Position numbers and translations under genes: made by a program
Source: an uncultured Eubacteriales bacterium
GTDB lineage: Bacteria; Bacillota; Clostridia; Peptostreptococcales; Anaerovoracaceae
NCBI GenBank assembly: GCA_902786855.1
Contig: CADAEH010000002.1
Location: 245,244 to 309,243, forward strand
Reading direction: 5' to 3'
Length of the DNA: 64,000 bases
Shown here: piece after piece, positions 1-64,000 of the stretch
Layout: every line of letters begins with the position of its first letter
Numbering within the stretch: the first letter of the stretch is position 1
The notes under the pieces: model-generated
Seen by the model: only the letters and a program-made list of their open reading frames with translations
Told to the model about the DNA's origin: nothing
Databases searched by the model: none

Positions 1-458
1 TCATCTTCATAATCATAGGCTCCGATCGTCCCGATAACAACATCATCAAAATCCATCACCCACGAATAAACATGTTCATCATCATAGCTGTCGATAAAAT
101 GTAGAACGGTTTCCTGCGCCATTTCCGGAGTCGCGTATGGATTCCATCCCGAGTATTTATGCATCTCAGGATCTGTGCCCAGATACTGATACAGCGGCTC
201 GGCATCTTCCGGGCGGTATCTGCGCAAAGTAAGGCGTTCCGTCCACATCTCAGCCGTACCATGTACTTCGATCTCTTCTATGGATTCGATCTGTGAATTG
301 TATATAAGGTAGTTTTCAATGAAAATACCGTCCTCGTCTCCGCCATATTCACACATCAGAAAATCGTAATTACCATAACTTGCGAGACCTGTAAAGATCT
401 CACCATATATATCCTTTATACGGACATACTTTTGATCATATCTTGATAGATCGTCCAT
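1..458 (-). CDS. GNAT acetyltransferase with N-terminal extension (partial)
   Basis: The gene runs off the left edge, so only about 152 N-terminal residues are visible. The ATG at 458 follows AAGGTG with 7 nt between. Residues 1 to about 75 are a small beta-rich extension (KYVRIKDIYGEIFTG). From about residue 77 the pattern ERLTLRRYRPEDAEPLYQ is the first strand and helix of a RimJ/RimL-type GNAT N-acetyltransferase, which moves an acetyl group from acetyl-CoA to an amine. The acetyl-CoA binding loop is expected beyond the edge and is not seen. The next gene upstream on the same strand ends 22 nt away, so it may share that transcript. The substrate cannot be inferred. Confidence 0.72.
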   Translation of the reverse strand, partial: MDDLSRYDQKYVRIKDIYGEIFTGLASYGNYDFLMCEYGGDEDGIFIENYLIYNSQIESIEEIEVHGTAEMWTERLTLRRYRPEDAEPLYQYLGTDPEMHKYSGWNPYATPEMAQETVLHFIDSYDDEHVYSWVMDFDDVVIGTIGAYDYED

Positions 459-480
459 TATTTATCACCTTACGCTTTAC

Positions 481-744
481 CTAACCACCCATTGGCTTTG
501 ATATCGCATCGAAAATAGCTTTGCTTAGAAGTATTTCTTTGATATCATCACTCGACGACAATTCCAATGACTCAATATTCACGGCCAGATCTTTTAATCT
601 TTTTTTGAGTTCACCGTCAAGTATCTCATCATAGGAAAGCCTTGGAATGGTATTGTTCAAGAGATCAATCAGCTCATCGTTTTTGGGATCAACTTTGATT
701 TTGATATTTTTATTATCTCTTGTCACAAATTTAGCCATAGTCAT
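481..744 (-). CDS. Small acidic hypothetical protein (87 aa)
   Basis: I do not recognise a family. The protein is charged and mostly helical, with no signal peptide or membrane segment; it opens with a short beta-like stretch (AKFVTRDNKNIKIKV) and continues with amphipathic helices. Its ATG overlaps the stop of the upstream gene (ATGA at 741-744), a sign of translational coupling. A second in-frame ATG at 738 is an alternative start; the GAGG at 749-752 is 4 nt from the first and 10 nt from the second. It lies in a same-strand run after the TlpA-like lipoprotein and the 72-aa Cys-containing protein. Confidence 0.6.
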   Translation of the reverse strand: MTMAKFVTRDNKNIKIKVDPKNDELIDLLNNTIPRLSYDEILDGELKKRLKDLAVNIESLELSSSDDIKEILLSKAIFDAISKPMGG

Positions 745-959
745 AAAACCTCTTTTTCATAAACGTTTTGCGGATCGTGCTGCGCACAGAACTCCATATT
801 GATTTCGCGAATTTCCTTCTTACCATCAATATAATCCTGATACATCTCTGCAAGCCCGACGGCACAGCCATCACAGGAGCCATTGATATTCCCAATGGAC
901 TCTGTGACGATCTGTTCGCGTTCTTCCCTTGTCGTATCTTTGATCAGAATTGAATTCAC
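741..959 (-). CDS. Small conserved protein with CDGC motif (72 aa)
   Basis: The start is taken as the GTG at 959, which has GAGGGG about 7 nt upstream, not the longer frame beginning at 1034, which has no ribosome binding site and adds a low-quality 25-residue stretch. The product begins MNSILIKDTTREEREQIV, contains a CDGC pair near residue 31, and continues AEMYQDYIDGKKEIREINM. This resembles a short conserved protein family common in Clostridia whose role is unknown to me. The spaced Cys pair could bind metal or be redox active, which is inference. It is followed by an overlapping 87-aa gene and preceded by a thioredoxin-like lipoprotein. Confidence 0.65.
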   Translation of the reverse strand: MNSILIKDTTREEREQIVTESIGNINGSCDGCAVGLAEMYQDYIDGKKEIREINMEFCAQHDPQNVYEKEVL

Positions 960-1034
960 AGCTGTTCCCCTCTTCTTGCAGCAGCACTGCTTTATAATAC
1001 CTGAAAGTCTGAATTTTGTGCCACATGCCTCCAC

Positions 1035-2156
1035 TTATTGTATTGTTTCGAGGAGCTCATCCAGACTCTTCCTGTACTTCAGTAAGTTGGCACCAAGAAC
1101 CGGATCGCCGATCAGTCTGCCCTGACTGTCAATAAAGTAAGTAGTCGGCGTTGCTCTGCATGCGAGCTGATCCTTGTATCCGTCCCATGCACGCAGATTA
1201 GTGAATGTCATTCCGTTTTCACCTACTATATCCTTCGCAGCCTGCAGCTTTTTATCGTTACCGACAGGGACATCACCTACCACCCCGACAACATTGACGC
1301 CTTTTTCTGCATAATCTTTATATAGCTCCTCAAGTCCAGGCATCTCCTCGATACAAGGACCGCAGTATGTTCCCCAGATGTTGATCATTGTGATCTTGCT
1401 CTGTGAGAAGAGTTCCTCGGATTTCACTGCGTTGCCGTCGAGATCAGTAGTCTCAAAGCTTATGACAGTTCCGTCTTCGCTGCCTCTCCAGATCTGAGGC
1501 TCATAGAATCTCATGTTTTTTAATATCTCGTCTGTCGCATCATAAAAAGCGTTAAATTCCTCCTGATATCCCTCTGGCAGGTTGTCAGCTTTCGGAGCCA
1601 TTGCGTAAAACCAGGTGTATTCGCCTTCCTGATGTAACAGCTTGAACTGATTCAAAAAAGCAATCTGCTCTTCGCTTATTTCTCCCGATTCCTGTATGAT
1701 CTGTTCGGTAAAATCCTTCTTCATCGTTTCCAGATCTCTGCCGCCGCCGGCACATATGATAGTGAAAGATCCTCCCGCAACACTCTTACCTACATCTGCA
1801 TCAGTCTGATTTTTAAACTCTTCTTCTGTACAGTTCCAATATACTGGATATGCATATGAGAGCCTGCCATTGTATTTGATCTCTCCGATATCTTTGGCTT
1901 CAATGAATCCCTTTGTGAGCTTGACATTCTCGGGCAGCTCAAAGCCGAACCCGCACTGCGGGAAATCATAAGTCTGTCCGCTGCCTATACTCTCCTGAAC
2001 TATTTCAGATTCTTCGGCGGCAGCATTCGTTTGCTCTTCTGCCGGTTCACTGCTTTCCTCGCTGTCCTTGCTGCAGCTCGTGAATGCGAATACCATGCTC
2101 GTGATCAGCATGAGTGAGATACAGATCATTATTGACTTGTAGAATATCTTTTTCAT
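1035..2156 (-). CDS. TlpA/ResA-like thioredoxin lipoprotein
   Basis: A 373-aa exported lipoprotein. Residues 1-28 are a type II signal peptide with Cys28 in the lipobox (AFTSC), followed by an acidic Ser/Glu/Ala linker. The middle domain (about 60-215) is unassigned. The C-terminal 140 residues are a thioredoxin-like fold of the TlpA/ResA/AhpC-TSA group, with the redox pair in WGTYCGPC near residue 264 and a cis-Pro region (CRATPTTYFIDSQGRLIGD). Such proteins reduce disulfides in extracytoplasmic proteins. The long middle domain is unusual for a plain ResA. The 72-aa gene follows downstream in the same direction. Confidence 0.85.
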   Translation of the reverse strand: MKKIFYKSIMICISLMLITSMVFAFTSCSKDSEESSEPAEEQTNAAAEESEIVQESIGSGQTYDFPQCGFGFELPENVKLTKGFIEAKDIGEIKYNGRLSYAYPVYWNCTEEEFKNQTDADVGKSVAGGSFTIICAGGGRDLETMKKDFTEQIIQESGEISEEQIAFLNQFKLLHQEGEYTWFYAMAPKADNLPEGYQEEFNAFYDATDEILKNMRFYEPQIWRGSEDGTVISFETTDLDGNAVKSEELFSQSKITMINIWGTYCGPCIEEMPGLEELYKDYAEKGVNVVGVVGDVPVGNDKKLQAAKDIVGENGMTFTNLRAWDGYKDQLACRATPTTYFIDSQGRLIGDPVLGANLLKYRKSLDELLETIQ

Positions 2157-2193
2157 TGTCTTGCCTCTCTGTTTCCTGCTTTCTTGAATTTAG

Positions 2194-2508
2194 CTATTTC
2201 TTTTTCTTTGGCGCTGGCAACTCATCGTACATTGCTTCAATGAGTTTGTGCAGAAATGCTTTATCTTCTACATTATCCACAAGCAGCATTTCCTTTGCTC
2301 CTTCATACGGAAGTTCCCGGCACGCGCCCGGCATCAAAGCTGCTGCGGATCTCGTTGGTTTTACGAGAAACCGATCATCATAAATACCGCCAACAACCTT
2401 ACCTCCATAATAGATGATGTATTCGCCCATCATCGAGCGGCAGGTAATGCCATGAAGTTCAGAAAGCTGCTCCAAAATGTAGTCAAGGTATTCTTTGCTT
2501 GATGCCAT
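2194..2508 (-). CDS. TfoX N-terminal domain protein
   Basis: A 104-aa protein that matches the TfoX_N fold over its whole length: an N-terminal helix (YLDYILEQLSEL), then ITCRSMMGEYIIYYGGKVVGGIYDDRFLVKPT, and a lysine-rich tail. Stand-alone TfoX_N proteins are common in Firmicutes; the family is named after the competence regulator TfoX/Sxy, but single-domain members have no settled role. The ATG at 2508 lies 3 bp from the stop of the GyrI-like gene at 2512, so the two are probably cotranscribed. No C-terminal TfoX domain is present. Confidence 0.85.
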   Translation of the reverse strand: MASSKEYLDYILEQLSELHGITCRSMMGEYIIYYGGKVVGGIYDDRFLVKPTRSAAALMPGACRELPYEGAKEMLLVDNVEDKAFLHKLIEAMYDELPAPKKKK

Positions 2509-2511
2509 ATA

Positions 2512-3144
2512 TCACACCTCCTTAACAGGGTGCCTGATCACCGTTTTCAACTTCTCAGGTACTACCTTTCGGGCATCGCTCAGATATATCTCATGATGAA
2601 GCCTCCTATCATTGATGTCCAGGGCATATCCCCGGTCTTCCATATATTTGTGCATTTTTGCGACAGTTGCAGGCTCATCGTCATATGGGCCTACATGCAG
2701 GCACTGCACGCACACACCCTCTTCATATGTGATAAACTCCACTTTCGAGAAGTCAGCTTTCTTTTTCTCAGTCGCCTCTGCGACAGCCCAGTCAAAGTCA
2801 GCTCTGGTCACGAAATCCGGCAGTCTTATAACAGATATCCAGTTAAATGTCTCCTTATGAGAATAGTCTACTCCTGCAACACCATCCTGCCACCAGAATC
2901 CTTCAAGCGGAGGGACTACATAATCGAAGTATCCTTCGATCCGGTGGTCTCCCTTCTTGCTCATCTTGATAGTGAATGCTATGGCATACAGCATGCCGAT
3001 AGCCTTCTTGTATTCGCCATCCTCCATGTTCGGGTCACCTTTGCCCCTTACAGCAATGTAATTCATGGCCGGGACATCAACTAAAGAAGGCTTGCTCTTC
3101 GGCATATAGAATTCTTTGTATTCCTTTTTGAAGTCAAAGGCCAT
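2512..3144 (-). CDS. GyrI-like small-molecule-binding domain protein
   Basis: A 210-aa cytosolic protein of the GyrI-like/SOUL-related ligand-binding superfamily, found alone or joined to MerR/AraC regulators. Visible family signatures are VPAMNYIAVRGKGDPN near residue 25, the aromatic FDYVVPPLEGFWW segment, and CLHVGPYDDEP near residue 150. No DNA-binding domain is attached, so it may sequester or hydrolyse a small molecule. It is the first gene of a likely two-gene unit with TfoX-N and is divergent from the GNAT at 3319. Confidence 0.85.
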   Translation of the reverse strand: MAFDFKKEYKEFYMPKSKPSLVDVPAMNYIAVRGKGDPNMEDGEYKKAIGMLYAIAFTIKMSKKGDHRIEGYFDYVVPPLEGFWWQDGVAGVDYSHKETFNWISVIRLPDFVTRADFDWAVAEATEKKKADFSKVEFITYEEGVCVQCLHVGPYDDEPATVAKMHKYMEDRGYALDINDRRLHHEIYLSDARKVVPEKLKTVIRHPVKEV

Positions 3145-3318
3145 AACTGGTTTTCTCCTTATTTCTTAGTCAGTTGTTGTAGATGAATGCAACTTGTTCC
3201 ATGTAATCATATCATACCTTCCTCTATTGCGAATACGGAAAGCCGGGCTAATCAAATCTTCAGGTATGGTATAATCAAAAAAATCGGCAGTAGTATGCAG
3301 TAGTATAAAGGGGGAAAA

Positions 3319-3789
3319 ATGGATATTCAATTCAGACTCGGAACGGTAGATGACGCCGGTATGATAGTCGGACTCATCAATGAGCTTGCGGAATATGAGA
3401 AGCTGCCGGATAAGATAACAACAACGGAGGAAGACATCCACACGGCAATAGCTAACAGGGATATAGAGACTATGTTCGCAAGTCGGGACGGAAAAGACGT
3501 GGGATTCGCGATGTTCCTTGATAACTACGCATCCATATTCGGCGCCAAAGGCATGTTCATTGAAAACCTTTATGTCAGGCCTGAATACAGGGGGAATGGT
3601 ATAGGCGAAGCCATGATGAGGGAGCTCTGCCGCATAGCGGTAAGCCGCGGATACAAGAAAGTAGAATGGCACTGCCTCGAATGGAACGAACCGGCAAACA
3701 ACCTGTACCTCAAACTGAATGCAACCCAGAAGAGAGACTGGATATTCTACCGTCTGTTCGGAGAAACTCTTGAAGAACTCGGCAAATAA
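3319..3789 (+). CDS. GNAT acetyltransferase, diamine/SSAT-like
   Basis: A 156-aa single-domain GNAT. The opening MDIQFRLGTVDDAG, the ELAEYEKLPD helix, and the acetyl-CoA loop in LYVRPEYRGNGIGEAMM identify the spermidine/spermine or thialysine acetyltransferase-like subgroup. GGGGG just upstream of the ATG serves as ribosome binding site. It is related along its whole length to the truncated GNAT at 8720-9157 and therefore shows what that copy has lost: about 14 N-terminal residues. The exact amine substrate is not determinable. Confidence 0.88.
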   Translation: MDIQFRLGTVDDAGMIVGLINELAEYEKLPDKITTTEEDIHTAIANRDIETMFASRDGKDVGFAMFLDNYASIFGAKGMFIENLYVRPEYRGNGIGEAMMRELCRIAVSRGYKKVEWHCLEWNEPANNLYLKLNATQKRDWIFYRLFGETLEELGK

Positions 3790-3857
3790 TCTGTCTGATT
3801 CTGTACCACACTTTAATCATCTGACTATCCTTAATCGTATCGTCCGGAAGCAGCAAC

Positions 3858-4748
3858 TCATTTTCGGTAACTGCGAAATTCGCGCGGTGTCATTCCGAAA
3901 ACTCTGCGAAACTGCAGATTGAAGTAAGAAATATTATCAAAGCCATGGATCATGGCGATCTCAGAAACAGGTTTGGTAGTTTCCTCAAGTGCGTGAGCTG
4001 CTTTCTGAACGCGATAATGATTGATATATTGAATGCAGCTCATTCCTACATATTGACGAAAGAGACTCATAAAGTAATTCTCACTGAATCCTGCAAGCTG
4101 TGCCATCTCTGAAATACTGATCTTCTCACTATAATGGTCAGCGATATACTCAAGCGCAGACTTTATGTGCCGGCGATTCTCAGAGGTTATATGGCTGTCA
4201 CCCGACTCTCGTATATAGCCGTATGAAAAGAGAAGGATCAGGATATGCAGCAGATTTTCTTTCAATAGCATCTCATAAAACGGCGGTTTGTTTTTAAAGC
4301 AGTCAAGTGCTCTTAAAAAGGTATCTTTGATTTCTGCATAGCCGGCATCAACATCTCTGATAACTTCCTGCATCTGTAACTGCCCTTCCGCCATTGGTCT
4401 GAGATAGTTGGATGCAGAGAGGTCCTGATTATTTGCCCCTAAATAGTCAAGGTGGAACACCATGCTGTCGGATATCATTGTCTTTCTCGGGATCTCGCAT
4501 GCCGAGTGAGTGCAATACGGCGGTATCAGTATGATGTCTCCGGCATTTGTTTTGAACACTTCCTGCCCGACCTTGTAGTCTGAAGTCCCATCCTGTATCA
4601 AAGTGATCTCCATTTCCTCGTGCCAGTGCAGCGCAAGTTCTCTGTATGTAAATGGAATAAGGCAGTGATAACTGTTTACCGGAAGAAAAATGTCACCATG
4701 CTTCGCTTTTTCTTTGTTGCTTTTCAGATCACTTTCTTTTTTCATCAT
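3858..4748 (-). CDS. AraC-family transcriptional regulator
   Basis: 296 aa. The N-terminal half is a cupin-type sensor (HWHEEMEITLIQDG, IPPYCTHSACE); the C-terminal 100 residues contain two helix-turn-helix motifs (EKISISEMAQLAGFSENYF and KPVSEIAMIHGFDNISYF) ending in FGMTPREFRSYRK, the standard AraC/XylS signature. It is divergent from the GH13 glucosidase at 4902 with 153 bp between, so it probably controls that gene in response to a sugar, which is inference from position. The start could be either of two adjacent ATGs at 4748 or 4745. Confidence 0.9.
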   Translation of the reverse strand: MMKKESDLKSNKEKAKHGDIFLPVNSYHCLIPFTYRELALHWHEEMEITLIQDGTSDYKVGQEVFKTNAGDIILIPPYCTHSACEIPRKTMISDSMVFHLDYLGANNQDLSASNYLRPMAEGQLQMQEVIRDVDAGYAEIKDTFLRALDCFKNKPPFYEMLLKENLLHILILLFSYGYIRESGDSHITSENRRHIKSALEYIADHYSEKISISEMAQLAGFSENYFMSLFRQYVGMSCIQYINHYRVQKAAHALEETTKPVSEIAMIHGFDNISYFNLQFRRVFGMTPREFRSYRK

Positions 4749-4901
4749 TAAATTATTCGTAGTTTTCTGTTAGTTTATAGTCTTATTTTGATAGTTTTCT
4801 TCGCCAATAATGTTGTATTGTATCATTATATTAAACATAGCTCAACAGAAGCACTATAAAGAAACAGAATTGAGCAGACAATTACAGGGAGGACAAAGTA
4901 A

Positions 4902-6482
4902 ATGGCAGCAGAATGGTTAAAGGATACAGTTTTCTATGAAATATACCCGCAGTCTTTCAAAGATTCGAATGGTGATGGTATTGGCGATATAAATGGGATA
5001 ATCCAAAAGCTGGATTATATCAAAAGTCTTGGATGCAATGCTCTATGGATCAATCCGTGCTATGACTCTCCTTTCAAGGATGCCGGTTACGACGTACGTG
5101 ACTACAAAAAAGTAGCCCCACGGTATGGGACCAACGAAGACCTTTATAACCTTTTTGACGAGGCTCATAAGAAAGGTATCCGTGTACTGCTGGACCTTGT
5201 ACCTGGTCACACATCTGAAGAGCACCCCTGGTTCCTTGAGAGTCAAAAGGCGGAGAAGAATGAATATACCGATCGTTTTATCTGGACTGATTTCTGTTTT
5301 CAGGGCACTGACGGACTCCCATATATAGGCGGAGAGAGTGAGCGAAGCGCCTGCTATATCCTGAACTTCTTTAAGTGTCAGCCAGCTCTCAATTATGGCT
5401 TCTACAAGATCACCGAACCATGGCAGAAGAGCTTTCGTGACGCCTCCGCAATGGCTACACGGGAAGCTATCAAGGATGTAATGCGTTTCTGGCTTTCTCA
5501 CGGATGTGATGGATTCCGTGTAGATATGGCAGCCTCTCTTGTGAAAAATGACGATGAAAAGAAAAGCGGTACCAGTGAGATATGGCATGATATACGTCGG
5601 ATGCTTAATCTTGAGTTCCCGGATGCGGTCATGGTATCAGAATGGAATGATCCGTCTCTTGCTCTGCGTGCCGGCTTTGATATGGACTTTTACCTTAACG
5701 AACCAGGCGGAGGCTACTCTACCCTGATGCGCGATTACTATAATAACGGAGGAAGCGTCCACGGTGATCGATCCATTGAGGATCACAGCTATTTCAAAAA
5801 AGATGCAGGCGGTAATATCAACCGTTTTCTCGGTCAATATCTCAGTCGATATGAAGATACGAAAGATCTCGGATATATTTCCTTATTGACATGTAATCAT
5901 GATACGATCCGTCCGGGATACAGCCTTAACGAAAAAGAGCTCAAGCTTGCTTATGCATTTATATTTACTCTCCCCGGCGTTCCTTTCCTGTACTATGGCG
6001 ATGAGATCGGAATGAAGTATCTCGAGGTCCCTACCAAAGAAGGCGGCTATGAGCGCACAGGGTCCAGAACGCCAATGCAGTGGGATGGAAGCGTTAACCT
6101 TGGTTTTTCTGAAGCAGAAGAATCTGAGCTTTATCTCCCTGTAGATGGCTCCTCTGATGCGCCTACAGTAGCTTCGCAGGAAAACGATCCGGACTCACTG
6201 CTGAATACTGTGCGTTCAATCATTGCGCTCCGTCATCATGAGGATGACCTGCAAGCCGATGCTTCTATACAATTTATATGCAGTGAACCAGGCAAGCCGC
6301 TGGTTTACCTCAGAGGCTCACTCCTTTGCATCGTAAATCCTGAAGGTAAAAAACTTGAAACCACACTTCCTCAGGATGTGACAAAGCATATCCATGGTAA
6401 GACCCTGTTTTCAATAGGTGATGTCTCTGCTATAAAAGGAATAATAAGTGCCGGAGCACAGTCATTCGCAGTAATCAAATGA
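4902..6482 (+). CDS. GH13 alpha-glucosidase / oligo-1,6-glucosidase type
   Basis: 526 aa, a full-length GH13 subfamily-31-like enzyme. The (beta/alpha)8 barrel starts at YEIYPQSFKDSNGDGIGD. Conserved regions are visible: nucleophile Asp208 in GFRVDMA, acid/base Glu247 in VSEWND, and His333-Asp334 in LLTCNHD. It likely hydrolyses short alpha-glucosides in the cytosol, since no signal peptide is present. A strong GGGAGG lies 10 nt before the ATG. The divergent AraC gene is the probable regulator. Exact linkage specificity (alpha-1,4, alpha-1,6 or sucrose) is not resolved. Confidence 0.9.
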   Translation: MAAEWLKDTVFYEIYPQSFKDSNGDGIGDINGIIQKLDYIKSLGCNALWINPCYDSPFKDAGYDVRDYKKVAPRYGTNEDLYNLFDEAHKKGIRVLLDLVPGHTSEEHPWFLESQKAEKNEYTDRFIWTDFCFQGTDGLPYIGGESERSACYILNFFKCQPALNYGFYKITEPWQKSFRDASAMATREAIKDVMRFWLSHGCDGFRVDMAASLVKNDDEKKSGTSEIWHDIRRMLNLEFPDAVMVSEWNDPSLALRAGFDMDFYLNEPGGGYSTLMRDYYNNGGSVHGDRSIEDHSYFKKDAGGNINRFLGQYLSRYEDTKDLGYISLLTCNHDTIRPGYSLNEKELKLAYAFIFTLPGVPFLYYGDEIGMKYLEVPTKEGGYERTGSRTPMQWDGSVNLGFSEAEESELYLPVDGSSDAPTVASQENDPDSLLNTVRSIIALRHHEDDLQADASIQFICSEPGKPLVYLRGSLLCIVNPEGKKLETTLPQDVTKHIHGKTLFSIGDVSAIKGIISAGAQSFAVIK

Positions 6483-6529
6483 TCCGATTATTCAGAGGAA
6501 AACTTCGATCTAATTACAGCCACAATAAT

Positions 6530-6554
6530 AGACCCGTTGTTTTTCAACGGGTCT
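6530..6554. terminator. Hairpin terminator after GH13 gene
   Basis: A perfect 10-bp inverted repeat, AGACCCGTTG and CAACGGGTCT, with a 5-nt T-rich loop, 48 bp after the glucosidase stop. The downstream T-run is weak on either strand, so it may act bidirectionally. Before island insertion it would also have lain about 70 nt beyond the 3' end of the tRNA-Ala gene on the minus strand. Confidence 0.6.
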
Positions 6555-6625
6555 TGTGTGGTAATGTCATAAGGGATCTTCCCATAAGTGCTGATGCACA
6601 CATGGGTCCCTCCTTTTGACTTTAA

Positions 6626-6645
6626 TGGAGCGTAGGGGGATCGAA
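6626..6645. other. Island left attachment site (tRNA-Ala 3' fragment)
   Basis: TGGAGCGTAGGGGGATCGAA is an exact 20-nt copy of 15751-15770, the 3' acceptor and T-arm end of the tRNA-Ala gene. Identity stops at both edges (left flank TTAA versus ATGG, right flank TTT versus CCC). An exact copy of a tRNA 3' end facing an integrase gene is the hallmark of tyrosine-integrase insertion. The chromosomal side here lacks an encoded CCA, so the original tRNA gene probably did not encode it and the element supplied it. Confidence 0.88.
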
Positions 6646-6704
6646 TTTGCAAGCTATCGCTGAACACGTTGAAATGAAAGGAGGACAGCACGCCATCGCT
6701 TTCC

Positions 6705-6728
6705 ATCCAACCACTCATCCAACCACTC
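6705..6728 (+). repeat. Tandem 12-bp arm-type repeats, left island end
   Basis: ATCCAACCACTC occurs twice in perfect tandem (6705-6716 and 6717-6728). The same ATCCAACCA core is clustered at the right end of the island (15598, 15678, 15698). Matching short direct repeats at both ends of an element are what arm-type binding sites of a Tn916/lambda-like integrase look like; binding is inferred, not shown. Confidence 0.65.
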
Positions 6729-6748
6729 GCTCGTACTGGTTGCGCTAT

Positions 6749-6785
6749 GTTATACTGTACGGCATTTTCTGCCCATAGTTTAGCA
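6749..6785 (-). CRISPR. CRISPR-like repeat, copy 3 (distal)
   Basis: Identical over 37 bp to the copies at 9163-9199 and 11387-11423. In minus orientation it begins TGCTAAACTATGGG and ends CGTACAGTATAAC. The 36-37 bp length and partly inverted ends (GTTATACT against TAGTTTAGC) resemble type II CRISPR repeats. This copy is the one farthest from cas2; beyond it come the integrase arm sites and the left attachment site. Confidence 0.75.
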
Positions 6786-6833
6786 TAACAGAGATGGTTC
6801 TTTTTGTCACATTTCGATACGTGCACTGTTCCA

Positions 6834-6868
6834 CCGGCGTCTGAGCCGGCTTCTTTTATTTGCCGGTA
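6834..6868. terminator. GC-rich hairpin after Abi/HEPN gene
   Basis: CCGGC and GCCGG segments between 6834 and 6866 can form alternative stem-loops; on the plus strand one is followed by TTCTTTTATTT, on the minus strand the U-run is poor. It lies about 40 nt beyond the stop of the minus-strand gene ending at 6904. It may end transcription of the interval-B genes, but the direction is uncertain. Confidence 0.35.
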
Positions 6869-6903
6869 GAGATTTCATTACAGAACCTGTTCTGCATTAT
6901 AAC

Positions 6904-7638
6904 TTATGACAGTTCCTTTTCGATATCTTCTATATAATCTACGACCGAGTCTGCCATACCCATTGCAAGCTGCGCTTCTCTTTTTTTGATCAGTTGTCCG
7001 TCAGGATGTACTGCAGCTATACTGTTTCTCAGTTCATTTATCGTATCCATGAGCTCTCCTGTGCTTAGAAGGATGTTTTTGATTCTGTCTCCGACTTCTG
7101 ACGGCTGGATGTGTGAGTCGTAATATCCCTGAAGTTTCGTCAACAGCGCGTATACGCTTTTATCTGTTTCGAAATGCACGTCGTGTTCTGTGAGAATATG
7201 CTTAATATAATCAGAAAACGCGGTATGAATACGATCAAAGGCATGGTCATAACTTCCCTCTCGTATGAAAAGGTCTGCATCTTCTACTGCCTTCCGAAAC
7301 GCGAGATCTTCTTCCCGCTCTAAGTCCTGCTCAGCAAGCTGGCGAATCGATACAGTTGAAAGGAGGTCTTTGGATCCCTTCTGGAACTTTACCAGCGCAG
7401 ACATAATATCTCTCTCGACCTGCTCCTTCTTTTCTCCCAGAGCCATATAGTCTCTGTGCTTAAGATTGAAGATCAGCGCCTAATAATCGGTTCCCCAGCG
7501 CCAGCTGTCATGATAGCTATGCTCAAGGTCAAAGGCTGCTTTTTTTAGTACAGCGACTGCGTCGTCATTATTCTGTTCCTGCAGATAATTAAGCCCCTTA
7601 GATATCAGCTGATTCCAGTATTGATTTTTCTCTGCCAT
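6904..7638 (-). pseudogene. Abortive-infection/HEPN-type protein with in-frame amber
   Basis: From the ATG at 7638 the frame reads 52 codons (MAEKNQYWNQLISKGLNYLQ...), meets TAG at 7480-7482, and continues open in the same frame to 6904, giving 244 residues in total. Shorter frames starting at 7446 cover only the C-terminal part. The C-terminal region (GDRIKNILLSTGELMDTI, then ELRNSIAAVHPDG) matches the Abi_C/HEPN-like fold; Arg-x6-His in RNSIAAVH fits the HEPN RNase motif. It is likely a defence or toxin-type gene inactivated by one nonsense change from a Trp or Tyr codon. It is the last gene of interval B, just before the distal repeat. Confidence 0.7.
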
Positions 7639-7659
7639 GATAAACCTTCTTCTCTGCAC

Positions 7660-8688
7660 CTACTTCATGCACATCTCATCATCAGCCGGGAGGTCTTTCA
7701 GCCTGGCCGACGGCAATGACTGATACCAATATGCAACGCTTGTATAGTCATCATACCTCGAGCCTGTCCAGCCGAGGTTGTCTATTGTCATTCTGAACGA
7801 TTCCTCGAAATGGATCGGATCCGGCACGTGGAACCTGTACAGTAGAAACCGCTGCTGGCCGTTATAATTCTCGCGGTTGTCGCCATATATCGCATACATC
7901 CCGCTGTAATGCCCGCTGAATGTCTGGTACTGCTTTATATAAATGTCGTTTCCGAACGCGTATGAGCCGGTGAAGTAATCTTCGGTGCCTGTATAGTTGA
8001 TGGACGGATATACGTCATCGTCGATATACATCTTTGCCTCGCCTTCTACCCAGCAGGTATTATTGCCGTTCATGCCCGCGGCAAGTGTCACGCCAAGGAA
8101 CTGCCCTTTCCCCTTTATTCCATCAATGATAGTGTAGCTTCTTCCTTTGACGACCGGATGCTCCTGCCTGTACGAAGCGTGGAAATATGCTATGTTATCC
8201 GGTACGTCGCGTCTGCACCCCGTGATTATGTAGTATAGGTCTTCATCCCTGTCGCTGCGGTTCTCCATCGTTATGCGGCAGTGCTTCCTGAATGGCATCT
8301 CGAAGAAGCAATTGTACCCCCTGCCCGGAGCCACCAGCATTACAGCAGAGTTGAGCACCGGATATCTGCCGTCCCTGTCGGCGAAGTTCTCGTCATATGC
8401 ACAGCCGAAAAAAGCCGAAAGCGGCGCTTCGACCGATGGATATTCCTGTCCATCCCAGTACATGCGCAGGATAAAGCTGTGGCCGACATATCCGGTGAAC
8501 CACATGTTCTGGATCATGCCGGAGCCTTCCACCTCAGCGAGAGTGACCGTCTCTCCGGCGTGGATCGTCACAGTTGGAGATAGCTTAGTGCAGTCAGCCC
8601 CACGTGAGCCACCCCCACGTTCACCCGTAGGGTTCTCCGCAGAGAATGCGAAAGTCTTATCGTTATTAAGCATTGTGTAATCCTTCAT
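7660..8688 (-). CDS. DUF2961 / GH172 glycoside hydrolase
   Basis: 342 aa from the ATG at 8688, which has AAAGGA directly upstream; a longer frame to 8727 overlaps the preceding GNAT and has no better signal. Family features are the N-terminal ENPTGERGGGSRG, the central TGTEDYFTGSYAF motif around residue 220, and the C-terminal RFHVPDPIHFEESFRM. GH172 enzymes act on fructofuranosides or arabinofuranosides through a double jelly-roll fold and assemble as oligomers. No signal peptide is present, so it is likely cytosolic. It lies inside interval B of the island between a truncated GNAT and an Abi/HEPN pseudogene, with no transporter nearby. Confidence 0.85.
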   Translation of the reverse strand: MKDYTMLNNDKTFAFSAENPTGERGGGSRGADCTKLSPTVTIHAGETVTLAEVEGSGMIQNMWFTGYVGHSFILRMYWDGQEYPSVEAPLSAFFGCAYDENFADRDGRYPVLNSAVMLVAPGRGYNCFFEMPFRKHCRITMENRSDRDEDLYYIITGCRRDVPDNIAYFHASYRQEHPVVKGRSYTIIDGIKGKGQFLGVTLAAGMNGNNTCWVEGEAKMYIDDDVYPSINYTGTEDYFTGSYAFGNDIYIKQYQTFSGHYSGMYAIYGDNRENYNGQQRFLLYRFHVPDPIHFEESFRMTIDNLGWTGSRYDDYTSVAYWYQSLPSARLKDLPADDEMCMK

Positions 8689-8719
8689 GATTCCTTTCCA
8701 TTTCCGGGAACAGACCCTA

Positions 8720-9157
8720 TTAGTCATATTTTAAAAGGCTGACACTTTCCAGTGTCTTCCCCGTCAGCCTGTATGTAGTCCACTCGTCCATCTGTGCTGC
8801 GCCGAGCGAACGGTAGAAATCTATGCTTGGCTGGTTCCAGTCAAGGCATGCCCACTCCAGTCTGCCGCATCCTCTCTCAATGGTAATCTGTGCCAGCTTT
8901 ACGAGCAATCCCTTGCCGTAGCCTTTTCCGCGATATTCAGGCAGCACGAACAAGTCCTCAAGATATATTCCAGCTCGGCCGAGGAATGTTGAAAAGTTAT
9001 GGAAGAATAAGGCAAACCCGACTTCCTTGTCTCCCTCACAGGCAAAGATCACCTCTGCCTTTTTCTTCTCGAATATCCACTCCTTCAGGAGCTCCTCCGT
9101 TGCCACTACCTGATCTGACATCTTCTCATAGTCAGCCAGCGCTTTTATAAAGCACAA
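8720..9157 (-). CDS. GNAT acetyltransferase, N-terminus cut at the repeat
   Basis: The 145-residue frame uses a TTG at 9157 and has no proper start or ribosome binding site. Family homology (LILCFIKALADYEKMSD) begins at the very edge of the repeat copy ending at 9163, and an in-frame TAA inside the repeat lies directly before it. Compared with the intact relative at 3319-3789, residues 1-14 are missing. The rest is complete, including the acetyl-CoA loop in LPEYRGKGYGKGL. The gene was therefore cut at the repeat boundary and is probably not expressed as a working enzyme. Confidence 0.8.
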   Translation of the reverse strand: MCFIKALADYEKMSDQVVATEELLKEWIFEKKKAEVIFACEGDKEVGFALFFHNFSTFLGRAGIYLEDLFVLPEYRGKGYGKGLLVKLAQITIERGCGRLEWACLDWNQPSIDFYRSLGAAQMDEWTTYRLTGKTLESVSLLKYD

Positions 9158-9780
9158 TATGAGTTATACTGTACGGCATTTTCTGCCCATAGTTTAGCAT
9201 TATCAACATAAACATTATCTGAGTAATTAAACCCTTCATCCAGAATGAAATCGACAGCCTTTGTATAATCTTCCGAAAGAATATATGCCAATAGTTTACC
9301 GACATCGATCTTAAGTGGGCTCGCGGCTATTATGTTGTCAAAATCCCCTTTCACAATCATTGTATGATTTCCGTCTTCCGGAGGATAGTCGTAATGCAGC
9401 CGGTAATCCCCATTTACTCCATGGTAAGTAATTCCTGTAAGCTCATTGTCGAAAACGAAACCATCTATTGTGCTTAACGTTAATTCATATCTGTATTTTC
9501 CGCCGGCAACTGCTATGTTTTCGCCACCTACAGTCAGTTCATAGCTTTCGTCACTTATATCGATCCACTTTTCACTTACAACATTTACTTTGTCCGATAA
9601 AGAAGGATCAAGCTCAACCGAAAACTGCGGCGTATCTCCGGCCCACAGTAAAGTGCAGATGTTTTTTATATCTACAAATATCTTCTGTTCTTCAGCAGCA
9701 TTATCCTCCGCATATACAGAGATCAAGCCTCCCATAAGGACCGTAACTGCAGCCAGTAATATAACGAATGTTTTTTTCAT
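9145..9780 (-). CDS. Secreted protein, C-terminus runs through the repeat
   Basis: The start is the ATG at 9780 (MKKTFVILLAAVTVLMGG), with GGGG 7 nt upstream; a longer frame to 9825 is less likely. Residues 1-25 are a signal peptide ending near VYAED. The remaining about 170 residues are beta-rich and unrecognised (YHGVNGDYRLHYDYPPEDG). After residue 194 the frame enters the repeat copy at 9163-9199, which is translated as AKLWAENAVQYN, and stops 5 codons later in the next interval. The natural C-terminus is thus probably missing. The start overlaps the stop of a small upstream ORF (TGATG). Confidence 0.65.
   Translation of the reverse strand: MKKTFVILLAAVTVLMGGLISVYAEDNAAEEQKIFVDIKNICTLLWAGDTPQFSVELDPSLSDKVNVVSEKWIDISDESYELTVGGENIAVAGGKYRYELTLSTIDGFVFDNELTGITYHGVNGDYRLHYDYPPEDGNHTMIVKGDFDNIIAASPLKIDVGKLLAYILSEDYTKAVDFILDEGFNYSDNVYVDNAKLWAENAVQYNSYCAL
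9163..9199 (-). CRISPR. CRISPR-like repeat, copy 2 (middle)
   Basis: Exact match to the copies at 6749 and 11387. It separates interval A (9200-11386) from interval B (6786-9162). A secreted-protein gene is cut on one side and a GNAT gene on the other, and deleting the repeat would not join them into one gene. It is translated in frame as part of the 9145-9780 reading frame. Confidence 0.78.
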
Positions 9781-9961
9781 CACAGTACCCCTTCCCCTGT
9801 CTTCCTGTTCCATTTCCTTGCCCATACTTCCAAAATATCGTCATAGTATTTCGGATTCATCAGGCGCATTGCCCAGAACGCGCCAAAGGCTCCTGCAACT
9901 ATAGTGATCCAGTATCTTATGCGGTCTCTTTTTCACTCGTTCCGATCCCTCCCTTTTTCAT
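9780..9961 (-). pseudogene. Small membrane protein gene, one-base frameshift
   Basis: An ATG at 9961 overlaps the MATE stop (ATGA) and a TGA at 9780-9782 overlaps the next start (TGATG), so the space behaves like a coupled gene. The first frame (MKKGGIGTSEKETA) stops early. The -1 frame from an A5 run at about 9926 reads RDRIRYWITIVAGAFGAFW and on to WARKWNRKTGEGVL, with one hydrophobic segment, giving about 61 residues. It is either a one-base deletion or slippage at GAAAAAG. Confidence 0.4.
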
Positions 9962-11346
9962 TGTCCTCTGTCCGTTATACTGTATGCAGAGCTATACCCT
10001 TTCCGGTTCTCTATCTTTCGTATGGTGTGGAAGTAACTGAATACGAGGACAACTACCGCACCACCCCATGCTGCTACCTCCGCTATAAAAAGGCCGTCCT
10101 CTCCTATGACTCTTGCTAATATGAGCGCAGAAGCTACTCTCATGATCAGCTCTGCGAATGCAGATACCATTGGCAGGAATGTATTGCCCAGGCCCTGAGT
10201 AGATGAGCGGAAAATATACAGAAGATAAAGCACCGGCAGGCACACACACATTATAGCAAGATACCTGTACGCCACATTCACCGTAGCTTCTATTTCTTCA
10301 GCCGTGCCCGAAACAAATCCCGACAGTATCATACGTCCTGTAAGCAGCATTACAGCCGCTATGACACATGCAGTTGCAATTGCTGCCCAGAAGGCAGATC
10401 TTACACCTTCATGAATGCGATCGATCCGTCCTGCTCCGAGATTCTGCGCGACATATGTTGTCATTGCAAAGCCGAACGATGATGTAGCGATCTCCAGTAC
10501 GCCGTGCATCTTTGCACCGGCTGTGAAGCCTGCAATGAATATGACGCTGAATGTATTCACTACAGACTGTACGACCATTCCGCCTACGACGATAAGAAAA
10601 TTCTGCAGCATCATAGGCGCGCTCAGTATCGCGATCGATCGCAGCAGCGGGATATCCGGGACAAGGTCAGCGCGTCTTATATGGAGCTGCCTGATCCTGA
10701 GTATAGCCGGCAGACAAAATACAGCAGAAAAGAACTGTGCGATTATCGTAGCCCAGGCGGCGCCGCCTATCCCCCATCTGAAAACACGTACAAAAAGAAG
10801 ATCAAGCGCTATGTTGATCACAGATGCAGTAATCATCGAATACAGCGGAGTCCTGCTGTCGCCAAGAGCTCTGAGTGTTGATGCCAGAAGATTATACGCA
10901 GTTATGACCGGTATCCCGGCATAAGAGATCTTCAGGTATATCAGCGCCTGCGGTATCAGCTCTTCCGGTGTTCCGAGGAACTTCAGCATTTCCGGGGCCA
11001 GCAGTTCACCGGCCGCCATCAGGCAGACTGCAAAACCTGCACACAGAACTATGGAATTGCCAAAGCCTTTGCGAAGCCTGCTCTCATCGCCCCGTCCGAA
11101 CGAATGCGCAAGGGTGATCGATACACCTTGTGACAGTCCCATTACCACTCCGAGAAATATCCAGTTTGGCCACGTAGATGCGCCAAGCGCTGCCAGAGCC
11201 GCGACACCAAGAGTCTTGCCCACTATCATGCTGTCGGCAACTGAATACATCTGCTGGAATATATTCCCGATCATCAGAGGAAACGCAAAGGTTACGATCA
11301 GCCTTACGGGCTTCCCCTCAGTCATAAGTTTAACGTGTGACTTCAT
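9958..11346 (-). CDS. MATE family efflux transporter
   Basis: 462 aa, about 12 membrane helices, full length. The N-terminus (KPVRLIVTFAFPLMIGNIFQ, then SVADSMIVGKTLGVAALAALGAS) and the repeated second half are characteristic of the MATE/DinF exporters, which expel cationic drugs or metabolites using Na+ or H+ gradients. It is the first gene of interval A, 41 bp after the leader-proximal repeat, with its own extended -10 element (TGCTATAAT, 11370-11378). No good Shine-Dalgarno sequence is seen. The substrate is unknown. Confidence 0.9.
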   Translation of the reverse strand: MKSHVKLMTEGKPVRLIVTFAFPLMIGNIFQQMYSVADSMIVGKTLGVAALAALGASTWPNWIFLGVVMGLSQGVSITLAHSFGRGDESRLRKGFGNSIVLCAGFAVCLMAAGELLAPEMLKFLGTPEELIPQALIYLKISYAGIPVITAYNLLASTLRALGDSRTPLYSMITASVINIALDLLFVRVFRWGIGGAAWATIIAQFFSAVFCLPAILRIRQLHIRRADLVPDIPLLRSIAILSAPMMLQNFLIVVGGMVVQSVVNTFSVIFIAGFTAGAKMHGVLEIATSSFGFAMTTYVAQNLGAGRIDRIHEGVRSAFWAAIATACVIAAVMLLTGRMILSGFVSGTAEEIEATVNVAYRYLAIMCVCLPVLYLLYIFRSSTQGLGNTFLPMVSAFAELIMRVASALILARVIGEDGLFIAEVAAWGGAVVVLVFSYFHTIRKIENRKGYSSAYSITDRGQ

Positions 11347-11369
11347 AGTCCATTTCCATACCTGTTCTG

Positions 11370-11378
11370 ATTATAGCA
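11370..11378 (-). promoter_or_regulatory. Extended -10 promoter of MATE gene
   Basis: On the minus strand the sequence reads TGCTATAAT, a perfect extended -10, 24 bp before the MATE start and 9 bp from the repeat copy at 11387. The -35 position would fall inside the repeat (GTACAG) and is weak. The gene can thus be transcribed independently of the leader. Confidence 0.55.
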
Positions 11379-11386
11379 CAGCAGGC

Positions 11387-11423
11387 GTTATACTGTACGG
11401 CATTTTCTGCCCATAGTTTAGCA
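11387..11423 (-). CRISPR. CRISPR-like repeat, copy 1 (leader-proximal)
   Basis: Exact match to the other two copies. It lies 115 bp beyond the cas2 stop, the position of the first repeat of a type II array. No second copy follows within about 70 bp, so there is no ordinary short spacer; the next copy is 2,187 bp away. Confidence 0.8.
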
Positions 11424-11538
11424 CGTTATTTTGTTACGATTATTCTATCATATACCAAATATAGCAACAACTATGTCAATTGAGCTGTTGGTTTATTCAT
11501 TTCCCGCAAATGTTCTTCCTGCATATATGAATGCCTTA
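11424..11538 (-). promoter_or_regulatory. Leader-like AT-rich region after cas2
   Basis: 115 bp between the cas2 stop and the first repeat, AT-rich and without an ORF. On the minus strand it has a consensus -35 (TTGACA) followed at non-ideal spacing by TATATGATAGAAT, a candidate promoter pointing into the array. Its position and composition match a CRISPR leader; function is inferred. Confidence 0.5.
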
Positions 11539-11844
11539 TCAAATCAGAATATGTCCGTTTTTCCCAACCACATCCTCTTGCCGGTCATGACCACCTGTTA
11601 AATACCAGATATTATCATATTGCTTTTCTGTCATCCGTATTACACGGATCACTCCTGACCCAGGATCATGCGTTTCCAATCTCCGGATATGTTTTTCAGC
11701 TGTTTTTCTGCTGGGCGTGATCCGCATAAATAGTTCGGTACCAATTCTGAGATATCCATCAGAGTACAGGAACTTTCTCAACTCAGTATATGCCATCTTT
11801 GTACCTCTCTTGTTTGTAGGATCCAAAAGTACCAGAATCCGCAT
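11539..11844 (-). CDS. cas2: CRISPR-associated protein Cas2
   Basis: 101 aa from the ATG at 11844 (MRILVLLDPTNKRG), which has AGGAG 9 nt upstream; another ATG at 11853 abuts the binding site. Beta strand 1 ends with the conserved Asp8. The rest matches type II Cas2: RKFLYSDGYLRIGTELFMRI, then GVIRVIRMTEKQYDNIWYL. Cas2 dimers bridge two Cas1 dimers and set the length of captured DNA during spacer integration. Relative to common Cas2 the usual FDLP is LLDPT. It is 18 bp downstream of cas1 and is the last cas gene. Confidence 0.9.
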   Translation of the reverse strand: MRILVLLDPTNKRGTKMAYTELRKFLYSDGYLRIGTELFMRITPSRKTAEKHIRRLETHDPGSGVIRVIRMTEKQYDNIWYLTGGHDRQEDVVGKNGHILI

Positions 11845-11862
11845 TATTATCATCTCCTCACT

Positions 11863-12765
11863 TTATTCCTTGACTGCTTCCAAGACTTCTATCGGCAGAA
11901 TTATCGGAAGTTTTAAATTGCTGGCATCACCGGTAACAATCCTGTTACGAAAACTCCCAACCATCTCATCTATTCCTGATAATACGGACACTTTCGTATC
12001 ATTGACCATACACGCATGGTGCAGTACCATTGCAATTTCCTTTCTTTTGGAACGGCTTAATACAGTAGAAGTTCCAGGATCACGCAGGGCAATCAAGTCC
12101 ACCATTGCTCTCCAGGGCTCAATCAGATCATCAGCCAGATTAAATGCGTTAAGATAATTGTCATGATGAATGCCAAGAGCAGGCTGAAAACCAGCTAGTA
12201 TTACAGCGCGGATTATTGCATTACGTATGACAGCATATCCATAATTTAAGCAGCTGTTCACCGGATCATCATTACGCCTGTTAAGGCCAGGATGAAGGTA
12301 ATGGAAATAGTCTTTCGCCGCATTAGCCTCTATTGCATCTATTTCATCTGAAGCAGTTGACGTATAGCGGAGGATTTTTTCAGAGCCATCCCTTCCAAGC
12401 AAGGTAAGTGCTCGCGCCTGGTTTTCGATCTTCCGCATTATTATTTGTTTCCAAATTTGATCCTTTACATCTGAGTTGAGCATTATCTGGTTTCGCATAA
12501 CTAAGGCCTGTCTGACATTTGAACGAATTGGAACAAGCATGCAGGACGGATGATATTTTTCATCAATTATCATTAAAGAAATCCCCGCCTCTGCGATCTG
12601 AGCTTGTGCCATAGTAGACATCCTGATATTCGCCCCGCTGCATACTATCGTTGTCAGATCCTCCAATGGAATCATTATAATTCCATCCTGATTTGTGATT
12701 TCGAGCTGAGACTTTCGCACATGGATCTCAGCAGAAGTACTGATTTCTAATGTCCTGAAGCCCAT
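11863..12765 (-). CDS. cas1: CRISPR integrase Cas1, type II-like
   Basis: 300 aa, full length. The N-terminal beta domain starts MGFRTLEIST, as in type II Cas1. The catalytic set is intact: Glu146 in IEANAAKDYF, His201 in GIHHDNYLNAF, and Glu216 in DDLIEPWR, the same spacing as in the type II-A enzyme. Cas1 joins captured DNA to repeats by two transesterifications. A perfect GAAGGAGGG precedes the ATG and a promoter lies at 12809-12837. No cas9, csn2 or cas4 is adjacent or elsewhere in the window; upstream is noncoding DNA and then an integrase module. Confidence 0.95.
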   Translation of the reverse strand: MGFRTLEISTSAEIHVRKSQLEITNQDGIIMIPLEDLTTIVCSGANIRMSTMAQAQIAEAGISLMIIDEKYHPSCMLVPIRSNVRQALVMRNQIMLNSDVKDQIWKQIIMRKIENQARALTLLGRDGSEKILRYTSTASDEIDAIEANAAKDYFHYLHPGLNRRNDDPVNSCLNYGYAVIRNAIIRAVILAGFQPALGIHHDNYLNAFNLADDLIEPWRAMVDLIALRDPGTSTVLSRSKRKEIAMVLHHACMVNDTKVSVLSGIDEMVGSFRNRIVTGDASNLKLPIILPIEVLEAVKE

Positions 12766-12808
12766 AATTGGTCCCTCCTTCTAACAAATAATCAATTCAG
12801 ATGGATTC

Positions 12809-12837
12809 TTAATACCAAAACAAGACCACGAAAACAA
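12809..12837 (-). promoter_or_regulatory. Promoter of cas1-cas2
   Basis: Minus-strand TTGTTT (12832-12837), a 17-bp spacer and TATTAA (12809-12814), about 43 bp before the cas1 start. It indicates that cas1-cas2 form their own two-gene transcript and have not simply lost an upstream cas9 from a read-through operon. Confidence 0.5.
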
Positions 12838-13624
12838 TATACCTTACGGTTGAATAGGTGTTTAATTATATGCATACGGAACGACTGTAGAATGATAGCA
12901 AGCAGAGGAAAATTGCTCCTACTCACAATTTTCCAGCCTTGGTGTCAGGACCCCAAACCCCGACCAAAAGCAATGTCATGACATCGGTTTTTGCAAATAA
13001 AATTTGTCAGTCGACTCATATATCCTTTTATAAAAAACGTCTGCAAAAATACTGGTCTTGACCTGGGTTTTTGATCTAAAACAGCCCTGAAAACGCACAG
13101 TCCAAACATACTTATAAATATCACTTAATAATCATGAGCGTTCATACATTAGTACCTCTTTCAGGTGTGAGCGTTCACATCATGCGGGGTTTCAGGGGCT
13201 TGCCCCAGAGGTGCGAAGTTGCCGATGAGCGCTACTTTGCTCTGCTTGCTACCCTTATGCATGCGCATTTTGTACTTTATAAAAACAAAATGAGTGCTCA
13301 AAACATATTGACGAACATTTGTTCTTTATTATATGATTGCCTTGCACTCAAACAGAGCGCTCCGGTGGGATGACACCAGTACTTTGACAACTGAATAATG
13401 TCGTTTTGAGGATACTGAAGTTGGTATCGGATTCTCCCCTTCTATTTGCTGCATACGACCACAATGATGTACATGTAGTCCAACTCCCGCATTTAACTAT
13501 GCACGTACATTGGCCCAAATCAAATCTCTTTTGTTGGCTATTTGTACACAAAGGTTAGATGCAGATTTAAAGCTGATGTGGACCGTTATTTCTTCTTTGC
13601 AGTAAAGGAGACGTTTGTTCACAT
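12838..13624. other. 787-bp noncoding region of the island
   Basis: No convincing ORF on either strand. It contains a 9-bp hairpin (GGAAAATTG at 12907-12915 with CAATTTTCC at 12926-12934), a GGGGC-TT-GCCCC hairpin at 13195-13206, and TGAGCGTTCA twice (about 13135 and 13168). Such structured spacers between divergent modules can hold origins, transfer sites or small RNAs; I cannot assign one. No match to the 37-bp repeat (as a tracrRNA anti-repeat would show) is visible by eye. Confidence 0.5.
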
Positions 13625-14122
13625 ATGAGCAGAAGGAAGAGATTTATTCCGAAAGATATTGAGTCGGCGAAAGGAGTAGGCGACACATCGGCCAATATCT
13701 ACCGCAGCATGTTGCTGCACCCGGCATGCAAGGATCTCACGGCCAGCCAGTTCAGGTTGTATGTATATTGCAAATCCGAATTATACGGAAAGAACCGGCA
13801 TGACCTTGATGGATTCCCTGCATATGTACGGGAAGATCCGGCGTATTTTACGTTCAACAAGGCGAAGTGGCAAAAGGATGGATTATATGGTCTGTACTCC
13901 AATTCCGGGCAGTTCTACAGGGATATAAAAGCTCTAATAGAGCATGGCTTTATAGACTGTGTACAGAGCGGATACAGCACGAGGACAAAGAGCTTGTACA
14001 AGTTCTCAACCAGATGGCAGTTGTGGGGAACAGAAAACTTCACAGTGCCGACGAGTGTGATGACTACCTCGATGCTCCGGGAATTGAATAAAGAAGGCAG
14101 CAGCTCAGATGATGAGAAGTAA
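13625..14122 (+). CDS. Island protein, possible winged-helix (165 aa)
   Basis: Not recognised as a named family. It is basic at the N-terminus (MSRRKRFIPKDIE), then has ASQFRLYVYCKSELYGKN and a segment NSGQFYRDIKALIEHGFID followed by a beta-hairpin-like stretch, which fits a winged-helix DNA-binding fold such as replication initiators or excision/regulatory factors of integrative elements. AAAGGAG lies 14 nt before the ATG, a long spacing. It precedes the integrase gene in the same direction with a 197-bp gap in which I see nothing. A role in element control is inferred from position only. Confidence 0.6.
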   Translation: MSRRKRFIPKDIESAKGVGDTSANIYRSMLLHPACKDLTASQFRLYVYCKSELYGKNRHDLDGFPAYVREDPAYFTFNKAKWQKDGLYGLYSNSGQFYRDIKALIEHGFIDCVQSGYSTRTKSLYKFSTRWQLWGTENFTVPTSVMTTSMLRELNKEGSSSDDEK

Positions 14123-14319
14123 TAACTGGCTGTTTCACTCTTGTCACAAGATGCCTGCCGTACTTATTACAGATCTTGACCAAGTATCGGGTATTCCAGA
14201 GGATTGCTTATTACACATACGCAATAACAGTCCGGCAACCTTATGGTTCTTCTTGGTACAGATCTGCTACAGATTATATAAATATTTACCATACCACGCG
14301 CCAATAAGGAGGCGATCTT

Positions 14320-15594
14320 ATGACTAGTAAGACGCCTCACGAAGAAATCCGGCTTCAGGACCTTTACAGCGCAGATGATGTCTTGTCAACGATATACGAA
14401 CAAGGTATATTGGACGAAGATGGCGTGCGACTCATTATGAGAAAAAAGCACCTGCAATTCGTGCTCAGTCATCATGAGCACAAGATCTGGCAATCTGCAG
14501 ACGGGCGCTGGAAAACATATATAACAGATGAGGAATCCGGTAAACGGAAACAGATCTCCAGAGAATCTAGAGAAGATCTGGAAGACTTTCTCTATGACAA
14601 GTATCTTGCAGAGGATGAGGAGCTGGCGAAGAAACGCGCTACCATGGAGTCTTTGTATGACGATTGGGCTGAGTATAAGAGCCTTTTCGTCTCAGAGGCT
14701 ACGATCAAAAGAGACAGAAACACATGGAAAGCCTTATATAAAGACGCACCCATTGTGAAAAAACCTCTTGTCTCTATTACGAAAACAGAGCTGGAGCGAT
14801 GGTTGCTCAGTGTAATTCGTTCAAAGAATATGAACAGCCACCAGTTCACCAACTTTATCAGTGTCGTAAGGCAGCTTATGGCGTATGCGGAAGAAATCGG
14901 AATAATAGAAAGCAACCCGGCCGAGAAGATCCACATACAAAAGAAGCGCATTCTCAAGCCTGAAGTCAAAGGACCTGCAATAACTCAGGTCTTCATGGAG
15001 GATGAGAGACAGATGCTGATAAAGCATGCGATGGAACAGTATGCTAAGCACAGAGATACTGTCCAGATTTTCACATCGCTGGCGATCGCATTCCTGCTAT
15101 ACGTCCCTCTCAGAAGAGGCGAACTCGTCGCTCTCAGATTTGATGATCTTGACGGGAACCGCCTTTACCTTACCGACTCATACAGTCATGATATGAAATG
15201 CCTTAAAGGCCGTCTCAAAGATATCGAAGGATGGAGGACCGTGGATGTTGTCCCTCCTGCCCTGGAGATAATCGAAAAGATCCGGCAGGAAAGGATCAGA
15301 CTGGGCATGCCGACAGATGGATGCATATTCACTGTTAATGAAAAGTATAGCAGTCTGTATTCTGCCCTCGGTAAGTCTATCAATAAATACTGTGATGAGC
15401 TCGGAATACCTAGAAGGAGTCTGCACAAGACAAGGAAGACCTGCGCATCCAAGATGCATGCTGATGGTGTCAATGATTTGATCATTCAGGCACAGCTTGG
15501 GCACAAAGACCTCAGAACGACATTTAACTCGTATTGCTACGACGTTACTACTGACGCGGAGAGATACCGAGCAATTTCAGCATCACTGGCCTAG
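14320..15594 (+). CDS. Tyrosine site-specific integrase of the island
   Basis: 424 aa. N-terminal arm-binding region to about 100, core-binding SAM-like domain about 105-205 (TMESLYDDWAEYKSLFVSE), catalytic domain about 230-420. Catalytic residues visible: Arg266 in PLRRGELVALR, His369-x-x-Arg372 in LHKTRKTC, His395 in QLGHKDLRTT, and Tyr405 in FNSYCYD. It recombines the element with the 20-bp core at the tRNA-Ala 3' end, 156 bp downstream. AAGGAGG precedes the ATG. It is of the Tn916/phage family type with a longer N-terminus. Confidence 0.93.
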   Translation: MTSKTPHEEIRLQDLYSADDVLSTIYEQGILDEDGVRLIMRKKHLQFVLSHHEHKIWQSADGRWKTYITDEESGKRKQISRESREDLEDFLYDKYLAEDEELAKKRATMESLYDDWAEYKSLFVSEATIKRDRNTWKALYKDAPIVKKPLVSITKTELERWLLSVIRSKNMNSHQFTNFISVVRQLMAYAEEIGIIESNPAEKIHIQKKRILKPEVKGPAITQVFMEDERQMLIKHAMEQYAKHRDTVQIFTSLAIAFLLYVPLRRGELVALRFDDLDGNRLYLTDSYSHDMKCLKGRLKDIEGWRTVDVVPPALEIIEKIRQERIRLGMPTDGCIFTVNEKYSSLYSALGKSINKYCDELGIPRRSLHKTRKTCASKMHADGVNDLIIQAQLGHKDLRTTFNSYCYDVTTDAERYRAISASLA

Positions 15595-15597
15595 GTC

Positions 15598-15707
15598 ATC
15601 CAACCAATGCAAAACTACAGACGCCCTCAAATCATTGATTATTCAACGCTTTGGGGGTGTCGTGCGTAGGGGCAAAAATCCAACCACATCCAATCAAATC
15701 CAACCAC
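15598..15707 (+). repeat. Arm-type repeat cluster, right island end
   Basis: ATCCAACCA at 15598-15606, 15678-15686 and 15698-15706, with a variant ATCCAATCA at 15688-15696; the last three are at 10-bp steps, one helical turn. It lies between the integrase stop and the tRNA terminator. The same motif is in tandem at the left end. Confidence 0.65.
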
Positions 15708-15720
15708 TTCCCGAACTAAA

Positions 15721-15744
15721 AAACCGTTGAAATTTCAACGGTTT
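15721..15744 (-). terminator. tRNA-Ala terminator (24-bp palindrome)
   Basis: A perfect 24-bp palindrome with half AAACCGTTGAAA; on the minus strand it ends in a run of six T. It lies 3 bp beyond the encoded CCA of the tRNA. It was brought by the element, since the original chromosomal downstream sequence is now at the left end. Confidence 0.75.
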
Positions 15745-15747
15745 GAA

Positions 15748-15823
15748 TGGTGGAGCGTAGGGGGATCGAACCCCTGGCCTCAAGATTGCGAACCTTGCGC
15801 TCTCCCAGCTGAGCTAACGCCCC
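15748..15823 (-). tRNA. tRNA-Ala (CGC)
   Basis: 76 nt with encoded CCA. All arms fold: acceptor GGGGCGT/ACGCTCC with the alanine identity pair G3-U70, D-arm GCTC/GAGC, anticodon stem CAAGG/TCTTG with loop TTCGCAA (anticodon CGC, codon GCG), T-arm AGGGG/CCCCT. Its last 20 nt before the CCA are the island integration core. Confidence 0.95.
15751..15770. other. Island right attachment site within tRNA-Ala
   Basis: Exact 20-nt partner of 6626-6645. The element restores the tRNA 3' end here and adds its own CCA and terminator. Confidence 0.88.
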
Positions 15824-15959
15824 ATGTCTATTGCCGATTGTTATTATAATCCTGGCGCCTTTCTTATTCAATCCCTTAAAACATATATAGAAATGATGAT
15901 TTTTGTATAAATGTAATGTATTCTTTACATCATCATACTGTATATGGGAGGTTACTATT

Positions 15960-17135
15960 ATGAAAAACCGCAGAATCAGACCATATCAGGTCCTGGCTCT
16001 TGCTTTGATCTTATTGCTCAGCATCTTTATGGCGGCATGTTCAGGAGGCGAAGAATCAGCAGAACCTGAAGAAAAAGCCGAAGTCGCAGCCAACCCTCTT
16101 ACGGGAGCTACTGTTGATGAAGGCTTCGATGAGAATGCACTCAATCAGAGAATCGTCGCATTTGTTGTAGAGAATGCACCGGATGCAAGACCTCAGTGGG
16201 GCATGGATGATCCGGAATACTCACCAGACATCGTACTTCAGGGAGAGGTCGAGGCAGGAATCACAAGGACATTGTGGTTATACGCAGACTATAACAAGCT
16301 CCCTGAGATAATCGGACCGATGAGAAGTGCCCGCCCTCCTTATATCAAGTTCTCTGAGCTGTTCGACTCAATATTCATTCACTGGGGTCAGAGCTCTTCA
16401 AAGGGAAATTATATAGGTGCGACTACTGTTTTCAGAAGAGATAAGGTCGATCATATCAACCAGATGACATTCAATGATACAGTCGGTCTCTATGACCGTG
16501 ATCACACACGCTCGGTCTCAATGGAGCACAGAGGTATCCTGTATGGGGACAAGGTTCCGGCAGCTATTGAAGCAAAGGAATTCAGAACAGAACCGAAAGA
16601 ATACACACATCTTAATTTCAGTGATTTTGCATGGATCACAGGTGTAGTACCTGCACAGGCAGTGCGTGTCACCTACTCCGACAAGGCATCGTGGGAAAGA
16701 ACTTACTGGAAATACAACAGTGAAGACAAGAAATATCACACAGCCAACTTTGATAATGATTTCGCAAGAGATAACTTGCTCATCCTCTATGACAACACTG
16801 AGTATGTAGATAAGGGTAACTATCACGGAGAAGTAGGCCATACAGTTACTTACTGCAACTACAATCTCGACGGCGGCAAGGGCTATATCATGAGTCAGGG
16901 CACTGTAAAGGAAATTGAGTGGAGAGTTGACGACGGCAAGCTCGTACTGATAGACGTACAGGCTACTAAGCTGGCTCAGGAAAGAGCTGCCGAGGCTGAA
17001 GAAGGCGAAGAAGCATCTGATGAGGATGCTGAACCGATCGAGATCAATGCCAGCCTCTATCCGGGCAAAACATGGATCGGCTGGGTTTCCAACAATAACG
17101 GAGGAAAAGTAGAAATAATCAACGAAGAAGAGTAA
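15960..17135 (+). CDS. DUF3048 (YerB-like) lipoprotein
   Basis: 391 aa from the ATG at 15960 with GGGAGG upstream; an earlier in-frame ATG at 15903 would put junk before the signal peptide. Type II signal peptide with Cys in FMAACSGG. The body holds the two DUF3048 domains: MDDPEYSPDIVLQGEVEAGI, then IIGPMRSARPPYI and HWGQSS in the N-terminal part, and WITGVVPAQAVRVTYS with the WKYNSEDKKY segment in the C-terminal part. It is a surface lipoprotein of unknown biochemical function, common in Firmicutes. It is monocistronic, followed by a terminator. Confidence 0.9.
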   Translation: MKNRRIRPYQVLALALILLLSIFMAACSGGEESAEPEEKAEVAANPLTGATVDEGFDENALNQRIVAFVVENAPDARPQWGMDDPEYSPDIVLQGEVEAGITRTLWLYADYNKLPEIIGPMRSARPPYIKFSELFDSIFIHWGQSSSKGNYIGATTVFRRDKVDHINQMTFNDTVGLYDRDHTRSVSMEHRGILYGDKVPAAIEAKEFRTEPKEYTHLNFSDFAWITGVVPAQAVRVTYSDKASWERTYWKYNSEDKKYHTANFDNDFARDNLLILYDNTEYVDKGNYHGEVGHTVTYCNYNLDGGKGYIMSQGTVKEIEWRVDDGKLVLIDVQATKLAQERAAEAEEGEEASDEDAEPIEINASLYPGKTWIGWVSNNNGGKVEIINEEE

Positions 17136-17161
17136 CCTCATTCTCATTCATAGATCCATCT

Positions 17162-17210
17162 AAAGCAAAAAGCAGCGGTAGATCCAAGGGATCAGCGCTG
17201 CTTTTGCTTT
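17162..17210 (+). terminator. Terminator after DUF3048 gene
   Basis: AAAGCAAAAAGCAGCG (17162-17177) pairs with its inverted copy ending at 17210 across an 18-nt loop, giving a T-rich 3' arm followed by TCCTCTTTTTT. Confidence 0.8.
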
Positions 17211-17259
17211 TCCTCTTTTTTCTTCTCTGACCGTAAAGTTCAGGTCAGTCTTTCTGATG

Positions 17260-18219
17260 TTATTCTTTGCTCACATCGAGCCCAAGCTCGGCAGGCATGA
17301 ATCTAGGACACACATTTTCATCTGTTACGATAACTGAAGCTGCAAGTCTGGTTCCTATTGCACAGGACTCTGCCATGGACTTTCCGTAAGTCAATCCGAT
17401 CGCTACTCCGGAGAAGAAAGCATCCCCTGCCCCGGTCGTATCATTTACATCTACATTCTGTGATGGACAGTGACCCTTCTGGCCGTCAAGTCCGGCATAA
17501 ACTGCTCCATCGCCACCCAATGTAACTACTATACCCTTCATCTGCGCCTGATGGATCTTATTATAAATAATATCGATCATCTCGTCTGACATCTTATTGT
17601 CATAATCTTCTGAGAAGAGAATACCGGCTTCCTGCCTGTTACAAACAAGACAGTCCAGCTGGCGTATAAGATCGCGGCGCTCAACTGCTATTGACATATT
17701 GGATACAACACCATACACTTTCTTGCCGTATTTGCCGGCAAGTGCGATAGTCTTTTTAAGAACAGGTACGTCTATATCGGTCTCAATAGCTATACTGTCT
17801 GCCCGGGAAAAAATCTCGTCTCCGTCCTCATCAAGGATCCTCTCGATACCGGAAAGATCAGGCCTTTTTGATATAGAGGCGACAACGTCGCCTGTATTGT
17901 CAAAAACTGCAAGCCATGTACCCAGCCCATCAGGAGTTCTTCTGACATAATCGGCACAGCATTGGTGCCTCTGCAGTTTCCTTATAACATCCTCGCCGAG
18001 AGAACTATTATCCACTACGCTCAGAAATGTCGGCCTAAGCTCAATGTTGGCTATATCTTCCGCTATATTCCTTGCCACGCCTCCATGCACTTCAATTACA
18101 TGACCGGAATTGCGCCCGCCCGGTATATACTGTGCATGCGGATAGCCTTTTATATCTACAAAAGCCGCTCCTATGATCACGATACCTGTGCTCTTTATAT
18201 TGTTCATAGCATTCTCCAT
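17260..18219 (-). CDS. PfkB-family sugar/nucleoside kinase
   Basis: 319 aa, ribokinase fold. The N-terminal IIGAAFVDIKGYP and EVHGGVARNIAEDIA and the C-terminal VDVNDTTGAGDAFFSGVAIG (anion hole and catalytic Asp) are PfkB signatures. The GAxxxDIKG start with a GGRNSGHV segment is closest to pseudouridine kinase-like members, but no pseudouridine glycosidase gene is adjacent, so the substrate is open. Start ATG at 18219 with GGGGG 4 nt before; a second ATG follows at 18207. It is divergent from the large membrane protein at 18311. Confidence 0.85.
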   Translation of the reverse strand: MENAMNNIKSTGIVIIGAAFVDIKGYPHAQYIPGGRNSGHVIEVHGGVARNIAEDIANIELRPTFLSVVDNSSLGEDVIRKLQRHQCCADYVRRTPDGLGTWLAVFDNTGDVVASISKRPDLSGIERILDEDGDEIFSRADSIAIETDIDVPVLKKTIALAGKYGKKVYGVVSNMSIAVERRDLIRQLDCLVCNRQEAGILFSEDYDNKMSDEMIDIIYNKIHQAQMKGIVVTLGGDGAVYAGLDGQKGHCPSQNVDVNDTTGAGDAFFSGVAIGLTYGKSMAESCAIGTRLAASVIVTDENVCPRFMPAELGLDVSKE

Positions 18220-18310
18220 GATGCCCCCGTCAGCATGACTGCCCTATATCCTCCGACATATTTTACCATACATGCTGGACATAAAGCCTGCATTTTATGA
18301 TAATAATCAC

Positions 18311-20716
18311 ATGGAGCGCATAATCAGCAGTTTATTCAGGAAAACCCTGTTATTATTGTTTGTCCTTGCATTCATCATGCAAGGTTCGGTTTTTTATGCT
18401 CTCGCCACGGGTGAAACAGACAGTGCTGTTTCCGGTGATACAGATAATGGTATAACTGATGATGTCGGCCTCATTACGGCCGATGATGCAGCCAGCGCAG
18501 CGCAGGCAGCTGAAAACAATGAAAACACTGCCCCTCCGATCTCTTTTATCCCTAAAGACCGCTACAGTACACTCAAATATATCGATTTCCCATTCCTTGA
18601 TACCAAAACCGTAGCCTATGAGTGGCATTTTCCATATGCCGACAAATTCTTCCGCAGGTCATCCGACTCATTCAGTATCAGTCTTGCCCAGGGTTCTCTG
18701 GGACTTGCTTTGTCAGCTTTCCGCAGTACACCTGATGTCGTGGCTCCTCAGTACGAGACATATCTGAAAGAGGCCGGATTCACTGATCTATACTCCTTTG
18801 GTTATGATCAGCCTACAACAGAGGATTCGCTCTCAGGAATAATCGGCAGCAAGAAAATCGATGATTTTACCCTTATCGCTGCAGTTACCTGTGGTCAGGG
18901 ATATGAAAATGAATGGGCTGGAAATCTCAGAGTCGGCAGCGGCGACAGGCATGAAGGATTTAACAGAGCAGCTCAGAAGCTGGAAAACTATATAAGGAGA
19001 TATATCAGGGACAATAAAATTGATGGTGAAAAGAAACTCTGGCTGTCAGGAATATCGCGTGCGGCTGCTGTCGGTAATATAACTGCAGCTGACATGATAG
19101 AGAGCGGAGAGTATGAAGATATATACGCTTACCTATTTGGCGTGCCGAGAACAACTAAGGCCCCTGTCAGATACTCCGGGATCTATAACATCTGCGGACA
19201 GTATGACCCTGTTTCTTCAGTTCCGTTGCAGTCATGGGGATATGAGCGTTACGGGACTGACCTGTATACACCGGCTCAGGAAGCAGAAACCAGTTTTACC
19301 GAACTGGCATCCTATGCTAATCAGGTCAGCCAAAGACTTGAGAATAAAAACTACCGCAATAATCCTGAGATCAATTATCAATTGCATCTTATCATGGAGT
19401 TTCTGGGAGAATTCTTCCCTACTTCGGAAGACTATGCTGAAAGATTCCAGGATGAGCTGATCAATGCCTGGAACCATCATGATCATGAACACCTCGCTAC
19501 TATGATCAAGTCTGCTATGTCGGATGTCGATACTTCCGACCCGCGTGAGAGATACTCCAGAAGAGTTTTCATCGATTACATTTCATATATTGCAGCACAG
19601 CACATGCGCTATGAACAGCGTCAGGTCAAGGTCGGCAGCTGGGATCCGGACGAGTCTCTGGCAGCCAATGTTGCGCTTGAGCACAGACCATCAACTTATG
19701 TCAAATGGCTTTTCGCCCATATAGATGACCAGGATATGCTCCTTGGCAGTGTAACATCCAGGAGGATCGCTTTCGATGGCAACGTAAGTGTAACCGTATG
19801 CCAGGATGGCGTTCCCCTGACATGGATCGATGATAAAGGCAATGTCTATATTCCTGAGCCTGCCTCAGATTACAAAGGTGAAGCACTTCCCGAACTGTTC
19901 ATGATGAAAAACGGCCGTGAAACTGTGGTCAGCCTGCCATCCGATGAAGAATATTATATAGAGATAGGATCAGCAAAAGGCGGTCATCTTACCTACTTTG
20001 ATGTGAATGTTTCTCCTAAAAGTCTTATGGGAAGCTCTGGTCAGATGTGGTTATGCATGCTGCAGCCGGGCCGATACGGATTCACCGTCACCCCGGGACA
20101 GGAACTTGCTGATCCGGAAACCATAGATGGCGGACTTACAACATCCGGAAGCATCGATTTTAAATATTCGCCTGCGATCGTTATGAGTAATGAGCTTGAT
20201 TCGACAAGAATGTCATATCTCAGTCTCAGCAATGCTCTCGTATTCACAACATGCGTGATCGGTTTTCTTCTGCTGCTGGGTATGATCTGTCTGGTCACAT
20301 CTCTGATCCACTGGTATAAAATAAAAAGGCTTGGTCACAAGCCTTACTCAAACTGGTATGTCATTGTCCCGCATATCATAGTTATTGCGGTCTTTGCTGC
20401 AATGACTCAGTTTTTCACGTTCTTTCTGTTTTCTATCGGAAGAGCCAGAGCTGAATGTGCTGCAATCTGTGTGCTCTTTATCTTTCTGCTCGCGCTCAGG
20501 GGAAGCCTGCGCAGCAGACGCAGATCAACAACTGTATACACACTTGCGATGTTTGCGCTTGTACCATTGACGCAGCTTTATTACCACAATGGCCCACTGG
20601 ACACATATTCAACTGTACATATGATTCTGTACTTCCTGATTGTCGCACTGCTCACCTATGGTGCGGTGCGTACATTCCCGCAAGACGCAAAAGATAAAAC
20701 CGTTCCGGCCGCTTAA
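18311..20716 (+). CDS. Large lipase-like alpha/beta-hydrolase with C-terminal membrane helices
   Basis: About 801 aa. Signal peptide at the start (RKTLLLLFVLAFIMQ). The region from about 40 to 340 resembles DUF2974/Mbeg1-type lipase-like hydrolases: TLIAAVTCGQGY, then the nucleophile elbow LSGISRAAAVGN, and CGQYDPVSSVP before a possible catalytic loop. A beta-rich domain follows, then 5-6 membrane helices in the last 170 residues (ALVFTTCVIGFLLLLGMICL and later). The catalytic domain would be outside and anchored. The start is uncertain: neither 18311 nor the upstream in-frame ATG at 18272 has a clear binding site. The stop overlaps that of ilvN on the other strand. Confidence 0.7.
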   Translation: MERIISSLFRKTLLLLFVLAFIMQGSVFYALATGETDSAVSGDTDNGITDDVGLITADDAASAAQAAENNENTAPPISFIPKDRYSTLKYIDFPFLDTKTVAYEWHFPYADKFFRRSSDSFSISLAQGSLGLALSAFRSTPDVVAPQYETYLKEAGFTDLYSFGYDQPTTEDSLSGIIGSKKIDDFTLIAAVTCGQGYENEWAGNLRVGSGDRHEGFNRAAQKLENYIRRYIRDNKIDGEKKLWLSGISRAAAVGNITAADMIESGEYEDIYAYLFGVPRTTKAPVRYSGIYNICGQYDPVSSVPLQSWGYERYGTDLYTPAQEAETSFTELASYANQVSQRLENKNYRNNPEINYQLHLIMEFLGEFFPTSEDYAERFQDELINAWNHHDHEHLATMIKSAMSDVDTSDPRERYSRRVFIDYISYIAAQHMRYEQRQVKVGSWDPDESLAANVALEHRPSTYVKWLFAHIDDQDMLLGSVTSRRIAFDGNVSVTVCQDGVPLTWIDDKGNVYIPEPASDYKGEALPELFMMKNGRETVVSLPSDEEYYIEIGSAKGGHLTYFDVNVSPKSLMGSSGQMWLCMLQPGRYGFTVTPGQELADPETIDGGLTTSGSIDFKYSPAIVMSNELDSTRMSYLSLSNALVFTTCVIGFLLLLGMICLVTSLIHWYKIKRLGHKPYSNWYVIVPHIIVIAVFAAMTQFFTFFLFSIGRARAECAAICVLFIFLLALRGSLRSRRRSTTVYTLAMFALVPLTQLYYHNGPLDTYSTVHMILYFLIVALLTYGAVRTFPQDAKDKTVPAA

Positions 20717-21186
20717 CCTTTCTCCATCGCGATAGGTCCGGTACGTTGTATCTCAGAGATACCATAGCTTTTAAGCATCTGAATGAAATCCTCGACGCCT
20801 TCCGGATCTGAATGATACTCAAGCAGCAGATGCTTAGGCATCACCTTCATTATCTTCGCGCCTGTTATCTGGCAGAGTTCGATCAGCTGAGATCTGTTGG
20901 ATGCATTGTATGCTACTTTGACCAGCATCATCTCAAGGCATATGCTCTTAGCCTCATTGAGTCTCCTGACTCTTATCACATTGACTTTTTTATTGAGTTG
21001 CTTTTCTATCTGGTCGATAGTCCTCTGATCACCGGTGCTTATTATGGTCATGCTCGAGATCTCATGGTTGTCAGTCTCTCCTACCGCAAGGCTGTCTATA
21101 TTGAATCCACGGCGGGCAAAAAGCCCGGAAATCGACGAGAGCACGCCGTCCCTGTTTTCAACGAGTACAGAAAAAATCCCTTTCAT
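20713..21186 (-). CDS. ilvN: Acetolactate synthase small (regulatory) subunit
   Basis: 157 aa. N-terminal ACT domain with the canonical FSVLVENRDGVLSSISGLFA and RGFNIDSLAVGETD, and the conserved C-terminal domain (VKVAYNASNRSQLIELC). It activates the catalytic subunit and confers valine feedback inhibition in branched-chain amino acid synthesis. It lies 28 bp downstream of ilvB in the same operon. Length is typical of IlvN/IlvH. Confidence 0.95.
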   Translation of the reverse strand: MKGIFSVLVENRDGVLSSISGLFARRGFNIDSLAVGETDNHEISSMTIISTGDQRTIDQIEKQLNKKVNVIRVRRLNEAKSICLEMMLVKVAYNASNRSQLIELCQITGAKIMKVMPKHLLLEYHSDPEGVEDFIQMLKSYGISEIQRTGPIAMEKG

Positions 21187-21214
21187 TTCGTTATCTCCTG
21201 TTGTCTCTCATCTG

Positions 21215-22834
21215 TTATTTTACGTTATCTTCTCCGGACACATCACATACCATCAGGCATGCACCCTCACAGCCCAGGAATCTGTCCAGTTTCTCATCGA
21301 GTTCTTCGGTCGATGAACACCTGAAATATGGCATATCATACGCTTCAGCGATCCTCTCATAATACGGCCACTCTCCCAGAGCAACGCCCTCATAATGCGA
21401 ATCGTATGCGTTCTTCTGGTACTCTCTTACCAGACCCAGATAATTGTTTTTTACGATGATGACCTTGATATCCAGACCGTTCTCACGTACTGTTGCTAGT
21501 TCATTCATGCACATCTGAAATGCACCGTCTCCGCATACGGCAACTGTCTGCCTGTCCGGAGCATAGAACTTAGCACCGATAGCTGCAGGAATAGAATATC
21601 CCATTGTTCCCATTCCTCCTGTCGTGAGGAAACGTCCTTCCTTCATCACATAGTTATCAGCGCTCCACAGCTGGTTCTGTCCGACATCAGCTACATATAT
21701 AGCATCATCATCCATCTTGTCTGAAAGCATCTGCACAAGAGTATTAGGATTTACGAACCTGTCGCTGAACACTCTGCTGTCTACAGTGCTGTGCTTGATC
21801 TCCTCAAGCTCATCTGCCCAGCTCATATCTGTCACTCTGATATCCTGCTCGGTAAGTATTTCAAAGATATCTTTCACATCTCCTACCAGAGGGATGTTCG
21901 GACCCATATTCTTTCCTATCTCAGCAGTATCGATATCTATGTGGATGACAGCAACACGCTTTTCAAGTCTTTCAGGTTTTGGTATCGCCCTGTCTGCAAG
22001 TCTGGCTCCTACTATGAGGAGCAGATCCGCCCTGCTTACGGCTTTATTGGCATAAGGCTTGCCGTTATTGCCAAGCATTCCGAAATTAAGAGGATGCTTT
22101 TTTGGCAGCACACCCATACCCATCATAGTATGTACAAGTGGAATATTGAACTTCTCGCAGAATTCTTTTACAAGCTGCTGCCCGCCGCCGAGGATCACTC
22201 CGCCTCCGGCGCATACAAGTGGTTTTTTTGCCTGATTGAGAGCTGTTACAACCCTGCGCATCTGGTTCATGTTAACGCGTATCTCAGGCTTGTAACCTCT
22301 TATGGATACACCCTCAGGGTACACGTAATTCTTCCTCAGCTCGCGATTCTGGATATCCATAGGTACATCGATCAGTACAGGTCCTTTTCGCCCTGTAGAG
22401 GCGATATAGAAGGCTTCTTTGAAGACCCTCGGGATGTCGTCCGGATCCTTGACAAGGTAGCTGTGCTTGACGAATGATTCTGTCGCGCCACGCATATCGG
22501 CTTCCTGGAAAACGTCTCTTCCGAGCAGGTCACTTGAGACCTGACCTGATATGGCGACGATAGGAATGCTGTCAGCATAAGCTGTAGCCAGCGCAGTGAT
22601 CAGGTTGGTTGCTCCCGGTCCGCTCGTGACCACACATACTGCAGGTTTTCCGCTCATCCTTGCATATCCGCTGGCAGCATGGCCGGCATTCTGCTCCTGT
22701 CTGACAAGGATATGCTCTATATCTGAGTTGTACAGACCTTCGTAAAAAGGTGCTATAGCTACGCCCGGATATCCGAACACCTTGGTAATGCCTTCATTTT
22801 TAAGACATTCAATCATTGCTTGTGCGCCTGTCAT
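21215..22834 (-). CDS. ilvB: Acetolactate synthase large (catalytic) subunit
   Basis: 539 aa, thiamine diphosphate enzyme that condenses two pyruvates (or pyruvate with 2-oxobutyrate). Seen: MTGAQAMIECLKNEGI, catalytic Glu in VRQEQNAGHAASGYAR, TSGPGATNLITALA, the FAD/central domain, and the TPP-Mg motif GDGAFQMCMNEL ending in NN. It is slightly shorter than the usual 550-570 aa but complete. Its start overlaps the Nudix stop by 4 nt (ATGA), so the operon runs Nudix-ilvB-ilvN. I see no T-box leader. Confidence 0.95.
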   Translation of the reverse strand: MTGAQAMIECLKNEGITKVFGYPGVAIAPFYEGLYNSDIEHILVRQEQNAGHAASGYARMSGKPAVCVVTSGPGATNLITALATAYADSIPIVAISGQVSSDLLGRDVFQEADMRGATESFVKHSYLVKDPDDIPRVFKEAFYIASTGRKGPVLIDVPMDIQNRELRKNYVYPEGVSIRGYKPEIRVNMNQMRRVVTALNQAKKPLVCAGGGVILGGGQQLVKEFCEKFNIPLVHTMMGMGVLPKKHPLNFGMLGNNGKPYANKAVSRADLLLIVGARLADRAIPKPERLEKRVAVIHIDIDTAEIGKNMGPNIPLVGDVKDIFEILTEQDIRVTDMSWADELEEIKHSTVDSRVFSDRFVNPNTLVQMLSDKMDDDAIYVADVGQNQLWSADNYVMKEGRFLTTGGMGTMGYSIPAAIGAKFYAPDRQTVAVCGDGAFQMCMNELATVRENGLDIKVIIVKNNYLGLVREYQKNAYDSHYEGVALGEWPYYERIAEAYDMPYFRCSSTEELDEKLDRFLGCEGACLMVCDVSGEDNVK

Positions 22835-23235
22835 TTCTGACCCCCATTTATAAATCTTTCTTCAAGTAGTTCAATGATCTCAATATCTGACGGAAGCCAT
22901 TTTACCTGTCTGAGATCATCACATGGCAGCCATTTCGCTGCTTCATGCTCAAGCAGTGTAAGGCTGCCGCTCACCACACTGCAGAGAAAACAATCCATCG
23001 AAACATGAAACTCAGGATAATCATATTCAATAGTTGTAAGATACTCATCGACTGTGATGACAGTATCCAGTTCCTCAACTATCTCCCGCTTCAGTGCCTC
23101 TTCGGCCGTCTCGCCGGGTTCCAGCTTTCCTCCCGGAAATTCCCACCAGTCCTTATAGTTGCCGTATCCTCTCTGTGTAGCAAATATCCTGTTGCCGTCT
23201 GTAATTACAGCGGCAGCTACTTTTATCTTTTTCAT
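22831..23235 (-). CDS. Nudix hydrolase, MutT-like
   Basis: 134 aa. The Nudix box GxLxPGETxxEAxxREIxEEL is seen from residue 37, after WWEFPGG. The KKIKVAAAVI start, WEFPGGKLEPGE, and C-terminal AAKWLPCDDLRQVKWLPSD match MutT/8-oxo-dGTP diphosphatases. It would clear oxidised nucleotides; its place ahead of ilvB looks incidental. It overlaps ilvB by 4 nt and starts 13 bp after the lipoprotein gene. Confidence 0.9.
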   Translation of the reverse strand: MKKIKVAAAVITDGNRIFATQRGYGNYKDWWEFPGGKLEPGETAEEALKREIVEELDTVITVDEYLTTIEYDYPEFHVSMDCFLCSVVSGSLTLLEHEAAKWLPCDDLRQVKWLPSDIEIIELLEERFINGGQK

Positions 23236-23248
23236 GCTTTATACTTTA

Positions 23249-24733
23249 TCAATCGCTGTCTGCAGTCTGGAATGGACTGTTGACAGCGCCCTCTCCTATT
23301 TTCTGCAAATACTCAAGGAGATCCTTATACCTTGCCTCCTGAGAAGCGTTATTGACATCCCATTGTACATCCGTAGGGTAGATTGCTACAAACACCTTAT
23401 TGGTGTTACGTCCCCTTCCTGCAATGTGGTAGCTCGGGATATTTTCGTATGAAGTGTCATCCGGATCATATGCCTTGATCGTCACGAGATTTCCGCCGCA
23501 TCCTGCGTTCTTACCCGGAATATATACGACAGAGAATGAATCCGGTGTATCCTGTTCGAAATCCCAGTCTTCATATCCGAGAGGCATGGTCAGAAGGAAG
23601 TCATTGCCGTATAGATATACAATGGTATCCTCTTTCTTTATCTGTGATCCTGCCAGGATATCATATTGATCCTGATTGCCCCCTGTATTGCTTTGTCCGG
23701 AGTTGCCGCCAGTGTTATCTGAACCGCCCTGCATCTTGCTTTCTACCTGAGAGAGGGCTGCAGCCATCTCTGTTGACAGGTCATAATCTCTTACTGTTCC
23801 GTCAGTAAGACTGTATATCCTGATCGTCCGGCTCTTTGCGCGCAGCATATAATCGCTGAATCTGAACCCGAATGATTTGCCGGGAAACCTGACATCACTT
23901 CCAAGGTCTTTTTCGCCGTCAGCTGAATGCAGTCTGACATCTCCGTCTTCGTCAAGATAGAGTACGTTGGTGCCGTTGGTCCAGATACAGTCCTCATATT
24001 CATTGATATCTTCATCAAGGTCTATCTCTTCGACCTTGTCTGCACCAATGGAATACGCTTTGAGATCGTCCCCTTCAATATAATAAAGCTTGCCGCCTGC
24101 CTGTTGTATCACTGCTGCCGGTGCAAGATCAGCAAGAGAAGTGTCGTCCTTAAAGTCAAGGCTCAGCAGATGGAGACTTCCATCCTTTTTAGTATAGTAT
24201 ATACCATTGGATGTGACCTCAAAATCGCCGGTTTCAGTGGTAAGGTCGACTTTTTCGCCTCCGTCTGTCGGAATATAACAAAGCGAAGTTCCGTATACGA
24301 AGAAGATTTTATCGTCAAATATCTGAAAATGATTGAATTCTGACAGCCTTTCTTTCCAGAGGACTACAGGCTTGGCTGATGACTGGCCGCTTGTGAACAT
24401 ATCCAGATCATATTTGAACAGTCCGTCACTGGCAGATACGTACAGATCATTGCCATAAACTGCCAGTGTATAGATATTGCCGGTGAAACCGCCTTCTATA
24501 ACGAATTCTGACAGACTGCCTTCCTGAAATTTTGCACTGCACAGCAGATTGTCATATCCGAAGAAAGCTATGTTGCTGTCATGAACATACACGCTTCTTC
24601 CCATAACTGTATCGTCTGAGATAGCAGAATAGTCTTCATTGCTTCCCCCATCGCTGCCATTACAGCCTGCGAGCGACAGAACCGTTATGATGACCAGAAG
24701 TAATACACACGCCTTAGAAATCCACTTCTTCAT
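23249..24733 (-). CDS. Lipoprotein with DUF5050-like repeats
   Basis: 494 aa. Type II signal peptide with Cys24 (LSLAGCNG). Residues about 45-310 are repeated short beta segments of the form xxIYYTKKDGSLHLLS and LYYIEGDDLKAYSI, typical of the DUF5050 beta-propeller-like surface proteins of Clostridia. A Ser/Gly/Asn/Gln-rich linker (GGNSGQSNTGGNQDQ) leads to a C-terminal domain of about 130 residues (FLLTMPLGYEDWDFEQ) that is unassigned. A surface sensor or binding role is plausible but unproven. It lies 13 bp upstream of the Nudix gene. Confidence 0.75.
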   Translation of the reverse strand: MKKWISKACVLLLVIITVLSLAGCNGSDGGSNEDYSAISDDTVMGRSVYVHDSNIAFFGYDNLLCSAKFQEGSLSEFVIEGGFTGNIYTLAVYGNDLYVSASDGLFKYDLDMFTSGQSSAKPVVLWKERLSEFNHFQIFDDKIFFVYGTSLCYIPTDGGEKVDLTTETGDFEVTSNGIYYTKKDGSLHLLSLDFKDDTSLADLAPAAVIQQAGGKLYYIEGDDLKAYSIGADKVEEIDLDEDINEYEDCIWTNGTNVLYLDEDGDVRLHSADGEKDLGSDVRFPGKSFGFRFSDYMLRAKSRTIRIYSLTDGTVRDYDLSTEMAAALSQVESKMQGGSDNTGGNSGQSNTGGNQDQYDILAGSQIKKEDTIVYLYGNDFLLTMPLGYEDWDFEQDTPDSFSVVYIPGKNAGCGGNLVTIKAYDPDDTSYENIPSYHIAGRGRNTNKVFVAIYPTDVQWDVNNASQEARYKDLLEYLQKIGEGAVNSPFQTADSD

Positions 24734-24809
24734 GATGTCCCTCCCAAGGTCACTTCAGTCACTGTTTATTTCCTAAAATGTTATCACAAAACAGATAGTA
24801 ATGGAATTA

Positions 24810-25565
24810 TCAGTACCATCCGCTTCGCTGGAAGTGTGCCCATGCATTGGATGGTGAACCGTATCTGTTCCTTATGTAGTTAAGACCCCATCTTATCTGA
24901 GTATTACCATTTGTAGCCCAGTCAGAGCCTTCCGATGCCATTTTTCTCCCAGGCAGTGCCTGCGGGATTCCATGTGCTCCGGAGCTCTTGTTATGTGAAT
25001 TAGGATTCCAGCCGGATTCTCTGTTCCACAGTTGTATCAACGCATACATCTCAGTATCTTCCCACCCGTAACTGGACATAAGTGACAGAGCATATCTCTG
25101 GTAATCCCCTTTTGCTCCGGTCGCAGTTATCATAGGCGGATCGGTAGACAGGAAATCGCTGTAAACATAATAATCTTTATCATCATTTTCAAAGTCGATC
25201 AGACTCCAGTTGTTGTATGTTACACCTATCCGGTGTACGCTCGCATACATGCTGAGAGAGCCTGCAGTATCATATCCCTCACCAGGGCCATATCTGTAGT
25301 TGACGCTCTGCACTGCCCAGGCTTTCTCATCTCTAGTCTCAGAGATCTGCTCAGAAGCTTTTTTTACATACTGTTTCATGTTCTTTTTGATAGGCTTGGT
25401 ATCAAAATTCTCAAGAGTGGATGCAATACGTTCGCAGCGTCTCTGAGCTATATGTTCTCCTGATATATATAAGATGACACAAGAAGCAGCCGAGGTAAAG
25501 CACAGCTCGGCAATAATGAACAGTATCAGCAATGACCTATGCGATTGTTTTTTCTGTGTACGCAA
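24810..25565 (-). CDS. Secreted lysozyme-like/APF-type protein with SH3 domain
   Basis: 251 aa with a TTG start after AAGGAGAGGG; no ATG fits better. An N-terminal membrane anchor or signal (SLLILFIIAELCFTSAASCV) is followed by a helical linker, an SH3b-like domain (VNYRYGPGEGYDTAGSLSMY), and a C-terminal aggregation-promoting-factor/lysozyme-like domain (LIQLWNRESGWNPNSHNKSS, with catalytic-type Glu, then NAWAHFQRSGWY). It is likely exported and acts on peptidoglycan. The 190-bp gap to the AAA gene holds no gene. Confidence 0.85.
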   Translation of the reverse strand: MRTQKKQSHRSLLILFIIAELCFTSAASCVILYISGEHIAQRRCERIASTLENFDTKPIKKNMKQYVKKASEQISETRDEKAWAVQSVNYRYGPGEGYDTAGSLSMYASVHRIGVTYNNWSLIDFENDDKDYYVYSDFLSTDPPMITATGAKGDYQRYALSLMSSYGWEDTEMYALIQLWNRESGWNPNSHNKSSGAHGIPQALPGRKMASEGSDWATNGNTQIRWGLNYIRNRYGSPSNAWAHFQRSGWY

Positions 25566-25723
25566 AAGTCCCTCTCCTTACCCATAGCAGCAGATTGTCC
25601 ACATTATACAGCATTGGGTAATTTGAAGGACTAATAATAAATGGAAATTCAGAATTCTTTACGATAATCAGCGCTTTTTTATCGCAAGATCTCTTTGCAA
25701 AGCTATTATCTTTTAGCTCAGCC

Positions 25724-26995
25724 TCAGAATCCGACTCTCAGGAGTCTCTTTCTTTCTCTTTTTTTCTCAGGCTCTGATTCTTCCTGACCGTCTTTGGATC
25801 CGGTACCCTGTTCCGATGAGTCTCCTTTTATCCCTGCAATTGCCTCATCGGTGATCTCCGAGACCTTTTTCTCAAGATCAGTCTCCGGGTTTCCTTCCGG
25901 CGCATCACTTTTGTCATCAAGGTCTTTAAGGTCATCGATGGTTATCGTTGAGAGCATCTCTTCGTCAACATTCTCAAGATCAGCTACTCTGGACGCCTGA
26001 TTGGTTATTATCTTTTCAAACAGATTCCTCACTTCCCTGGCATTTGCGAAGTTTTCGCCCTTAGCAGCTTCCAGGCGGATGATCTCTTCACGGACTGCTT
26101 CAGCAGCTTCATCAGTCAATTTGTACTGATATTTATTACACTGCATCTTGAATATCTCCTGCAGCTCGTCAACTGTATAGTCAGGGAACTCAAAAAACTT
26201 GTTGAATCGGGATCTGAGTCCCGGATTACTCTCTACAAAAGCCTTCATCAGTTCAGTATAACCCGCAACGATAACAATGAACTTATCGCGGTGATCTTCC
26301 ATAGCCTTGAGGATCGTATCGATCGCTTCCTGCCCGAAATTCTCACCTTCCTGATTGAGGGTATAGGCCTCATCGATGAAGAGCACCCCGCCCATTGCTT
26401 CCTGGATCTTTTTCTGGGTCTTGATAGCAGTTTGCCCAACATATCCGGCAACCAGTCCTGATCTGTCAGTTTCTATGAGTTGTCCGGTAGACAGAATACC
26501 GATCTCTTTATAGAGCTTGGCAAGAATTCTCGCGACAGTAGTCTTGCCTGTTCCCGGATTTCCTGAAAAGACAAGATGGAGCGAAACAGGAACAGCTTTC
26601 ATCCCCTTTTCCTCACGCATCTTCCTGACCTTGGCAAGTCCGATAAGCTCCTCGACATCATGTTTGATCGTTTCGAGTCCAACCAGCTCATTAAGCTCTT
26701 CCATTCCTGATTTTTCCGGCTCTTTAGGTTCATCCGGTTTCTCAGATGCCTGATTCGCATATTCGATCTCGGTCACGACGTCTGACTCAATAGTCTGCTC
26801 ACCGGAACTGGCGGAATTGCTTTCTCTGATTGTATCCTTGATCCTGTCAGCAGACCTGTCGATCCTGTCTCTCCTGTAGTTGTCTCTTGTCCGGCCGGAA
26901 GGTTTTTTAGAACCGTCTTCCCCAAGAAAATCGTCAAACACACCTTCGTAAAAGTCTTTGTATATATCTTTAAGTTCGTCTTTCATGTCTCTCAT
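25724..26995 (-). CDS. CbbX/SpoVK-like AAA+ ATPase
   Basis: 423 aa. A charged, disordered N-terminal 95 residues precede one AAA+ module: Walker A GNPGTGKTT near 148, Walker B GGVLFIDEAY, sensor region IVIVAGYTELMKAF, Arg finger in NPGLRSRF, and the lid with FANAREVRNLFE. This is the CbbX/SpoVK group of hexameric remodelers; type VII-linked EccA proteins are also related. The Lys/Arg/Glu-rich tail (EKKRERKRLLRVGF) is unusual. The substrate is unknown and no sporulation genes are nearby. Confidence 0.88.
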   Translation of the reverse strand: MRDMKDELKDIYKDFYEGVFDDFLGEDGSKKPSGRTRDNYRRDRIDRSADRIKDTIRESNSASSGEQTIESDVVTEIEYANQASEKPDEPKEPEKSGMEELNELVGLETIKHDVEELIGLAKVRKMREEKGMKAVPVSLHLVFSGNPGTGKTTVARILAKLYKEIGILSTGQLIETDRSGLVAGYVGQTAIKTQKKIQEAMGGVLFIDEAYTLNQEGENFGQEAIDTILKAMEDHRDKFIVIVAGYTELMKAFVESNPGLRSRFNKFFEFPDYTVDELQEIFKMQCNKYQYKLTDEAAEAVREEIIRLEAAKGENFANAREVRNLFEKIITNQASRVADLENVDEEMLSTITIDDLKDLDDKSDAPEGNPETDLEKKVSEITDEAIAGIKGDSSEQGTGSKDGQEESEPEKKRERKRLLRVGF

Positions 26996-27046
26996 TTCAA
27001 CAGATCCTTCCTATGATGCAAATGCTGCAATAATAATATCATAGTG

Positions 27047-27544
27047 TCATCTCATATTCTGCGCAATTTTAAAACATGACGGGGCTATATGGCAGTAGCC
27101 GTGTGGATTTTTCTCCAGATACTTCTGATGATATTCTTCTGCAGAAAAGAAATTCTCAAGTGGCAGGACTTCTACAGCAAGGGGTGTTCCCAGCCGCTTT
27201 TCTTCCTCGTCGTATACCTTGCGGATCTCACACAGCATATCAGGATCTGTATAGTAAATACCCGTTCGATACTGGATACCGACATCATTTCCCTGTCGGT
27301 TGACTGCTACCGGATCAATGACCATGAAGTAGTACCTTACCAGTTCCCCGAGGCTTATCTTGTTCTCGTCGTATTCTACCAGCACTGTCTCGGCATGCCC
27401 GCTGCTTCTGCATACTTCTTCATATGAAGGAATTCGGTCAGGTCCGTTCGCATAACCGACTTCTGTCCTGATGACGCCTTCAAACTGATCGAAAAACTTC
27501 TGTGTTCCCCAGAAACATCCGCCTGCAAAATATATAGTTTTCAT
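27047..27544 (-). CDS. msrA: Peptide methionine sulfoxide reductase MsrA
   Basis: 165 aa from the ATG at 27544 (GAGG 6 nt upstream). The catalytic Cys is in AGGCFWGTQKFF; FEGVIRTEVGYANG and the CRSSGHAETVLVEYDE region are diagnostic. It reduces methionine-S-sulfoxide in proteins using thioredoxin. It is monodomain with no MsrB fusion. The last residues keep ACSF-type spacing with one further Cys (APSCF) that may be resolving. Confidence 0.95.
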   Translation of the reverse strand: MKTIYFAGGCFWGTQKFFDQFEGVIRTEVGYANGPDRIPSYEEVCRSSGHAETVLVEYDENKISLGELVRYYFMVIDPVAVNRQGNDVGIQYRTGIYYTDPDMLCEIRKVYDEEEKRLGTPLAVEVLPLENFFSAEEYHQKYLEKNPHGYCHIAPSCFKIAQNMR

Positions 27545-27610
27545 ATCTTTCCTCACTTTCCGGAAACTCCGGAATCGCTATGATCCATGGAAATGGCAGC
27601 CGAAATCTTC

Positions 27611-28471
27611 CTATTTTGGCAAATACAATTTGCTTAGTATGATCTCTTTTGCACGGTCAGGCATGATGCGAAGCAATTGCATCAGAGCTTTGTACTCTGC
27701 CCCGACCGGCACCCTTGCAGGCGGATCTTTTCTGCCCGCAAGTGCAAGGGCTACTTTTGCAACACTGTCAGGAGATCTCCCGCCCTGCTCATCGGCAGCC
27801 ATTTTTGCGATACTTTTTTTAAGTATATTACTGTAATCATCTGTAGTTTCCTCTGGTCTTGATTCCTGCATGATTCTTGCAGCTGTAAATCCCGTCTTAG
27901 TATCGCCCGGCTCTATTATACACGCTCTGACACCATACTGTCTCATCTCCATGCGCACGGCATCCGTGAATGCTTCAAGAGCGTATTTACTTGCTGAATA
28001 CTGGCTCTGCATCGGAATGGACACTCTGCCAGCGATAGAGCCGATCACTATCAGCAGACCTTTTCGCTGATCCCGCATCCTTGTAAGACATGGCTGAGCA
28101 GCATTCAGAGTTCCGAAATAGTTGACTTCCATCTGTTTTCTGGTCAGATCAGAAGAAGTAGTCTCTGCAGGCCCAGCTACTCCCATACCTGCACACAGGA
28201 TCGCTATATCCACTTCCGGGAGCTTTTCTACAAAATCTCTTACTGCTGCTTCATCCGTTACATCCAGACGTCTGAGTGCAAGACTGCCCCCGCCGGGGTA
28301 GCTCTCTGTTTTTTCTTCAGTATTACGAGACACTCCTGTAACTGAATATCCTTTTCTGGCAAAAGCAATAGCACATGCCTGTCCTATACCTGATGATGCT
28401 CCCGTCACGAAAACATTCTTGCCGTAGAGGCCGTTTTTATGTCCATCATGTCTGTTGAAAATGGATATCAT
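27611..28471 (-). CDS. Short-chain dehydrogenase/reductase
   Basis: 286 aa classical SDR: NAD(P)-binding TGASSGIG near residue 23, AILCAGMG, catalytic Ser in VIGSIAGR, and Tyr-x-x-x-Lys in QYSASKYALEAF, followed by EPGDTKTGF. The 15-residue N-terminal lead before the fold suggests peripheral association. The GVSRN motif after beta-2 favours NADPH. The substrate is unknown. Single gene, 54 bp upstream of msrA and divergent from DUF5692. Confidence 0.88.
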   Translation of the reverse strand: MISIFNRHDGHKNGLYGKNVFVTGASSGIGQACAIAFARKGYSVTGVSRNTEEKTESYPGGGSLALRRLDVTDEAAVRDFVEKLPEVDIAILCAGMGVAGPAETTSSDLTRKQMEVNYFGTLNAAQPCLTRMRDQRKGLLIVIGSIAGRVSIPMQSQYSASKYALEAFTDAVRMEMRQYGVRACIIEPGDTKTGFTAARIMQESRPEETTDDYSNILKKSIAKMAADEQGGRSPDSVAKVALALAGRKDPPARVPVGAEYKALMQLLRIMPDRAKEIILSKLYLPK

Positions 28472-28621
28472 CTGTGTCCTCCATCTGCTTTGTCAATACG
28501 ATATGCATAGTAATTCTATCATATTGCCCATGCCTGATGTATATGTTAATGGATTCTTATCCGGCATGGATGCGAACCATTTACAATCTATGGATTTTAT
28601 TGACCATTTGTAAAATAATAG

Positions 28622-28650
28622 TTGCCTTTATTAACCGATTGGTATAAAAT
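28622..28650 (+). promoter_or_regulatory. Promoter of DUF5692 gene
   Basis: TTGCCT (28622-28627), a 17-bp spacer and TAAAAT (28645-28650). Transcription would start near 28657, leaving a structured leader of about 88 nt. Confidence 0.55.
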
Positions 28651-28665
28651 ACACCACATGTTACC

Positions 28666-28721
28666 GGGTGTCGTTTACGATACCCTTTTGTATTGCTGCA
28701 GCCCGCTGAAGCAGGCTCAGC
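28666..28721 (+). promoter_or_regulatory. Structured 5' leader with terminator-like hairpin
   Basis: GGGTGTCG-TTTA-CGATACCC (28666-28685) pairs over 8 bp with one G-U and is followed by TTTTG, like a weak intrinsic terminator. A second hairpin, GCTG/CAGC plus AGCC/GGCT (28695-28721), precedes the AAGGAGG. Together they look like an attenuation leader; no known riboswitch class is recognised. Confidence 0.4.
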
Positions 28722-28744
28722 TATAAATTAAGGAGGAAATTTAT

Positions 28745-29872
28745 ATGATATTTCAACTATACAGCAACCATGCTGTAATGCAGCTCATCGGTTGGGTACT
28801 GGTATTCTGCGGACTCATTATCATGAATGAGATCGGACGCCGTACCAAGCAGGGAGGCATCGCCGTATTCGTTGTTATCCCGGTCATCCTGACGGTTTAC
28901 TTCATTCTGGCACACATGGGAATGTTCGGCGGATCCGAGAACCCTACTGTCGCTTTTATGGACGGATGGTTCCACTATTTCAAGCTCTATGCAGCTGACA
29001 TCGGATGTGTCGGTTTCATGATGATCAAGTATAAATGGGGAATCGGCAAGGAAAAGTGGTTCAAGTGGTTCCCATGGTTCATCGTTGCAGCCAACATCAT
29101 GATCGCTAATGTTTCTGATATGGAATCAGCTCTGGCAGCATTCTCCATTACCGGTGACCTTTCCGGCGCATGGTGGGCTTCTAACGAAGGTGTATTCATC
29201 TATGGCGGATGGTGGAACGTTGTAAATGCCATCGCAGGTATGATCAACATCTTCTGTATGACAGGCTGCGTGCACCTGCTCACATCAAACGACAAGAATC
29301 AGTCGGATATGATCTGGGCAGACATGACCATCTGGTTCATAGTCGCATACGACATCTGGAACTTTGAGTACACATACCTCAACCTGCCTACACATTCATG
29401 GTACTGCGGTGTAGCACTGCTTCTCGCTCCTACATTCGCAAACGCACTGTGGAACAAGGGTGCATGGATCCAGAACCGCGCAAACACTCTGGCTATCTGG
29501 TGTATGTGGGCACAGGTCGTTCCTGCATTCCAGCTCTCCAGCAGATTCGCTGCAGCGCTTCCATCAGTATACGGCGGAGCTACTGCTAACGGTATCACAA
29601 CTATGGATCTGTATGCTAAGGCTATCGATCTCTTCAATGCAGGCGCAGGCAAAACAGCACAGGCCGGTGAGATCATTTCATCCATGGGCATAACTGCTGA
29701 CCCAAGAGCTCAGGGCGTTGTCGCTATCCTTGCTATCGTGGCTAACGTGATCTGCATCGCTGTGATCATCAAGCGTTCGATCGCAATGGGCAAGAACCCA
29801 TACTCAAACGAAGTATTCGTAGGAACAAAGGATTACGAAGAGGCAATGGCAAGAGCAAGCGTAGAAGCTTAA
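28745..29872 (+). CDS. DUF5692 family polytopic membrane protein
   Basis: 375 aa with about 9 hydrophobic segments, Trp-rich. It starts MIFQLYSNHAVMQLIGW and has YKWGIGKEKWFKWFPWFIVA and DIWNFEYTYLNLPTHSWYC, typical of DUF5692, a membrane family of unknown function in anaerobic Firmicutes. A near-perfect AAGGAGG, a clear promoter and a strong terminator show a well expressed single gene. Acidic and aromatic residues inside the helices suggest transport or sensing, but no reaction can be assigned. Confidence 0.85.
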   Translation: MIFQLYSNHAVMQLIGWVLVFCGLIIMNEIGRRTKQGGIAVFVVIPVILTVYFILAHMGMFGGSENPTVAFMDGWFHYFKLYAADIGCVGFMMIKYKWGIGKEKWFKWFPWFIVAANIMIANVSDMESALAAFSITGDLSGAWWASNEGVFIYGGWWNVVNAIAGMINIFCMTGCVHLLTSNDKNQSDMIWADMTIWFIVAYDIWNFEYTYLNLPTHSWYCGVALLLAPTFANALWNKGAWIQNRANTLAIWCMWAQVVPAFQLSSRFAAALPSVYGGATANGITTMDLYAKAIDLFNAGAGKTAQAGEIISSMGITADPRAQGVVAILAIVANVICIAVIIKRSIAMGKNPYSNEVFVGTKDYEEAMARASVEA

Positions 29873-29897
29873 TTCTCCAGCACAATAGCACTCACAT

Positions 29898-29934
29898 AAA
29901 ACGTCCCGGACTTCGAAATTCCGGGACGTTTTGA
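29898..29934 (+). terminator. Strong terminator after DUF5692
   Basis: AAAACGTCCCGGA pairs with TCCGGGACGTTTT across a 9-nt loop, then GATTT. Confidence 0.9.
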
Positions 29935-29960
29935 TTTGAACTGATCGGTATGGCTGAATG

Positions 29961-30461
29961 TCATAGCTCTGAATATATCATTCTGTTTTTTCCTCGGTCA
30001 GAGCGCATAAGTGATATGTGATCAACTGTCATTGATGTACCAAAGTACGGTTCAAGTTCTTCTGCAGGAACATCCTCAAGCCTGCCATGTGCTCTTCTGA
30101 TGATCGTGATATGCGGAGAAAACTTCTTCCTGTCAAAAGGAACATCAGCCTCTGCCAACGCACGTCTCAGTCTTCTGCTGATTGATTGCAGAGGTGCACT
30201 GTTTTCTATTCCTGCCCACCACAGATCTCTGAATGCTCCTACACCCTTAAGTGAGAGCACAAATGGCCTTATTTCAATACTTTCTACTATTTCTTTCACT
30301 CTGTCCGGATCGTCATACTCGCCTATGAAAGCCAGAGTCAGGTGCATGTTTTCGGGTATAGTATCTCTTCCGCGGATGCCATATGTTCTCATGGTATCCT
30401 GAATATCGATGAGCGCATCCTTCATCTCATCATTCAGATTTACGGCAATGAATAGTCTCAT
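29961..30461 (-). CDS. thpR: RNA 2',3'-cyclic phosphodiesterase ThpR
   Basis: About 166 aa from the ATG at 30461 (MRLFIAVNLNDEMK); the longer frame overlaps the previous gene. Both 2H-family motifs are present: HLTLAFIGE near residue 40 and HITIIRRA near 120. It hydrolyses 2',3'-cyclic phosphates in RNA, or ligates tRNA halves in vitro. It is the last gene of a same-strand run with a hydrolase, a macrodomain protein and sbcCD; three of these act on nucleic acid or ADP-ribose chemistry. Confidence 0.92.
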   Translation of the reverse strand: MRLFIAVNLNDEMKDALIDIQDTMRTYGIRGRDTIPENMHLTLAFIGEYDDPDRVKEIVESIEIRPFVLSLKGVGAFRDLWWAGIENSAPLQSISRRLRRALAEADVPFDRKKFSPHITIIRRAHGRLEDVPAEELEPYFGTSMTVDHISLMRSDRGKNRMIYSEL

Positions 30462-30463
30462 AT

Positions 30464-31282
30464 CTATCTTCCGATTTTCTGCCACATGAGATATCTGAGG
30501 ACTCTATTGTTGAAATCCTTTGTCTGCTCATATACTCCATGGCTGTATCCCTCATACATATACATCTGGCTGCCTGGTATCCGGGCATTCATTTCGGATG
30601 ATGCATCCGGTCCGATCACTCCGTCCTGATCGGCGCCGATAATAAATGTCGGGCATACTATCCTGTCGAGCTCATCATATGTATCATGTTTCAGGCAGGA
30701 CCTGCAAAGAATGCGGAATCTCGTGTAGTCTTTTGGCTTTACACTTGCGATCAATTGGTTGACCATACGAGCGCGTTCCAGGTATTCTCCTGTATATGAG
30801 CGTTCGGCGGTGTCCAGCAGTATGCCTTTATAGTCATCTCTGTCAGCCATATCGAGCCATGTTTCAATGGACTCTTTCAACAGATCACTTGGTCTGGATG
30901 CGGTCACAGCCAATACAAGGCTGTTTACCTTTTCAGGATGGTCGATAGCCAGCTTCTGTGCTATCATTCCGCCCTGTGATACTCCGAATATACTTGCTGA
31001 TCCTATCTCCAGCGATTCCATGATAACACTAAGATCATCCGCCATATCTGCAGTAGTAAACCCGTCAGGCATATCGTTTCTTCTGCTGAACACATATACC
31101 TTGAAGTTTTCCGCAAAGCATCTGTACATAAGTGCAAAAGGCACGGCGATCCCTTTTGCAGTTTTGAATCCGTCACCTACTCCGGGAAGCATGATAAGAA
31201 CATCGCTGCCTGATCCGAAGCTGATATAATCACAGTCAGTTCCGTTATACTCAATATTTTCATTTCGTGCATTCAGTAACAT
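30464..31282 (-). CDS. Alpha/beta hydrolase
   Basis: 272 aa, soluble. Oxyanion region VLIMLPGVGDG near residue 35, nucleophile elbow FGVSQGGM near residue 100, Asp in IIGADQDGVIG near 217, and His in YEGYSHGVYEQT near 246 give a complete catalytic triad. It belongs to the general esterase/acyltransferase-like group; the substrate is not inferable. It stops 3 bp before the ThpR start and starts 28 bp after the macrodomain gene. Confidence 0.85.
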   Translation of the reverse strand: MLLNARNENIEYNGTDCDYISFGSGSDVLIMLPGVGDGFKTAKGIAVPFALMYRCFAENFKVYVFSRRNDMPDGFTTADMADDLSVIMESLEIGSASIFGVSQGGMIAQKLAIDHPEKVNSLVLAVTASRPSDLLKESIETWLDMADRDDYKGILLDTAERSYTGEYLERARMVNQLIASVKPKDYTRFRILCRSCLKHDTYDELDRIVCPTFIIGADQDGVIGPDASSEMNARIPGSQMYMYEGYSHGVYEQTKDFNNRVLRYLMWQKIGR

Positions 31283-31310
31283 TTTACCCTTCTCCTGCCC
31301 TTCTGAATGA

Positions 31311-32147
31311 TCATTTCAAAAGTTCTTCATAGTATTCTTTGTCCTCGTCTTTGAATACATTGAAAATGATCCTGTCCAAGCTGTCATTATCAGCTTCCAT
31401 CCATTCGCTCACAGTCCTGACCGCGATCTCGGCAGCTCTGTAGTTAGGGAAATTGAATACACCTGTTGAAATGCAGCAAAAAGCAACACTTCTCAGGCCA
31501 TTATCTCTGCACATATCTAGCGTATTCCTGTAGCAGTCAGCCAGAGCCTCTTCATGCTCCGGAGTCAGGCTGTACTGTACCATCGGTCCTACTATGTGGA
31601 TCACTTTTTTTGCCGGCAGATTATAGGCGTCTGTCAGCATAGGAACTGAAGTCGGCTGCTCATAGTCATCGCCGAATCTCAGCCTGAGCGAATTCATGTT
31701 CCGGCTGCATTCTCTGCGCAGCTGCACACCGGCATATGTATGGATACAGTTGTCGATACAGTTATGCATAGGTATAAAGCATCCGAGCATCTGTGAATTA
31801 GCGGCATTCACTATAGCATCAGCAGAAATCCTTGTGATATCACCTTGCCATATCGATAGTTTGTCAGCAAAAGGCTGTGTACTGCCGAGACTTTCTCTGA
31901 CAGTTTCTATCATTGATACATTGACTATTCCCTTTTCAAGCGCACGTCCTTTCAGATATGAATCCTGTACAGTTAAAACTGCTGCAGATGCGGGCTTTGG
32001 CATACGCACGTTCATCAGACATCTCAGCAGGCGCTGCTTTCCTTCTGTATCGTCCGGGGTCCTTACTCTTCTGTATTCGTTAGTTTCATTCTTGAAATTT
32101 TCGACCAGATAATCCAGTCTTTCTTTCTGTGTCAATGTTCCGCTCAT
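31311..32147 (-). CDS. Zn-dependent macrodomain ADP-ribosyl hydrolase
   Basis: 278 aa. An N-terminal helical region of about 95 residues precedes the macrodomain: IWQGDITRISADAIVNAANS, then GCFIPMHNCIDNCIHTYAG with the His/Cys residues that bind Zn in this class, and CCISTGVFNFPN. This is the protein-ADP-ribose hydrolase type often linked to sirtuin-ADP-ribosyltransferase (SirTM) operons, but no SirTM or lipoylated GcvH-like gene is adjacent. It lies between sbcC and the hydrolase on one strand. Confidence 0.9.
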   Translation of the reverse strand: MSGTLTQKERLDYLVENFKNETNEYRRVRTPDDTEGKQRLLRCLMNVRMPKPASAAVLTVQDSYLKGRALEKGIVNVSMIETVRESLGSTQPFADKLSIWQGDITRISADAIVNAANSQMLGCFIPMHNCIDNCIHTYAGVQLRRECSRNMNSLRLRFGDDYEQPTSVPMLTDAYNLPAKKVIHIVGPMVQYSLTPEHEEALADCYRNTLDMCRDNGLRSVAFCCISTGVFNFPNYRAAEIAVRTVSEWMEADNDSLDRIIFNVFKDEDKEYYEELLK

Positions 32148-32200
32148 GATCGTTTACCTTTCACAGATTTACTCTTTTCATCAATTAGCTGATCTCATTT

Positions 32201-35200
32201 TCAGTCTCCGAGATCAACTTCTATCAGGCTGCCTTCTCTTGTTTTTGTCACTTTGATCTGCTGAGGAATGTTTTCTTTAAGCTCTTCTCTGTGGCTGATA
32301 ATACCTACAAGCTTATTCGTACTTGAGAGGTCCATGAGTATGTCCATGGCATTCTCGAGCGACTTCCTGTCAAGCGTACCGAATCCTTCATCTATAAACA
32401 AAGCGTCCATCTGGATCCCCCCAGCATTGGCGGAAACAGTATCTGAAAGACCCAGCGCAAGACTGAGCGATGCCTTAAAGCTTTCTCCTCCGGAGAGATT
32501 CCCGACCGGTTTTCTGTGTCCGGTATGGTTATCGAGCACTTCAAGGTCAAGGAACGTGTTGCTCCTTTTTCCCAGAGAGTCTTCCTGTCTGAACAACTCA
32601 AACTGCCCATCACTCATAGGCAGGAGTCTTCTGTTTGCGGCACGAATGATACCATCAAATCCGGTCGCCTGTATGTATTGCTCAAGTGTTATCTTGCCGT
32701 TCTTAGTCTGTCCTCTCACCAAGTCGTACAGATTCTTCAGGATAGTGCATTTTTTCCTGGCCTCCGACAGAACATCGATCTGTTTCTCTATGTTATCTAT
32801 TATGTCTGAATTAGTCTTGATCCTCAGATCTATCTCAGTTTTACTGTTTCTGGATGCATTGACTCTATCCTGCTGTTCTTCGACATCTGCCCTTAAGGAC
32901 TCAATGTCAGTCGGAGTCTTGCCGGCTGCATCTTTCTCTGCCTGTATCAGCTGCGTTCTGTTGATCTCGAGGCTGGTCTCGTATTCACTGATCATCCTGT
33001 CTTCTTCAGTAATAACAGTATCTGAAACAATAAATTGCTTCATCGTCTCTATATCCCCGAATCCGCATTCATGCAGTTTTATGTCAAGCTCATTTTTCAG
33101 CCCCTTTTCATCTTCTGAAATACGGTCCAGTGTACCTTCCAGTGTCAGGACAGAAGCTTTCTTTTCAGCAGCAGCAGTCTCAGATGTCTTTTTATCATCT
33201 TCCGCGGTTCTTATAGCATCAAGCAGCTGTTTTGCTTCTTTTCCGGCTTCATTCATTCTTTCTTCTGCGGCATTCCAGTTATCATAACTGAGTTCTCCTA
33301 TATTCTTAAGAGATGTCGCCGCCTCAGTCATGGCCAGGGATAGATTGTGGATCTCTGTCGCATTATCCTCTTTTTCTTTCCTGAGAGCTTCTGAATCCTC
33401 CTCCTGAGCCTTTTTAAGAAGCTTTTCAGTCTCCTCAAGTCTGGTGCAGCCTGCTTCTGCCTCTGCGATCCTCTCCTCAGTATCTGTGATTCGCTGTAAG
33501 ACAGTACCGTCTGCGGTAGTGGTTATCTCTAATAATTCACCGATCCCAGTCGAATCCGTGCTGATCGACAGCAGTTCATTTCTGAAGCATTTCGTGACTG
33601 CCTGCCTGATATTGATTTCAGTACTTTCAAGTACTGCTTTTTCTGCCGTGGCATTCTGGAGTGCTTTATTCTTTGACTCTCGGGCTTTTTCTTCCGCTTC
33701 TTTCAGCTGATCAAGATCATCCTGAGTGATGCTGTCCTTAGGCAGAACTGCAAGCTCAGGGTGATGGACAGATCCGCAGACCGGACACTTTTCTCCTTCT
33801 TTCAGGTCCTTAGCCAGTATTCCCGCCTGGTTTTGTTCATATATCTTTTCTGCTTCCCATCTTGCGTGCAGAGCCTCATCATACTTTTTGCCTGCACTTT
33901 CAAAAGTTTTCTGAACTTTCTTCAGATTTTCGGATTGAAGCTTCCAAGACTCCTGTTTTTCTCCGAGTATATCCCGGATGTCCTCCTGCAGTGTACTAAG
34001 TGAATTATGCAGAATGCTAAGTGTATTCAGTTCTGAAGGTTTATCTTTCAGCAAATCGACTGTTTTCTTATATTGTTCGATGTTTTTCTTGAGTTCTTTT
34101 TCTTTTTCATCGATTTCATTTTCCTTATGCTTTAGTTTTTCCTTCAGATCCTTATGGTTGCTGATAATCTTTATCAGTTCATCTCTTTTGGTATAATCCG
34201 GTTTCTGTCTTGCGATCGCCTCAGATTCCTTAGCCAGCTCATCAGCATGAGGCTTCTTTTCTTCTGCTGCTTTCAGTGCATCTGCAGCATTTGCGGCTTT
34301 CTCTTTAAGCCTTTCAAGTTCCTCTTTGCTGACTCTGATATTCTCTTCCGTATCAGCTCTTTCTCTGCACTTTGCAAGCCAGCTATTGTAGGCAGGTGCA
34401 GCATTATATGTTGCAGTTTTCTGCCTTGAAAGTTTCTCTCTCAGAGAATCCATCTCAGATTTTTTCTCATCAAGCTCTGTTTTCTCTTTCTTCAGATCAT
34501 TGAGTCTTCTGATAAAGCCGTTATTTATCTCCGCTGTAGCAAACCTGCTCTTAAGCTTATCAAGTATCGACTCTTCTCTTCTGATCCGTTCCAGGATCTC
34601 TTCCGATGACTCTATATCACAAGAAACTATTCTTTCAATTACATCTGTAAATACATCAGCATTCCAGGCACTGTTACTTGAAGCAGCTTTTTCCTGCATA
34701 TCGGTCAGCTCTGTTTCCAGTTCAGTACCTTCCGGGGCACTGGCATCACCGAAATACTGTAATATACTGCTCTCTGTATGTATCCTTTCTTTATTACATG
34801 CATCAAGACGGTCTTTGAGTCTGAACTCGATATTCTTATAGTTTTCTGTCATAAAGATAGTTCTGAGTATCTCAGTCCTTTGCTCCGTCTTAGCGAACAA
34901 CAGATCTCTGAACTCACCCTGAGCAATCATCACGATCTGCTTGAATTGTTTCTCATCGATTTTGAGCAGATCTTTTAAGGCATTTTCAACTGGCTTAAGA
35001 CCTTCTACCGGTGCTTTTCCCTCTTCATAGAACACAGCTGTTTCCTGCTGATGAACAGTGCCTTCTCCGCGCAGCTTTTTTCTTTCATATGAAGGTTTCC
35101 TCATGACATGATAATTCTTCCCCTGATGTGAAAAATAGAAGTCAACATAGCTTTCGCATTCCGGCCCGGCATATTCGCTCCTCAGGTTCTTAGTGTCACG

Positions 35201-35383
35201 ATAGCGTCCGCTGGTAGATCCATAAAGAGCAAAGCAGATAGCATCAAATATGGTCGTCTTTCCGGCCCCGGTATCTCCGGAGATCAGGAATAGTCCTCTT
35301 TCCTCAAACTGGTCGAATCTGATCTCAGGGACTTCTCCGGCATAGGGACCAAAAGCACTCATCTTTAATTTAATCGGCTTCAT
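32201..35383 (-). CDS. sbcC: DNA repair exonuclease subunit SbcC
   Basis: 1060 aa, SMC-like ATPase of the Mre11-Rad50 type. Walker A GDTGAGKTT near residue 35, two long coiled coils (about 180-510 and 560-850), a zinc hook GEKCPVCGSVHH near 530, ABC signature LSGGESFKASLSLALGLSD, and Walker B ALFIDEGFGTLD near 1000. With SbcD it opens hairpins and blocked DNA ends. It overlaps sbcD by 14 nt. Slightly longer than usual, with no gaps. Confidence 0.95.
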   Translation of the reverse strand: MKPIKLKMSAFGPYAGEVPEIRFDQFEERGLFLISGDTGAGKTTIFDAICFALYGSTSGRYRDTKNLRSEYAGPECESYVDFYFSHQGKNYHVMRKPSYERKKLRGEGTVHQQETAVFYEEGKAPVEGLKPVENALKDLLKIDEKQFKQIVMIAQGEFRDLLFAKTEQRTEILRTIFMTENYKNIEFRLKDRLDACNKERIHTESSILQYFGDASAPEGTELETELTDMQEKAASSNSAWNADVFTDVIERIVSCDIESSEEILERIRREESILDKLKSRFATAEINNGFIRRLNDLKKEKTELDEKKSEMDSLREKLSRQKTATYNAAPAYNSWLAKCRERADTEENIRVSKEELERLKEKAANAADALKAAEEKKPHADELAKESEAIARQKPDYTKRDELIKIISNHKDLKEKLKHKENEIDEKEKELKKNIEQYKKTVDLLKDKPSELNTLSILHNSLSTLQEDIRDILGEKQESWKLQSENLKKVQKTFESAGKKYDEALHARWEAEKIYEQNQAGILAKDLKEGEKCPVCGSVHHPELAVLPKDSITQDDLDQLKEAEEKARESKNKALQNATAEKAVLESTEINIRQAVTKCFRNELLSISTDSTGIGELLEITTTADGTVLQRITDTEERIAEAEAGCTRLEETEKLLKKAQEEDSEALRKEKEDNATEIHNLSLAMTEAATSLKNIGELSYDNWNAAEERMNEAGKEAKQLLDAIRTAEDDKKTSETAAAEKKASVLTLEGTLDRISEDEKGLKNELDIKLHECGFGDIETMKQFIVSDTVITEEDRMISEYETSLEINRTQLIQAEKDAAGKTPTDIESLRADVEEQQDRVNASRNSKTEIDLRIKTNSDIIDNIEKQIDVLSEARKKCTILKNLYDLVRGQTKNGKITLEQYIQATGFDGIIRAANRRLLPMSDGQFELFRQEDSLGKRSNTFLDLEVLDNHTGHRKPVGNLSGGESFKASLSLALGLSDTVSANAGGIQMDALFIDEGFGTLDRKSLENAMDILMDLSSTNKLVGIISHREELKENIPQQIKVTKTREGSLIEVDLGD

Positions 35384-36524
35384 TGATCACACCTGCCTCT
35401 CTTGCTGCTGACAGAATAACATCAAGCTCTTCACTGCTAATCCCGGTTCCGTACATCTTCATATAAAAATCTGAGATAAGTTCTTCAAATGACTTGTCGA
35501 TTACAATTTCTCCGATATCAAAATCCTCCAGTTCTTTCGTATGGGAGTTATGATAGTCTATTTTGACTGTATTAGGATAATATTGCTGTACTATCCCCAT
35601 AACATCGTTGATGATTTCTTCATCCGTAAGTGTGACATACATATAATCATCAGGATCCACGATATTCTCCGGGCTGAGAAGCTGTTTCAGTCTTCCTGTG
35701 ATATGACGGAGATCCTTCTGTGGTTTTAACGGGATCAGTTCTATTTCTACATTACCTTTCTCACCGATACTGATCAAAGGGACAGATTTGTCGCTTTCCG
35801 CTTCTGCCAGAGAATACTTGAGTACAGATCCGGAATATCTGATATGTTCATAGCCTACACTCTGAGATGAATGCAGATGTCCCAGTGCCACATAGTCAAA
35901 ACTTTTGAATATTTCACTGCTGATCTTCTCGATCAGGCCAACGTTCTGCACAGAAGCTCCTTCTGATCCTGCGATCTTAGGATCTGTATTTCCCTCAACA
36001 AACTGATGCCCAACAAGTATATTTCTCGCGGCATAGTCTATGTCAGAATGCTCGAGCACTGTTCTCACTGCATCCTCGTAGTTCTCGATCTTGCTCTCAG
36101 GATAATAGTGTTTTACCTGTGAGGCTTTGACAAACGGGAGCATATATATATTTATCTCCCCGAACTCGTCTCTGGCTGTTCTTTTTATTAGTTCGCCGCT
36201 GAAGCCTGATACTATATGTATCTCCCTGCTTGAAAACAGTCTGCTTCCATACTCAAGTCTGCTGTCAGAGTCATGGTTGCCGCTGATGATATATGTCCCA
36301 ATTTCTCTGTCTGCAAGTTCACTTATGAAATAGTCAAGCAGATTGACGGCCGCTTCAGTAGGTATACTGCGGTCGTATACATCACCTGCGATAATAACAG
36401 CCTGTACTTCCCTGTCTCTGATGATATCCAGTACCTGATCCAGTATATATTTCTGGTCATCGATAAGGCTGTACTCACCCAGGTTCTTCCCTATATGCAG
36501 ATCACCTAAATGGATCATTCTCAT
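35370..36524 (-). CDS. sbcD: DNA repair nuclease subunit SbcD
   Basis: 384 aa from the ATG at 36524 (MRMIHLGDLHIGK); the frame extends upstream to a TTG at 36545 without merit. Metallophosphoesterase motifs: GDLHIG, IIAGDVYDRS, YIISGNHDS, LVGHQFVEG, and ALGHLHSSQ. A capping domain follows. It forms the nuclease partner of SbcC, with which it overlaps. Confidence 0.95.
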   Translation of the reverse strand: MRMIHLGDLHIGKNLGEYSLIDDQKYILDQVLDIIRDREVQAVIIAGDVYDRSIPTEAAVNLLDYFISELADREIGTYIISGNHDSDSRLEYGSRLFSSREIHIVSGFSGELIKRTARDEFGEINIYMLPFVKASQVKHYYPESKIENYEDAVRTVLEHSDIDYAARNILVGHQFVEGNTDPKIAGSEGASVQNVGLIEKISSEIFKSFDYVALGHLHSSQSVGYEHIRYSGSVLKYSLAEAESDKSVPLISIGEKGNVEIELIPLKPQKDLRHITGRLKQLLSPENIVDPDDYMYVTLTDEEIINDVMGIVQQYYPNTVKIDYHNSHTKELEDFDIGEIVIDKSFEELISDFYMKMYGTGISSEELDVILSAAREAGVINEAD

Positions 36525-36586
36525 TCTCTGTAATTCACCTCGCAATCATTTCAAATCTTATTATTCATCTCCGCAAGGATTTAACC

Positions 36587-36651
36587 GGGGACAGTCCTTT
36601 GTTGCACTGTTCCCTTATAGAAAACCGTCCCTATTGCACCTATTGCACTGT
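36587..36651. repeat. REP-like intergenic sequence
   Basis: GGGGACAGT (36587-36595) and ACTGTTCCC (36606-36614) form an imperfect inverted pair, followed by ACCGTCCC and two TATTGCAC units. This resembles degenerate REP-type palindromes that carry GGGACAG/CTGTCCC ends, but only one copy is in the window. Confidence 0.3.
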
Positions 36652-37841
36652 CAATATCCAAAAATGCGCTCTGCACGTTTCATGTTTTCGCGTATAGGTA
36701 CATCGAATGGGCAACGGGTCTCGCAGAGGCCGCATTGCAGGCAGTCGCCTGCGTGCCGCGCGAGTACCTTGTAATGTTCGCGCTCGGTGTCCGGCACACG
36801 GAACACCTCTGATCCCTCTGCTATACCATTGGATTCATTGTGAGCTACCACCAGATTGAGGAACTTTGTCACATCAGCTATGCTGATCTCTGCAGGGCAA
36901 GGATGGCAATGCGTGCAGTACATGCAGTGACCGCTCCAGCTCACCCGTGGAAAAGCTGCAAATGCTTCTGCGTATGCCTTTTCCTCGTCACTTGCATCGC
37001 AGTAACCTATGCTCTGAGCAAACTGTTCTTCATTCCTTGCGCCCGAGCATACAGTAGCAACTGCCGGTCTTGACAAAGCATAACTGATGCATTGTATCGG
37101 AGTCAGAGCAGCGCCTGCAGGTGAAAGTTTCTCATCAAGGATATCCCCGCCGGCAAAAGCCTTCATAACAGTTATTCCCACGCCCTTATCTTCACAGAGC
37201 TCATACAGTCTCTGTCTTTCAGGATCCATGTTCTTGAATCCGCCCTCATATACTTCATCAGCCCAGAGATCGTTGACATCTTCAGTTCCCGGTAACATGT
37301 CGTATACATAGTTGATGCTGAACATCAGGACCTCTATATCTCCTTCTGTGATCGCTCTGACAGCCACCTTTGGGTTATGAGATGACAGACCTATATGGTG
37401 TATCCTGCCCTGTGCTTTAAGCTCCCTGGCATAATCAAGGATCCCGTTATCTATGATTGCCTGCCAGTCTGATTCAGCATCACAATAATGGATCATCCCT
37501 ACATCTATGTAATCAGTGCCAAGCCTTTCAAGGGAATCTTCAAAAGCTTCTTTTACCTCTTCAAGGTTTCTGCTCCTCTCGTACTGACCGTTTTTCCAGA
37601 TAGACGAGATATGCGACTGTATGATGAACTTTTCTCTTCTTCCCTCCAATGCTTCGCCGACTGCAGTCCTTGCCGCAGGGTCAGAAGTAAAAAGGTCAAA
37701 GTAATTGACTCCTGCTTTTTCTGCCATATCGAAGAATTTCATCGCATTGCTGTTGTCTTCAACAAATGCCTCACACCCCATGGCGATCACGCTTACATCA
37801 AGTCCGGTTTTTCCCAGTTTTCTATATTCCATTGAAGCCAT
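36651..37841 (-). CDS. Aldo/keto reductase with C-terminal 4Fe-4S domain
   Basis: 396 aa. Residues 1-280 form an AKR TIM barrel (MEYRKLGKTGLDVSVIAMG, GVNYFDLFTSD, then IHHIGLSSHNP). The tail has two cysteine clusters, CMYCTHCHPCP and CLQCGLCETRCPF, the second ferredoxin-like. Such oxidoreductases are common in anaerobic Clostridia and probably take electrons through the Fe-S site. The usual catalytic Tyr is not obvious (DLFTSDP occupies the place), so the barrel may have diverged. The start may be the ATG at 37841 or three codons later. Confidence 0.88.
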   Translation of the reverse strand: MASMEYRKLGKTGLDVSVIAMGCEAFVEDNSNAMKFFDMAEKAGVNYFDLFTSDPAARTAVGEALEGRREKFIIQSHISSIWKNGQYERSRNLEEVKEAFEDSLERLGTDYIDVGMIHYCDAESDWQAIIDNGILDYARELKAQGRIHHIGLSSHNPKVAVRAITEGDIEVLMFSINYVYDMLPGTEDVNDLWADEVYEGGFKNMDPERQRLYELCEDKGVGITVMKAFAGGDILDEKLSPAGAALTPIQCISYALSRPAVATVCSGARNEEQFAQSIGYCDASDEEKAYAEAFAAFPRVSWSGHCMYCTHCHPCPAEISIADVTKFLNLVVAHNESNGIAEGSEVFRVPDTEREHYKVLARHAGDCLQCGLCETRCPFDVPIRENMKRAERIFGY

Positions 37842-37867
37842 TTCTCCCTAAATATTATCTCTGATTT

Positions 37868-38710
37868 CTATATTTCAATTGTTTGCGGCTGTACACCCGG
37901 ATCGTGACTGCAGAGGACTTGTATGCAAGCAGGATCTGCGGCTGTTCTTGCTATCCACTCTAAGGTTTTCTTTTGAAGAGCAATGTCTGCACATAGTCCT
38001 GCGGGACACATATTCTCCCAATTGTAAGGAGAAAAAGCTGCATCAGCAGCGATCAGAACACTCCTGTTGCCGTCTCTGACCAGCACCCCCGCCTGACCGT
38101 CTGTGTGACCCGGCAGATTGACCATCATAATGCTTTCATTGCCTATAACATCTATCGCTCTATTCATCGGTCCCAATTGACAGCCTCTGTAAAACAGGCG
38201 CTCATAATCAGTTGTTTCCCACAGGTTTCTTGCCTGGCGCATTCTGTATTTTGTCCGTACTGACCAATATGCCTCATCTTCAGGGATGATGATCCTTTGT
38301 GCTTTTTCCAGCGATCTGAGTCCGGCTGCATGGTCTGCATCAAGATGGGTGATCAGCACAGCTTTTATATCTTCAGGCTTTATACCTCTTGCTCCCAGTT
38401 GTTCAGTGACTGTCATCCCCAGTGGAACGAATGGATGATACAGCGCAGCCAGATGCTTTGGTAATACACTTCCAACTGCTTTTCTGTTGTATTCTCCTCC
38501 AGGACTTATCTCCCTGCTCAAGCCTGTATCTACAAGATATAGTCCGGTATTATGTTCTATCAGATAAGTACTGACAGGAAGTATGATCCTTCCCCTGTCC
38601 GGGACAGTGGCTGCTTTTACGATATCAGTCGTGAACCGACCTCCGCTAACTGTAAGATATTTAGCTATCTTTATGTATCCGCAATGAAGCACATGTATTT
38701 TCGTTCCCAT
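37868..38710 (-). CDS. Metallo-beta-lactamase fold hydrolase
   Basis: 280 aa. Zn-binding motif ITHLDADHAAG near residue 115 (HxDxDH form), later NLPGHTDGQAGV, LIAADAAFSP, and a terminal CSHDPG. The N-terminal STYLIEHNTGLYLVDTGLS is typical of the AHL-lactonase/glyoxalase II-like branch. It is cytosolic. Lactonase activity is possible but not shown by sequence alone. It stands alone between the reductase and a terminator. Confidence 0.85.
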   Translation of the reverse strand: MGTKIHVLHCGYIKIAKYLTVSGGRFTTDIVKAATVPDRGRIILPVSTYLIEHNTGLYLVDTGLSREISPGGEYNRKAVGSVLPKHLAALYHPFVPLGMTVTEQLGARGIKPEDIKAVLITHLDADHAAGLRSLEKAQRIIIPEDEAYWSVRTKYRMRQARNLWETTDYERLFYRGCQLGPMNRAIDVIGNESIMMVNLPGHTDGQAGVLVRDGNRSVLIAADAAFSPYNWENMCPAGLCADIALQKKTLEWIARTAADPACIQVLCSHDPGVQPQTIEI

Positions 38711-38790
38711 GTAAGCTTCCTTTCCCGCAGCTAAAGGCTACGGCTGTTGATCAATATTATATTATCATAGTTATTTGTATCCCATAAACA

Positions 38791-38821
38791 GATGCGAACT
38801 CTTTTAGGCAGAGTTCGCATC
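38791..38821 (-). terminator. Terminator after GNAT gene
   Basis: GATGCGAACTCT and AGAGTTCGCATC form a 12-bp stem with a 7-nt loop, 20 bp beyond the stop at 38841. The T-run is better on the plus strand, so it may work both ways. Confidence 0.65.
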
Positions 38822-38840
38822 TTGCTTTTATTACCCTGTT

Positions 38841-39467
38841 CTAGAATATCTGACCAGGCAGTCTCAGTTTCTCCTTTTGCGGGAACAATCTGTCGAACGC
38901 TTCGACATATGCATCATTCACATAGTATCCTTGCGGTGTCTGGTACACGCCTGTGATACCGTCAAGATATCCCTGTATCAGCTCCTTACACAGAAAGAAT
39001 GAATCATCGGCGCCTTCAGGCAGATCATGATACCTGATGCCAAATCTGCGTGCATAGTCGAATCCGCTTTTGCCGTAGAATTCAATATTGCCTTCAAACA
39101 GAACAGCTCCGAATCCCATTTCAGCAGCTTTTTCCATGGAATAGTCAAGCAGCATCTTGCCATAGCCATTGCGTTTAAGATGTGGAGTGATACATATAGG
39201 TCCCATCGTCAGAACGTCGATATCGCTGCCGTTATCGGAGTTGATGACAGTTCTCATGAACATATTCTGTCCTATCAGAACACCATCTTTTTCCATGACA
39301 AAATCGAGTTCCCTGACGAAAGCCGGATCATCCCGCAACACATGTATTACAAAGTGTTCGCTGCAGCCCGGTCTGTACACGTTCCAGAATGACTCTCTGA
39401 TAAGGTTCTCTACTTCTCTGTATTCTTCTTCCTTCTCTAAGCGTATGGTAACGTCATTTATATTCAT
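38841..39467 (-). CDS. GNAT N-acetyltransferase
   Basis: 208 aa. Opening TIRLEKEEEYREVENLIRES, then DVLTMGPICITPHLKRNGYG, the acetyl-CoA loop, and LFEGNIEFYGKSGF, as in YhbS-like acetyltransferases. The C-terminal 60 residues (QGYYVNDAYVEAFDRLFP) extend the fold. Ribosome binding site AGGAGG. A strong hairpin lies in its 5' leader region at 39510-39544. Substrate unknown. Confidence 0.85.
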   Translation of the reverse strand: MNINDVTIRLEKEEEYREVENLIRESFWNVYRPGCSEHFVIHVLRDDPAFVRELDFVMEKDGVLIGQNMFMRTVINSDNGSDIDVLTMGPICITPHLKRNGYGKMLLDYSMEKAAEMGFGAVLFEGNIEFYGKSGFDYARRFGIRYHDLPEGADDSFFLCKELIQGYLDGITGVYQTPQGYYVNDAYVEAFDRLFPQKEKLRLPGQIF

Positions 39468-39509
39468 TGTTTTACCTCCTGAAAATTGTTGACATCAATT
39501 GCTTTTCAG

Positions 39510-39544
39510 CGGGAGGTTTGTCGTGATAGTCTGCAAACCTCCCG
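39510..39544 (-). promoter_or_regulatory. 11-bp hairpin in leader of GNAT gene
   Basis: CGGGAGGTTTG and CAAACCTCCCG pair perfectly around a 13-nt loop. On the minus strand a second pairing, CTGAAAA with TTTTCAG, lies between it and AGGAGG and could hide the ribosome binding site. There is no U-run, so it is not a plain terminator. Confidence 0.4.
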
Positions 39545-39727
39545 GTCAGCCTACAATCTCCAGTGTATTGAGTTTTTTCAAAAAACACTCTCCTTCTCAT
39601 TGGATAATCAATAGTTTCCGTTATTCATGTTCATATGATAGCACATTTTTGCAGTGTTCATGCTGCTTTTATTTGTATATATTCAAGGGGTCCTTATCGT
39701 CTTTATCTGTCCCGGACGGCACCAATC

Positions 39728-39763
39728 TAAAAGCCTTGGATCTCAGTGATTCCAAGGCTTTTA
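39728..39763. terminator. Terminator after DUF1269 gene
   Basis: TAAAAGCCTTGGA and TCCAAGGCTTTTA form a 13-bp stem with a 10-nt loop, 41 bp beyond the minus-strand stop at 39805. Confidence 0.8.
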
Positions 39764-39804
39764 AATGTGATTCTGTATTAGATCAAATTGTCAATATGAC
39801 ATAC

Positions 39805-40422
39805 TTATTTTGTGAAGTTTGTTCTGAGAATATCTGCATTTTCTTCCAGATCTTCGCGAGCTTTTTCTTTTCTTTCTTTATGGAGCTCCATTCTTGCCTG
39901 TCTTGCCATCTCAGCCTGCTTTTCGTAAGCTTTGTCAACTTCCTCGGCTACTGCCTCTGCATCGAAACGAGCAATTACGCAATCATATGATGACAGCTTA
40001 GCATCGAGTGCTTCGTCTGATTCTTCACCTGTAAGTGCTACCAGAGCAACCATTCCGTCGTCAAGCTTATCTTCGATCTGATCGAGCATCGATACTCCGA
40101 ACATAGCATCCTCTGCATCTACAGTCATTCCGATCAGAGCGCCGTAGCTTCCGCCGAGAAGGACTCCGATAGGACCTCCGAGGATACCTACGATCATTCC
40201 GATCAGTCCGCCGATAAGTGTATCATTGGCTGTATTAACGCCTGTATCAAATCCGTCAAGGTATTTGCATACATCATTTTCCTTCTTAACAAGAGCTGCT
40301 GCAGAAACGATATAATTCTCTCCGCCGGCTGCCTGTCTCAGTTCTGAAAGAGCCTGATATCCTTCGCTCTCAACTTTGAAAACTGCTACGATAACATTCT
40401 TTTCAATGTTCTTTTTTTCCAT
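39805..40422 (-). CDS. DUF1269-type membrane-associated protein
   Basis: 205 aa from the ATG at 40422 with AGGGAG upstream; the frame to 40500 lacks a binding site. A ferredoxin-like N-terminal half (NVIVAVFKVESEGYQALSEL) is followed by a glycine-rich hydrophobic hairpin (LIGGLIGMIVGILGGPIGVLLGG) and a long charged C-terminal helix. This layout is that of DUF1269 proteins, linked to membranes and stress but without a known activity. It is followed by a terminator and preceded 81 bp upstream by an Fe-S membrane protein. Confidence 0.8.
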   Translation of the reverse strand: MEKKNIEKNVIVAVFKVESEGYQALSELRQAAGGENYIVSAAALVKKENDVCKYLDGFDTGVNTANDTLIGGLIGMIVGILGGPIGVLLGGSYGALIGMTVDAEDAMFGVSMLDQIEDKLDDGMVALVALTGEESDEALDAKLSSYDCVIARFDAEAVAEEVDKAYEKQAEMARQARMELHKERKEKAREDLEENADILRTNFTK

Positions 40423-40503
40423 GATATGTCTCCCTTTTTTAATAATTGTTTCTTCACGGCTGCCAGCCGTACAACTGGCGTTAATTATATCACAAAGCAA
40501 TTA

Positions 40504-41322
40504 CTAAAGTGCTCCTTTTGGGCAATTCTTTACGCACTCCATACAAAGGATGCACTCTGTACCATTTTCTCTCTTTCTTGAATTATCGGTAACATCAACA
40601 TCCATCGGGCACACTCTCTTGCATTTTCCGCAGGAAATGCATTTTTCTGTGTCGCATTTCACTCGCAGAAGAGCATAATAGCTCATTGGTTTCAGGAATA
40701 CTGTTACCGGACATATGTATTTGCAAAATGCACGGTTGTCCTTGAAAGTATACGCAAGAATGATACCAACGGCATAATAAAGAACGTTGCCCACGATGAA
40801 TGCCCAGAACATGATCCTCTCGATATTTCCTACATGCGCAAGAAACAATGCAGCAACGAATATCAGGGAAACGGAAAAAGTGATATACCGGATCCATCCC
40901 AGTTTCTTTCGTGGCTGCACCGGCACTTTATAGGGCAGAAAATCCAGTACCATTGCTGTCCAGCATGCATAGCCGCACCATCCCCGCCCGAAGATGAGCG
41001 GTCCGAAGATCTTTGCCACTGCGTAATGGATCGTTGCTGCCTCAAAGACACCTGTGAACAGATAATACCAGAAGCCTTCTATCTGCATGTTTTCCCCGCA
41101 GATCAACCCGAGATAGATCAGCATATACATACCGACAAGAAGCTGGACGATACGCCGGGCATATTCGTATTGCCTTATATACAAAAAGATCCCGAGTGCA
41201 ATTGAGCACCCAATGTAGCTGAAGTTAAATAGATAAAAGATGTTGCCTTTTGTTATCCACAATGTGACTGCTATCGTCTCAAAGACTGCCAGCATGATTA
41301 TCGGCGCGGCATATTTCTTCAC
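40504..41322 (-). CDS. 4Fe-4S membrane protein, NapH/CcoG-like
   Basis: 272 aa with about 6 membrane helices. RGWCGYACWTAM and FCKYICPVTVF flank the helical core as in NapH/RdxA-type proteins, and the tail has two ferredoxin motifs: CISCGKCKRVCPMDV and CILCMECVKNCPKGAL. It likely passes electrons across or along the membrane. No partner reductase operon is adjacent. Confidence 0.88.
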   Translation of the reverse strand: MKKYAAPIIMLAVFETIAVTLWITKGNIFYLFNFSYIGCSIALGIFLYIRQYEYARRIVQLLVGMYMLIYLGLICGENMQIEGFWYYLFTGVFEAATIHYAVAKIFGPLIFGRGWCGYACWTAMVLDFLPYKVPVQPRKKLGWIRYITFSVSLIFVAALFLAHVGNIERIMFWAFIVGNVLYYAVGIILAYTFKDNRAFCKYICPVTVFLKPMSYYALLRVKCDTEKCISCGKCKRVCPMDVDVTDNSRKRENGTECILCMECVKNCPKGAL

Positions 41323-41375
41323 TGTCTGCTACCCCACACTTCCTGATCGATTTACTTATCTATGGATCATTTTTT

Positions 41376-42053
41376 CTATTTCAGAAATCTTATGATATTG
41401 TTCTTATCTACTCCGGGGAGGATTTTCATGAAATGCATGACAATTCTGTCGAAAGATTCCTCAGGCGTCACCCTATACACTTTTTCTGTGAACGATTTTC
41501 CCATGAAATGCTCAGGAGTAGAATACTCTGCAACGCCCCAGCCGTACTCATTCCCATTTTTATCCAGCATATATCTGAAATCGCTTATAATAACATACCC
41601 TTGAGCCTGGAGACGATTTATCATGGTATCAAAGCCCTTATTACCGCCTTTCCGGTAATTGCCGAGCTGCTTCAGATGCTTTGACAAAACCGGTGCATTG
41701 TTATCGATCAGATCATACAGTACCTTGTCTCCATGGAATACTAAACCATCATCAAATCTGGCATCAAAATCATAGCCATCACGCCTGTAGTTGGCAAAAT
41801 CCGGAAACCATTCAGGGCTTATATATGCAGCCTTTTTCTCAAAAAACTTGCCATATGCACATCCAAGTTCATTGATCACCGGTCCTTTCCATTCCCACGG
41901 TCCGTCACCACCTGTGAACCATATGTCTGGATGAACATGTTCCTCTATAGAAAAACCCGGCAGTGAATTTTCGAAGAACGGTAAAAAGCCGAGCTCCGTG
42001 ACTGCATTTTCAAGATCTTCAATTGTCTTTATACAAATATCATTGATAGTCAT
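41376..42053 (-). CDS. AlkZ-related protein
   Basis: 225 aa, cytosolic. The start (MTINDICIKTIEDLENAVTE), GGDGPWEWKGPVINE, and AYISPEWFPDFANYRRDGYD match a protein group annotated in databases as AlkZ-related, distantly like the winged-helix DNA glycosylase AlkZ/YcaQ. No QxQ catalytic motif is apparent, so glycosylase activity is doubtful. Divergence from the family is large. The gene is alone on the strand, followed by the 4Fe-4S gene. Confidence 0.6.
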   Translation of the reverse strand: MTINDICIKTIEDLENAVTELGFLPFFENSLPGFSIEEHVHPDIWFTGGDGPWEWKGPVINELGCAYGKFFEKKAAYISPEWFPDFANYRRDGYDFDARFDDGLVFHGDKVLYDLIDNNAPVLSKHLKQLGNYRKGGNKGFDTMINRLQAQGYVIISDFRYMLDKNGNEYGWGVAEYSTPEHFMGKSFTEKVYRVTPEESFDRIVMHFMKILPGVDKNNIIRFLK

Positions 42054-42162
42054 AGATCAACCTGTATATTAATTGCATATTTCATCTCATCCGGCGGTCA
42101 CAATACAAATATACATATATTCAGGTGTGATACAAATAGCATTTTTACTTTTTTTAACATAG

Positions 42163-42192
42163 AAAAACGATGCCCAAAAGAGCATCGTTTTT
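42163..42192 (-). terminator. Terminator after rhodanese gene
   Basis: AAAAACGATGC and GCATCGTTTTT with an 8-nt loop, 42 bp beyond the stop. It is symmetric and can also serve the plus strand. Confidence 0.85.
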
Positions 42193-42233
42193 ATAGTTGA
42201 AATGTCTTGTTCCTTTAATAGAACTGTATTTCC

Positions 42234-42938
42234 TTATTTAATATCTGAGCCTTCAACATTATTATTGGCATCTACCCATGCAGAGATTCCGCCCGGATAA
42301 CGATATACGTTCTTGAAGCCCTGCTTCACAAGGAACATAGCACCCTGGTGTGAACGCTGGCATTTTACGAATCCGCAGTATACTACGATCTTTGCTTCTT
42401 TATTGATATCATTTTTTGTCTTCTTACCCTTGAACGGGTCACCCTTCTTATTGCACTTCTTCCAATATTTCTTTTTAGGCTTCTTTGTTACCCATGCCTT
42501 TTTCTTGGAATTCCAGTAATACTTTTTAGTACCGACCTTATCCTTGATAACCTGCAGAAGTGCTTTTTCTTCACCAGGAAGGATCACGAACTTAGGACCA
42601 TTCATAGCACCTACGACTGCATTGACAGCACCAGGAAGATGGCGCCCTGCAAACCATGAAGCAGGCATCGTATCAACGATAACCACATCTTGCATGCTCT
42701 TGAGTGTTGCGGTATCTACAAGCTTGTATCCGCCTTCCTGAGTCTGCTCAGCCAGATCCATTGCGAATCTTTCTGCACTTACTTCGTCTTTAATGGTTGG
42801 TTGACTCTGTACTTTAGCATCCTTGATTGCCTGCTTTGTTCCTTCTGTAGGCGGGCCGACAGCAGCAAATACAGAGAGTGAACCAAAGCTCATTACAAAT
42901 GCAAGAACAAGAGCTAATACTGTAGTTTTTCTCTTCAT
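42234..42938 (-). CDS. Secreted rhodanese-like protein with basic insert
   Basis: 234 aa. Signal peptide (residues 1-25, ending VFAA). Rhodanese fold: YKLVDTATLKSM, VVIVDTMPASWFAGRHLPGA, then the active-site loop VVYCGFVKCQRS and GFKNVYRYPGGISAWVD. Between strands sits an insert of about 45 residues rich in Lys, Trp and Tyr (YYWNSKKKAWVTKKPKKKYW) absent from ordinary rhodaneses. The active-site Cys in VYC is kept. Exported sulfur-transfer or binding role inferred. Confidence 0.85.
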   Translation of the reverse strand: MKRKTTVLALVLAFVMSFGSLSVFAAVGPPTEGTKQAIKDAKVQSQPTIKDEVSAERFAMDLAEQTQEGGYKLVDTATLKSMQDVVIVDTMPASWFAGRHLPGAVNAVVGAMNGPKFVILPGEEKALLQVIKDKVGTKKYYWNSKKKAWVTKKPKKKYWKKCNKKGDPFKGKKTKNDINKEAKIVVYCGFVKCQRSHQGAMFLVKQGFKNVYRYPGGISAWVDANNNVEGSDIK

Positions 42939-42956
42939 AGCAATTCTCCTTTTCCT

Positions 42957-42994
42957 AAAAATCGAATCAACGTTACTACCGTTGATTCGATTTT
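42957..42994 (-). terminator. 15-bp hairpin terminator upstream of rhodanese gene
   Basis: AAAATCGAATCAACG and CGTTGATTCGATTTT pair perfectly; on the minus strand TTTTTAGG follows. It would end transcripts from the decayed region at 43.1-43.9 kb before the rhodanese gene. Confidence 0.7.
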
Positions 42995-43090
42995 AGCAAT
43001 TATGGATAGCGCCTTCAATTGTATATGGTATTATGTCGTATCAATACTTTGAATAGCAACTGCGTTATCTATAGATAATAACAATACGTC

Positions 43091-43303
43091 CTATTTCTTC
43101 CTCTTATCATTGAATGCTGTGACGTCATCACACTTCACTTCATCAAACCAGTGGAGCCTTTTGTCAGCATATATGATGAACAGGAAGAACAGAATCTTGA
43201 AAAACAGATTAAAAACTACCTCCGAAATGGTTTGCTCTACAGTTATGTTCCCGAATCCGATCCCCGACATATATATCTCACTCATATTGTTCACTATATG
43301 CAA
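43091..43303 (-). CDS. Small hydrophobic ORF, probable gene remnant
   Basis: 70 codons with one hydrophobic segment (FNLFFKILFFLFIIYADKRL) and a charged tail. No start signal. It follows the clostripain-like pseudogene on the same strand and may be the end of a second decayed gene. A plus-strand frame across the same DNA (43151-43402) is also open, so coding direction is unsure. Confidence 0.25.
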   Translation of the reverse strand: MHIVNNMSEIYMSGIGFGNITVEQTISEVVFNLFFKILFFLFIIYADKRLHWFDEVKCDDVTAFNDKRKK

Positions 43304-43352
43304 AGCGGAACCGGATTCAAGCCCTTTAGAGTAAACGCAGACCAGAGCATAT

Positions 43353-43890
43353 TCATCCTATCGGCTCTTTCCCTGACAGCCTATGGAACATGTCCTTCAT
43401 GAACCTTGAGAATGTGTCTAATCTGTTTTTCTGGTTATATTCGCTCTCGGCAGACAGCTGCGCCTTAGCTTCAGCTATCTGATACTTTACCACGGTTGAA
43501 AGATCATCTTCTCCAAAGTCTTCCAGATCTGATGCGACCAGATACACACAGATGGTCCATGTATCATTCTTGTCAACCGGAGCTACAGCATCTATACGTT
43601 CCGCTCCTTCCTTATCGATAGGCGCAAGAGCCTCGATCTTTTTCCTGTGCTACAGGTGCATTCTTGTTCTGACTCGCTGTATCCATTACAAGTCCGGGAA
43701 CTTTCTTATATGCAATGAATCCAATCGCTGTGATCAATACGACCGCAATGAGCGGCTTCAGCAGATAGAGCCTCGGTATGCGTATATACCAAGGAGCATT
43801 CTGATAGCGTTTGATAAGTTGCTCACGCCTCTCTTTTTTCTCCTGCTTCCACTTAAGCTAGCGCTCATCAGGAGTCAATTTATTTTCCAT
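43353..43890 (-). pseudogene. Decayed clostripain-family (C11) protease
   Basis: From the ATG at 43890 the frame meets TAG at codon 11 (43858-43860), then reads a membrane anchor (YLLKPLIAVVLITAIGFIAY) and shifts frame near 43640. The second frame gives DKNDTWTICVYLVASDLEDF, the first strand of the C11 peptidase fold, and runs to a stop at 43353, before any His-Cys catalytic pair. Nonsense, frameshift and truncation make it a clear pseudogene. Confidence 0.7.
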
Positions 43891-44124
43891 CTGAGTCTCC
43901 CTTCTGTAATTTTATTATTCATTTCAATATGCTTTAGATAACAGCCTGTGATCGTATCTGTATTGTTTCTTTTTTATATAGAACATGTATAACAGTTAAC
44001 GCAATAAACTATAATCACAGTTTATAATAAAACAGTAAAAGATTTCAGCTTTTTTATTATGTAAGTGTTTAATGACATACAAGTATTCTCAAAAAATACA
44101 ACACATGGAATATATTCTGATGAT

Positions 44125-44670
44125 TCATAACCGTTTCAACAATTCTTCCATCTTTTGAGCGAATACTGCATGTCCTTCCGGAGAGAAATGGACTCCATCG
44201 AAAGATATGTCAATGTCCCATTCTCCTGCATCAGCGAACAGGCAACCTCTTTCGGCAGCAAGTTTCCTATATTGCTCTCCGAGATTTTGTGATTCCTCCA
44301 GCACATCATCATCCATGACCCACTCTCCAAACTCCAGGATCGGAGGTGAGATCAGCAGTATTGGTTTTCCTGAAGATTCAAGGGAAACAAGAAATCTCCC
44401 CATCCGATCAGCGATCTGTTCAGCACTAAGACCACTGCACAGATCATTGGTACCAAGCATTACTGTTACCAGATCAGGGTCGTGCAGCCTGATCAGTCCG
44501 ATCTGCCTGTTATGTTCGCGAGGTACAGTCATGCCATTGACCCCGCAGTTGATCACTTCATGCTCTGTCAGGCGATCAGTCCAGCGTACTTCTGCAGGAT
44601 ACCTTGATCCAAAATAGGACCTGGGATCATATCCATAAGTATTCGAATCTCCAATGCATAATATTTTCAT
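44125..44670 (-). CDS. SGNH/GDSL hydrolase
   Basis: 181 aa. Block I IGDSNTYGYDP with the catalytic Ser, block III VMLGTNDL, and block V FDGVHFSPEGH with Asp and His. No signal peptide, so a cytosolic esterase. GDSN and the long second helix are close to arylesterase/lysophospholipase-like TesA relatives. Its leader abuts a threonine synthase remnant. Confidence 0.9.
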   Translation of the reverse strand: MKILCIGDSNTYGYDPRSYFGSRYPAEVRWTDRLTEHEVINCGVNGMTVPREHNRQIGLIRLHDPDLVTVMLGTNDLCSGLSAEQIADRMGRFLVSLESSGKPILLISPPILEFGEWVMDDDVLEESQNLGEQYRKLAAERGCLFADAGEWDIDISFDGVHFSPEGHAVFAQKMEELLKRL

Positions 44671-44721
44671 CTTTTTTTACTCCTGCTCGCCTTTATACCT
44701 GTTGATCCCGTCTATATTTAT

Positions 44722-44840
44722 AACATGGTTGAGCATGACACTATCATCAAATCTGACGATGGGTGTCATTGCAATCACATTTTCCCTTCTTTGCCGTTAC
44801 TGATTTATGCCTTCCACATTTGCTGCAAATTTAGTCCATC
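44722..44840 (-). pseudogene. Threonine synthase N-terminal remnant
   Basis: In minus orientation CSKCGRHKSVTAKKGKCDCN and then MTPIVRFDDSVMLN are read, matching the zinc-ribbon start and the GMTPIVRFDENVMLK segment of the intact enzyme at 53830-54924. About 45 residues between them are deleted and nothing follows. It is a leftover of a duplicated or moved copy, 9 kb from the intact gene. Confidence 0.7.
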
Positions 44841-45023
44841 TCAGTTCCTTCTCTTTTTACGCAGAATCTTATAATTAAAAATTTGCCTCATATGCCTATA
44901 CTGGTTACATCTCTATGATATCATATCATCAGAGTCATTTCGTCATTATTACCTGCATGGTTCTGTTCTGTGCTTTCTGTACCAAAATTGTGCCTGCGCA
45001 GCTTGTTTTGATATAATCGTTTC
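44841..45023. other. Intergenic, no gene
   Basis: AT-rich spacer between the threonine synthase remnant and azlC. Apart from a TATCATATCATC tract near 44925 I see nothing definite. Confidence 0.4.
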
Positions 45024-45719
45024 ATGAGAGAATTTAAATTCGCAATCAAAAACACTATCCCTATCTTTTTCACTTATCTTTTCATCGGTATCGCTTTTGG
45101 TATTCTGATGAGCGATGCCGGTTATGGTGTTTTGATGTCTACGGCTTCTGCTCTTTTCATTTTTGCCGGATCTATGCAGATAGTGATGGTTCCAATGATG
45201 ACATCCGGAGCTTCTCTTATCTCAATAGCGGTTATGACTTTTTTCATCAATGCGCGCCATTTGTTTTACGGAATTGGCTTCATTGAACAGTTCCGCACTA
45301 TGGGATGGAAAAGGCCTTATATGATCCTCACATTGACTGATGAGACATATTCTCTTTTATGCTCTGTACAGTATGATCCCGGGCTGGACAAAAGCAGAGC
45401 AGCTTTTCTGATTGCCTTTCTCGATCATATGTATTGGGTATTCGGTTGTTTTCTGGGCTCATGCGCAGGACAGTTCTTAAATTTTGATATGGAAGGGATA
45501 GGATTCTCTGCCACAGCATTCTTCCTGGTAGTCGTTGTCAATCAATGGCGTCAGCATTGTTCCAAGCTGCCGTTTGGAGTGGCAATTGTCTGCTCAGCGG
45601 TATTCCTTCTGCTTTTGGGCAGAGATTATTTTATAATACCGACTCTGATCGCTTGTCTCGTATCGCTGATGCTTCTTAGGAGACCAATCGAGGCCAAGGA
45701 GGTTTCAGATGACGAATAG
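45024..45719 (+). CDS. azlC: Branched-chain amino acid exporter AzlC
   Basis: 231 aa with about 7 membrane helices. TYLFIGIAFGILMSDAGYG, FAGSMQIVMVPMM, and FFINARHLFYGIGF are the AzlC signatures. With AzlD it exports branched-chain amino acids such as isoleucine/valine or azaleucine. It overlaps azlD by 11 bp. Confidence 0.93.
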   Translation: MREFKFAIKNTIPIFFTYLFIGIAFGILMSDAGYGVLMSTASALFIFAGSMQIVMVPMMTSGASLISIAVMTFFINARHLFYGIGFIEQFRTMGWKRPYMILTLTDETYSLLCSVQYDPGLDKSRAAFLIAFLDHMYWVFGCFLGSCAGQFLNFDMEGIGFSATAFFLVVVVNQWRQHCSKLPFGVAIVCSAVFLLLLGRDYFIIPTLIACLVSLMLLRRPIEAKEVSDDE

Positions 45720-46035
45720 TGCTCTTTATCCGATCGCAGTAATTGCAGTAACAGCTCTTGTAACATGGGCTCTTCGTGCCTTTCCGTTTCTTGTTTTCGG
45801 TAACAAGCCATTACCTGATATGGTTCATTATCTGGGAAAATTCCTGCCTCCTGCCATAATGACAGTGCTTGTAGTATACTGCCTCCGAGAGACTTCTTTT
45901 ATTCAATATCCTTTCGGGATCCCGGAGATCATCGCGAGTATTCTTGTCATCGTCCTTCAGTTGATCCGCAAAAATATGTACCTGTCGATTATCGCCGGGA
46001 CTGTCTGCTATATGATCCTTATACGCCTTTTCTGA
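45709..46035 (+). CDS. azlD: Branched-chain amino acid exporter AzlD
   Basis: 108 aa, four helices: ALVTWALRAFPFLVFG, YLGKFLPPAIMTVLVVYCL, then two more ending VCYMILIRLF. Standard length for the small subunit. It overlaps azlC, with GGAGG inside azlC. Confidence 0.93.
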   Translation: MTNSALYPIAVIAVTALVTWALRAFPFLVFGNKPLPDMVHYLGKFLPPAIMTVLVVYCLRETSFIQYPFGIPEIIASILVIVLQLIRKNMYLSIIAGTVCYMILIRLF

Positions 46036-46188
46036 TAACCATCCCACCTGTGCTCCCGTTAGTCACAAAAAAACGGGCAACTGCACAACCTTGTTCGTGT
46101 AGCATCGCCCGGTCCATAAAGCAGTGACATCATTATTCATGTAAGAGGCTGTCCTTATGATCAATTTCTACCTATCCAGTATATATAA

Positions 46189-47049
46189 CTATTGTGATGC
46201 CAGCATGCACTTTACCGCTTCGATAACACTAATGATGTGATACTTTAATATGAATGCTGCGTCGCTGTATTCCGGGTGCTCATCCTTTATCACTTTCACA
46301 AGCGGCAGAACAAGATTTTCCGTTTCATGTATATACTGCACCAGCTTTTCACGTCCAAAACAGCCGGCCATCGTCGATACGTTGTTGCATCTGTCGATTA
46401 TTTTAACCATACATGCCTTGCCGTTTTCAGCGATCCTTGCATAGTATGCTTCCTCAGCGCCCTCTTCATGAATGTTATCGGGCTTTGTAACAAGACCTAC
46501 TATCGTTTTGACCTCATCGCTAAAAGGCAGATCGTCCAGAGTAACATCAGTATCCTCCACGACATCGTGGAGCAAGATAGATGCCATGATCACATCATCC
46601 TTAAGTCCTAAAGCATGAGCATGGCATGCCATCATCAGTGGATGATTGATGTATTTGACTCTCTCTTTACTGAATTTTGACTCCTTGCGATTCTGCCCCG
46701 CATGATGATCCCTCATATACTGAAGAGCTCTGTATGTCTCTCTGAGATCTTCTGAAAGTGCAGTAGCCTTGATCCTCGTGTACATATTCGCTTCCCTGAA
46801 AAGCCTCTCGCGAATATCCAGCTCAGCAGGATCTATGGCTTCCGGATCTCCGAGAATCACGCGGTATGATGTTCCTGTCGCATCTGCGAGAAGGAACAGA
46901 TTGTCAAGGTCCGGAGTGTTGTGTCCGTTTTCCCATTTGCTTACAGCCTGTGCTGTTACCCCGATCTTTTCAGCTAGCTTTTCCTGAGAGAGTCCGGCAC
47001 GCTTTCTGGCTTCAGCAATATTTCTTCCGACCATAACAGTATCCATCAT
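46189..47049 (-). CDS. XRE regulator fused to RelA/SpoT-type HD domain
   Basis: 286 aa from the ATG at 47049 with AGGAGG 3-4 nt upstream. Residues about 6-60 are an XRE helix-turn-helix (ARKRAGLSQEKLAEKIGVTA, then VSKWENGHNTPD). Residues about 130-285 are an HD domain with HPLMMACHAHALG, the metal motif SILLHDVVEDTDVTLDDL, and KIIDRCNNVSTM, the pattern of (p)ppGpp hydrolases of the RSH family. No synthetase domain is present. A DNA-binding protein carrying an alarmone-hydrolase-like sensor is plausible. It stands alone and is convergent with azlD. Confidence 0.85.
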   Translation of the reverse strand: MMDTVMVGRNIAEARKRAGLSQEKLAEKIGVTAQAVSKWENGHNTPDLDNLFLLADATGTSYRVILGDPEAIDPAELDIRERLFREANMYTRIKATALSEDLRETYRALQYMRDHHAGQNRKESKFSKERVKYINHPLMMACHAHALGLKDDVIMASILLHDVVEDTDVTLDDLPFSDEVKTIVGLVTKPDNIHEEGAEEAYYARIAENGKACMVKIIDRCNNVSTMAGCFGREKLVQYIHETENLVLPLVKVIKDEHPEYSDAAFILKYHIISVIEAVKCMLASQ

Positions 47050-47205
47050 GCACCTCCTTTTTTTCGCGAGCTGGGTTCTCCACTGATTCACCTACTTTAC
47101 GAGTACATTATATACGTTATCAAAGCTGTTATGTAGATATCTGCAGTTGAACCATTATTGAGCATAAGTTTAATGGTCATTAACACTCTGCATCGTCTGT
47201 ATCAA

Positions 47206-47790
47206 TTACTCAAAAATAGTGTAGTCACGTTCGAAGAGTTCCTCACTTATCTGTATATGAAGCATCTCGTCAGGCACTTTGCCGATCAGTTTTTCTGCAA
47301 TGAACTTCTTGCTCTTCTGCGCATATTTAGGCATTTTGTTCTCGGCCAGTATATGTGAGAGCTCTGATTTCCAGAGAAGGCTCATCTTATTCTTCAGTTT
47401 CGCTTTCGGGTTTGTTTTAGCTTCCCTGACACGATAGAAATCCACTTCACCTTTGATCAGTTCCACAGATATGATGCCCCAGTATTCGGGAACATGTTCC
47501 GATGCATGGAGAGCATGAGTTGAACCAACTACAAGATAATTTTCATCATAGTATTTATCGTAGTTTCTGACCTGAGCAGCAAGTCTCGTGTAACCGTCTG
47601 CATCACTCTTGATCTCAATTCCGCAGACCTTATCCGGCAGTACCATTACTACATCGGCCCTTGCTTTGCCGGTGATCTTCTCCTCCAGAAACCTCACCTT
47701 GCCGTAATGCTGTTCTAAATAAATAAACAGCGGCTCACGGATATCTGCATCTAGAAGAACTTTATCATCCACGTTAGTACCCCGCTTCAT
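47206..47790 (-). CDS. sce7726-family PD-(D/E)XK nuclease-like protein
   Basis: 194 aa from the ATG at 47790. ARADVVMVLPDKVCGIEIKS gives the Asp...Glu-x-Lys active-site pattern, followed by RLAAQVRNYDKYYDENYLVV. This fits sce7726/MmcB-like restriction-fold proteins. The C-terminal part is basic. A DNA repair or defence role is possible; no partner gene is adjacent. Confidence 0.75.
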   Translation of the reverse strand: MKRGTNVDDKVLLDADIREPLFIYLEQHYGKVRFLEEKITGKARADVVMVLPDKVCGIEIKSDADGYTRLAAQVRNYDKYYDENYLVVGSTHALHASEHVPEYWGIISVELIKGEVDFYRVREAKTNPKAKLKNKMSLLWKSELSHILAENKMPKYAQKSKKFIAEKLIGKVPDEMLHIQISEELFERDYTIFE

Positions 47791-47819
47791 TACCAATCCG
47801 TTATTTTATAGAAGCCCTA

Positions 47820-48686
47820 TTATCTGGCTTGATCTATAGATTTAACATTCTGATGCCATTTCAATATGGCCATAGCAATAATTATTATATAACCGCATAT
47901 GCTCAGCATATCCGGGATCTCACCAAACGCGATCAGTCCCCAAGCAGAGGTGAACAGGATATTTGTGTAGTCATACACAGAGATTTCTCTAGCAGGTGCA
48001 AATGTATAGGCGGCTGTTATCGTCAGCTGTCCTCCCATCGCCGACATTCCAGCACCCAACAGTATCAGAAGCTGGGCTAAAGTCATCGGGTGATAGTCGA
48101 ATAACATAAAAGGAAGGCATACAATGCATGAGAACAGTGAGAAAACCATTATTATAACCGGTCCGCGCTCGCCGCTGATTCCAAGCTTACGTACATATGT
48201 GTATGCTGCACCGGCTCCGAAACCGGAGAGCAACCCTGCAAAAGCAGGAATGCTCGCTATCCCTGCAGTCGGTTTAATTACAAGTACTGCTCCGAAGAAT
48301 GCGACCGCTACTATCAGCCATTCTTTCTTCGTTGCCTTCTCCTTGAGAATGATCGCCGACATTATTATTGCAAAGAAAGGCGACATCTTATTGAGTACGC
48401 TTGCATCAGCTATCGTTATATGATCTATTGCCCAGAAGTTAAGGATAACGCCCATTGTACCGTACAGCGATCGGCGTATGAGATCGGGCCAGCTCCCTCT
48501 TCTGATATAAAACTTCTCCGGTGTCCGCGAAAGTATGACGATGGCGAATGCAGCTGCTATCGCATTTCGGAAGAAAGCCTTCTGCATCGTAGGCAGATCG
48601 CCTGCCATTCTTACGAACAGCGACATCAGTGAGAAGAAAAATGCAGATGCTATTATGCAAATTATGCCTTTAGTTTTATTATTCAA
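47820..48686 (-). CDS. EamA/DMT-family transporter
   Basis: 288 aa, ten hydrophobic helices in two EamA repeats (IICIIASAFFFSLMSLFVRM and the second half from about 150). Conserved VLNKMSPFFAIIMSAIILKE in repeat one. It is a metabolite exporter of unknown substrate. It lies 23 bp upstream of the sce7726 gene on the same strand. Confidence 0.9.
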   Translation of the reverse strand: MNNKTKGIICIIASAFFFSLMSLFVRMAGDLPTMQKAFFRNAIAAAFAIVILSRTPEKFYIRRGSWPDLIRRSLYGTMGVILNFWAIDHITIADASVLNKMSPFFAIIMSAIILKEKATKKEWLIVAVAFFGAVLVIKPTAGIASIPAFAGLLSGFGAGAAYTYVRKLGISGERGPVIIMVFSLFSCIVCLPFMLFDYHPMTLAQLLILLGAGMSAMGGQLTITAAYTFAPAREISVYDYTNILFTSAWGLIAFGEIPDMLSICGYIIIIAMAILKWHQNVKSIDQAR

Positions 48687-48785
48687 AATCTCTCCTGTGT
48701 TTCATCTATATTGGTCAACGTTTTTATGATACCACATAGAAGTCTTATTACCACCCCATGTCTCCCAGCCATTTGATCGTCAGTA

Positions 48786-50012
48786 TCACTTTTCCAGTTT
48801 TCTAACATCCTTGAATTGGTACAGAGCTATCGCTACTGCTGCAAGCATCACTCCGGATATCATGATCACAGAGGCAGCACCACGCCCTACACCAATATTT
48901 CTCACAGTTGCAGCACGGTCTGCCAGCAGACCCGCTGTTCCATACGCGACTACATATCCGATCTGAGACAGAAAGCTGATCAGCCCCCAGGCTCTGCCCT
49001 GCTTATCTGCATCAATATTCGTCCTGACAAGATAATCCAGACAATTATTTGCAAAAGGCAGCATGAAGAAGAACAAAAAACCGAAGCATCCAATCAGAAC
49101 TATGTTCTCCCTCAAGCTGAATCCGATCATAGCCATCCCTGCCATTGCAAGTGAAATGCAGAGAATACCCGTGAAGTTTCTTTTCAGCCCTCTCGCCCCG
49201 ATAATTATGCTGGATACAAGCATCCCACAGGCGCATATGGTCTCAGTGATCCCGAGAGTCTTGCTTGTCTGAAAATCGAGTATCATAGGCTCTGCCAGGA
49301 TCTGCATCGCTCCCATGAAACATGTGATCACGGATGACACGATAATAAGTATCAATACACCGCGTTTTTCTTTTATGGTATCCCAGCCTGTCCGGAAGCT
49401 TTCCATGAAACTGTCAGTTTTCTCAGGGCTTTCTGCGACAATGGACTTTCTGACCGTTGCTGTACAGACTACCGTCAGAAAAAAGGTGCAGATATCGATC
49501 ATCAGAAGCAGCTTTACATCAGCAACTGCAAGCAGCATACCTGCGATAAGAGGTGAGAACAGGTATCTTGCGCTGCCCGCGATACTCACCATTCCACTCG
49601 CTTTAGAGTACTCTTCTTTAGTCAAAAGATCTGTGACAGTTGCTCTGTAAGATGGCTCGAGTAATGATGAAAAAACTGAACTGATAAAAACCCCTATACA
49701 TATCTGATACAGCTCAGCCTCACCTGACAACATACAAGCAAGAATGTACAAGAGCCCCAAGGCGGAGAAGCCATCACCTGCCATCATGAGAAGCCTTCTG
49801 TCATAACGGTCGGCAAGGACTCCGGCAGGAGCACTCAGGATCAATGTCGGAAGGAATGCCAGAAGAGTAACAAGAGCCATATTTGCTGCACTTCCGCTCT
49901 TCTGAAACACATAAACGCCAAGACCAAAGCTCGTAAGGCCGGAACCAATGGCCGATATCAGTTCGCCGCTCCATAAGATCAGGAATTTCCTGTAATTAGA
50001 TTTCTGTTTCAT
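48786..50012 (-). CDS. MFS transporter, probable drug exporter
   Basis: 408 aa, 12 helices. FLILWSGELISAIGSGLTSF, GVLADRYDRRLLMM (loop 2-3 motif A), and the central cytoplasmic loop fit the MFS_3/enterobactin-macrolide exporter branch. The TetR gene lies upstream on the same strand, and an operator identical in both arms to the tetR operator overlaps the leader 10 bp before the ATG. Induction by a substrate of the pump is the expected control. Which compound is unknown. Confidence 0.92.
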   Translation of the reverse strand: MKQKSNYRKFLILWSGELISAIGSGLTSFGLGVYVFQKSGSAANMALVTLLAFLPTLILSAPAGVLADRYDRRLLMMAGDGFSALGLLYILACMLSGEAELYQICIGVFISSVFSSLLEPSYRATVTDLLTKEEYSKASGMVSIAGSARYLFSPLIAGMLLAVADVKLLLMIDICTFFLTVVCTATVRKSIVAESPEKTDSFMESFRTGWDTIKEKRGVLILIIVSSVITCFMGAMQILAEPMILDFQTSKTLGITETICACGMLVSSIIIGARGLKRNFTGILCISLAMAGMAMIGFSLRENIVLIGCFGFLFFFMLPFANNCLDYLVRTNIDADKQGRAWGLISFLSQIGYVVAYGTAGLLADRAATVRNIGVGRGAASVIMISGVMLAAVAIALYQFKDVRKLEK

Positions 50013-50022
50013 AGTATTGCCT

Positions 50023-50041
50023 CACCGACAGATTGTCGGTG
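50023..50041 (-). promoter_or_regulatory. TetR operator upstream of MFS gene
   Basis: CACCGACAGATTGTCGGTG, arms of 8 bp around 3 bp. Same arms as 50750-50768 with only the centre differing. Confidence 0.85.
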
Positions 50042-50091
50042 CGATGTTCCAATATATGGGACTCACCTCAGATAGCGGCAAGTCCCATCTG

Positions 50092-50724
50092 TTATTCTCT
50101 GTGATTAATGATCTTCATGATAGCCGGTACAAGGCTTCCATCTGCAGCACCGAGGATCCGCTCTGTATGGCAGATGAATGCAGTGCTTTTCCTTTCCATC
50201 TGCTCAGGAGTCAGTCCTGCAAGATCATCGAAAGCAGTATTCGAATAGAGTATGATCATTTCTGCAGCTTCATCCGGATAATCGGAGTTAAATATGCCTT
50301 CCTCGTTCCCTTCTTTTATTAATTCTGCTATCAAGGGAACGACTCCACTGATCAGTCTCCCCTGCATCTTCTGGTGCAGCAGTGCGTTCTGAGGTCTATG
50401 GATCTGCTCAAACACCACCTGTCCGGCACCATTGTCTAAATTGAGCGCGATTATTGCTCCGCTCAGTCTCTCAAGGAGCGGAATGCTTTTATCAGAGATG
50501 ATCGCTCTTGCTCTGGCGATTCCCTCGCGCGTCATCCTCTCCACAAGTGCATCAAGTATCTCTTCCTTTGATCCGAAGTGGTGATACAGAGTTCCCCGTG
50601 CGATCCCGATCCTGTTTATGATGTCATTCGTACTGGCGTTGTCAAAACCCTTTTCAGCAAACAACTGTTCCGCTACATCAAGTATTTCATTTTTTCTTTC
50701 TTCAGCCGGTTTTACTATTCTCAT
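50092..50724 (-). CDS. TetR/AcrR-family repressor
   Basis: 210 aa. The N-terminal helix-turn-helix (KGFDNASTNDIINRIGIARG, then TLYHHFGSKEEIL) is canonical. The C-terminal ligand domain is not classed. It likely represses itself and the MFS pump through the paired operators. Spacing to the pump start is 80 bp. Confidence 0.93.
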   Translation of the reverse strand: MRIVKPAEERKNEILDVAEQLFAEKGFDNASTNDIINRIGIARGTLYHHFGSKEEILDALVERMTREGIARARAIISDKSIPLLERLSGAIIALNLDNGAGQVVFEQIHRPQNALLHQKMQGRLISGVVPLIAELIKEGNEEGIFNSDYPDEAAEMIILYSNTAFDDLAGLTPEQMERKSTAFICHTERILGAADGSLVPAIMKIINHRE

Positions 50725-50749
50725 CTAATATAATCCTTAGGCAAAAGTT

Positions 50750-50768
50750 CACCGACAAGTTGTCGGTG
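50750..50768 (-). promoter_or_regulatory. TetR operator upstream of tetR gene
   Basis: CACCGACAAGTTGTCGGTG, 26 bp before the start, overlapping the promoter. It supports autoregulation. Confidence 0.85.
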
Positions 50769-50946
50769 CGCTTAAGATATCATATCAAATCTGTTGTGTC
50801 AAATCATATTCACTTCTTTCTCCTGGCACTCTTAACGGTTTATCCCACTACCTATAGAGGATGTGAGTATTCTCGCCTTCTTTATGGTAAAATTTGAGAA
50901 AATATGCAAGTAAATAGATATGTACAGAATAGAAGAGAGGTGCATT

Positions 50947-51465
50947 ATGCAGCAATTTTTCTACAGGTTTCTTGAAGATGGGACTTACTGTGTAACAGAA
51001 TATCAAGGTGATGAGGCTGATGTTATCATTCCTGACACATACTGCAGCAAACCTGTTACCGTACTTTTTGACAGATTATTCAAAGGTCATACTGAGATCA
51101 CTTCTGTTAAGATACCTGACACTGTTACGGATATTGGAAGTTTTGTGTTCGATGGATGCACTTCACTGAAACAAATTGAACTTCCGCCTTCTCTTATCAA
51201 CATGTGGGACAGTGCTTTTGCCAGAAGTTCGATCGAGGAAATAGTGTTGCCGGATAAGATCACTTCGATCGTCCCATTTACTTTCAAAGACTGCAAAGAG
51301 CTGAAGAGAGTCGTATGCAATCCGGGGCTTAAGAAAATACATGCCTGGGCATTCCACGGATGCAGCAGTCTGAAAGACTTCCAGTGCAGCGAGAATACTG
51401 TAGTCAGTGAAGATGCTTTCAAAGAAGGTGAACTGATTGGCTATGGCGGAAAAAGATCAAAGTAA
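50947..51465 (+). CDS. BspA-like leucine-rich repeat protein
   Basis: 172 aa from the ATG at 50947 with GAGAGGTG upstream. Five or so LRR_5 repeats of the form xxIPDTVTDIGSFVFDGCTSL and LKKIHAWAFHGCSSL. No signal peptide, so unlike surface BspA proteins it should be intracellular. It is probably a protein-binding scaffold. Confidence 0.85.
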   Translation: MQQFFYRFLEDGTYCVTEYQGDEADVIIPDTYCSKPVTVLFDRLFKGHTEITSVKIPDTVTDIGSFVFDGCTSLKQIELPPSLINMWDSAFARSSIEEIVLPDKITSIVPFTFKDCKELKRVVCNPGLKKIHAWAFHGCSSLKDFQCSENTVVSEDAFKEGELIGYGGKRSK

Positions 51466-51512
51466 GTTTCTGAAAGGCAATGGATAAAGCAGTCTGATAA
51501 GAATCACCGGAT

Positions 51513-51956
51513 ATGTCTTCAAAAAGCAAGCTGTACTTCAGTAATGATAATATTTCGTCTATCTTTATGACAACAGCTCTGGCTATGATCTCTAACGGGG
51601 TCACAGGAGTGATCGCTGTCCTCATCGACGGTATCATCGCCAGTCAGCTTTTGGGTGAAGAGGAAATGGCCGGCAATGTAGTTGAACATGCGATAAGAAA
51701 AGGCAATGATTCAGTCTGCGTCAACTATCGTCTCTTCGCGGATCGTGACAGTATATGTTTCTCTATCATGGATCTCGGCGACCGCTTCGATCCGGCAGCT
51801 TTCTACGAACTGTATCATGATAGTGACCCGGAAAGGCTCTTCGGGATCCGCATGGTAATGAATATGGCAAAAGAAGTACTCTATTACAACACTTATCGCA
51901 GCAACAACCTCACCATTTATCTGGAGACAGATCCTGATATATCTATTTCAAGCTGA
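51513..51956 (+). pseudogene. MATE N-terminus fused to ATPase C-terminus by deletion
   Basis: 147 aa. Residues 1-50 (DNISSIFMTTALAMISNG, then VLIDGIIASQLLGE) are the first one to two helices of a MATE exporter. From residue 50 (EEMAGNVVEHAIRKGNDS) it is a GHKL/anti-sigma-type ATPase with the N box, MDLGDRFDP and LFGIRMVMNMA. The junction falls at GEEEMAG. The most likely origin is an internal deletion in a longer MATE-ATPase gene, leaving an in-frame remnant. Confidence 0.6.
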
Positions 51957-51984
51957 ATACATCTATGCCGGCAGCTTCCAACGA

Positions 51985-52956
51985 TCATTTCAACTCATTC
52001 ACGATTTTCTCATATAGAGGAAGCTGCACACCGTACTCATCGGCCAGTTTCACGACCATAAATATCAGACCTTCAATTTCGGACGATCTGCCTGCTGCTA
52101 TATCTCTCTGTAGTGATGTCGTCATAGTTGGTTCCAGTTTATCCAGTATGTTGAGATTGGTCTGAACAATGTCTTCTCCAAAATCTATCCCCATTGCTTC
52201 CGCAAGCAGCTGAACTTCATGTACAAGACCGGCAAAGCAGTCTCTTTCCTTTCCCGGCTTCTGCATCGCGCCGGTCATCGCACCATAATAAAGTCCGCAT
52301 GCTCCCTGTGGAGAAACATAAGAGAACTTGCGAAGAGCATCCCTCTCTATATTGTCAGATACTACGCAGTCAATACCTGCGAAAGTCAGGTCATCATGTA
52401 TCCTGGTAAACAATTCCATATACTGCTCTGTTTTGTCTGCGTCTTCCTTTCTCAATCCGAACACCACCCTGAGTATTTCACCCTTCATCAGTATGATTCC
52501 AGGCGACTTTATTTCAGATGCCACATATATGCATCCGTCAGTTACCATAATTCCAGGCAGCTGCTCCTGCATGCGTTTACCTGTACCGTACAGGTTGAGT
52601 ATCGGTATCACTACCGCACCACCTGAAGCTGCTTTATTAATGAATGGGATGACATCATCGACCGAATATCCCTTCACACAGACGAAAATAACATCCGGTA
52701 AAAGCTGCTGTTTTATCTTGTCGCCTTCACCCACTCCTTCTAAAAAACCGTCTTCTGTATAAGCCATAAAGTCTGAAACCGTGAATTCATCCTGTGGTCT
52801 AATCACATGAAGACCTTTTGTCCTCATGGCTTCAAGATGCTTGCCTCGGGCAATGAAAGTGACATCAAATCCGGCACGAGCAAGATAAGATCCGACGGCT
52901 CCTCCTGTACCGCCCGCGCCTATCACCATATATCTGATATGATCTTTTGTTTGCAT
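51985..52956 (-). CDS. Ketopantoate reductase family (PanE/ApbA)
   Basis: 323 aa. The NADP-binding VIGAGGTGGAVGSYLARAG motif near residue 10, then CVKGYSVDDVIPFI, and a C-terminal helical domain with KFSYVSPQGACGLYYGAMTG. It reduces 2-oxo acids such as ketopantoate; panB/panC are not adjacent, so the real substrate may differ. Confidence 0.9.
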   Translation of the reverse strand: MQTKDHIRYMVIGAGGTGGAVGSYLARAGFDVTFIARGKHLEAMRTKGLHVIRPQDEFTVSDFMAYTEDGFLEGVGEGDKIKQQLLPDVIFVCVKGYSVDDVIPFINKAASGGAVVIPILNLYGTGKRMQEQLPGIMVTDGCIYVASEIKSPGIILMKGEILRVVFGLRKEDADKTEQYMELFTRIHDDLTFAGIDCVVSDNIERDALRKFSYVSPQGACGLYYGAMTGAMQKPGKERDCFAGLVHEVQLLAEAMGIDFGEDIVQTNLNILDKLEPTMTTSLQRDIAAGRSSEIEGLIFMVVKLADEYGVQLPLYEKIVNELK

Positions 52957-53013
52957 CCTTTGTACCTGCTTCCAAGTTCGAATATCTTCTACAAATGTAT
53001 TTCCTTTAAATAA

Positions 53014-53709
53014 TCATAATATATTTTTTATTTCGGAAAGACTGCTTACTACATGATTCGCTTCGCAATCACTTCGTTCATATATCATATTTTTTTGATA
53101 CAGACATGTTTGCATTCCATAGTTGATCCCTCCTGAGATATCAGAAGAAATCGAATCTCCGATGATGATCACTTCTTCAGGTATTAACCCAGGAAACTCA
53201 GCCTCCCTCAATATCCTGAAACAATGGTCAAAAAATTGTCTGCTCGGCTTTTGTGCCCCAATTTGAGAAGAAATGAAGCAATAACTGAAATAGTCTCTCA
53301 TTTTCCCGACCCGAAGGCGGTTCATCTGCTGTTCATAGGGACCGTTACTCGCTGCACACAATGTATATTTACGACTCAGGTATTTTAATAAGTCCTCAGC
53401 TCCATCCTCGGGTACGGCACTATTAAAGAGTCTCTTCTGAAAATACTCTTCAAATATTATTCCATCAAAGTCTATTTCAAGCTCTTTGAAAATCAGATCC
53501 CACCGGCACTTTATCAGCTCTTCAAAGGTCAGTGTCCCCTGCTCAAGTTGTCTCCACAGAGAATTGTTGATCTTTTCAAAAACTGGAAACATGGCTTCTG
53601 TATACGGCTTTAATCCGTAGAATGAAAAGCCTTCTCTCATGGCTTCTCTCACATACCCCGTAAAGCTAAGCAGCGTATTATCGATATCGATCAAAACCAC
53701 TTTTATCAC
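53014..53709 (-). CDS. HAD hydrolase, YjjG-like nucleotidase
   Basis: 231 aa. Motif I VLIDIDNTLLSF (DxD), motif II AASNGP, Lys in GAQKPSRQFF, motif IV IIIGDSISSDISGG. The C1 cap is helical. YjjG-type enzymes dephosphorylate noncanonical pyrimidine nucleotides; the size and DxDxTLL start fit. Substrate not certain. Confidence 0.9.
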   Translation of the reverse strand: MIKVVLIDIDNTLLSFTGYVREAMREGFSFYGLKPYTEAMFPVFEKINNSLWRQLEQGTLTFEELIKCRWDLIFKELEIDFDGIIFEEYFQKRLFNSAVPEDGAEDLLKYLSRKYTLCAASNGPYEQQMNRLRVGKMRDYFSYCFISSQIGAQKPSRQFFDHCFRILREAEFPGLIPEEVIIIGDSISSDISGGINYGMQTCLYQKNMIYERSDCEANHVVSSLSEIKNIL

Positions 53710-53829
53710 GTTTCCTACCTTTTGCTAATTCAGAGTTCACCGATGTAAGAAAAATATCGTTAATTGAGTGTATCCAGTTGTCGCATCGAAATCTATACCA
53801 ATGATCTCTGCTTTGTCAGGCAATCTCTC

Positions 53830-54924
53830 CTAGTGATCGGATTTAAGACCTGCACCGCACATTGTGATCAGGCAGTCCGGTGTCTCTCCGTATTCTCTGC
53901 AGTAGTTAAGATAAGCTGCATAGTTTGCTGCAGTAGTATGCTCGCAGTAAACCCCTTTTTCTGCCAGAGCTGATCTGGCATCAAGGATCTCATCCTCTTT
54001 AGCATGGATGAACCTTACATCGTATTTGTAAACATACTCAAGGATCTCTTCTGATCTCATAGGCTTGCCTATTGCAATCCCTTCGGCTATAGTCGGTGTA
54101 ACTTCCATTTCGACATATCTGTCCAGACCCTGTTCTGCCGCTCTGAGAAGCGGATCACAGGTCTCTGTCTGGAGTGCAATGATCTGCGGTACATGATCTA
54201 TCACACCGGATTCCGTAAACTCATCAAGCGCATGCATGACTCCGAGGAAAAGTGTTCCGTTACCCACAGGTATGACTATGTTCTCCGGGAGTCTTCCAAG
54301 CTGCTCATACACTTCATACAAATACGTTTTAGTGCCTTCATAAAAGAATGGGTTATATACATGATTTGCATAGAATATACCTTCATTCTCCACTTTGCTG
54401 CGGCAGACATCTGCACAGTGATCACGGCTTCCCGGTACAACAGTACACTCCGCGCCATGTGCTCTGATCATGTTGATCTTCTTAGGGCTGGTCCCCTCAG
54501 GCACAAAGATCTCACATTTGATTCCTGCCTTGGCGCCATATGCTGCAACAGAGTTACCTGCGTTGCCGCTGCTGTCCTGCACCACGCTTTCAACTCCAAT
54601 TGCCTTGCAATGTGACATTAGAACGGCTGCGCCTCTGTCCTTAAATGAGAGTGTAGGCATAAAGTAGTCCATTTTCAGCATGACATTCTCATCAAATCTG
54701 ACTATCGGTGTCATTCCCTCACCAAGAGTAATATCTTTCCAGGACTCGTCTTCAAGAGCCATGAATTTTCTGTATCTGAACATGCTCCATTCGTTCCTGT
54801 CAACTTCGTTCAGATCAAATTTCGGCGGTTTAAAGTCGAGCTTCCACAGGCCGCCGCATTCACATTTTGCCTTTCTTGTCGTTACTGATTCGTGCTTTCC
54901 GCATTTGCCGCATATATACTTCAT
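53830..54924 (-). CDS. thrC: Threonine synthase
   Basis: 364 aa, pyridoxal-phosphate enzyme converting O-phosphohomoserine to threonine. It starts with a Cys4 zinc ribbon (YICGKCGKHESVTTRKAKCECG). The Schiff-base Lys is in TLSFKDRGAA; SSGNAGNSVAAYGA and IVIPVGNGTLFLG bind the phosphate. A remnant copy lies at 44722-44840. It is single and its promoter region contains another gene remnant. Confidence 0.9.
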   Translation of the reverse strand: MKYICGKCGKHESVTTRKAKCECGGLWKLDFKPPKFDLNEVDRNEWSMFRYRKFMALEDESWKDITLGEGMTPIVRFDENVMLKMDYFMPTLSFKDRGAAVLMSHCKAIGVESVVQDSSGNAGNSVAAYGAKAGIKCEIFVPEGTSPKKINMIRAHGAECTVVPGSRDHCADVCRSKVENEGIFYANHVYNPFFYEGTKTYLYEVYEQLGRLPENIVIPVGNGTLFLGVMHALDEFTESGVIDHVPQIIALQTETCDPLLRAAEQGLDRYVEMEVTPTIAEGIAIGKPMRSEEILEYVYKYDVRFIHAKEDEILDARSALAEKGVYCEHTTAANYAAYLNYCREYGETPDCLITMCGAGLKSDH

Positions 54925-55337
54925 CTTTCACGACCTACCCTTTCCCTCTGATCTCATCCAGATAGCTGTATATTGTCACCTTGTTGTTAGCTACAAATTT
55001 TACTGTATCAATAATTGCTTGTGATCGTCCGAATGATCAGGTCTGTCCAATGATTGGAATAATTTAATCATAGCTCAATTTTGATAGTTTGCAGTTTTTT
55101 TGTTGGTGTTTTTTATTATACTATATATATCGCACTTAACCCGTGACTGGGTCCGGCCGGAAAAGACCTAACCTATTAACATGTGAATACATGCTATCAA
55201 ATCCAAGATTGAATGGAATGAAGAAAATGTGAATGTTTCTGAGAGCAAGGAAGAAACACGCCGTCCGCGTTTGTATCCAGTATTGTACCCAAAACTTATC
55301 TTTCGAATTCAGGTCTCCATGCAGCAAACTGTATAAG
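54925..55337. other. 413-bp region with a gene remnant and short repeat
   Basis: At 54935-55036 (minus) an open stretch reads SQAIIDTVKFVANNKVTIY and YLDEIRGKG before a TAG, like the tail of a lost gene that I cannot name. At 55270-55291 is one copy of a 22-bp imperfect repeat shared with 61534-61555. No intact gene is visible; a minus frame at 55136-55345 is not convincing. Confidence 0.45.
55270..55291 (+). repeat. 22-bp imperfect repeat, copy 1
   Basis: It starts TTTGTATCC and ends TATTGTACCCA; it matches 61534-61555 at 19 of 22 positions. Function unknown. Confidence 0.4.
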
Positions 55338-56135
55338 CTACTCATCGGTGCGGTGATAATACCTCTGATCTTTATCCAGCTTCGCTATCTCTTTCATTTC
55401 TTCATCCGTAAGTTCAAAGTCGAGGATGTTTAGATTATCCCTGATGTGATCCACATTTCTGCTTCCAGGTATAACCGCAAAACCCATCTGTGTATGCCAG
55501 CGGAGTATCACTTGTGCTGATGTCTTTCCATACTTTTCGCCGAGCTCAGCGAAAACAGTCTCGTTGATCAGAGATTTATCGCCATGACCAAGCGGATACC
55601 AGGACATCAGCCTTATATCATACTTATCCAGAGTTTTGCGCAGCTCTTTCTGTGTAAAATACGGATGTGCCTCCACCTGAATGAATTGAGGGATCACTTC
55701 CCATTTTGTCTCGAGCTCTTCAAGATATTTGCCCTCAAAGTTTGAGATACCGATCGACCTCGCTTTGCCTTCTTTATAAGCCTTCTCCAGCTGCCTGTAA
55801 CCGGCAAGCCAATTGCCTGCAGGCTGATGTATATACAGAAGGTCTACATAGTCCACGCCGAGTCTCTCAAGAGTTTCATCTACAGCATTATTATTTTCAT
55901 ATTCACTTGGCCAGAGCTTTGTTGACAGGAATACATCTTCACGCGCAGCTCCGCTTTCCCTGATGCCGCGCCCAACTGCTCTTTCGTTGACATAAGCGTT
56001 CGCAGTATCGACAAGTGAATAGCCCATCTTAAGTGCTTCTCTCACGCTGTTTTCCGCGTCTGCAGGCGAAAGCATAAAGGTTCCGATACCTACTACCGGG
56101 CATTCTGTTCCGTTGTTCAGTTTCATCTTTTCCAT
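55338..56135 (-). CDS. Aldo/keto reductase
   Basis: 265 aa from the ATG at 56135 with GGAGG upstream; an extension to 56186 overlaps the previous gene. MKLNNGTECPVVGIGTFML, DTANAYVNERAVGRG with catalytic Asp and Tyr, and IGISNFEGKYLEEL are AKR motifs; the triad Lys is in LSTKLWPSEY. It is an NADPH-dependent carbonyl reductase of the 2,5-diketogluconate reductase branch. Last gene of a four-gene run with flavodoxin and two transfer genes. Confidence 0.92.
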   Translation of the reverse strand: MEKMKLNNGTECPVVGIGTFMLSPADAENSVREALKMGYSLVDTANAYVNERAVGRGIRESGAAREDVFLSTKLWPSEYENNNAVDETLERLGVDYVDLLYIHQPAGNWLAGYRQLEKAYKEGKARSIGISNFEGKYLEELETKWEVIPQFIQVEAHPYFTQKELRKTLDKYDIRLMSWYPLGHGDKSLINETVFAELGEKYGKTSAQVILRWHTQMGFAVIPGSRNVDHIRDNLNILDFELTDEEMKEIAKLDKDQRYYHRTDE

Positions 56136-56149
56136 TATAGTATTCCTCC

Positions 56150-56518
56150 TCAATATGTTGATGCTTTGGAGCTTGTCAGTTTCCACTCTCCGTTTTCTTT
56201 TCTAAGAGTAAAGTCTCCGCGAAAGCGCCATTTGTGCCGGCCTCCCCCGTACACTGCGGCAAGCACTTTGCTTTTTCCGATCATCGTTGCCGTATCGCCG
56301 TCTATACTTACTTGAATGTCATCATGATCCGCAGAGTAATAATTGAATGTACCTCCCATGAGACCTGATATAAATTCATCTGCTGACTGCCTGGCTCCTG
56401 TCATATGCATCAGATAATAATCAGCAGACATCATTCCTCTCAAACCAGTCTCATTCTTAGCTATCATGTATTTCCAGTACTGTCTGTACATTTCTTTGAT
56501 TTTCTCTGTATCGTTCAT
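56150..56518 (-). CDS. NTF2/SnoaL-like protein
   Basis: 122 aa, one cone-shaped NTF2-like domain (MYRQYWKYMIAKNETGLRGM, then WRFRGDFTLRKENGEWKLTS). Such proteins are small enzymes or binding proteins. It lies 3 bp from the acetyltransferase upstream and 15 bp before the aldo/keto reductase start. Confidence 0.85.
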   Translation of the reverse strand: MNDTEKIKEMYRQYWKYMIAKNETGLRGMMSADYYLMHMTGARQSADEFISGLMGGTFNYYSADHDDIQVSIDGDTATMIGKSKVLAAVYGGGRHKWRFRGDFTLRKENGEWKLTSSKASTY

Positions 56519-56520
56519 TT

Positions 56521-57108
56521 CTATTCCTTTTGTTCGGACGGATCCAGATACTTGATCACTTTTGCAGGCACACCGCCTACAACTGCATAATCTGGTACAT
56601 CCCTGGTTACAACAGCACCTGCTGCCACAACGGCATACTTACCGACTGTAACGCCCGGGCATATCGTTGCGTTCATTCCGATCCAGGCGTTTTTCTTTAT
56701 CAGTACTTTACCGTAGGTATATTTTGTGTGACGCTCATTCATGTCATGGTTGATGCTGGCAATTCTAAGTCCCGGTGCAGACATGACACCATCTTCAAAT
56801 TCAATTCCGCCCGAGGCAGAAAGGATCGCCGAATGATTCAGAAAGACACCTTTTCCGAACTTGACCCTGTTGCCGAAGTCACATATGAAAGGCGTAAGGA
56901 TGCGGACGTCGTCAAGCTTTCTTCCGAAAAGCTCCTCGAGATCATTCACATATGTAGGGTCATCTGGCATTTTCGCATTTGCCCTCGCGCAAAGCACTCT
57001 GGCACGCATCATCTCTTCCACTGCTTCTCTGAAGTATGGCTCCCTGTTATCTGTTGGGCCGCCTTCGTCCATTAATTCATAAACATAACCCTTTTCGTAT
57101 TCCATCAC
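56521..57108 (-). CDS. Sugar O-acetyltransferase (hexapeptide repeat)
   Basis: 195 aa. An N-terminal Mac domain ([20 protein letters not shown]) precedes a left-handed beta-helix ([14 protein letters not shown], then [20 protein letters not shown]) and the ending [19 protein letters not shown]. Similar to maltose/galactoside acetyltransferases. Catalytic His in [10 protein letters not shown]. Second gene of the flavodoxin operon. Confidence 0.9.
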
Positions 57109-57126
57109 ATATCCTCCTGTGCCGTT

Positions 57127-57648
57127 CTAAAGAACTCCATTGGCTGAGAGCCATTTTTTTACAGAGTCTGAAGCATTTGCAGCTCTGCTGCCTGTGATGG
57201 AAAGACCTTTTTTGATATCAGCACCCGGCATCATTCTGCGAAGGTCTGACTCACTGTGTCCCATTCCACTGCCCTCATTTGTACAGAGCGGAAGTATAGT
57301 CTTTCCCGCAAAGTCATAATTATCAATGAATGTGGCAACTGCCATCGGGAATGTTCCCCAATAGTTAGGATATGCGAGGATGACAGTGTCATACGCATCA
57401 ATGCTGTCAGGCATGCTTACCAGTTCAGGACGGGCATTAGCTCTGAGGTCTTTCTTTGCTTCTTCTATGCATGTCATGTATACCGGTGAATACGGATCTT
57501 TCATCTCGATCTTAAACATATCCGCATCTATAATATCCTTCATGTGATTGCATACTATCTCTGTATTTCCGACCTTGACGTATCTCATAGCTCCGCCAAA
57601 ATAGTTTTCATCTGCTCTTGAAAAATAAGCGATCAGTGTCTTAGCCAT
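57127..57648 (-). CDS. Flavodoxin
   Basis: 173 aa. The FMN phosphate loop region is LIAYFSRADENYFGG, a longer variant than the classical T/SxTGxT loop; ILAYPNYWGTFPMAVATFI and LPLCTNEGSGMGHSE are typical of flavodoxin_4 proteins of anaerobes. First gene of an operon divergent from LysR, which probably regulates it. It would supply electrons to a reductase. Confidence 0.9.
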   Translation of the reverse strand: MAKTLIAYFSRADENYFGGAMRYVKVGNTEIVCNHMKDIIDADMFKIEMKDPYSPVYMTCIEEAKKDLRANARPELVSMPDSIDAYDTVILAYPNYWGTFPMAVATFIDNYDFAGKTILPLCTNEGSGMGHSESDLRRMMPGADIKKGLSITGSRAANASDSVKKWLSANGVL

Positions 57649-57759
57649 TGTGTGCCTCCTGTTTTATCTGTACCTACTTCTTTTTGCTTGCTTGATTTCT
57701 TTTGATGGTTAAAGTGTCGCATAACTTAATTGAATTATCCAATCTAAACAGTATATAAT

Positions 57760-57778
57760 TGATTTAATAATTAAATCA
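57760..57778. promoter_or_regulatory. Palindrome between flavodoxin operon and lysR
   Basis: TGATTTAATAATTAAATCA is a perfect 9-1-9 palindrome, 44 bp before the lysR start. Position and A/T symmetry suit a LysR-type operator. Confidence 0.55.
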
Positions 57779-57821
57779 TTAATGCGCTTTCCGTTTCGCT
57801 CATTTATTCAAAGGACAGACC

Positions 57822-58709
57822 ATGAACTCCAAACAAATCGATTATTGCATAGAACTTGCTCATACCCTGAACTTTACAAGAGCTGCTGAAAACCAGTTTG
57901 CCAGTCAGCCGACATTCTCGTACCAGATAAAGCTTCTTGAGGAAGAAATCGGTTTTACTATCTTTGAAAGGAGCGGTAAGGGAGCGGCTCTGACACCTGC
58001 AGGAGAGCAGTTCGTTCTTACGATCACTTCACTTCGCGATCAGATGAAACGCGCTATAGAACAGGGACAAAACTTCAGTGCAAAATATAGGGACAGCATA
58101 TCCATCAACATGATGACAAGGTGTTCCTTATACTTCCTGCCCGAGGCAATGCGCCTGATGACAGATACTCATCCGGAGGTACAGATCGAGCCTCAGTTCC
58201 TGTATAACGGTGGGCTTGAGGCTTTTCTGAAGAATGAATCAGATATACATTTCACACTTGAGGAGCTGACACGCCAGATCCCGTCCATAAAAGTGCACAA
58301 GCTTTTCACAAGCCGCATTTATTTGATAGCCTGCAGAGACGATCCTCTTGCGGATAAGGACCTGATTACTGAAGAAGACCTGTACGGCCGAACCCTCATG
58401 GTTGGAGGCGGTTCTCCCGCGGCACTCAGGGCTGTCCAGCAGCGTCTCATTTCTTCAGGACGTATAGCCTATTTCAACAGTCACGATCACGATACAACTC
58501 TTACCAACATCGCGGCAGACAGAGGAGTTTGCCTTGCTCCGGGTTTTCTCAACGATCACAGCGGGCAGTTTGCCTGGATCCCTTTTGACTGCCACGAGTC
58601 ATTCTCGTGTGTACTTTGCACACATAAAAACGATGCTCGTGAGAGCATCGCTGATTTTGTTAAAATACTGCAGGGTCTATATAGAGAAGCTACTGCTTTT
58701 CCACTGTAG
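57822..58709 (+). CDS. LysR-family regulator
   Basis: 295 aa. N-terminal helix-turn-helix (CIELAHTLNFTRAAENQFAS, QPTFSYQIKLLEEEIGFTIF) and a substrate-binding domain (PHPEV-like DTHPEVQIEPQFLYNGG). Divergent from the flavodoxin operon. Co-inducer unknown. A GATGCTC/GAGCATC hairpin lies inside the last 80 nt of the gene and is probably coincidental. Confidence 0.92.
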   Translation: MNSKQIDYCIELAHTLNFTRAAENQFASQPTFSYQIKLLEEEIGFTIFERSGKGAALTPAGEQFVLTITSLRDQMKRAIEQGQNFSAKYRDSISINMMTRCSLYFLPEAMRLMTDTHPEVQIEPQFLYNGGLEAFLKNESDIHFTLEELTRQIPSIKVHKLFTSRIYLIACRDDPLADKDLITEEDLYGRTLMVGGGSPAALRAVQQRLISSGRIAYFNSHDHDTTLTNIAADRGVCLAPGFLNDHSGQFAWIPFDCHESFSCVLCTHKNDARESIADFVKILQGLYREATAFPL

Positions 58710-58751
58710 TTTATTACTTTAAAGTTCTGTTATTACTGTTATATCGTATAA

Positions 58752-59072
58752 TTATTTCTTCTCTATGATCTTGACTGCTGTTCCGTATGCAAGCACCTCG
58801 GCAGCTCCATCCATGACCTGTGATGAACCGTATCTGAGACCAATTACAGCATCCGCACCGAGTTCCTCTGCCTCATCTACCATTCTTTTGGTCGCAAGCT
58901 GGCGCGCTTCAACAAGCATTTCTGTATATCCTTTGATTTCCCCGCCTACCAACGTCTTCATGCCTGCCATGAAATCTCTTCCTATGTTTTTACTCTGGAC
59001 TATCGTCCCTTTTACAAGTCCAAGCACCTCTACATCTGCACCCGGAATATAATCAATACTTAGCAGCTTCAT
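58752..59072 (-). CDS. YbjQ/UPF0145 family protein
   Basis: 106 aa, DUF74. IVQSKNIGRDFMAGMKTLVG, GEIKGYTEMLVEARQLA, and GADAVIGLRYGSSQVMDGAA are typical. It forms pentamers; function unknown. Confidence 0.92.
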   Translation of the reverse strand: MKLLSIDYIPGADVEVLGLVKGTIVQSKNIGRDFMAGMKTLVGGEIKGYTEMLVEARQLATKRMVDEAEELGADAVIGLRYGSSQVMDGAAEVLAYGTAVKIIEKK

Positions 59073-59147
59073 CGATTTCTCCTTCCTTTAATTCTTCAAA
59101 CCTCTGCTTTAAAGCTATTACTACTCCAATTATGATCGCTCCTTTGT

Positions 59148-59684
59148 TCATTCCTGAAAACCGGAGTCCTTTTCTCCCATCTCTTTCCATCCAAAACGTA
59201 TGACTGAGACAATGATGGACATAAGCGTTATTGATTCAGTTAACACCCCGCCCCATGATCTGATCAGAATATCATATACAAGCGTACATGGTGCACCGAT
59301 GAACTGAGACAATCTGATCTTCTGTGCATTGTTCGTCCAGTAACCAATGCTGGTCACTGTGACTGATACGAACGGCAGCAAGCTGAACCATCCTACCCAG
59401 GTATATATCGTAACAGTTGCAAGCAGTATGATGATTACTGACAGTGTGACCTTACTCTTCACCCACTTCCAGTCATTTACCTTGAAAAGGAGCAGGTTTC
59501 TTAAGATATTGATCATCAGACTCAAGGCTCCGGTGTAAGCACCCAATATAAAGAACTGGATGCAGAATATGACGCAGCCTGTCAGCTGGCACGCAAACAG
59601 TGCCCTATTCGATTTGATCTGATACGAAGCTATAAAGAACGCTACGCCCACAAATCCTATAGTCTGTATTGCAAGTTCACTCAT
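59148..59684 (-). CDS. YgjV-family membrane protein
   Basis: 178 aa, about five to six helices (IQTIGFVGVAFFIASYQIKS, then CQLTGCVIFCIQFFILGAYT, ending in WGGVLTESITLMSIIVSVIR). YgjV/inner membrane family, function unknown. It lies upstream of ybjQ with a 75-bp gap. Confidence 0.88.
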   Translation of the reverse strand: MSELAIQTIGFVGVAFFIASYQIKSNRALFACQLTGCVIFCIQFFILGAYTGALSLMINILRNLLLFKVNDWKWVKSKVTLSVIIILLATVTIYTWVGWFSLLPFVSVTVTSIGYWTNNAQKIRLSQFIGAPCTLVYDILIRSWGGVLTESITLMSIIVSVIRFGWKEMGEKDSGFQE

Positions 59685-59901
59685 ATCTCTGTCGCGGCTC
59701 TTTATCCTGAGTATCGCGCCCCAATAATTTTATATTTATCGCATGCAGACACCATGAATACATGTTCAAGAAGAGGAACCAGCTCCTGTGCTTCTTACCT
59801 CTGTCCGAATCATCCCAAATGACAAATCAGTGTTTTCTTTTAGAGAATCATTGCTGATTGGTCTGGAAAAACCGGTCAGTGACATTCCGATAAATGAGAA
59901 T

Positions 59902-60405
59902 TTATCTGTCCCATTCGTATGCCAGCTTTGGGCCTCCGTCAAATTGAATCAAACCGCAATATGCAAAGCCTTCCCTGCTGAGTATGTGCTGCATCACTTT
60001 GTTTTCTTCCTGTGTATCTACACGGATTGCGTCAATCTTGTTCGACAGGCAAAAATCTTTGATGAGTTGAAAAGCTTCATGCGACAGGCCACCGCCCCTG
60101 GCTTTGCTGCTGAAAGCCATTCGATGTACCACTGCATAAGGCTTTTCTGTTTTCCATGCGCCATCAATTCTTTTATATGCGGGTTCATCGCCGAAGATCA
60201 TGCAGCAATAGCCAATAACTTCATTGTCCTTTACAAACGCATACCCGATGTTCTGAGCAATATCGTCGAGGATCGTCTGCTGAGTGGGATAATCAGGATG
60301 CCATTGTTCAAAGTTCAAAGACTTGTGATATGCTCTTGCATCCTCAATACATTGGTAACAGACTTTAGCTTCATTCTGATTTGCCAATCGCATTTCCATC
60401 CTCAT
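59902..60405 (-). CDS. GNAT acetyltransferase
   Basis: 167 aa. EMRLANQNEAKVCYQCIEDA, VIGYCCMIFGDEPAYKRID, and the acetyl-CoA loop area VHRMAFSSKARGGGLS are GNAT features, as is IRVDTQEENKVMQHILSREG. It is the last of three closely spaced genes (HD, P-loop, GNAT). Confidence 0.87.
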   Translation of the reverse strand: MRMEMRLANQNEAKVCYQCIEDARAYHKSLNFEQWHPDYPTQQTILDDIAQNIGYAFVKDNEVIGYCCMIFGDEPAYKRIDGAWKTEKPYAVVHRMAFSSKARGGGLSHEAFQLIKDFCLSNKIDAIRVDTQEENKVMQHILSREGFAYCGLIQFDGGPKLAYEWDR

Positions 60406-60426
60406 ACTCTCCCAAATCCGGATTTG

Positions 60427-60948
60427 TCAGTCTAAAAGCCTCGCCAACGTTTTGTCGAAATCATCTTCTATAATCATAACTTTTTCGCCGACGCTGCTAA
60501 AGGAATCAATAAACCATCTATTACATTGCTTGAGATCATCAGCGGTACAGTCTGCCTTGATCAATCTGTTTTCCACCTCGGATTCATGTTCGATGATTGC
60601 ATCAAAGTGATCTTCTATGTATTTCTCGGACATCGCAAGGCAGATGAATTTGATGTGCTCCAGATATCTCTGATCAATATCCCGTCGCCATTCAGCAGGG
60701 ATATAGCAGCCTTCCACAATCAGATTCTGGTCATTCTCTATGGCCGTCTTAACGATTTCTCTGACTATCGGCCACAGATATTCCGTAAGCTCGTCATCGT
60801 CTTCAGGCGTGAGATCAGTATACCCGCAGCGAATAAGGCCCATCTTCAGATGGTCGATCGACAGAGACGGATATTTGTACTTCTCCAGCATCTTTTGTGC
60901 CAGAAGTGTTTTCCCAACATGGGATGCTCCCGTTATAAGTATTACCAT
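60427..60948 (-). CDS. P-loop kinase-like ATPase
   Basis: 173 aa from the ATG at 60948. Walker A ITGASHVGKTLLAQKM, then SIDHLKMGLIRCG and NLIVEGCYIPAEW. Similar to adenylate-kinase-like or 2-phosphoglycerate-kinase-like small ATPases; the Asp and Arg residues for phosphate transfer are present. Possible zeta-toxin relation is weak. It starts directly after the HD gene stop. Confidence 0.82.
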   Translation of the reverse strand: MVILITGASHVGKTLLAQKMLEKYKYPSLSIDHLKMGLIRCGYTDLTPEDDDELTEYLWPIVREIVKTAIENDQNLIVEGCYIPAEWRRDIDQRYLEHIKFICLAMSEKYIEDHFDAIIEHESEVENRLIKADCTADDLKQCNRWFIDSFSSVGEKVMIIEDDFDKTLARLLD

Positions 60949-60950
60949 TT

Positions 60951-61499
60951 TTACCTTTGGAACCGCAGACACGGATCATGAATATCTTCAACGATGTCAT
61001 CTTCTTCTGCGCAAATGCAGAATACAGATTGCAGTATTCTTTTACCGCTTTCTGTTTTCATAATTTTTTGTATGAAATTATTTATGCTTTGCTCGCTGCA
61101 GCCCTTCTCTGTTGCATTTGCAATATAATCAGCTTCAACAAGTATCTGCCAGTCAGCACTGTCGATCCCTGTAAATGTATGATGGTGCCCAACAAGAAAC
61201 GCTACTCTCTCGATCTGTGCTTCGGAAACCCCAGTGCCGGAAAGAAACTTCTTAACCAAAGGGATACCCTCTTCCTCCTGATACTTACCGTTTGTGTTTC
61301 CGTATTTTTCGCGGCATAAAGGGCAGGCTATATCATGAGTGATCGCTGCTATTTCAAGAATGAACAGGGTCTCATCATCGATATTCTCAAGTTCCCCAAT
61401 GATTCTGGCATATGTCCAGACTCGAATAAAGTGGTCGATATCATGAATATTTCCCTCAGAAAAGGCTATCATCTTTTCCATGATACGGGATATTGTCAT
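60951..61499 (-). CDS. HD-domain phosphohydrolase
   Basis: 182 aa. DIDHFIRVWTYARIIGE, ITHDIACPLC with the HD pair, and VGHHHTFTG, ILVEADYIAN complete the metal site. Nucleotide phosphohydrolase of unknown substrate. It starts the three-gene unit. Confidence 0.9.
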   Translation of the reverse strand: MTISRIMEKMIAFSEGNIHDIDHFIRVWTYARIIGELENIDDETLFILEIAAITHDIACPLCREKYGNTNGKYQEEEGIPLVKKFLSGTGVSEAQIERVAFLVGHHHTFTGIDSADWQILVEADYIANATEKGCSEQSINNFIQKIMKTESGKRILQSVFCICAEEDDIVEDIHDPCLRFQR

Positions 61500-61533
61500 A
61501 CTGATAACTCCTTTAGCTCAGTTTTCTTCTAAA

Positions 61534-61555
61534 TTTGTACCCGATATTGTACCCA
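61534..61555 (+). repeat. 22-bp imperfect repeat, copy 2
   Basis: TTTGTACCC then TATTGTACCCA, partner of 55270-55291. Located just beyond the Fic stop. Confidence 0.4.
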
Positions 61556-61560
61556 GTCAA

Positions 61561-62619
61561 TTAGCTCTTTTCCCAATTTCTGATATATTTTGATCCTCTG
61601 GATGCACCGATACGCTTTATTTGTCCTTCTCTTACCATCTTCCCAAGTACGGCTTCTACAGTCGTCGGACTGATGTCCGGGTGTATAGCGCAAATATCAG
61701 CTTTAGATAAAGGTGTCAGGCTCCCAAGGACCGTTGCTTCAATACGAGCAGTCTTGGTTACTCTTTTCCCCTGTACTACTGCAAAGCGTTGGTCGAGCTC
61801 CTTGTAACATATATACAGCATAGTTATGAAGTTCTGAACGAATGGGAAATAGTCATTCTGATTGGTTTCCCATCCCGAAGATGAACGCTGCAGTGCGTCG
61901 TAATACAGATCCTTGTACTTGTTTATCTGCTCTTCAAACGAGATGTATTTTCCGGCATCGAATCCATTCTTATAAAGAAGCAGCAGCGATAACAGCCGTG
62001 ACATCCTTCCGTTACCATCCCGGAAAGGATGAATACACAGGAAATCCAATATAACACATGGGATCAGCAGAAGTTGATTTATATGAGAATTGGAGCATGC
62101 AATCAGATATGCCAGTTCCAGCTGCTCCATCGCCTCTTTAGTCTCATTTGCCGGTATTGGACGGAACCTTACTCTTCTATTACCGTTTGTATCTATTTCT
62201 ACAATAACATTATCTGTTTGCTTATACTGCCCTGCCTGATCATCACCGGAGGGAGCCATCATCGTCTCATGAAGAAGGAGAATGTCTTTTACAGAGAATG
62301 TGAGATTCACGTGATTTGAATGTATTATGTTGAGAGCATCTCTATAGCCTGCGATCTCAGCTTCGTCATGATTCAATGGCGCACTGCTTCGATTCACTAT
62401 ATCCACTATCCTCTGATCACTGGTTATAATTCCCTCGATGGCATTTGAGCTTTTTACTGATTGAACTTTTGCTATTGCCTCTAGTTCAGTAAAAACTCTT
62501 GGATATTCTTCCTTTCGAACATCAGACGCAGTACGAAGAGAATAGATGCCTCCAGTCGTATTGATCAAACCAGCAGGAATCATTCCATTGTCAAGGAATG
62601 AATAGTCGAATTTTCTCAT
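61561..62619 (-). CDS. Fic-family AMPylator/adenylyltransferase
   Basis: 352 aa from the ATG at 62619 with GGAGG 6-8 nt upstream. An N-terminal helical domain holds the inhibitory motif SSNAIEGI (class II, Ser/Thr-x-x-x-Glu-Gly). The catalytic loop is HPFRDGNGRMSR. The C-terminal 70 residues are a winged helix (DICAIHPDISPTTVEAVLGK). It would add AMP to a target protein. The wing and the palindromes in its promoter suggest that it binds its own control region. Confidence 0.92.
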   Translation of the reverse strand: MRKFDYSFLDNGMIPAGLINTTGGIYSLRTASDVRKEEYPRVFTELEAIAKVQSVKSSNAIEGIITSDQRIVDIVNRSSAPLNHDEAEIAGYRDALNIIHSNHVNLTFSVKDILLLHETMMAPSGDDQAGQYKQTDNVIVEIDTNGNRRVRFRPIPANETKEAMEQLELAYLIACSNSHINQLLLIPCVILDFLCIHPFRDGNGRMSRLLSLLLLYKNGFDAGKYISFEEQINKYKDLYYDALQRSSSGWETNQNDYFPFVQNFITMLYICYKELDQRFAVVQGKRVTKTARIEATVLGSLTPLSKADICAIHPDISPTTVEAVLGKMVREGQIKRIGASRGSKYIRNWEKS

Positions 62620-62634
62620 CACAAGCCTCCTTTT

Positions 62635-62721
62635 CTGCATATATAGTATCATTTTATATGCAGAAAAACAAATAATTGAGGAAAATATCTGCACATAAAG
62701 TGTTCTCTGATATGCAGATAT
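62635..62721 (-). promoter_or_regulatory. Four ATATGCAG half-sites upstream of fic
   Basis: Inverted pair CTGCATATA (62635-62643) and TATATGCAG (62655-62663), and a second pair ATATCTGCA (62685-62693) and TGCAGATAT (62713-62721). It covers the promoter region, so it probably serves as an operator. Confidence 0.6.
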
Positions 62722-62731
62722 TTGCCATTGT

Positions 62732-62765
62732 GATAATAAAAATCGACTGTATGTTTCAACAGTCG
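62732..62765 (-). terminator. Terminator downstream of second integrase
   Basis: CGACTGT/ACAGTCG stem with an 8-nt loop, followed on the minus strand by ATTTTTATT. Confidence 0.6.
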
Positions 62766-62861
62766 TTTATGGCGGAGGACACAGATTGCATTTGTTCTAA
62801 GCATTGATTTTTCAGGCTTTTGTACCTATACGCCACTTACTTTCACCATTTACATCTCCAA

Positions 62862-63950
62862 TTATAGGTTCTTCAAATGATCATCTAACAAGTTAACGCA
62901 TCCATCGTTTAGTTCTGAAAACACATCTGTATAAGTGTCTAAAGTGATATGGATGTCAGAATGCCCCAACCATTTTTTCAATACAACTGGCGGTATACCG
63001 GCTTCGATACATCTGGTCGCAAATGTGTGCCTCAGGGCATGCTGCCCTCTTGGTTCTATATGTGCCTTTTTACATATTCTACCGAAGTAATTAGACACAT
63101 CTGAAGTGCGGAGAGGCTTGCCGGAATAGCGATCGCAAAACAACAGATCCAGCTTATTTGGTTTCTGCCTTTCCAGTGCCTCTCGTAGATATGGTTCAAG
63201 CGCCCTGCTTATCGGGACATCTCTGTTCCCGTTTTGTGTTTTTGTGCCTTCCTTTATGAAAGGTTTGTTGTCTGTACCAATCGATATAGTTGAATGAACG
63301 TGAATTATATTCTTCTCAAGATCTATATCATCTGGTTTTAGTGCGTTGATCTCGCCCATTCTCATACCACTGTACAACTCAATGAATAACTGAAGTCTGA
63401 AATCATTACGTCCATATGGAGGTTCAGTGGTATTCATAGTATCTATAAGTCTGCTTTGTTCATTTCTGGTCAAAGCTCTGACCTTCTTATCTCTTCTGTC
63501 AGATATAGGTTTCCGGACTCTTTTTGATTTCATAGGATTATTTGTAATGAGCGCTTCCTCCTCAGCAATAGCAAATGCTGTCTTCAGGCACTGATGCAGA
63601 GCTTCGATCACACTGTTAGAGTAGTGTTTTACTGATACTCCGAATTCCTCTATTTCATTTATCCCAACCATTGATATCGGGATAGTTCCAATGACATTCT
63701 TCCCTATAATTCTAAGCAGCTCCCTCTTGCTTCGAAGAGTAGACTCTCCAATATGATTCGCTTCGTAATCACCTTCGTACTTTCGTTGCAAAATATCTGT
63801 AATAGTAGAGCTCTGGTCAAGGGGCCTGATTGACTCCATATACCTTTGAAGCCATTCTTCTGCTCTTTGACGGCATTCTTCTCTGCTGCCACCACTTATT
63901 GTGAGTATTCCGGCGTAGTTTCCCGCACCTGTCCGGCGTGAGGAAATCAC
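62862..63950 (-). CDS. Second tyrosine-type integrase
   Basis: 362 aa with a GTG start; an in-frame TGA lies about 48 nt upstream, near the window edge, and the open stretch between reads like integrase N-terminus (AGTVISSRRTGAGNYAGIL), so the 5' end could be frameshifted or begin further right. Catalytic residues: Arg in LYSGMRMGEINAL, HALRHTFATR, LGHSDIHITLDTYTDV with the final Tyr. Different from the island integrase. It likely belongs to an element mostly outside the window. Confidence 0.88.
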   Translation of the reverse strand: MISSRRTGAGNYAGILTISGGSREECRQRAEEWLQRYMESIRPLDQSSTITDILQRKYEGDYEANHIGESTLRSKRELLRIIGKNVIGTIPISMVGINEIEEFGVSVKHYSNSVIEALHQCLKTAFAIAEEEALITNNPMKSKRVRKPISDRRDKKVRALTRNEQSRLIDTMNTTEPPYGRNDFRLQLFIELYSGMRMGEINALKPDDIDLEKNIIHVHSTISIGTDNKPFIKEGTKTQNGNRDVPISRALEPYLREALERQKPNKLDLLFCDRYSGKPLRTSDVSNYFGRICKKAHIEPRGQHALRHTFATRCIEAGIPPVVLKKWLGHSDIHITLDTYTDVFSELNDGCVNLLDDHLKNL

Positions 63951-64000
63951 CGTTCCGGCAGAATGGAAATCATCATTCCAGCCGGGAAATCGACCTCATA

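Follow-up and report, generated by a model that had tools for sequence, protein, structure and literature searches.

Type II-like cas1-cas2 modules beside arrays of long inserts on an integrative element: a likely integron-like role

Within the window (the whole stretch of 64,000 nucleotides that was analysed), three exact copies of a 37-bp repeat lie in one orientation adjoining cas1 and cas2. The features of the locus are as follows.

6626-6645, no strand: element end, a 20-bp direct repeat of the tRNA-Ala 3' end (direct-repeat search)
6749-6785, minus: repeat 3, trailing, a 36-bp repeat plus a leading T (exact-copy search)
6786-9162, minus: insert B, 2377 bp between 37-bp copies
6904-7446, minus: insert B gene, Abi_C/HEPN, AbiJ-like (PF14355, 1.1e-9; PADLOC AbiJ, 1.7e-8)
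7660-8727, minus: insert B gene, DUF2961 (PF11175, 1.1e-79)
8720-9157, minus: insert B gene, GNAT acetyltransferase (PF00583, 5.4e-19)
9163-9199, minus: repeat 2 (exact-copy search of window and genome)
9145-9825, minus: insert A gene whose reading frame crosses repeat 2 (no family by profile searches)
9200-11386, minus: insert A, 2187 bp between 37-bp copies
9958-11346, minus: insert A gene, complete MATE-family transporter (PF01554, 2.7e-47)
11387-11423, minus: repeat 1, leader side (exact-copy search of window and genome)
11424-11538, minus: leader gap, 115 bp, with an AATAACG-like end common to the leaders of relatives
11539-11853, minus: cas2, open frame (TIGR01573, 9.5e-12; PDB 5xvn_E, 3.7e-10)
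11863-12765, minus: cas1, type II-like, open frame (TIGR03639, 8.6e-68)
13625-14122, plus: 165-aa element protein (no family by profile search; 97% in G227, residues 1-108)
14320-15594, plus: tyrosine integrase of the element (PF00589, 9.8e-14)
15748-15823, minus: tRNA-Ala (CGC), the integration site, holding the second direct-repeat copy (15751-15770)

The original prediction had placed exact 37-bp repeats 2,187 and 2,377 bp apart and 115 bp from an intact cas1-cas2 pair. Our analysis confirms this arrangement and refines the repeat to 36 bp, since the leading T varies among relatives. The three copies are the only ones in the 2.9-Mb genome when up to 3 mismatches are allowed, and a reversed-pattern control gave 0 matches in the same genome. 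Three exact 37-mers in the same direction beside cas1-cas2 cannot have arisen by chance. The window Cas1 scores 228.6 bits against the type II Cas1 model TIGR03639 (cut-off 120), while Cas2 scores slightly below the cut-off in Pfam. Residues E146, H201 and E216 of Cas1, which we take to be catalytic, align with 5xvn and are invariant in all seven members of the clade described below.

The 20-bp direct repeat, its copy in tRNA-Ala and the tyrosine integrase together identify the locus as an integrative element. Its integrase lies at the opposite end from the array and no integron-specific model reached its cut-off; PolB was absent from the Pfam matches of the window element genes submitted. Genome G227 shares the element end (91% over 159 bp) and an integrase with 94.6% identity. 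Its repeats are identical to those of the window at 36 of 36 positions and its inserts (460 and 286 bp) are unrelated, in keeping with the expectation that inserts vary between strains while the repeats stay exact.

All interval genes with a Pfam name (MATE, GNAT, DUF2961 and Abi_C) are directed away from the leader, and for these four the earlier statement about gene direction holds. The GNAT gene of insert B is truncated where it meets the repeat, with some 14 N-terminal residues missing; its homologues at L114 and L115 are longer. The MATE gene has same-genus homologues with DNA identity up to 89%; its upstream context is different in every relative, and an attempt to fix its source border was therefore dropped. 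In the genomes searched, genes of inserts A and B are present on same-genus contigs in pieces only, and no full-length source of the window inserts was found.

In same-family relatives our survey identified 18 arrays, spread over 17 genomes and comprising five repeat families; they contain 37 closed inserts of 196-2378 bp (median 393). None of these inserts is of ~30 bp and no relative with ~30-nt spacers between the same repeats was found, while 70 spacers measured in six ordinary arrays for comparison are of 29-31 bp. Eleven of the 18 arrays have two or more repeat copies that agree at all 36 positions (the other seven have no two identical copies), and 23 inserts are flanked by identical neighbouring repeats. 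The array begins 70-120 bp downstream of cas2 in the window and at L034, L035, L037, L154 and L155. At L155 and L076 the trailing repeats have degenerated and at L059 they are cut short, as in the decay of CRISPR arrays; the modules themselves are decayed at L036, L079, L099 and L156, with a cas2 remnant at L076. A ParE-like toxin pair lies beyond the last repeat of one array. Most of the genomes are metagenome bins, and some arrays stop at contig ends (in or near the array at L034, L083 and L154). In the named strain Mobilibacterium timonense, cas1-cas2 are present with the leader and repeat 1, and at least 4.1 kb lie beyond that repeat; its contigs C3 and C4 are not claimed as one insert because C4 begins with a transposase-like ORF. 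Among viral contigs, the exact repeat and relatives of this Cas1 were both absent, and the degenerate repeat pattern occurred in one contig as one repeat. The absence of ~30-nt spacers from the 18 arrays, the differing inserts of the window and G227 and the G296 source copy described below support the prediction that a Cas1-Cas2 pair of this kind assembles gene-sized inserts into arrays within an integrative element.

The seven intact Cas1 proteins of long-insert arrays are monophyletic (100/100 in two trees) and divergent, with identity down to 50%. They stand beside cas9-linked Cas1s of type II, which accompany arrays with a period of 66 bp. Searches of the modules and genomes for an effector, covering Cas9 only, gave no tblastn match at ten module loci and no model match in six further genomes, including those of L154, L155, L156 and L099. 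Of the 26 genomes with these repeats, two have cas9 above the cut-off, on other contigs and with its own 66-bp arrays. A search for tracrRNA-like anti-repeats at four loci found nothing above the shuffled level, a high sense score at L155 being due to its own degenerate repeats.

The source of inserted DNA is clearest in G296, where a 253-bp insert is identical at 253 of 253 positions to an intact prophage stretch elsewhere in the same genome. The match stops exactly at both repeat borders, the source copy is still in place in a region with phage genes (G296:C29; PHROGs), and in this one case no repeat is found at the source borders. It is the only insert with a full-length exact source; two further inserts of the G296 array meet other contigs at host genes. 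Some inserts of L154 derive from host genes, and those of L154 and L155 include phage- and mobile-element-like fragments. When phages and plasmids were searched, the L154 array had distant and partial matches only and that of L155 had none; the L155 inserts also lack a full-length copy among 48 genomes of the same genus. A degenerate symmetric motif, TNAA when read inward, is common to the two ends of the inserts. Over 74 ends its score is 124 against a null mean of 63 (0/20,000 permutations), although the full TNAA is present in only 11 of them. The excess is also seen in the 46 ends between identical repeats (78 versus 39; 0/20,000) and in the 26 ends left when L154 and L155 are omitted (38 versus 22; 0/20,000), and it is weak in the 70 ordinary spacers (139 versus 120; 29/2000). 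The exact prophage copy and the symmetric TNAA ends point to copy-capture by an integrase.

An ORF with a ribosome site is found in 26 of the 37 inserts and is lacking in the other 11. In those 26 inserts, 23 such ORFs read away from the leader and three towards it (p 4.4e-5). L154 holds cut genes in both directions, indicating that gene capture is not the plain purpose of that array. A promoter carried by the repeat was considered, as the window-type repeat has TATAAC, which resembles a -10 box, at its end, and was dropped because the repeats of L154, L155 and L156 have no such end. Consensus promoter scans of two leaders gave one site (shuffle mean 1.1) and none, so that transcription from the leader side is something we infer.

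From these comparisons it appears quite probable that an orphan type II-derived Cas1-Cas2 module, without cas9, inserts long DNA at the leader-side repeat free of the ~30-bp limit. Each round would place long DNA beside this repeat and duplicate its 36 bp, a process resembling spacer acquisition minus the size limit. Cas1-Cas2 is presumably the inserting enzyme, and TNAA may mark both ends as picked by sequence because no length seems to be measured. If the array is transcribed from its leader side, inserts with useful forward genes may be retained by selection, and the module would then collect genes in the manner of an integron on tRNA-integrated elements. Such a role is likely. On balance, we lean towards the broader reading that evolution has turned a CRISPR adaptation module to general gene capture. 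A ruler-free Cas1-Cas2 would copy DNA with TNAA-like ends, ~200 bp to several kb in length, into a leader-driven array carried by mobile elements, and forward genes would be expressed and kept, making the module an independently evolved counterpart of the integron.

The arrays could instead store long-spacer immune memory, with 200-500-bp fragments, many of them from phages or conjugative elements, giving long transcripts for an unknown or trans-acting effector, and with the kilobase gene-bearing inserts being accidental. The phage- and mobile-element-like fragments of L154 and L155, in both directions in L154, and the separate cas9 loci of two genomes would fit such a function. We regard it as unlikely, however, given the lack of cas9 in the genomes of L154, L155, L156 and L099, the lack of anti-repeats above the shuffled level at four loci, the host-gene inserts of L154 and the forward ORF bias. 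About equally doubtful is a broken, neutral by-product, in which Cas1-Cas2 without partner and ruler pastes random DNA to no benefit while the arrays decay. Decayed cas genes at several loci, cut genes and inserts without ORFs are consistent with this, but it accounts poorly for the forward ORF bias and for intact Cas1 with invariant active-site positions in seven members divergent to 50% identity, which argues for lasting selection.

The repeats might also be recombination sites of the element's tyrosine integrase, as in integrons, with cas1-cas2 as a passenger. The window element does have such an integrase, and other arrays have integrase genes or fragments in their vicinity. This seems very improbable, as the G296 source has no adjoining repeat, unlike an integron cassette, which comes with a site of its own; moreover, repeat 1 follows cas2 and the leader in divergent members with unrelated repeats, and no integrase match lies near the L154 array within the stretch read. 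That ordinary CRISPR arrays were remodelled by homologous recombination, by deletion or by other elements inserting into spacers is more improbable still: the window intervals look composite and relatives match them in pieces, but the absence of ~30-bp spacers among the 37 inserts of the 18 arrays, the common end motif directly at the repeat borders and the exact 253-bp copy bounded by both borders speak against it. Least credible is an artefact of assembly or binning. It would suit the metagenome bins and the contigs ending in or near arrays, but not the recurrence in 17 genomes with several repeat sequences, the ordinary arrays with 66-bp periods that assemble in the same kind of data, or the locus of the named strain M. 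timonense.

If gene capture by this Cas1-Cas2 module is the correct reading, the cargo that a CRISPR integrase can store and spread extends beyond 30-bp memories to whole genes, and the length ruler of spacer acquisition can vanish in evolution. These natural pairs offer test material for how spacer length is set, and an enzyme able to write DNA of kilobase length at a 36-bp site would make a useful recorder. Among the titles and abstracts listed in searches of open-access literature, a scope outside which most subscription papers fall, none describes a long-insert Cas1-Cas2 array.

The enzymes belong to a known family, and the system as a whole departs in defining respects from CRISPR-Cas immunity as well as from integrons. 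With type II adaptation (E. faecalis Cas1-Cas2, PDB 5xvn; II-C-like loci L202-L207) it shares homologous Cas1 and Cas2, 36-bp repeats, exact and in the same orientation behind a leader by cas1-cas2, the leader-side position of the first repeat, degenerate trailing repeats and the copying of source DNA. It differs in inserts of 196-2378 bp instead of uniform short spacers of ~30, in the lack of a cas9 effector beside the modules, in the motif at both insert ends and in inserts that often hold whole genes on an integrative element. Integrons are arrays of gene cassettes, mostly in one reading direction, with a common site between segments and a mobile context, and all of these are shared by the arrays described here, the ParE-like toxin pair of one array being a further resemblance. 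The enzyme would be Cas1-Cas2 rather than an integron integrase, however, and inserts can be plain gene fragments; an integron cassette carries its recombination site, whereas the sole exact source (G296:C29) has no border repeat and the site is duplicated instead. Casposons are self-transposing, with their own ends, a stand-alone Cas1 and PolB. A casposon uses its own ends to move itself, whereas in the present system one array next to cas2 takes up unrelated DNA repeatedly, Cas2 accompanies Cas1, and tRNA direct repeats form the ends of an element that has a tyrosine integrase. Casposase is described in PMC6977970 as a Cas1-family enzyme that joins DNA far longer than a spacer, with target duplication, and to that extent the two are alike. 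The system forms a link between spacer acquisition, integration of the casposon kind and cassette arrays like those of integrons.

As in the original prediction, the window sequence has three copies of the repeat, open reading frames for both cas1 and cas2, and a gap of 115 bp; no further copy of the repeat occurs elsewhere in the 2.9-Mb genome. A direct repeat with one copy in a tRNA gene, together with a tyrosine integrase gene, indicates that the surroundings of this array form an integrative element:

6626-6645 and 15751-15770, 20-bp direct repeat, copy two within tRNA-Ala CGC
14320-15594, tyrosine integrase gene of the window element

A complete MATE-family gene lies in insert A, along with another gene whose reading frame continues across repeat 2. 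Insert B starts inside a GNAT gene, which is about 14 residues shorter than two homologues, indicating that the insert border cuts a gene; a DUF2961 gene and then an Abi_C/AbiJ-like gene follow. Eleven bases at window 9974-9984, equal to the repeat end (TACAGTATAAC, minus strand), lie at the MATE gene end and coincide with the point where the similarity of this gene to its relatives stops; they may be what is left of a repeat that once separated two older inserts. A second, distant integrase match (23%; 62931-63878, minus strand) is perhaps another integrated element.

The expectation that inserts differ while repeats stay exact is borne out by genome G227, in which the element end (91% over 159 bp), the integrase (94.6% identical) and the repeats (36/36 identical) match those of the window. 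Its inserts, of 460 and 286 bp, are unrelated to those of the window and possess one small complete ORF each; no Cas1 match occurs in this genome. The degenerate repeat pattern matches 14 of 48 same-genus and 26 of 350 family genomes, while its reversed control matches none in either set. Just 5 of these 26 family genomes have a Cas1 match (broken in G076), and hence many arrays lack cas genes of their own. In six stretches from G135, G207 (two), G213, G226 and G237 (L066, L068-L072), one identical divergent repeat directly precedes the element end and is the only copy found in each stretch; it is perhaps a fossil or a starting repeat.

Relatives of the window Cas1 were found on four other genome contigs, namely L034 (79%), L035 (78%; three repeats spaced 256 and 232 bp), L036 (72%; two repeats spaced 372 bp) and L037 from Mobilibacterium timonense (68%). 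When the Cas1 alignment was searched against 394 genomes of the order, three members were added (1e-155 to 1e-108); partial members came next, and matches from 1e-42 on were other type II Cas1s. These three members and G068 have different repeat sequences in a layout identical to the window type. The repeats at four loci are as follows:

L154 (genome G296), seven identical 36-bp repeats
L155, five identical repeats plus two degenerate ones
L156, two repeats
L099, two repeats with a common 23-bp core

At class level (391 genomes) the next Cas1s score 3.6e-74 or weaker; 12 of the 22 were read (L202-L213). Long-insert arrays were thus seen only in one family, within samples of the larger groups that consist of assemblies, mostly metagenome bins, with several modules decayed. 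The family is labelled Anaerovoracaceae after its named member, and L034-L036 were assigned to it by Cas1, two of the three also through family genomes. Searches of an open-access library found no published description of such arrays. Extra copies resembling the local repeats lie outside the arrays at G296:C7:128829-128870 (in L185) and G199:C10:37976-38016.

The 37 inserts between neighbouring repeats (18 arrays, 17 genomes) measure 196-2378 bp, with a median of 393. At least two identical 36-bp copies are present in 11 of the 18 arrays and imperfect copies underlie seven; the size range is unchanged for the 23 inserts flanked by identical neighbours. No pair of similar inserts was detected among the 37 (blastn, E 1e-3). 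The original prediction singled out cas9 with ordinary spacers on the same repeats as contrary evidence; G076 and the window's genome do carry cas9 loci of 66-bp period, and their repeats are unrelated to the long-insert repeats. The window's genome has an ordinary type II locus (L130, 15 repeats, 66-bp period):

G000:C3:166070-170083, cas9
G000:C3:165238-166034, cas1 pieces, frame interrupted by TGA

Sixteen outgroup Cas1 loci were read: an array with a 65-67-bp period is present in 10, and 14 show a match to cas9, weak in some cases.

In L154, insert three is 253 bp long and agrees with C29:92501-92753 of the same genome (G296) at 253/253 positions; the match stops precisely where the repeat begins on either side, and the source itself has no repeat next to it. 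This source overlaps one end of a major tail protein gene, and the surrounding terminase, major head and tape-measure genes indicate a prophage. The exact match to an intact source shows that at least this insert is a copy. Matches relying on 55-103-bp overlaps connect the two ends of the first insert to contigs C4 and C36, which between them carry an S8 subtilase gene in two parts, next to a Mur ligase gene, and the last, open insert to the end of C5 (102/103), within an M23 peptidase gene beside recJ; host genes were probably copied into arrays as well. For the remaining four L154 inserts no full-length source was found among the 49 genomes searched.

Counted inward from the repeat border, the first base is T in 37 of the 74 insert ends, the third is A in 47 (p 9e-11) and the fourth is A in 40 (p 1e-6). 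The motif score is 124 (mean 63 and maximum 90 in 20,000 permutations), and the motif occurs on both insert sides, in window-type and other arrays alike. It persists among the 46 ends that adjoin inserts flanked by identical repeats (78 vs 39; 0/20,000 permutations) and at the 26 left after removal of L154 and L155 (38 vs 22; 0/20,000). The motif is degenerate, with complete TNAA at 11 of 74 ends vs 1.5 expected, and 70 ordinary spacers used as control show a weak excess of the same score (139 vs 120; 29/2000). In our reading, the integrase chooses both insert ends. For a studied I-E-like complex, the DNA is measured by Cas1-Cas2 itself (PMC10284694); without length measurement, both ends would need to be chosen by sequence.

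The seven intact long-insert Cas1s group as a single, fully supported clade in each of two trees, and their active-site positions are invariant. The nearest rows in the second tree, L202-L204 (support moderate, 90/86; L202 a fragment), come from loci with cas9 matches and 66-bp arrays. This adjoining position fits a descent of the long-insert module from a type II system, in which cas9 and length control would have been lost.

By a mechanical count (ribosome-site ORF, at least 45 aa), qualifying ORFs are forward in 23 inserts vs reverse in 3 (p 4.4e-5; shuffled inserts average 5.3 for one strand), and 11 of the 37 have none. The contents include DUF6487, GNAT, amidohydrolase and rubrerythrin genes as well as molybdopterin-domain and Toprim-domain fragments; L154 inserts are largely cut genes in both orientations, and in Mobilibacterium timonense at least 4.1 kb beyond repeat 1 begin within a UDP-GlcNAc 2-epimerase gene. 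Random capture, followed by a selection of useful forward genes that we infer, would fit these contents. Small ORFs of 61, 53 and 52 aa in L076 insert 1 and L081 inserts 1 and 2 (two genomes) have, as judged by eye, a common T/S-x-x-AP-x-E-x-V-E-like pattern, and the two of three tested matched no Pfam family. In G230 (L059), a duplicated promoter-like stretch (9529-9602 and about 10988-11076) flanks a repeat-rubrerythrin-repeat unit on both sides. Beyond the final repeat of the array in G091 (L080, 10278-10755), genes for a DUF6290/ribbon-helix-helix protein and a ParE-like toxin are followed by sequence resembling a tRNA-Lys 3' end. Integron arrays also carry such ParE-like toxin pairs, and in this pair the G091 array may be likened to integrons.
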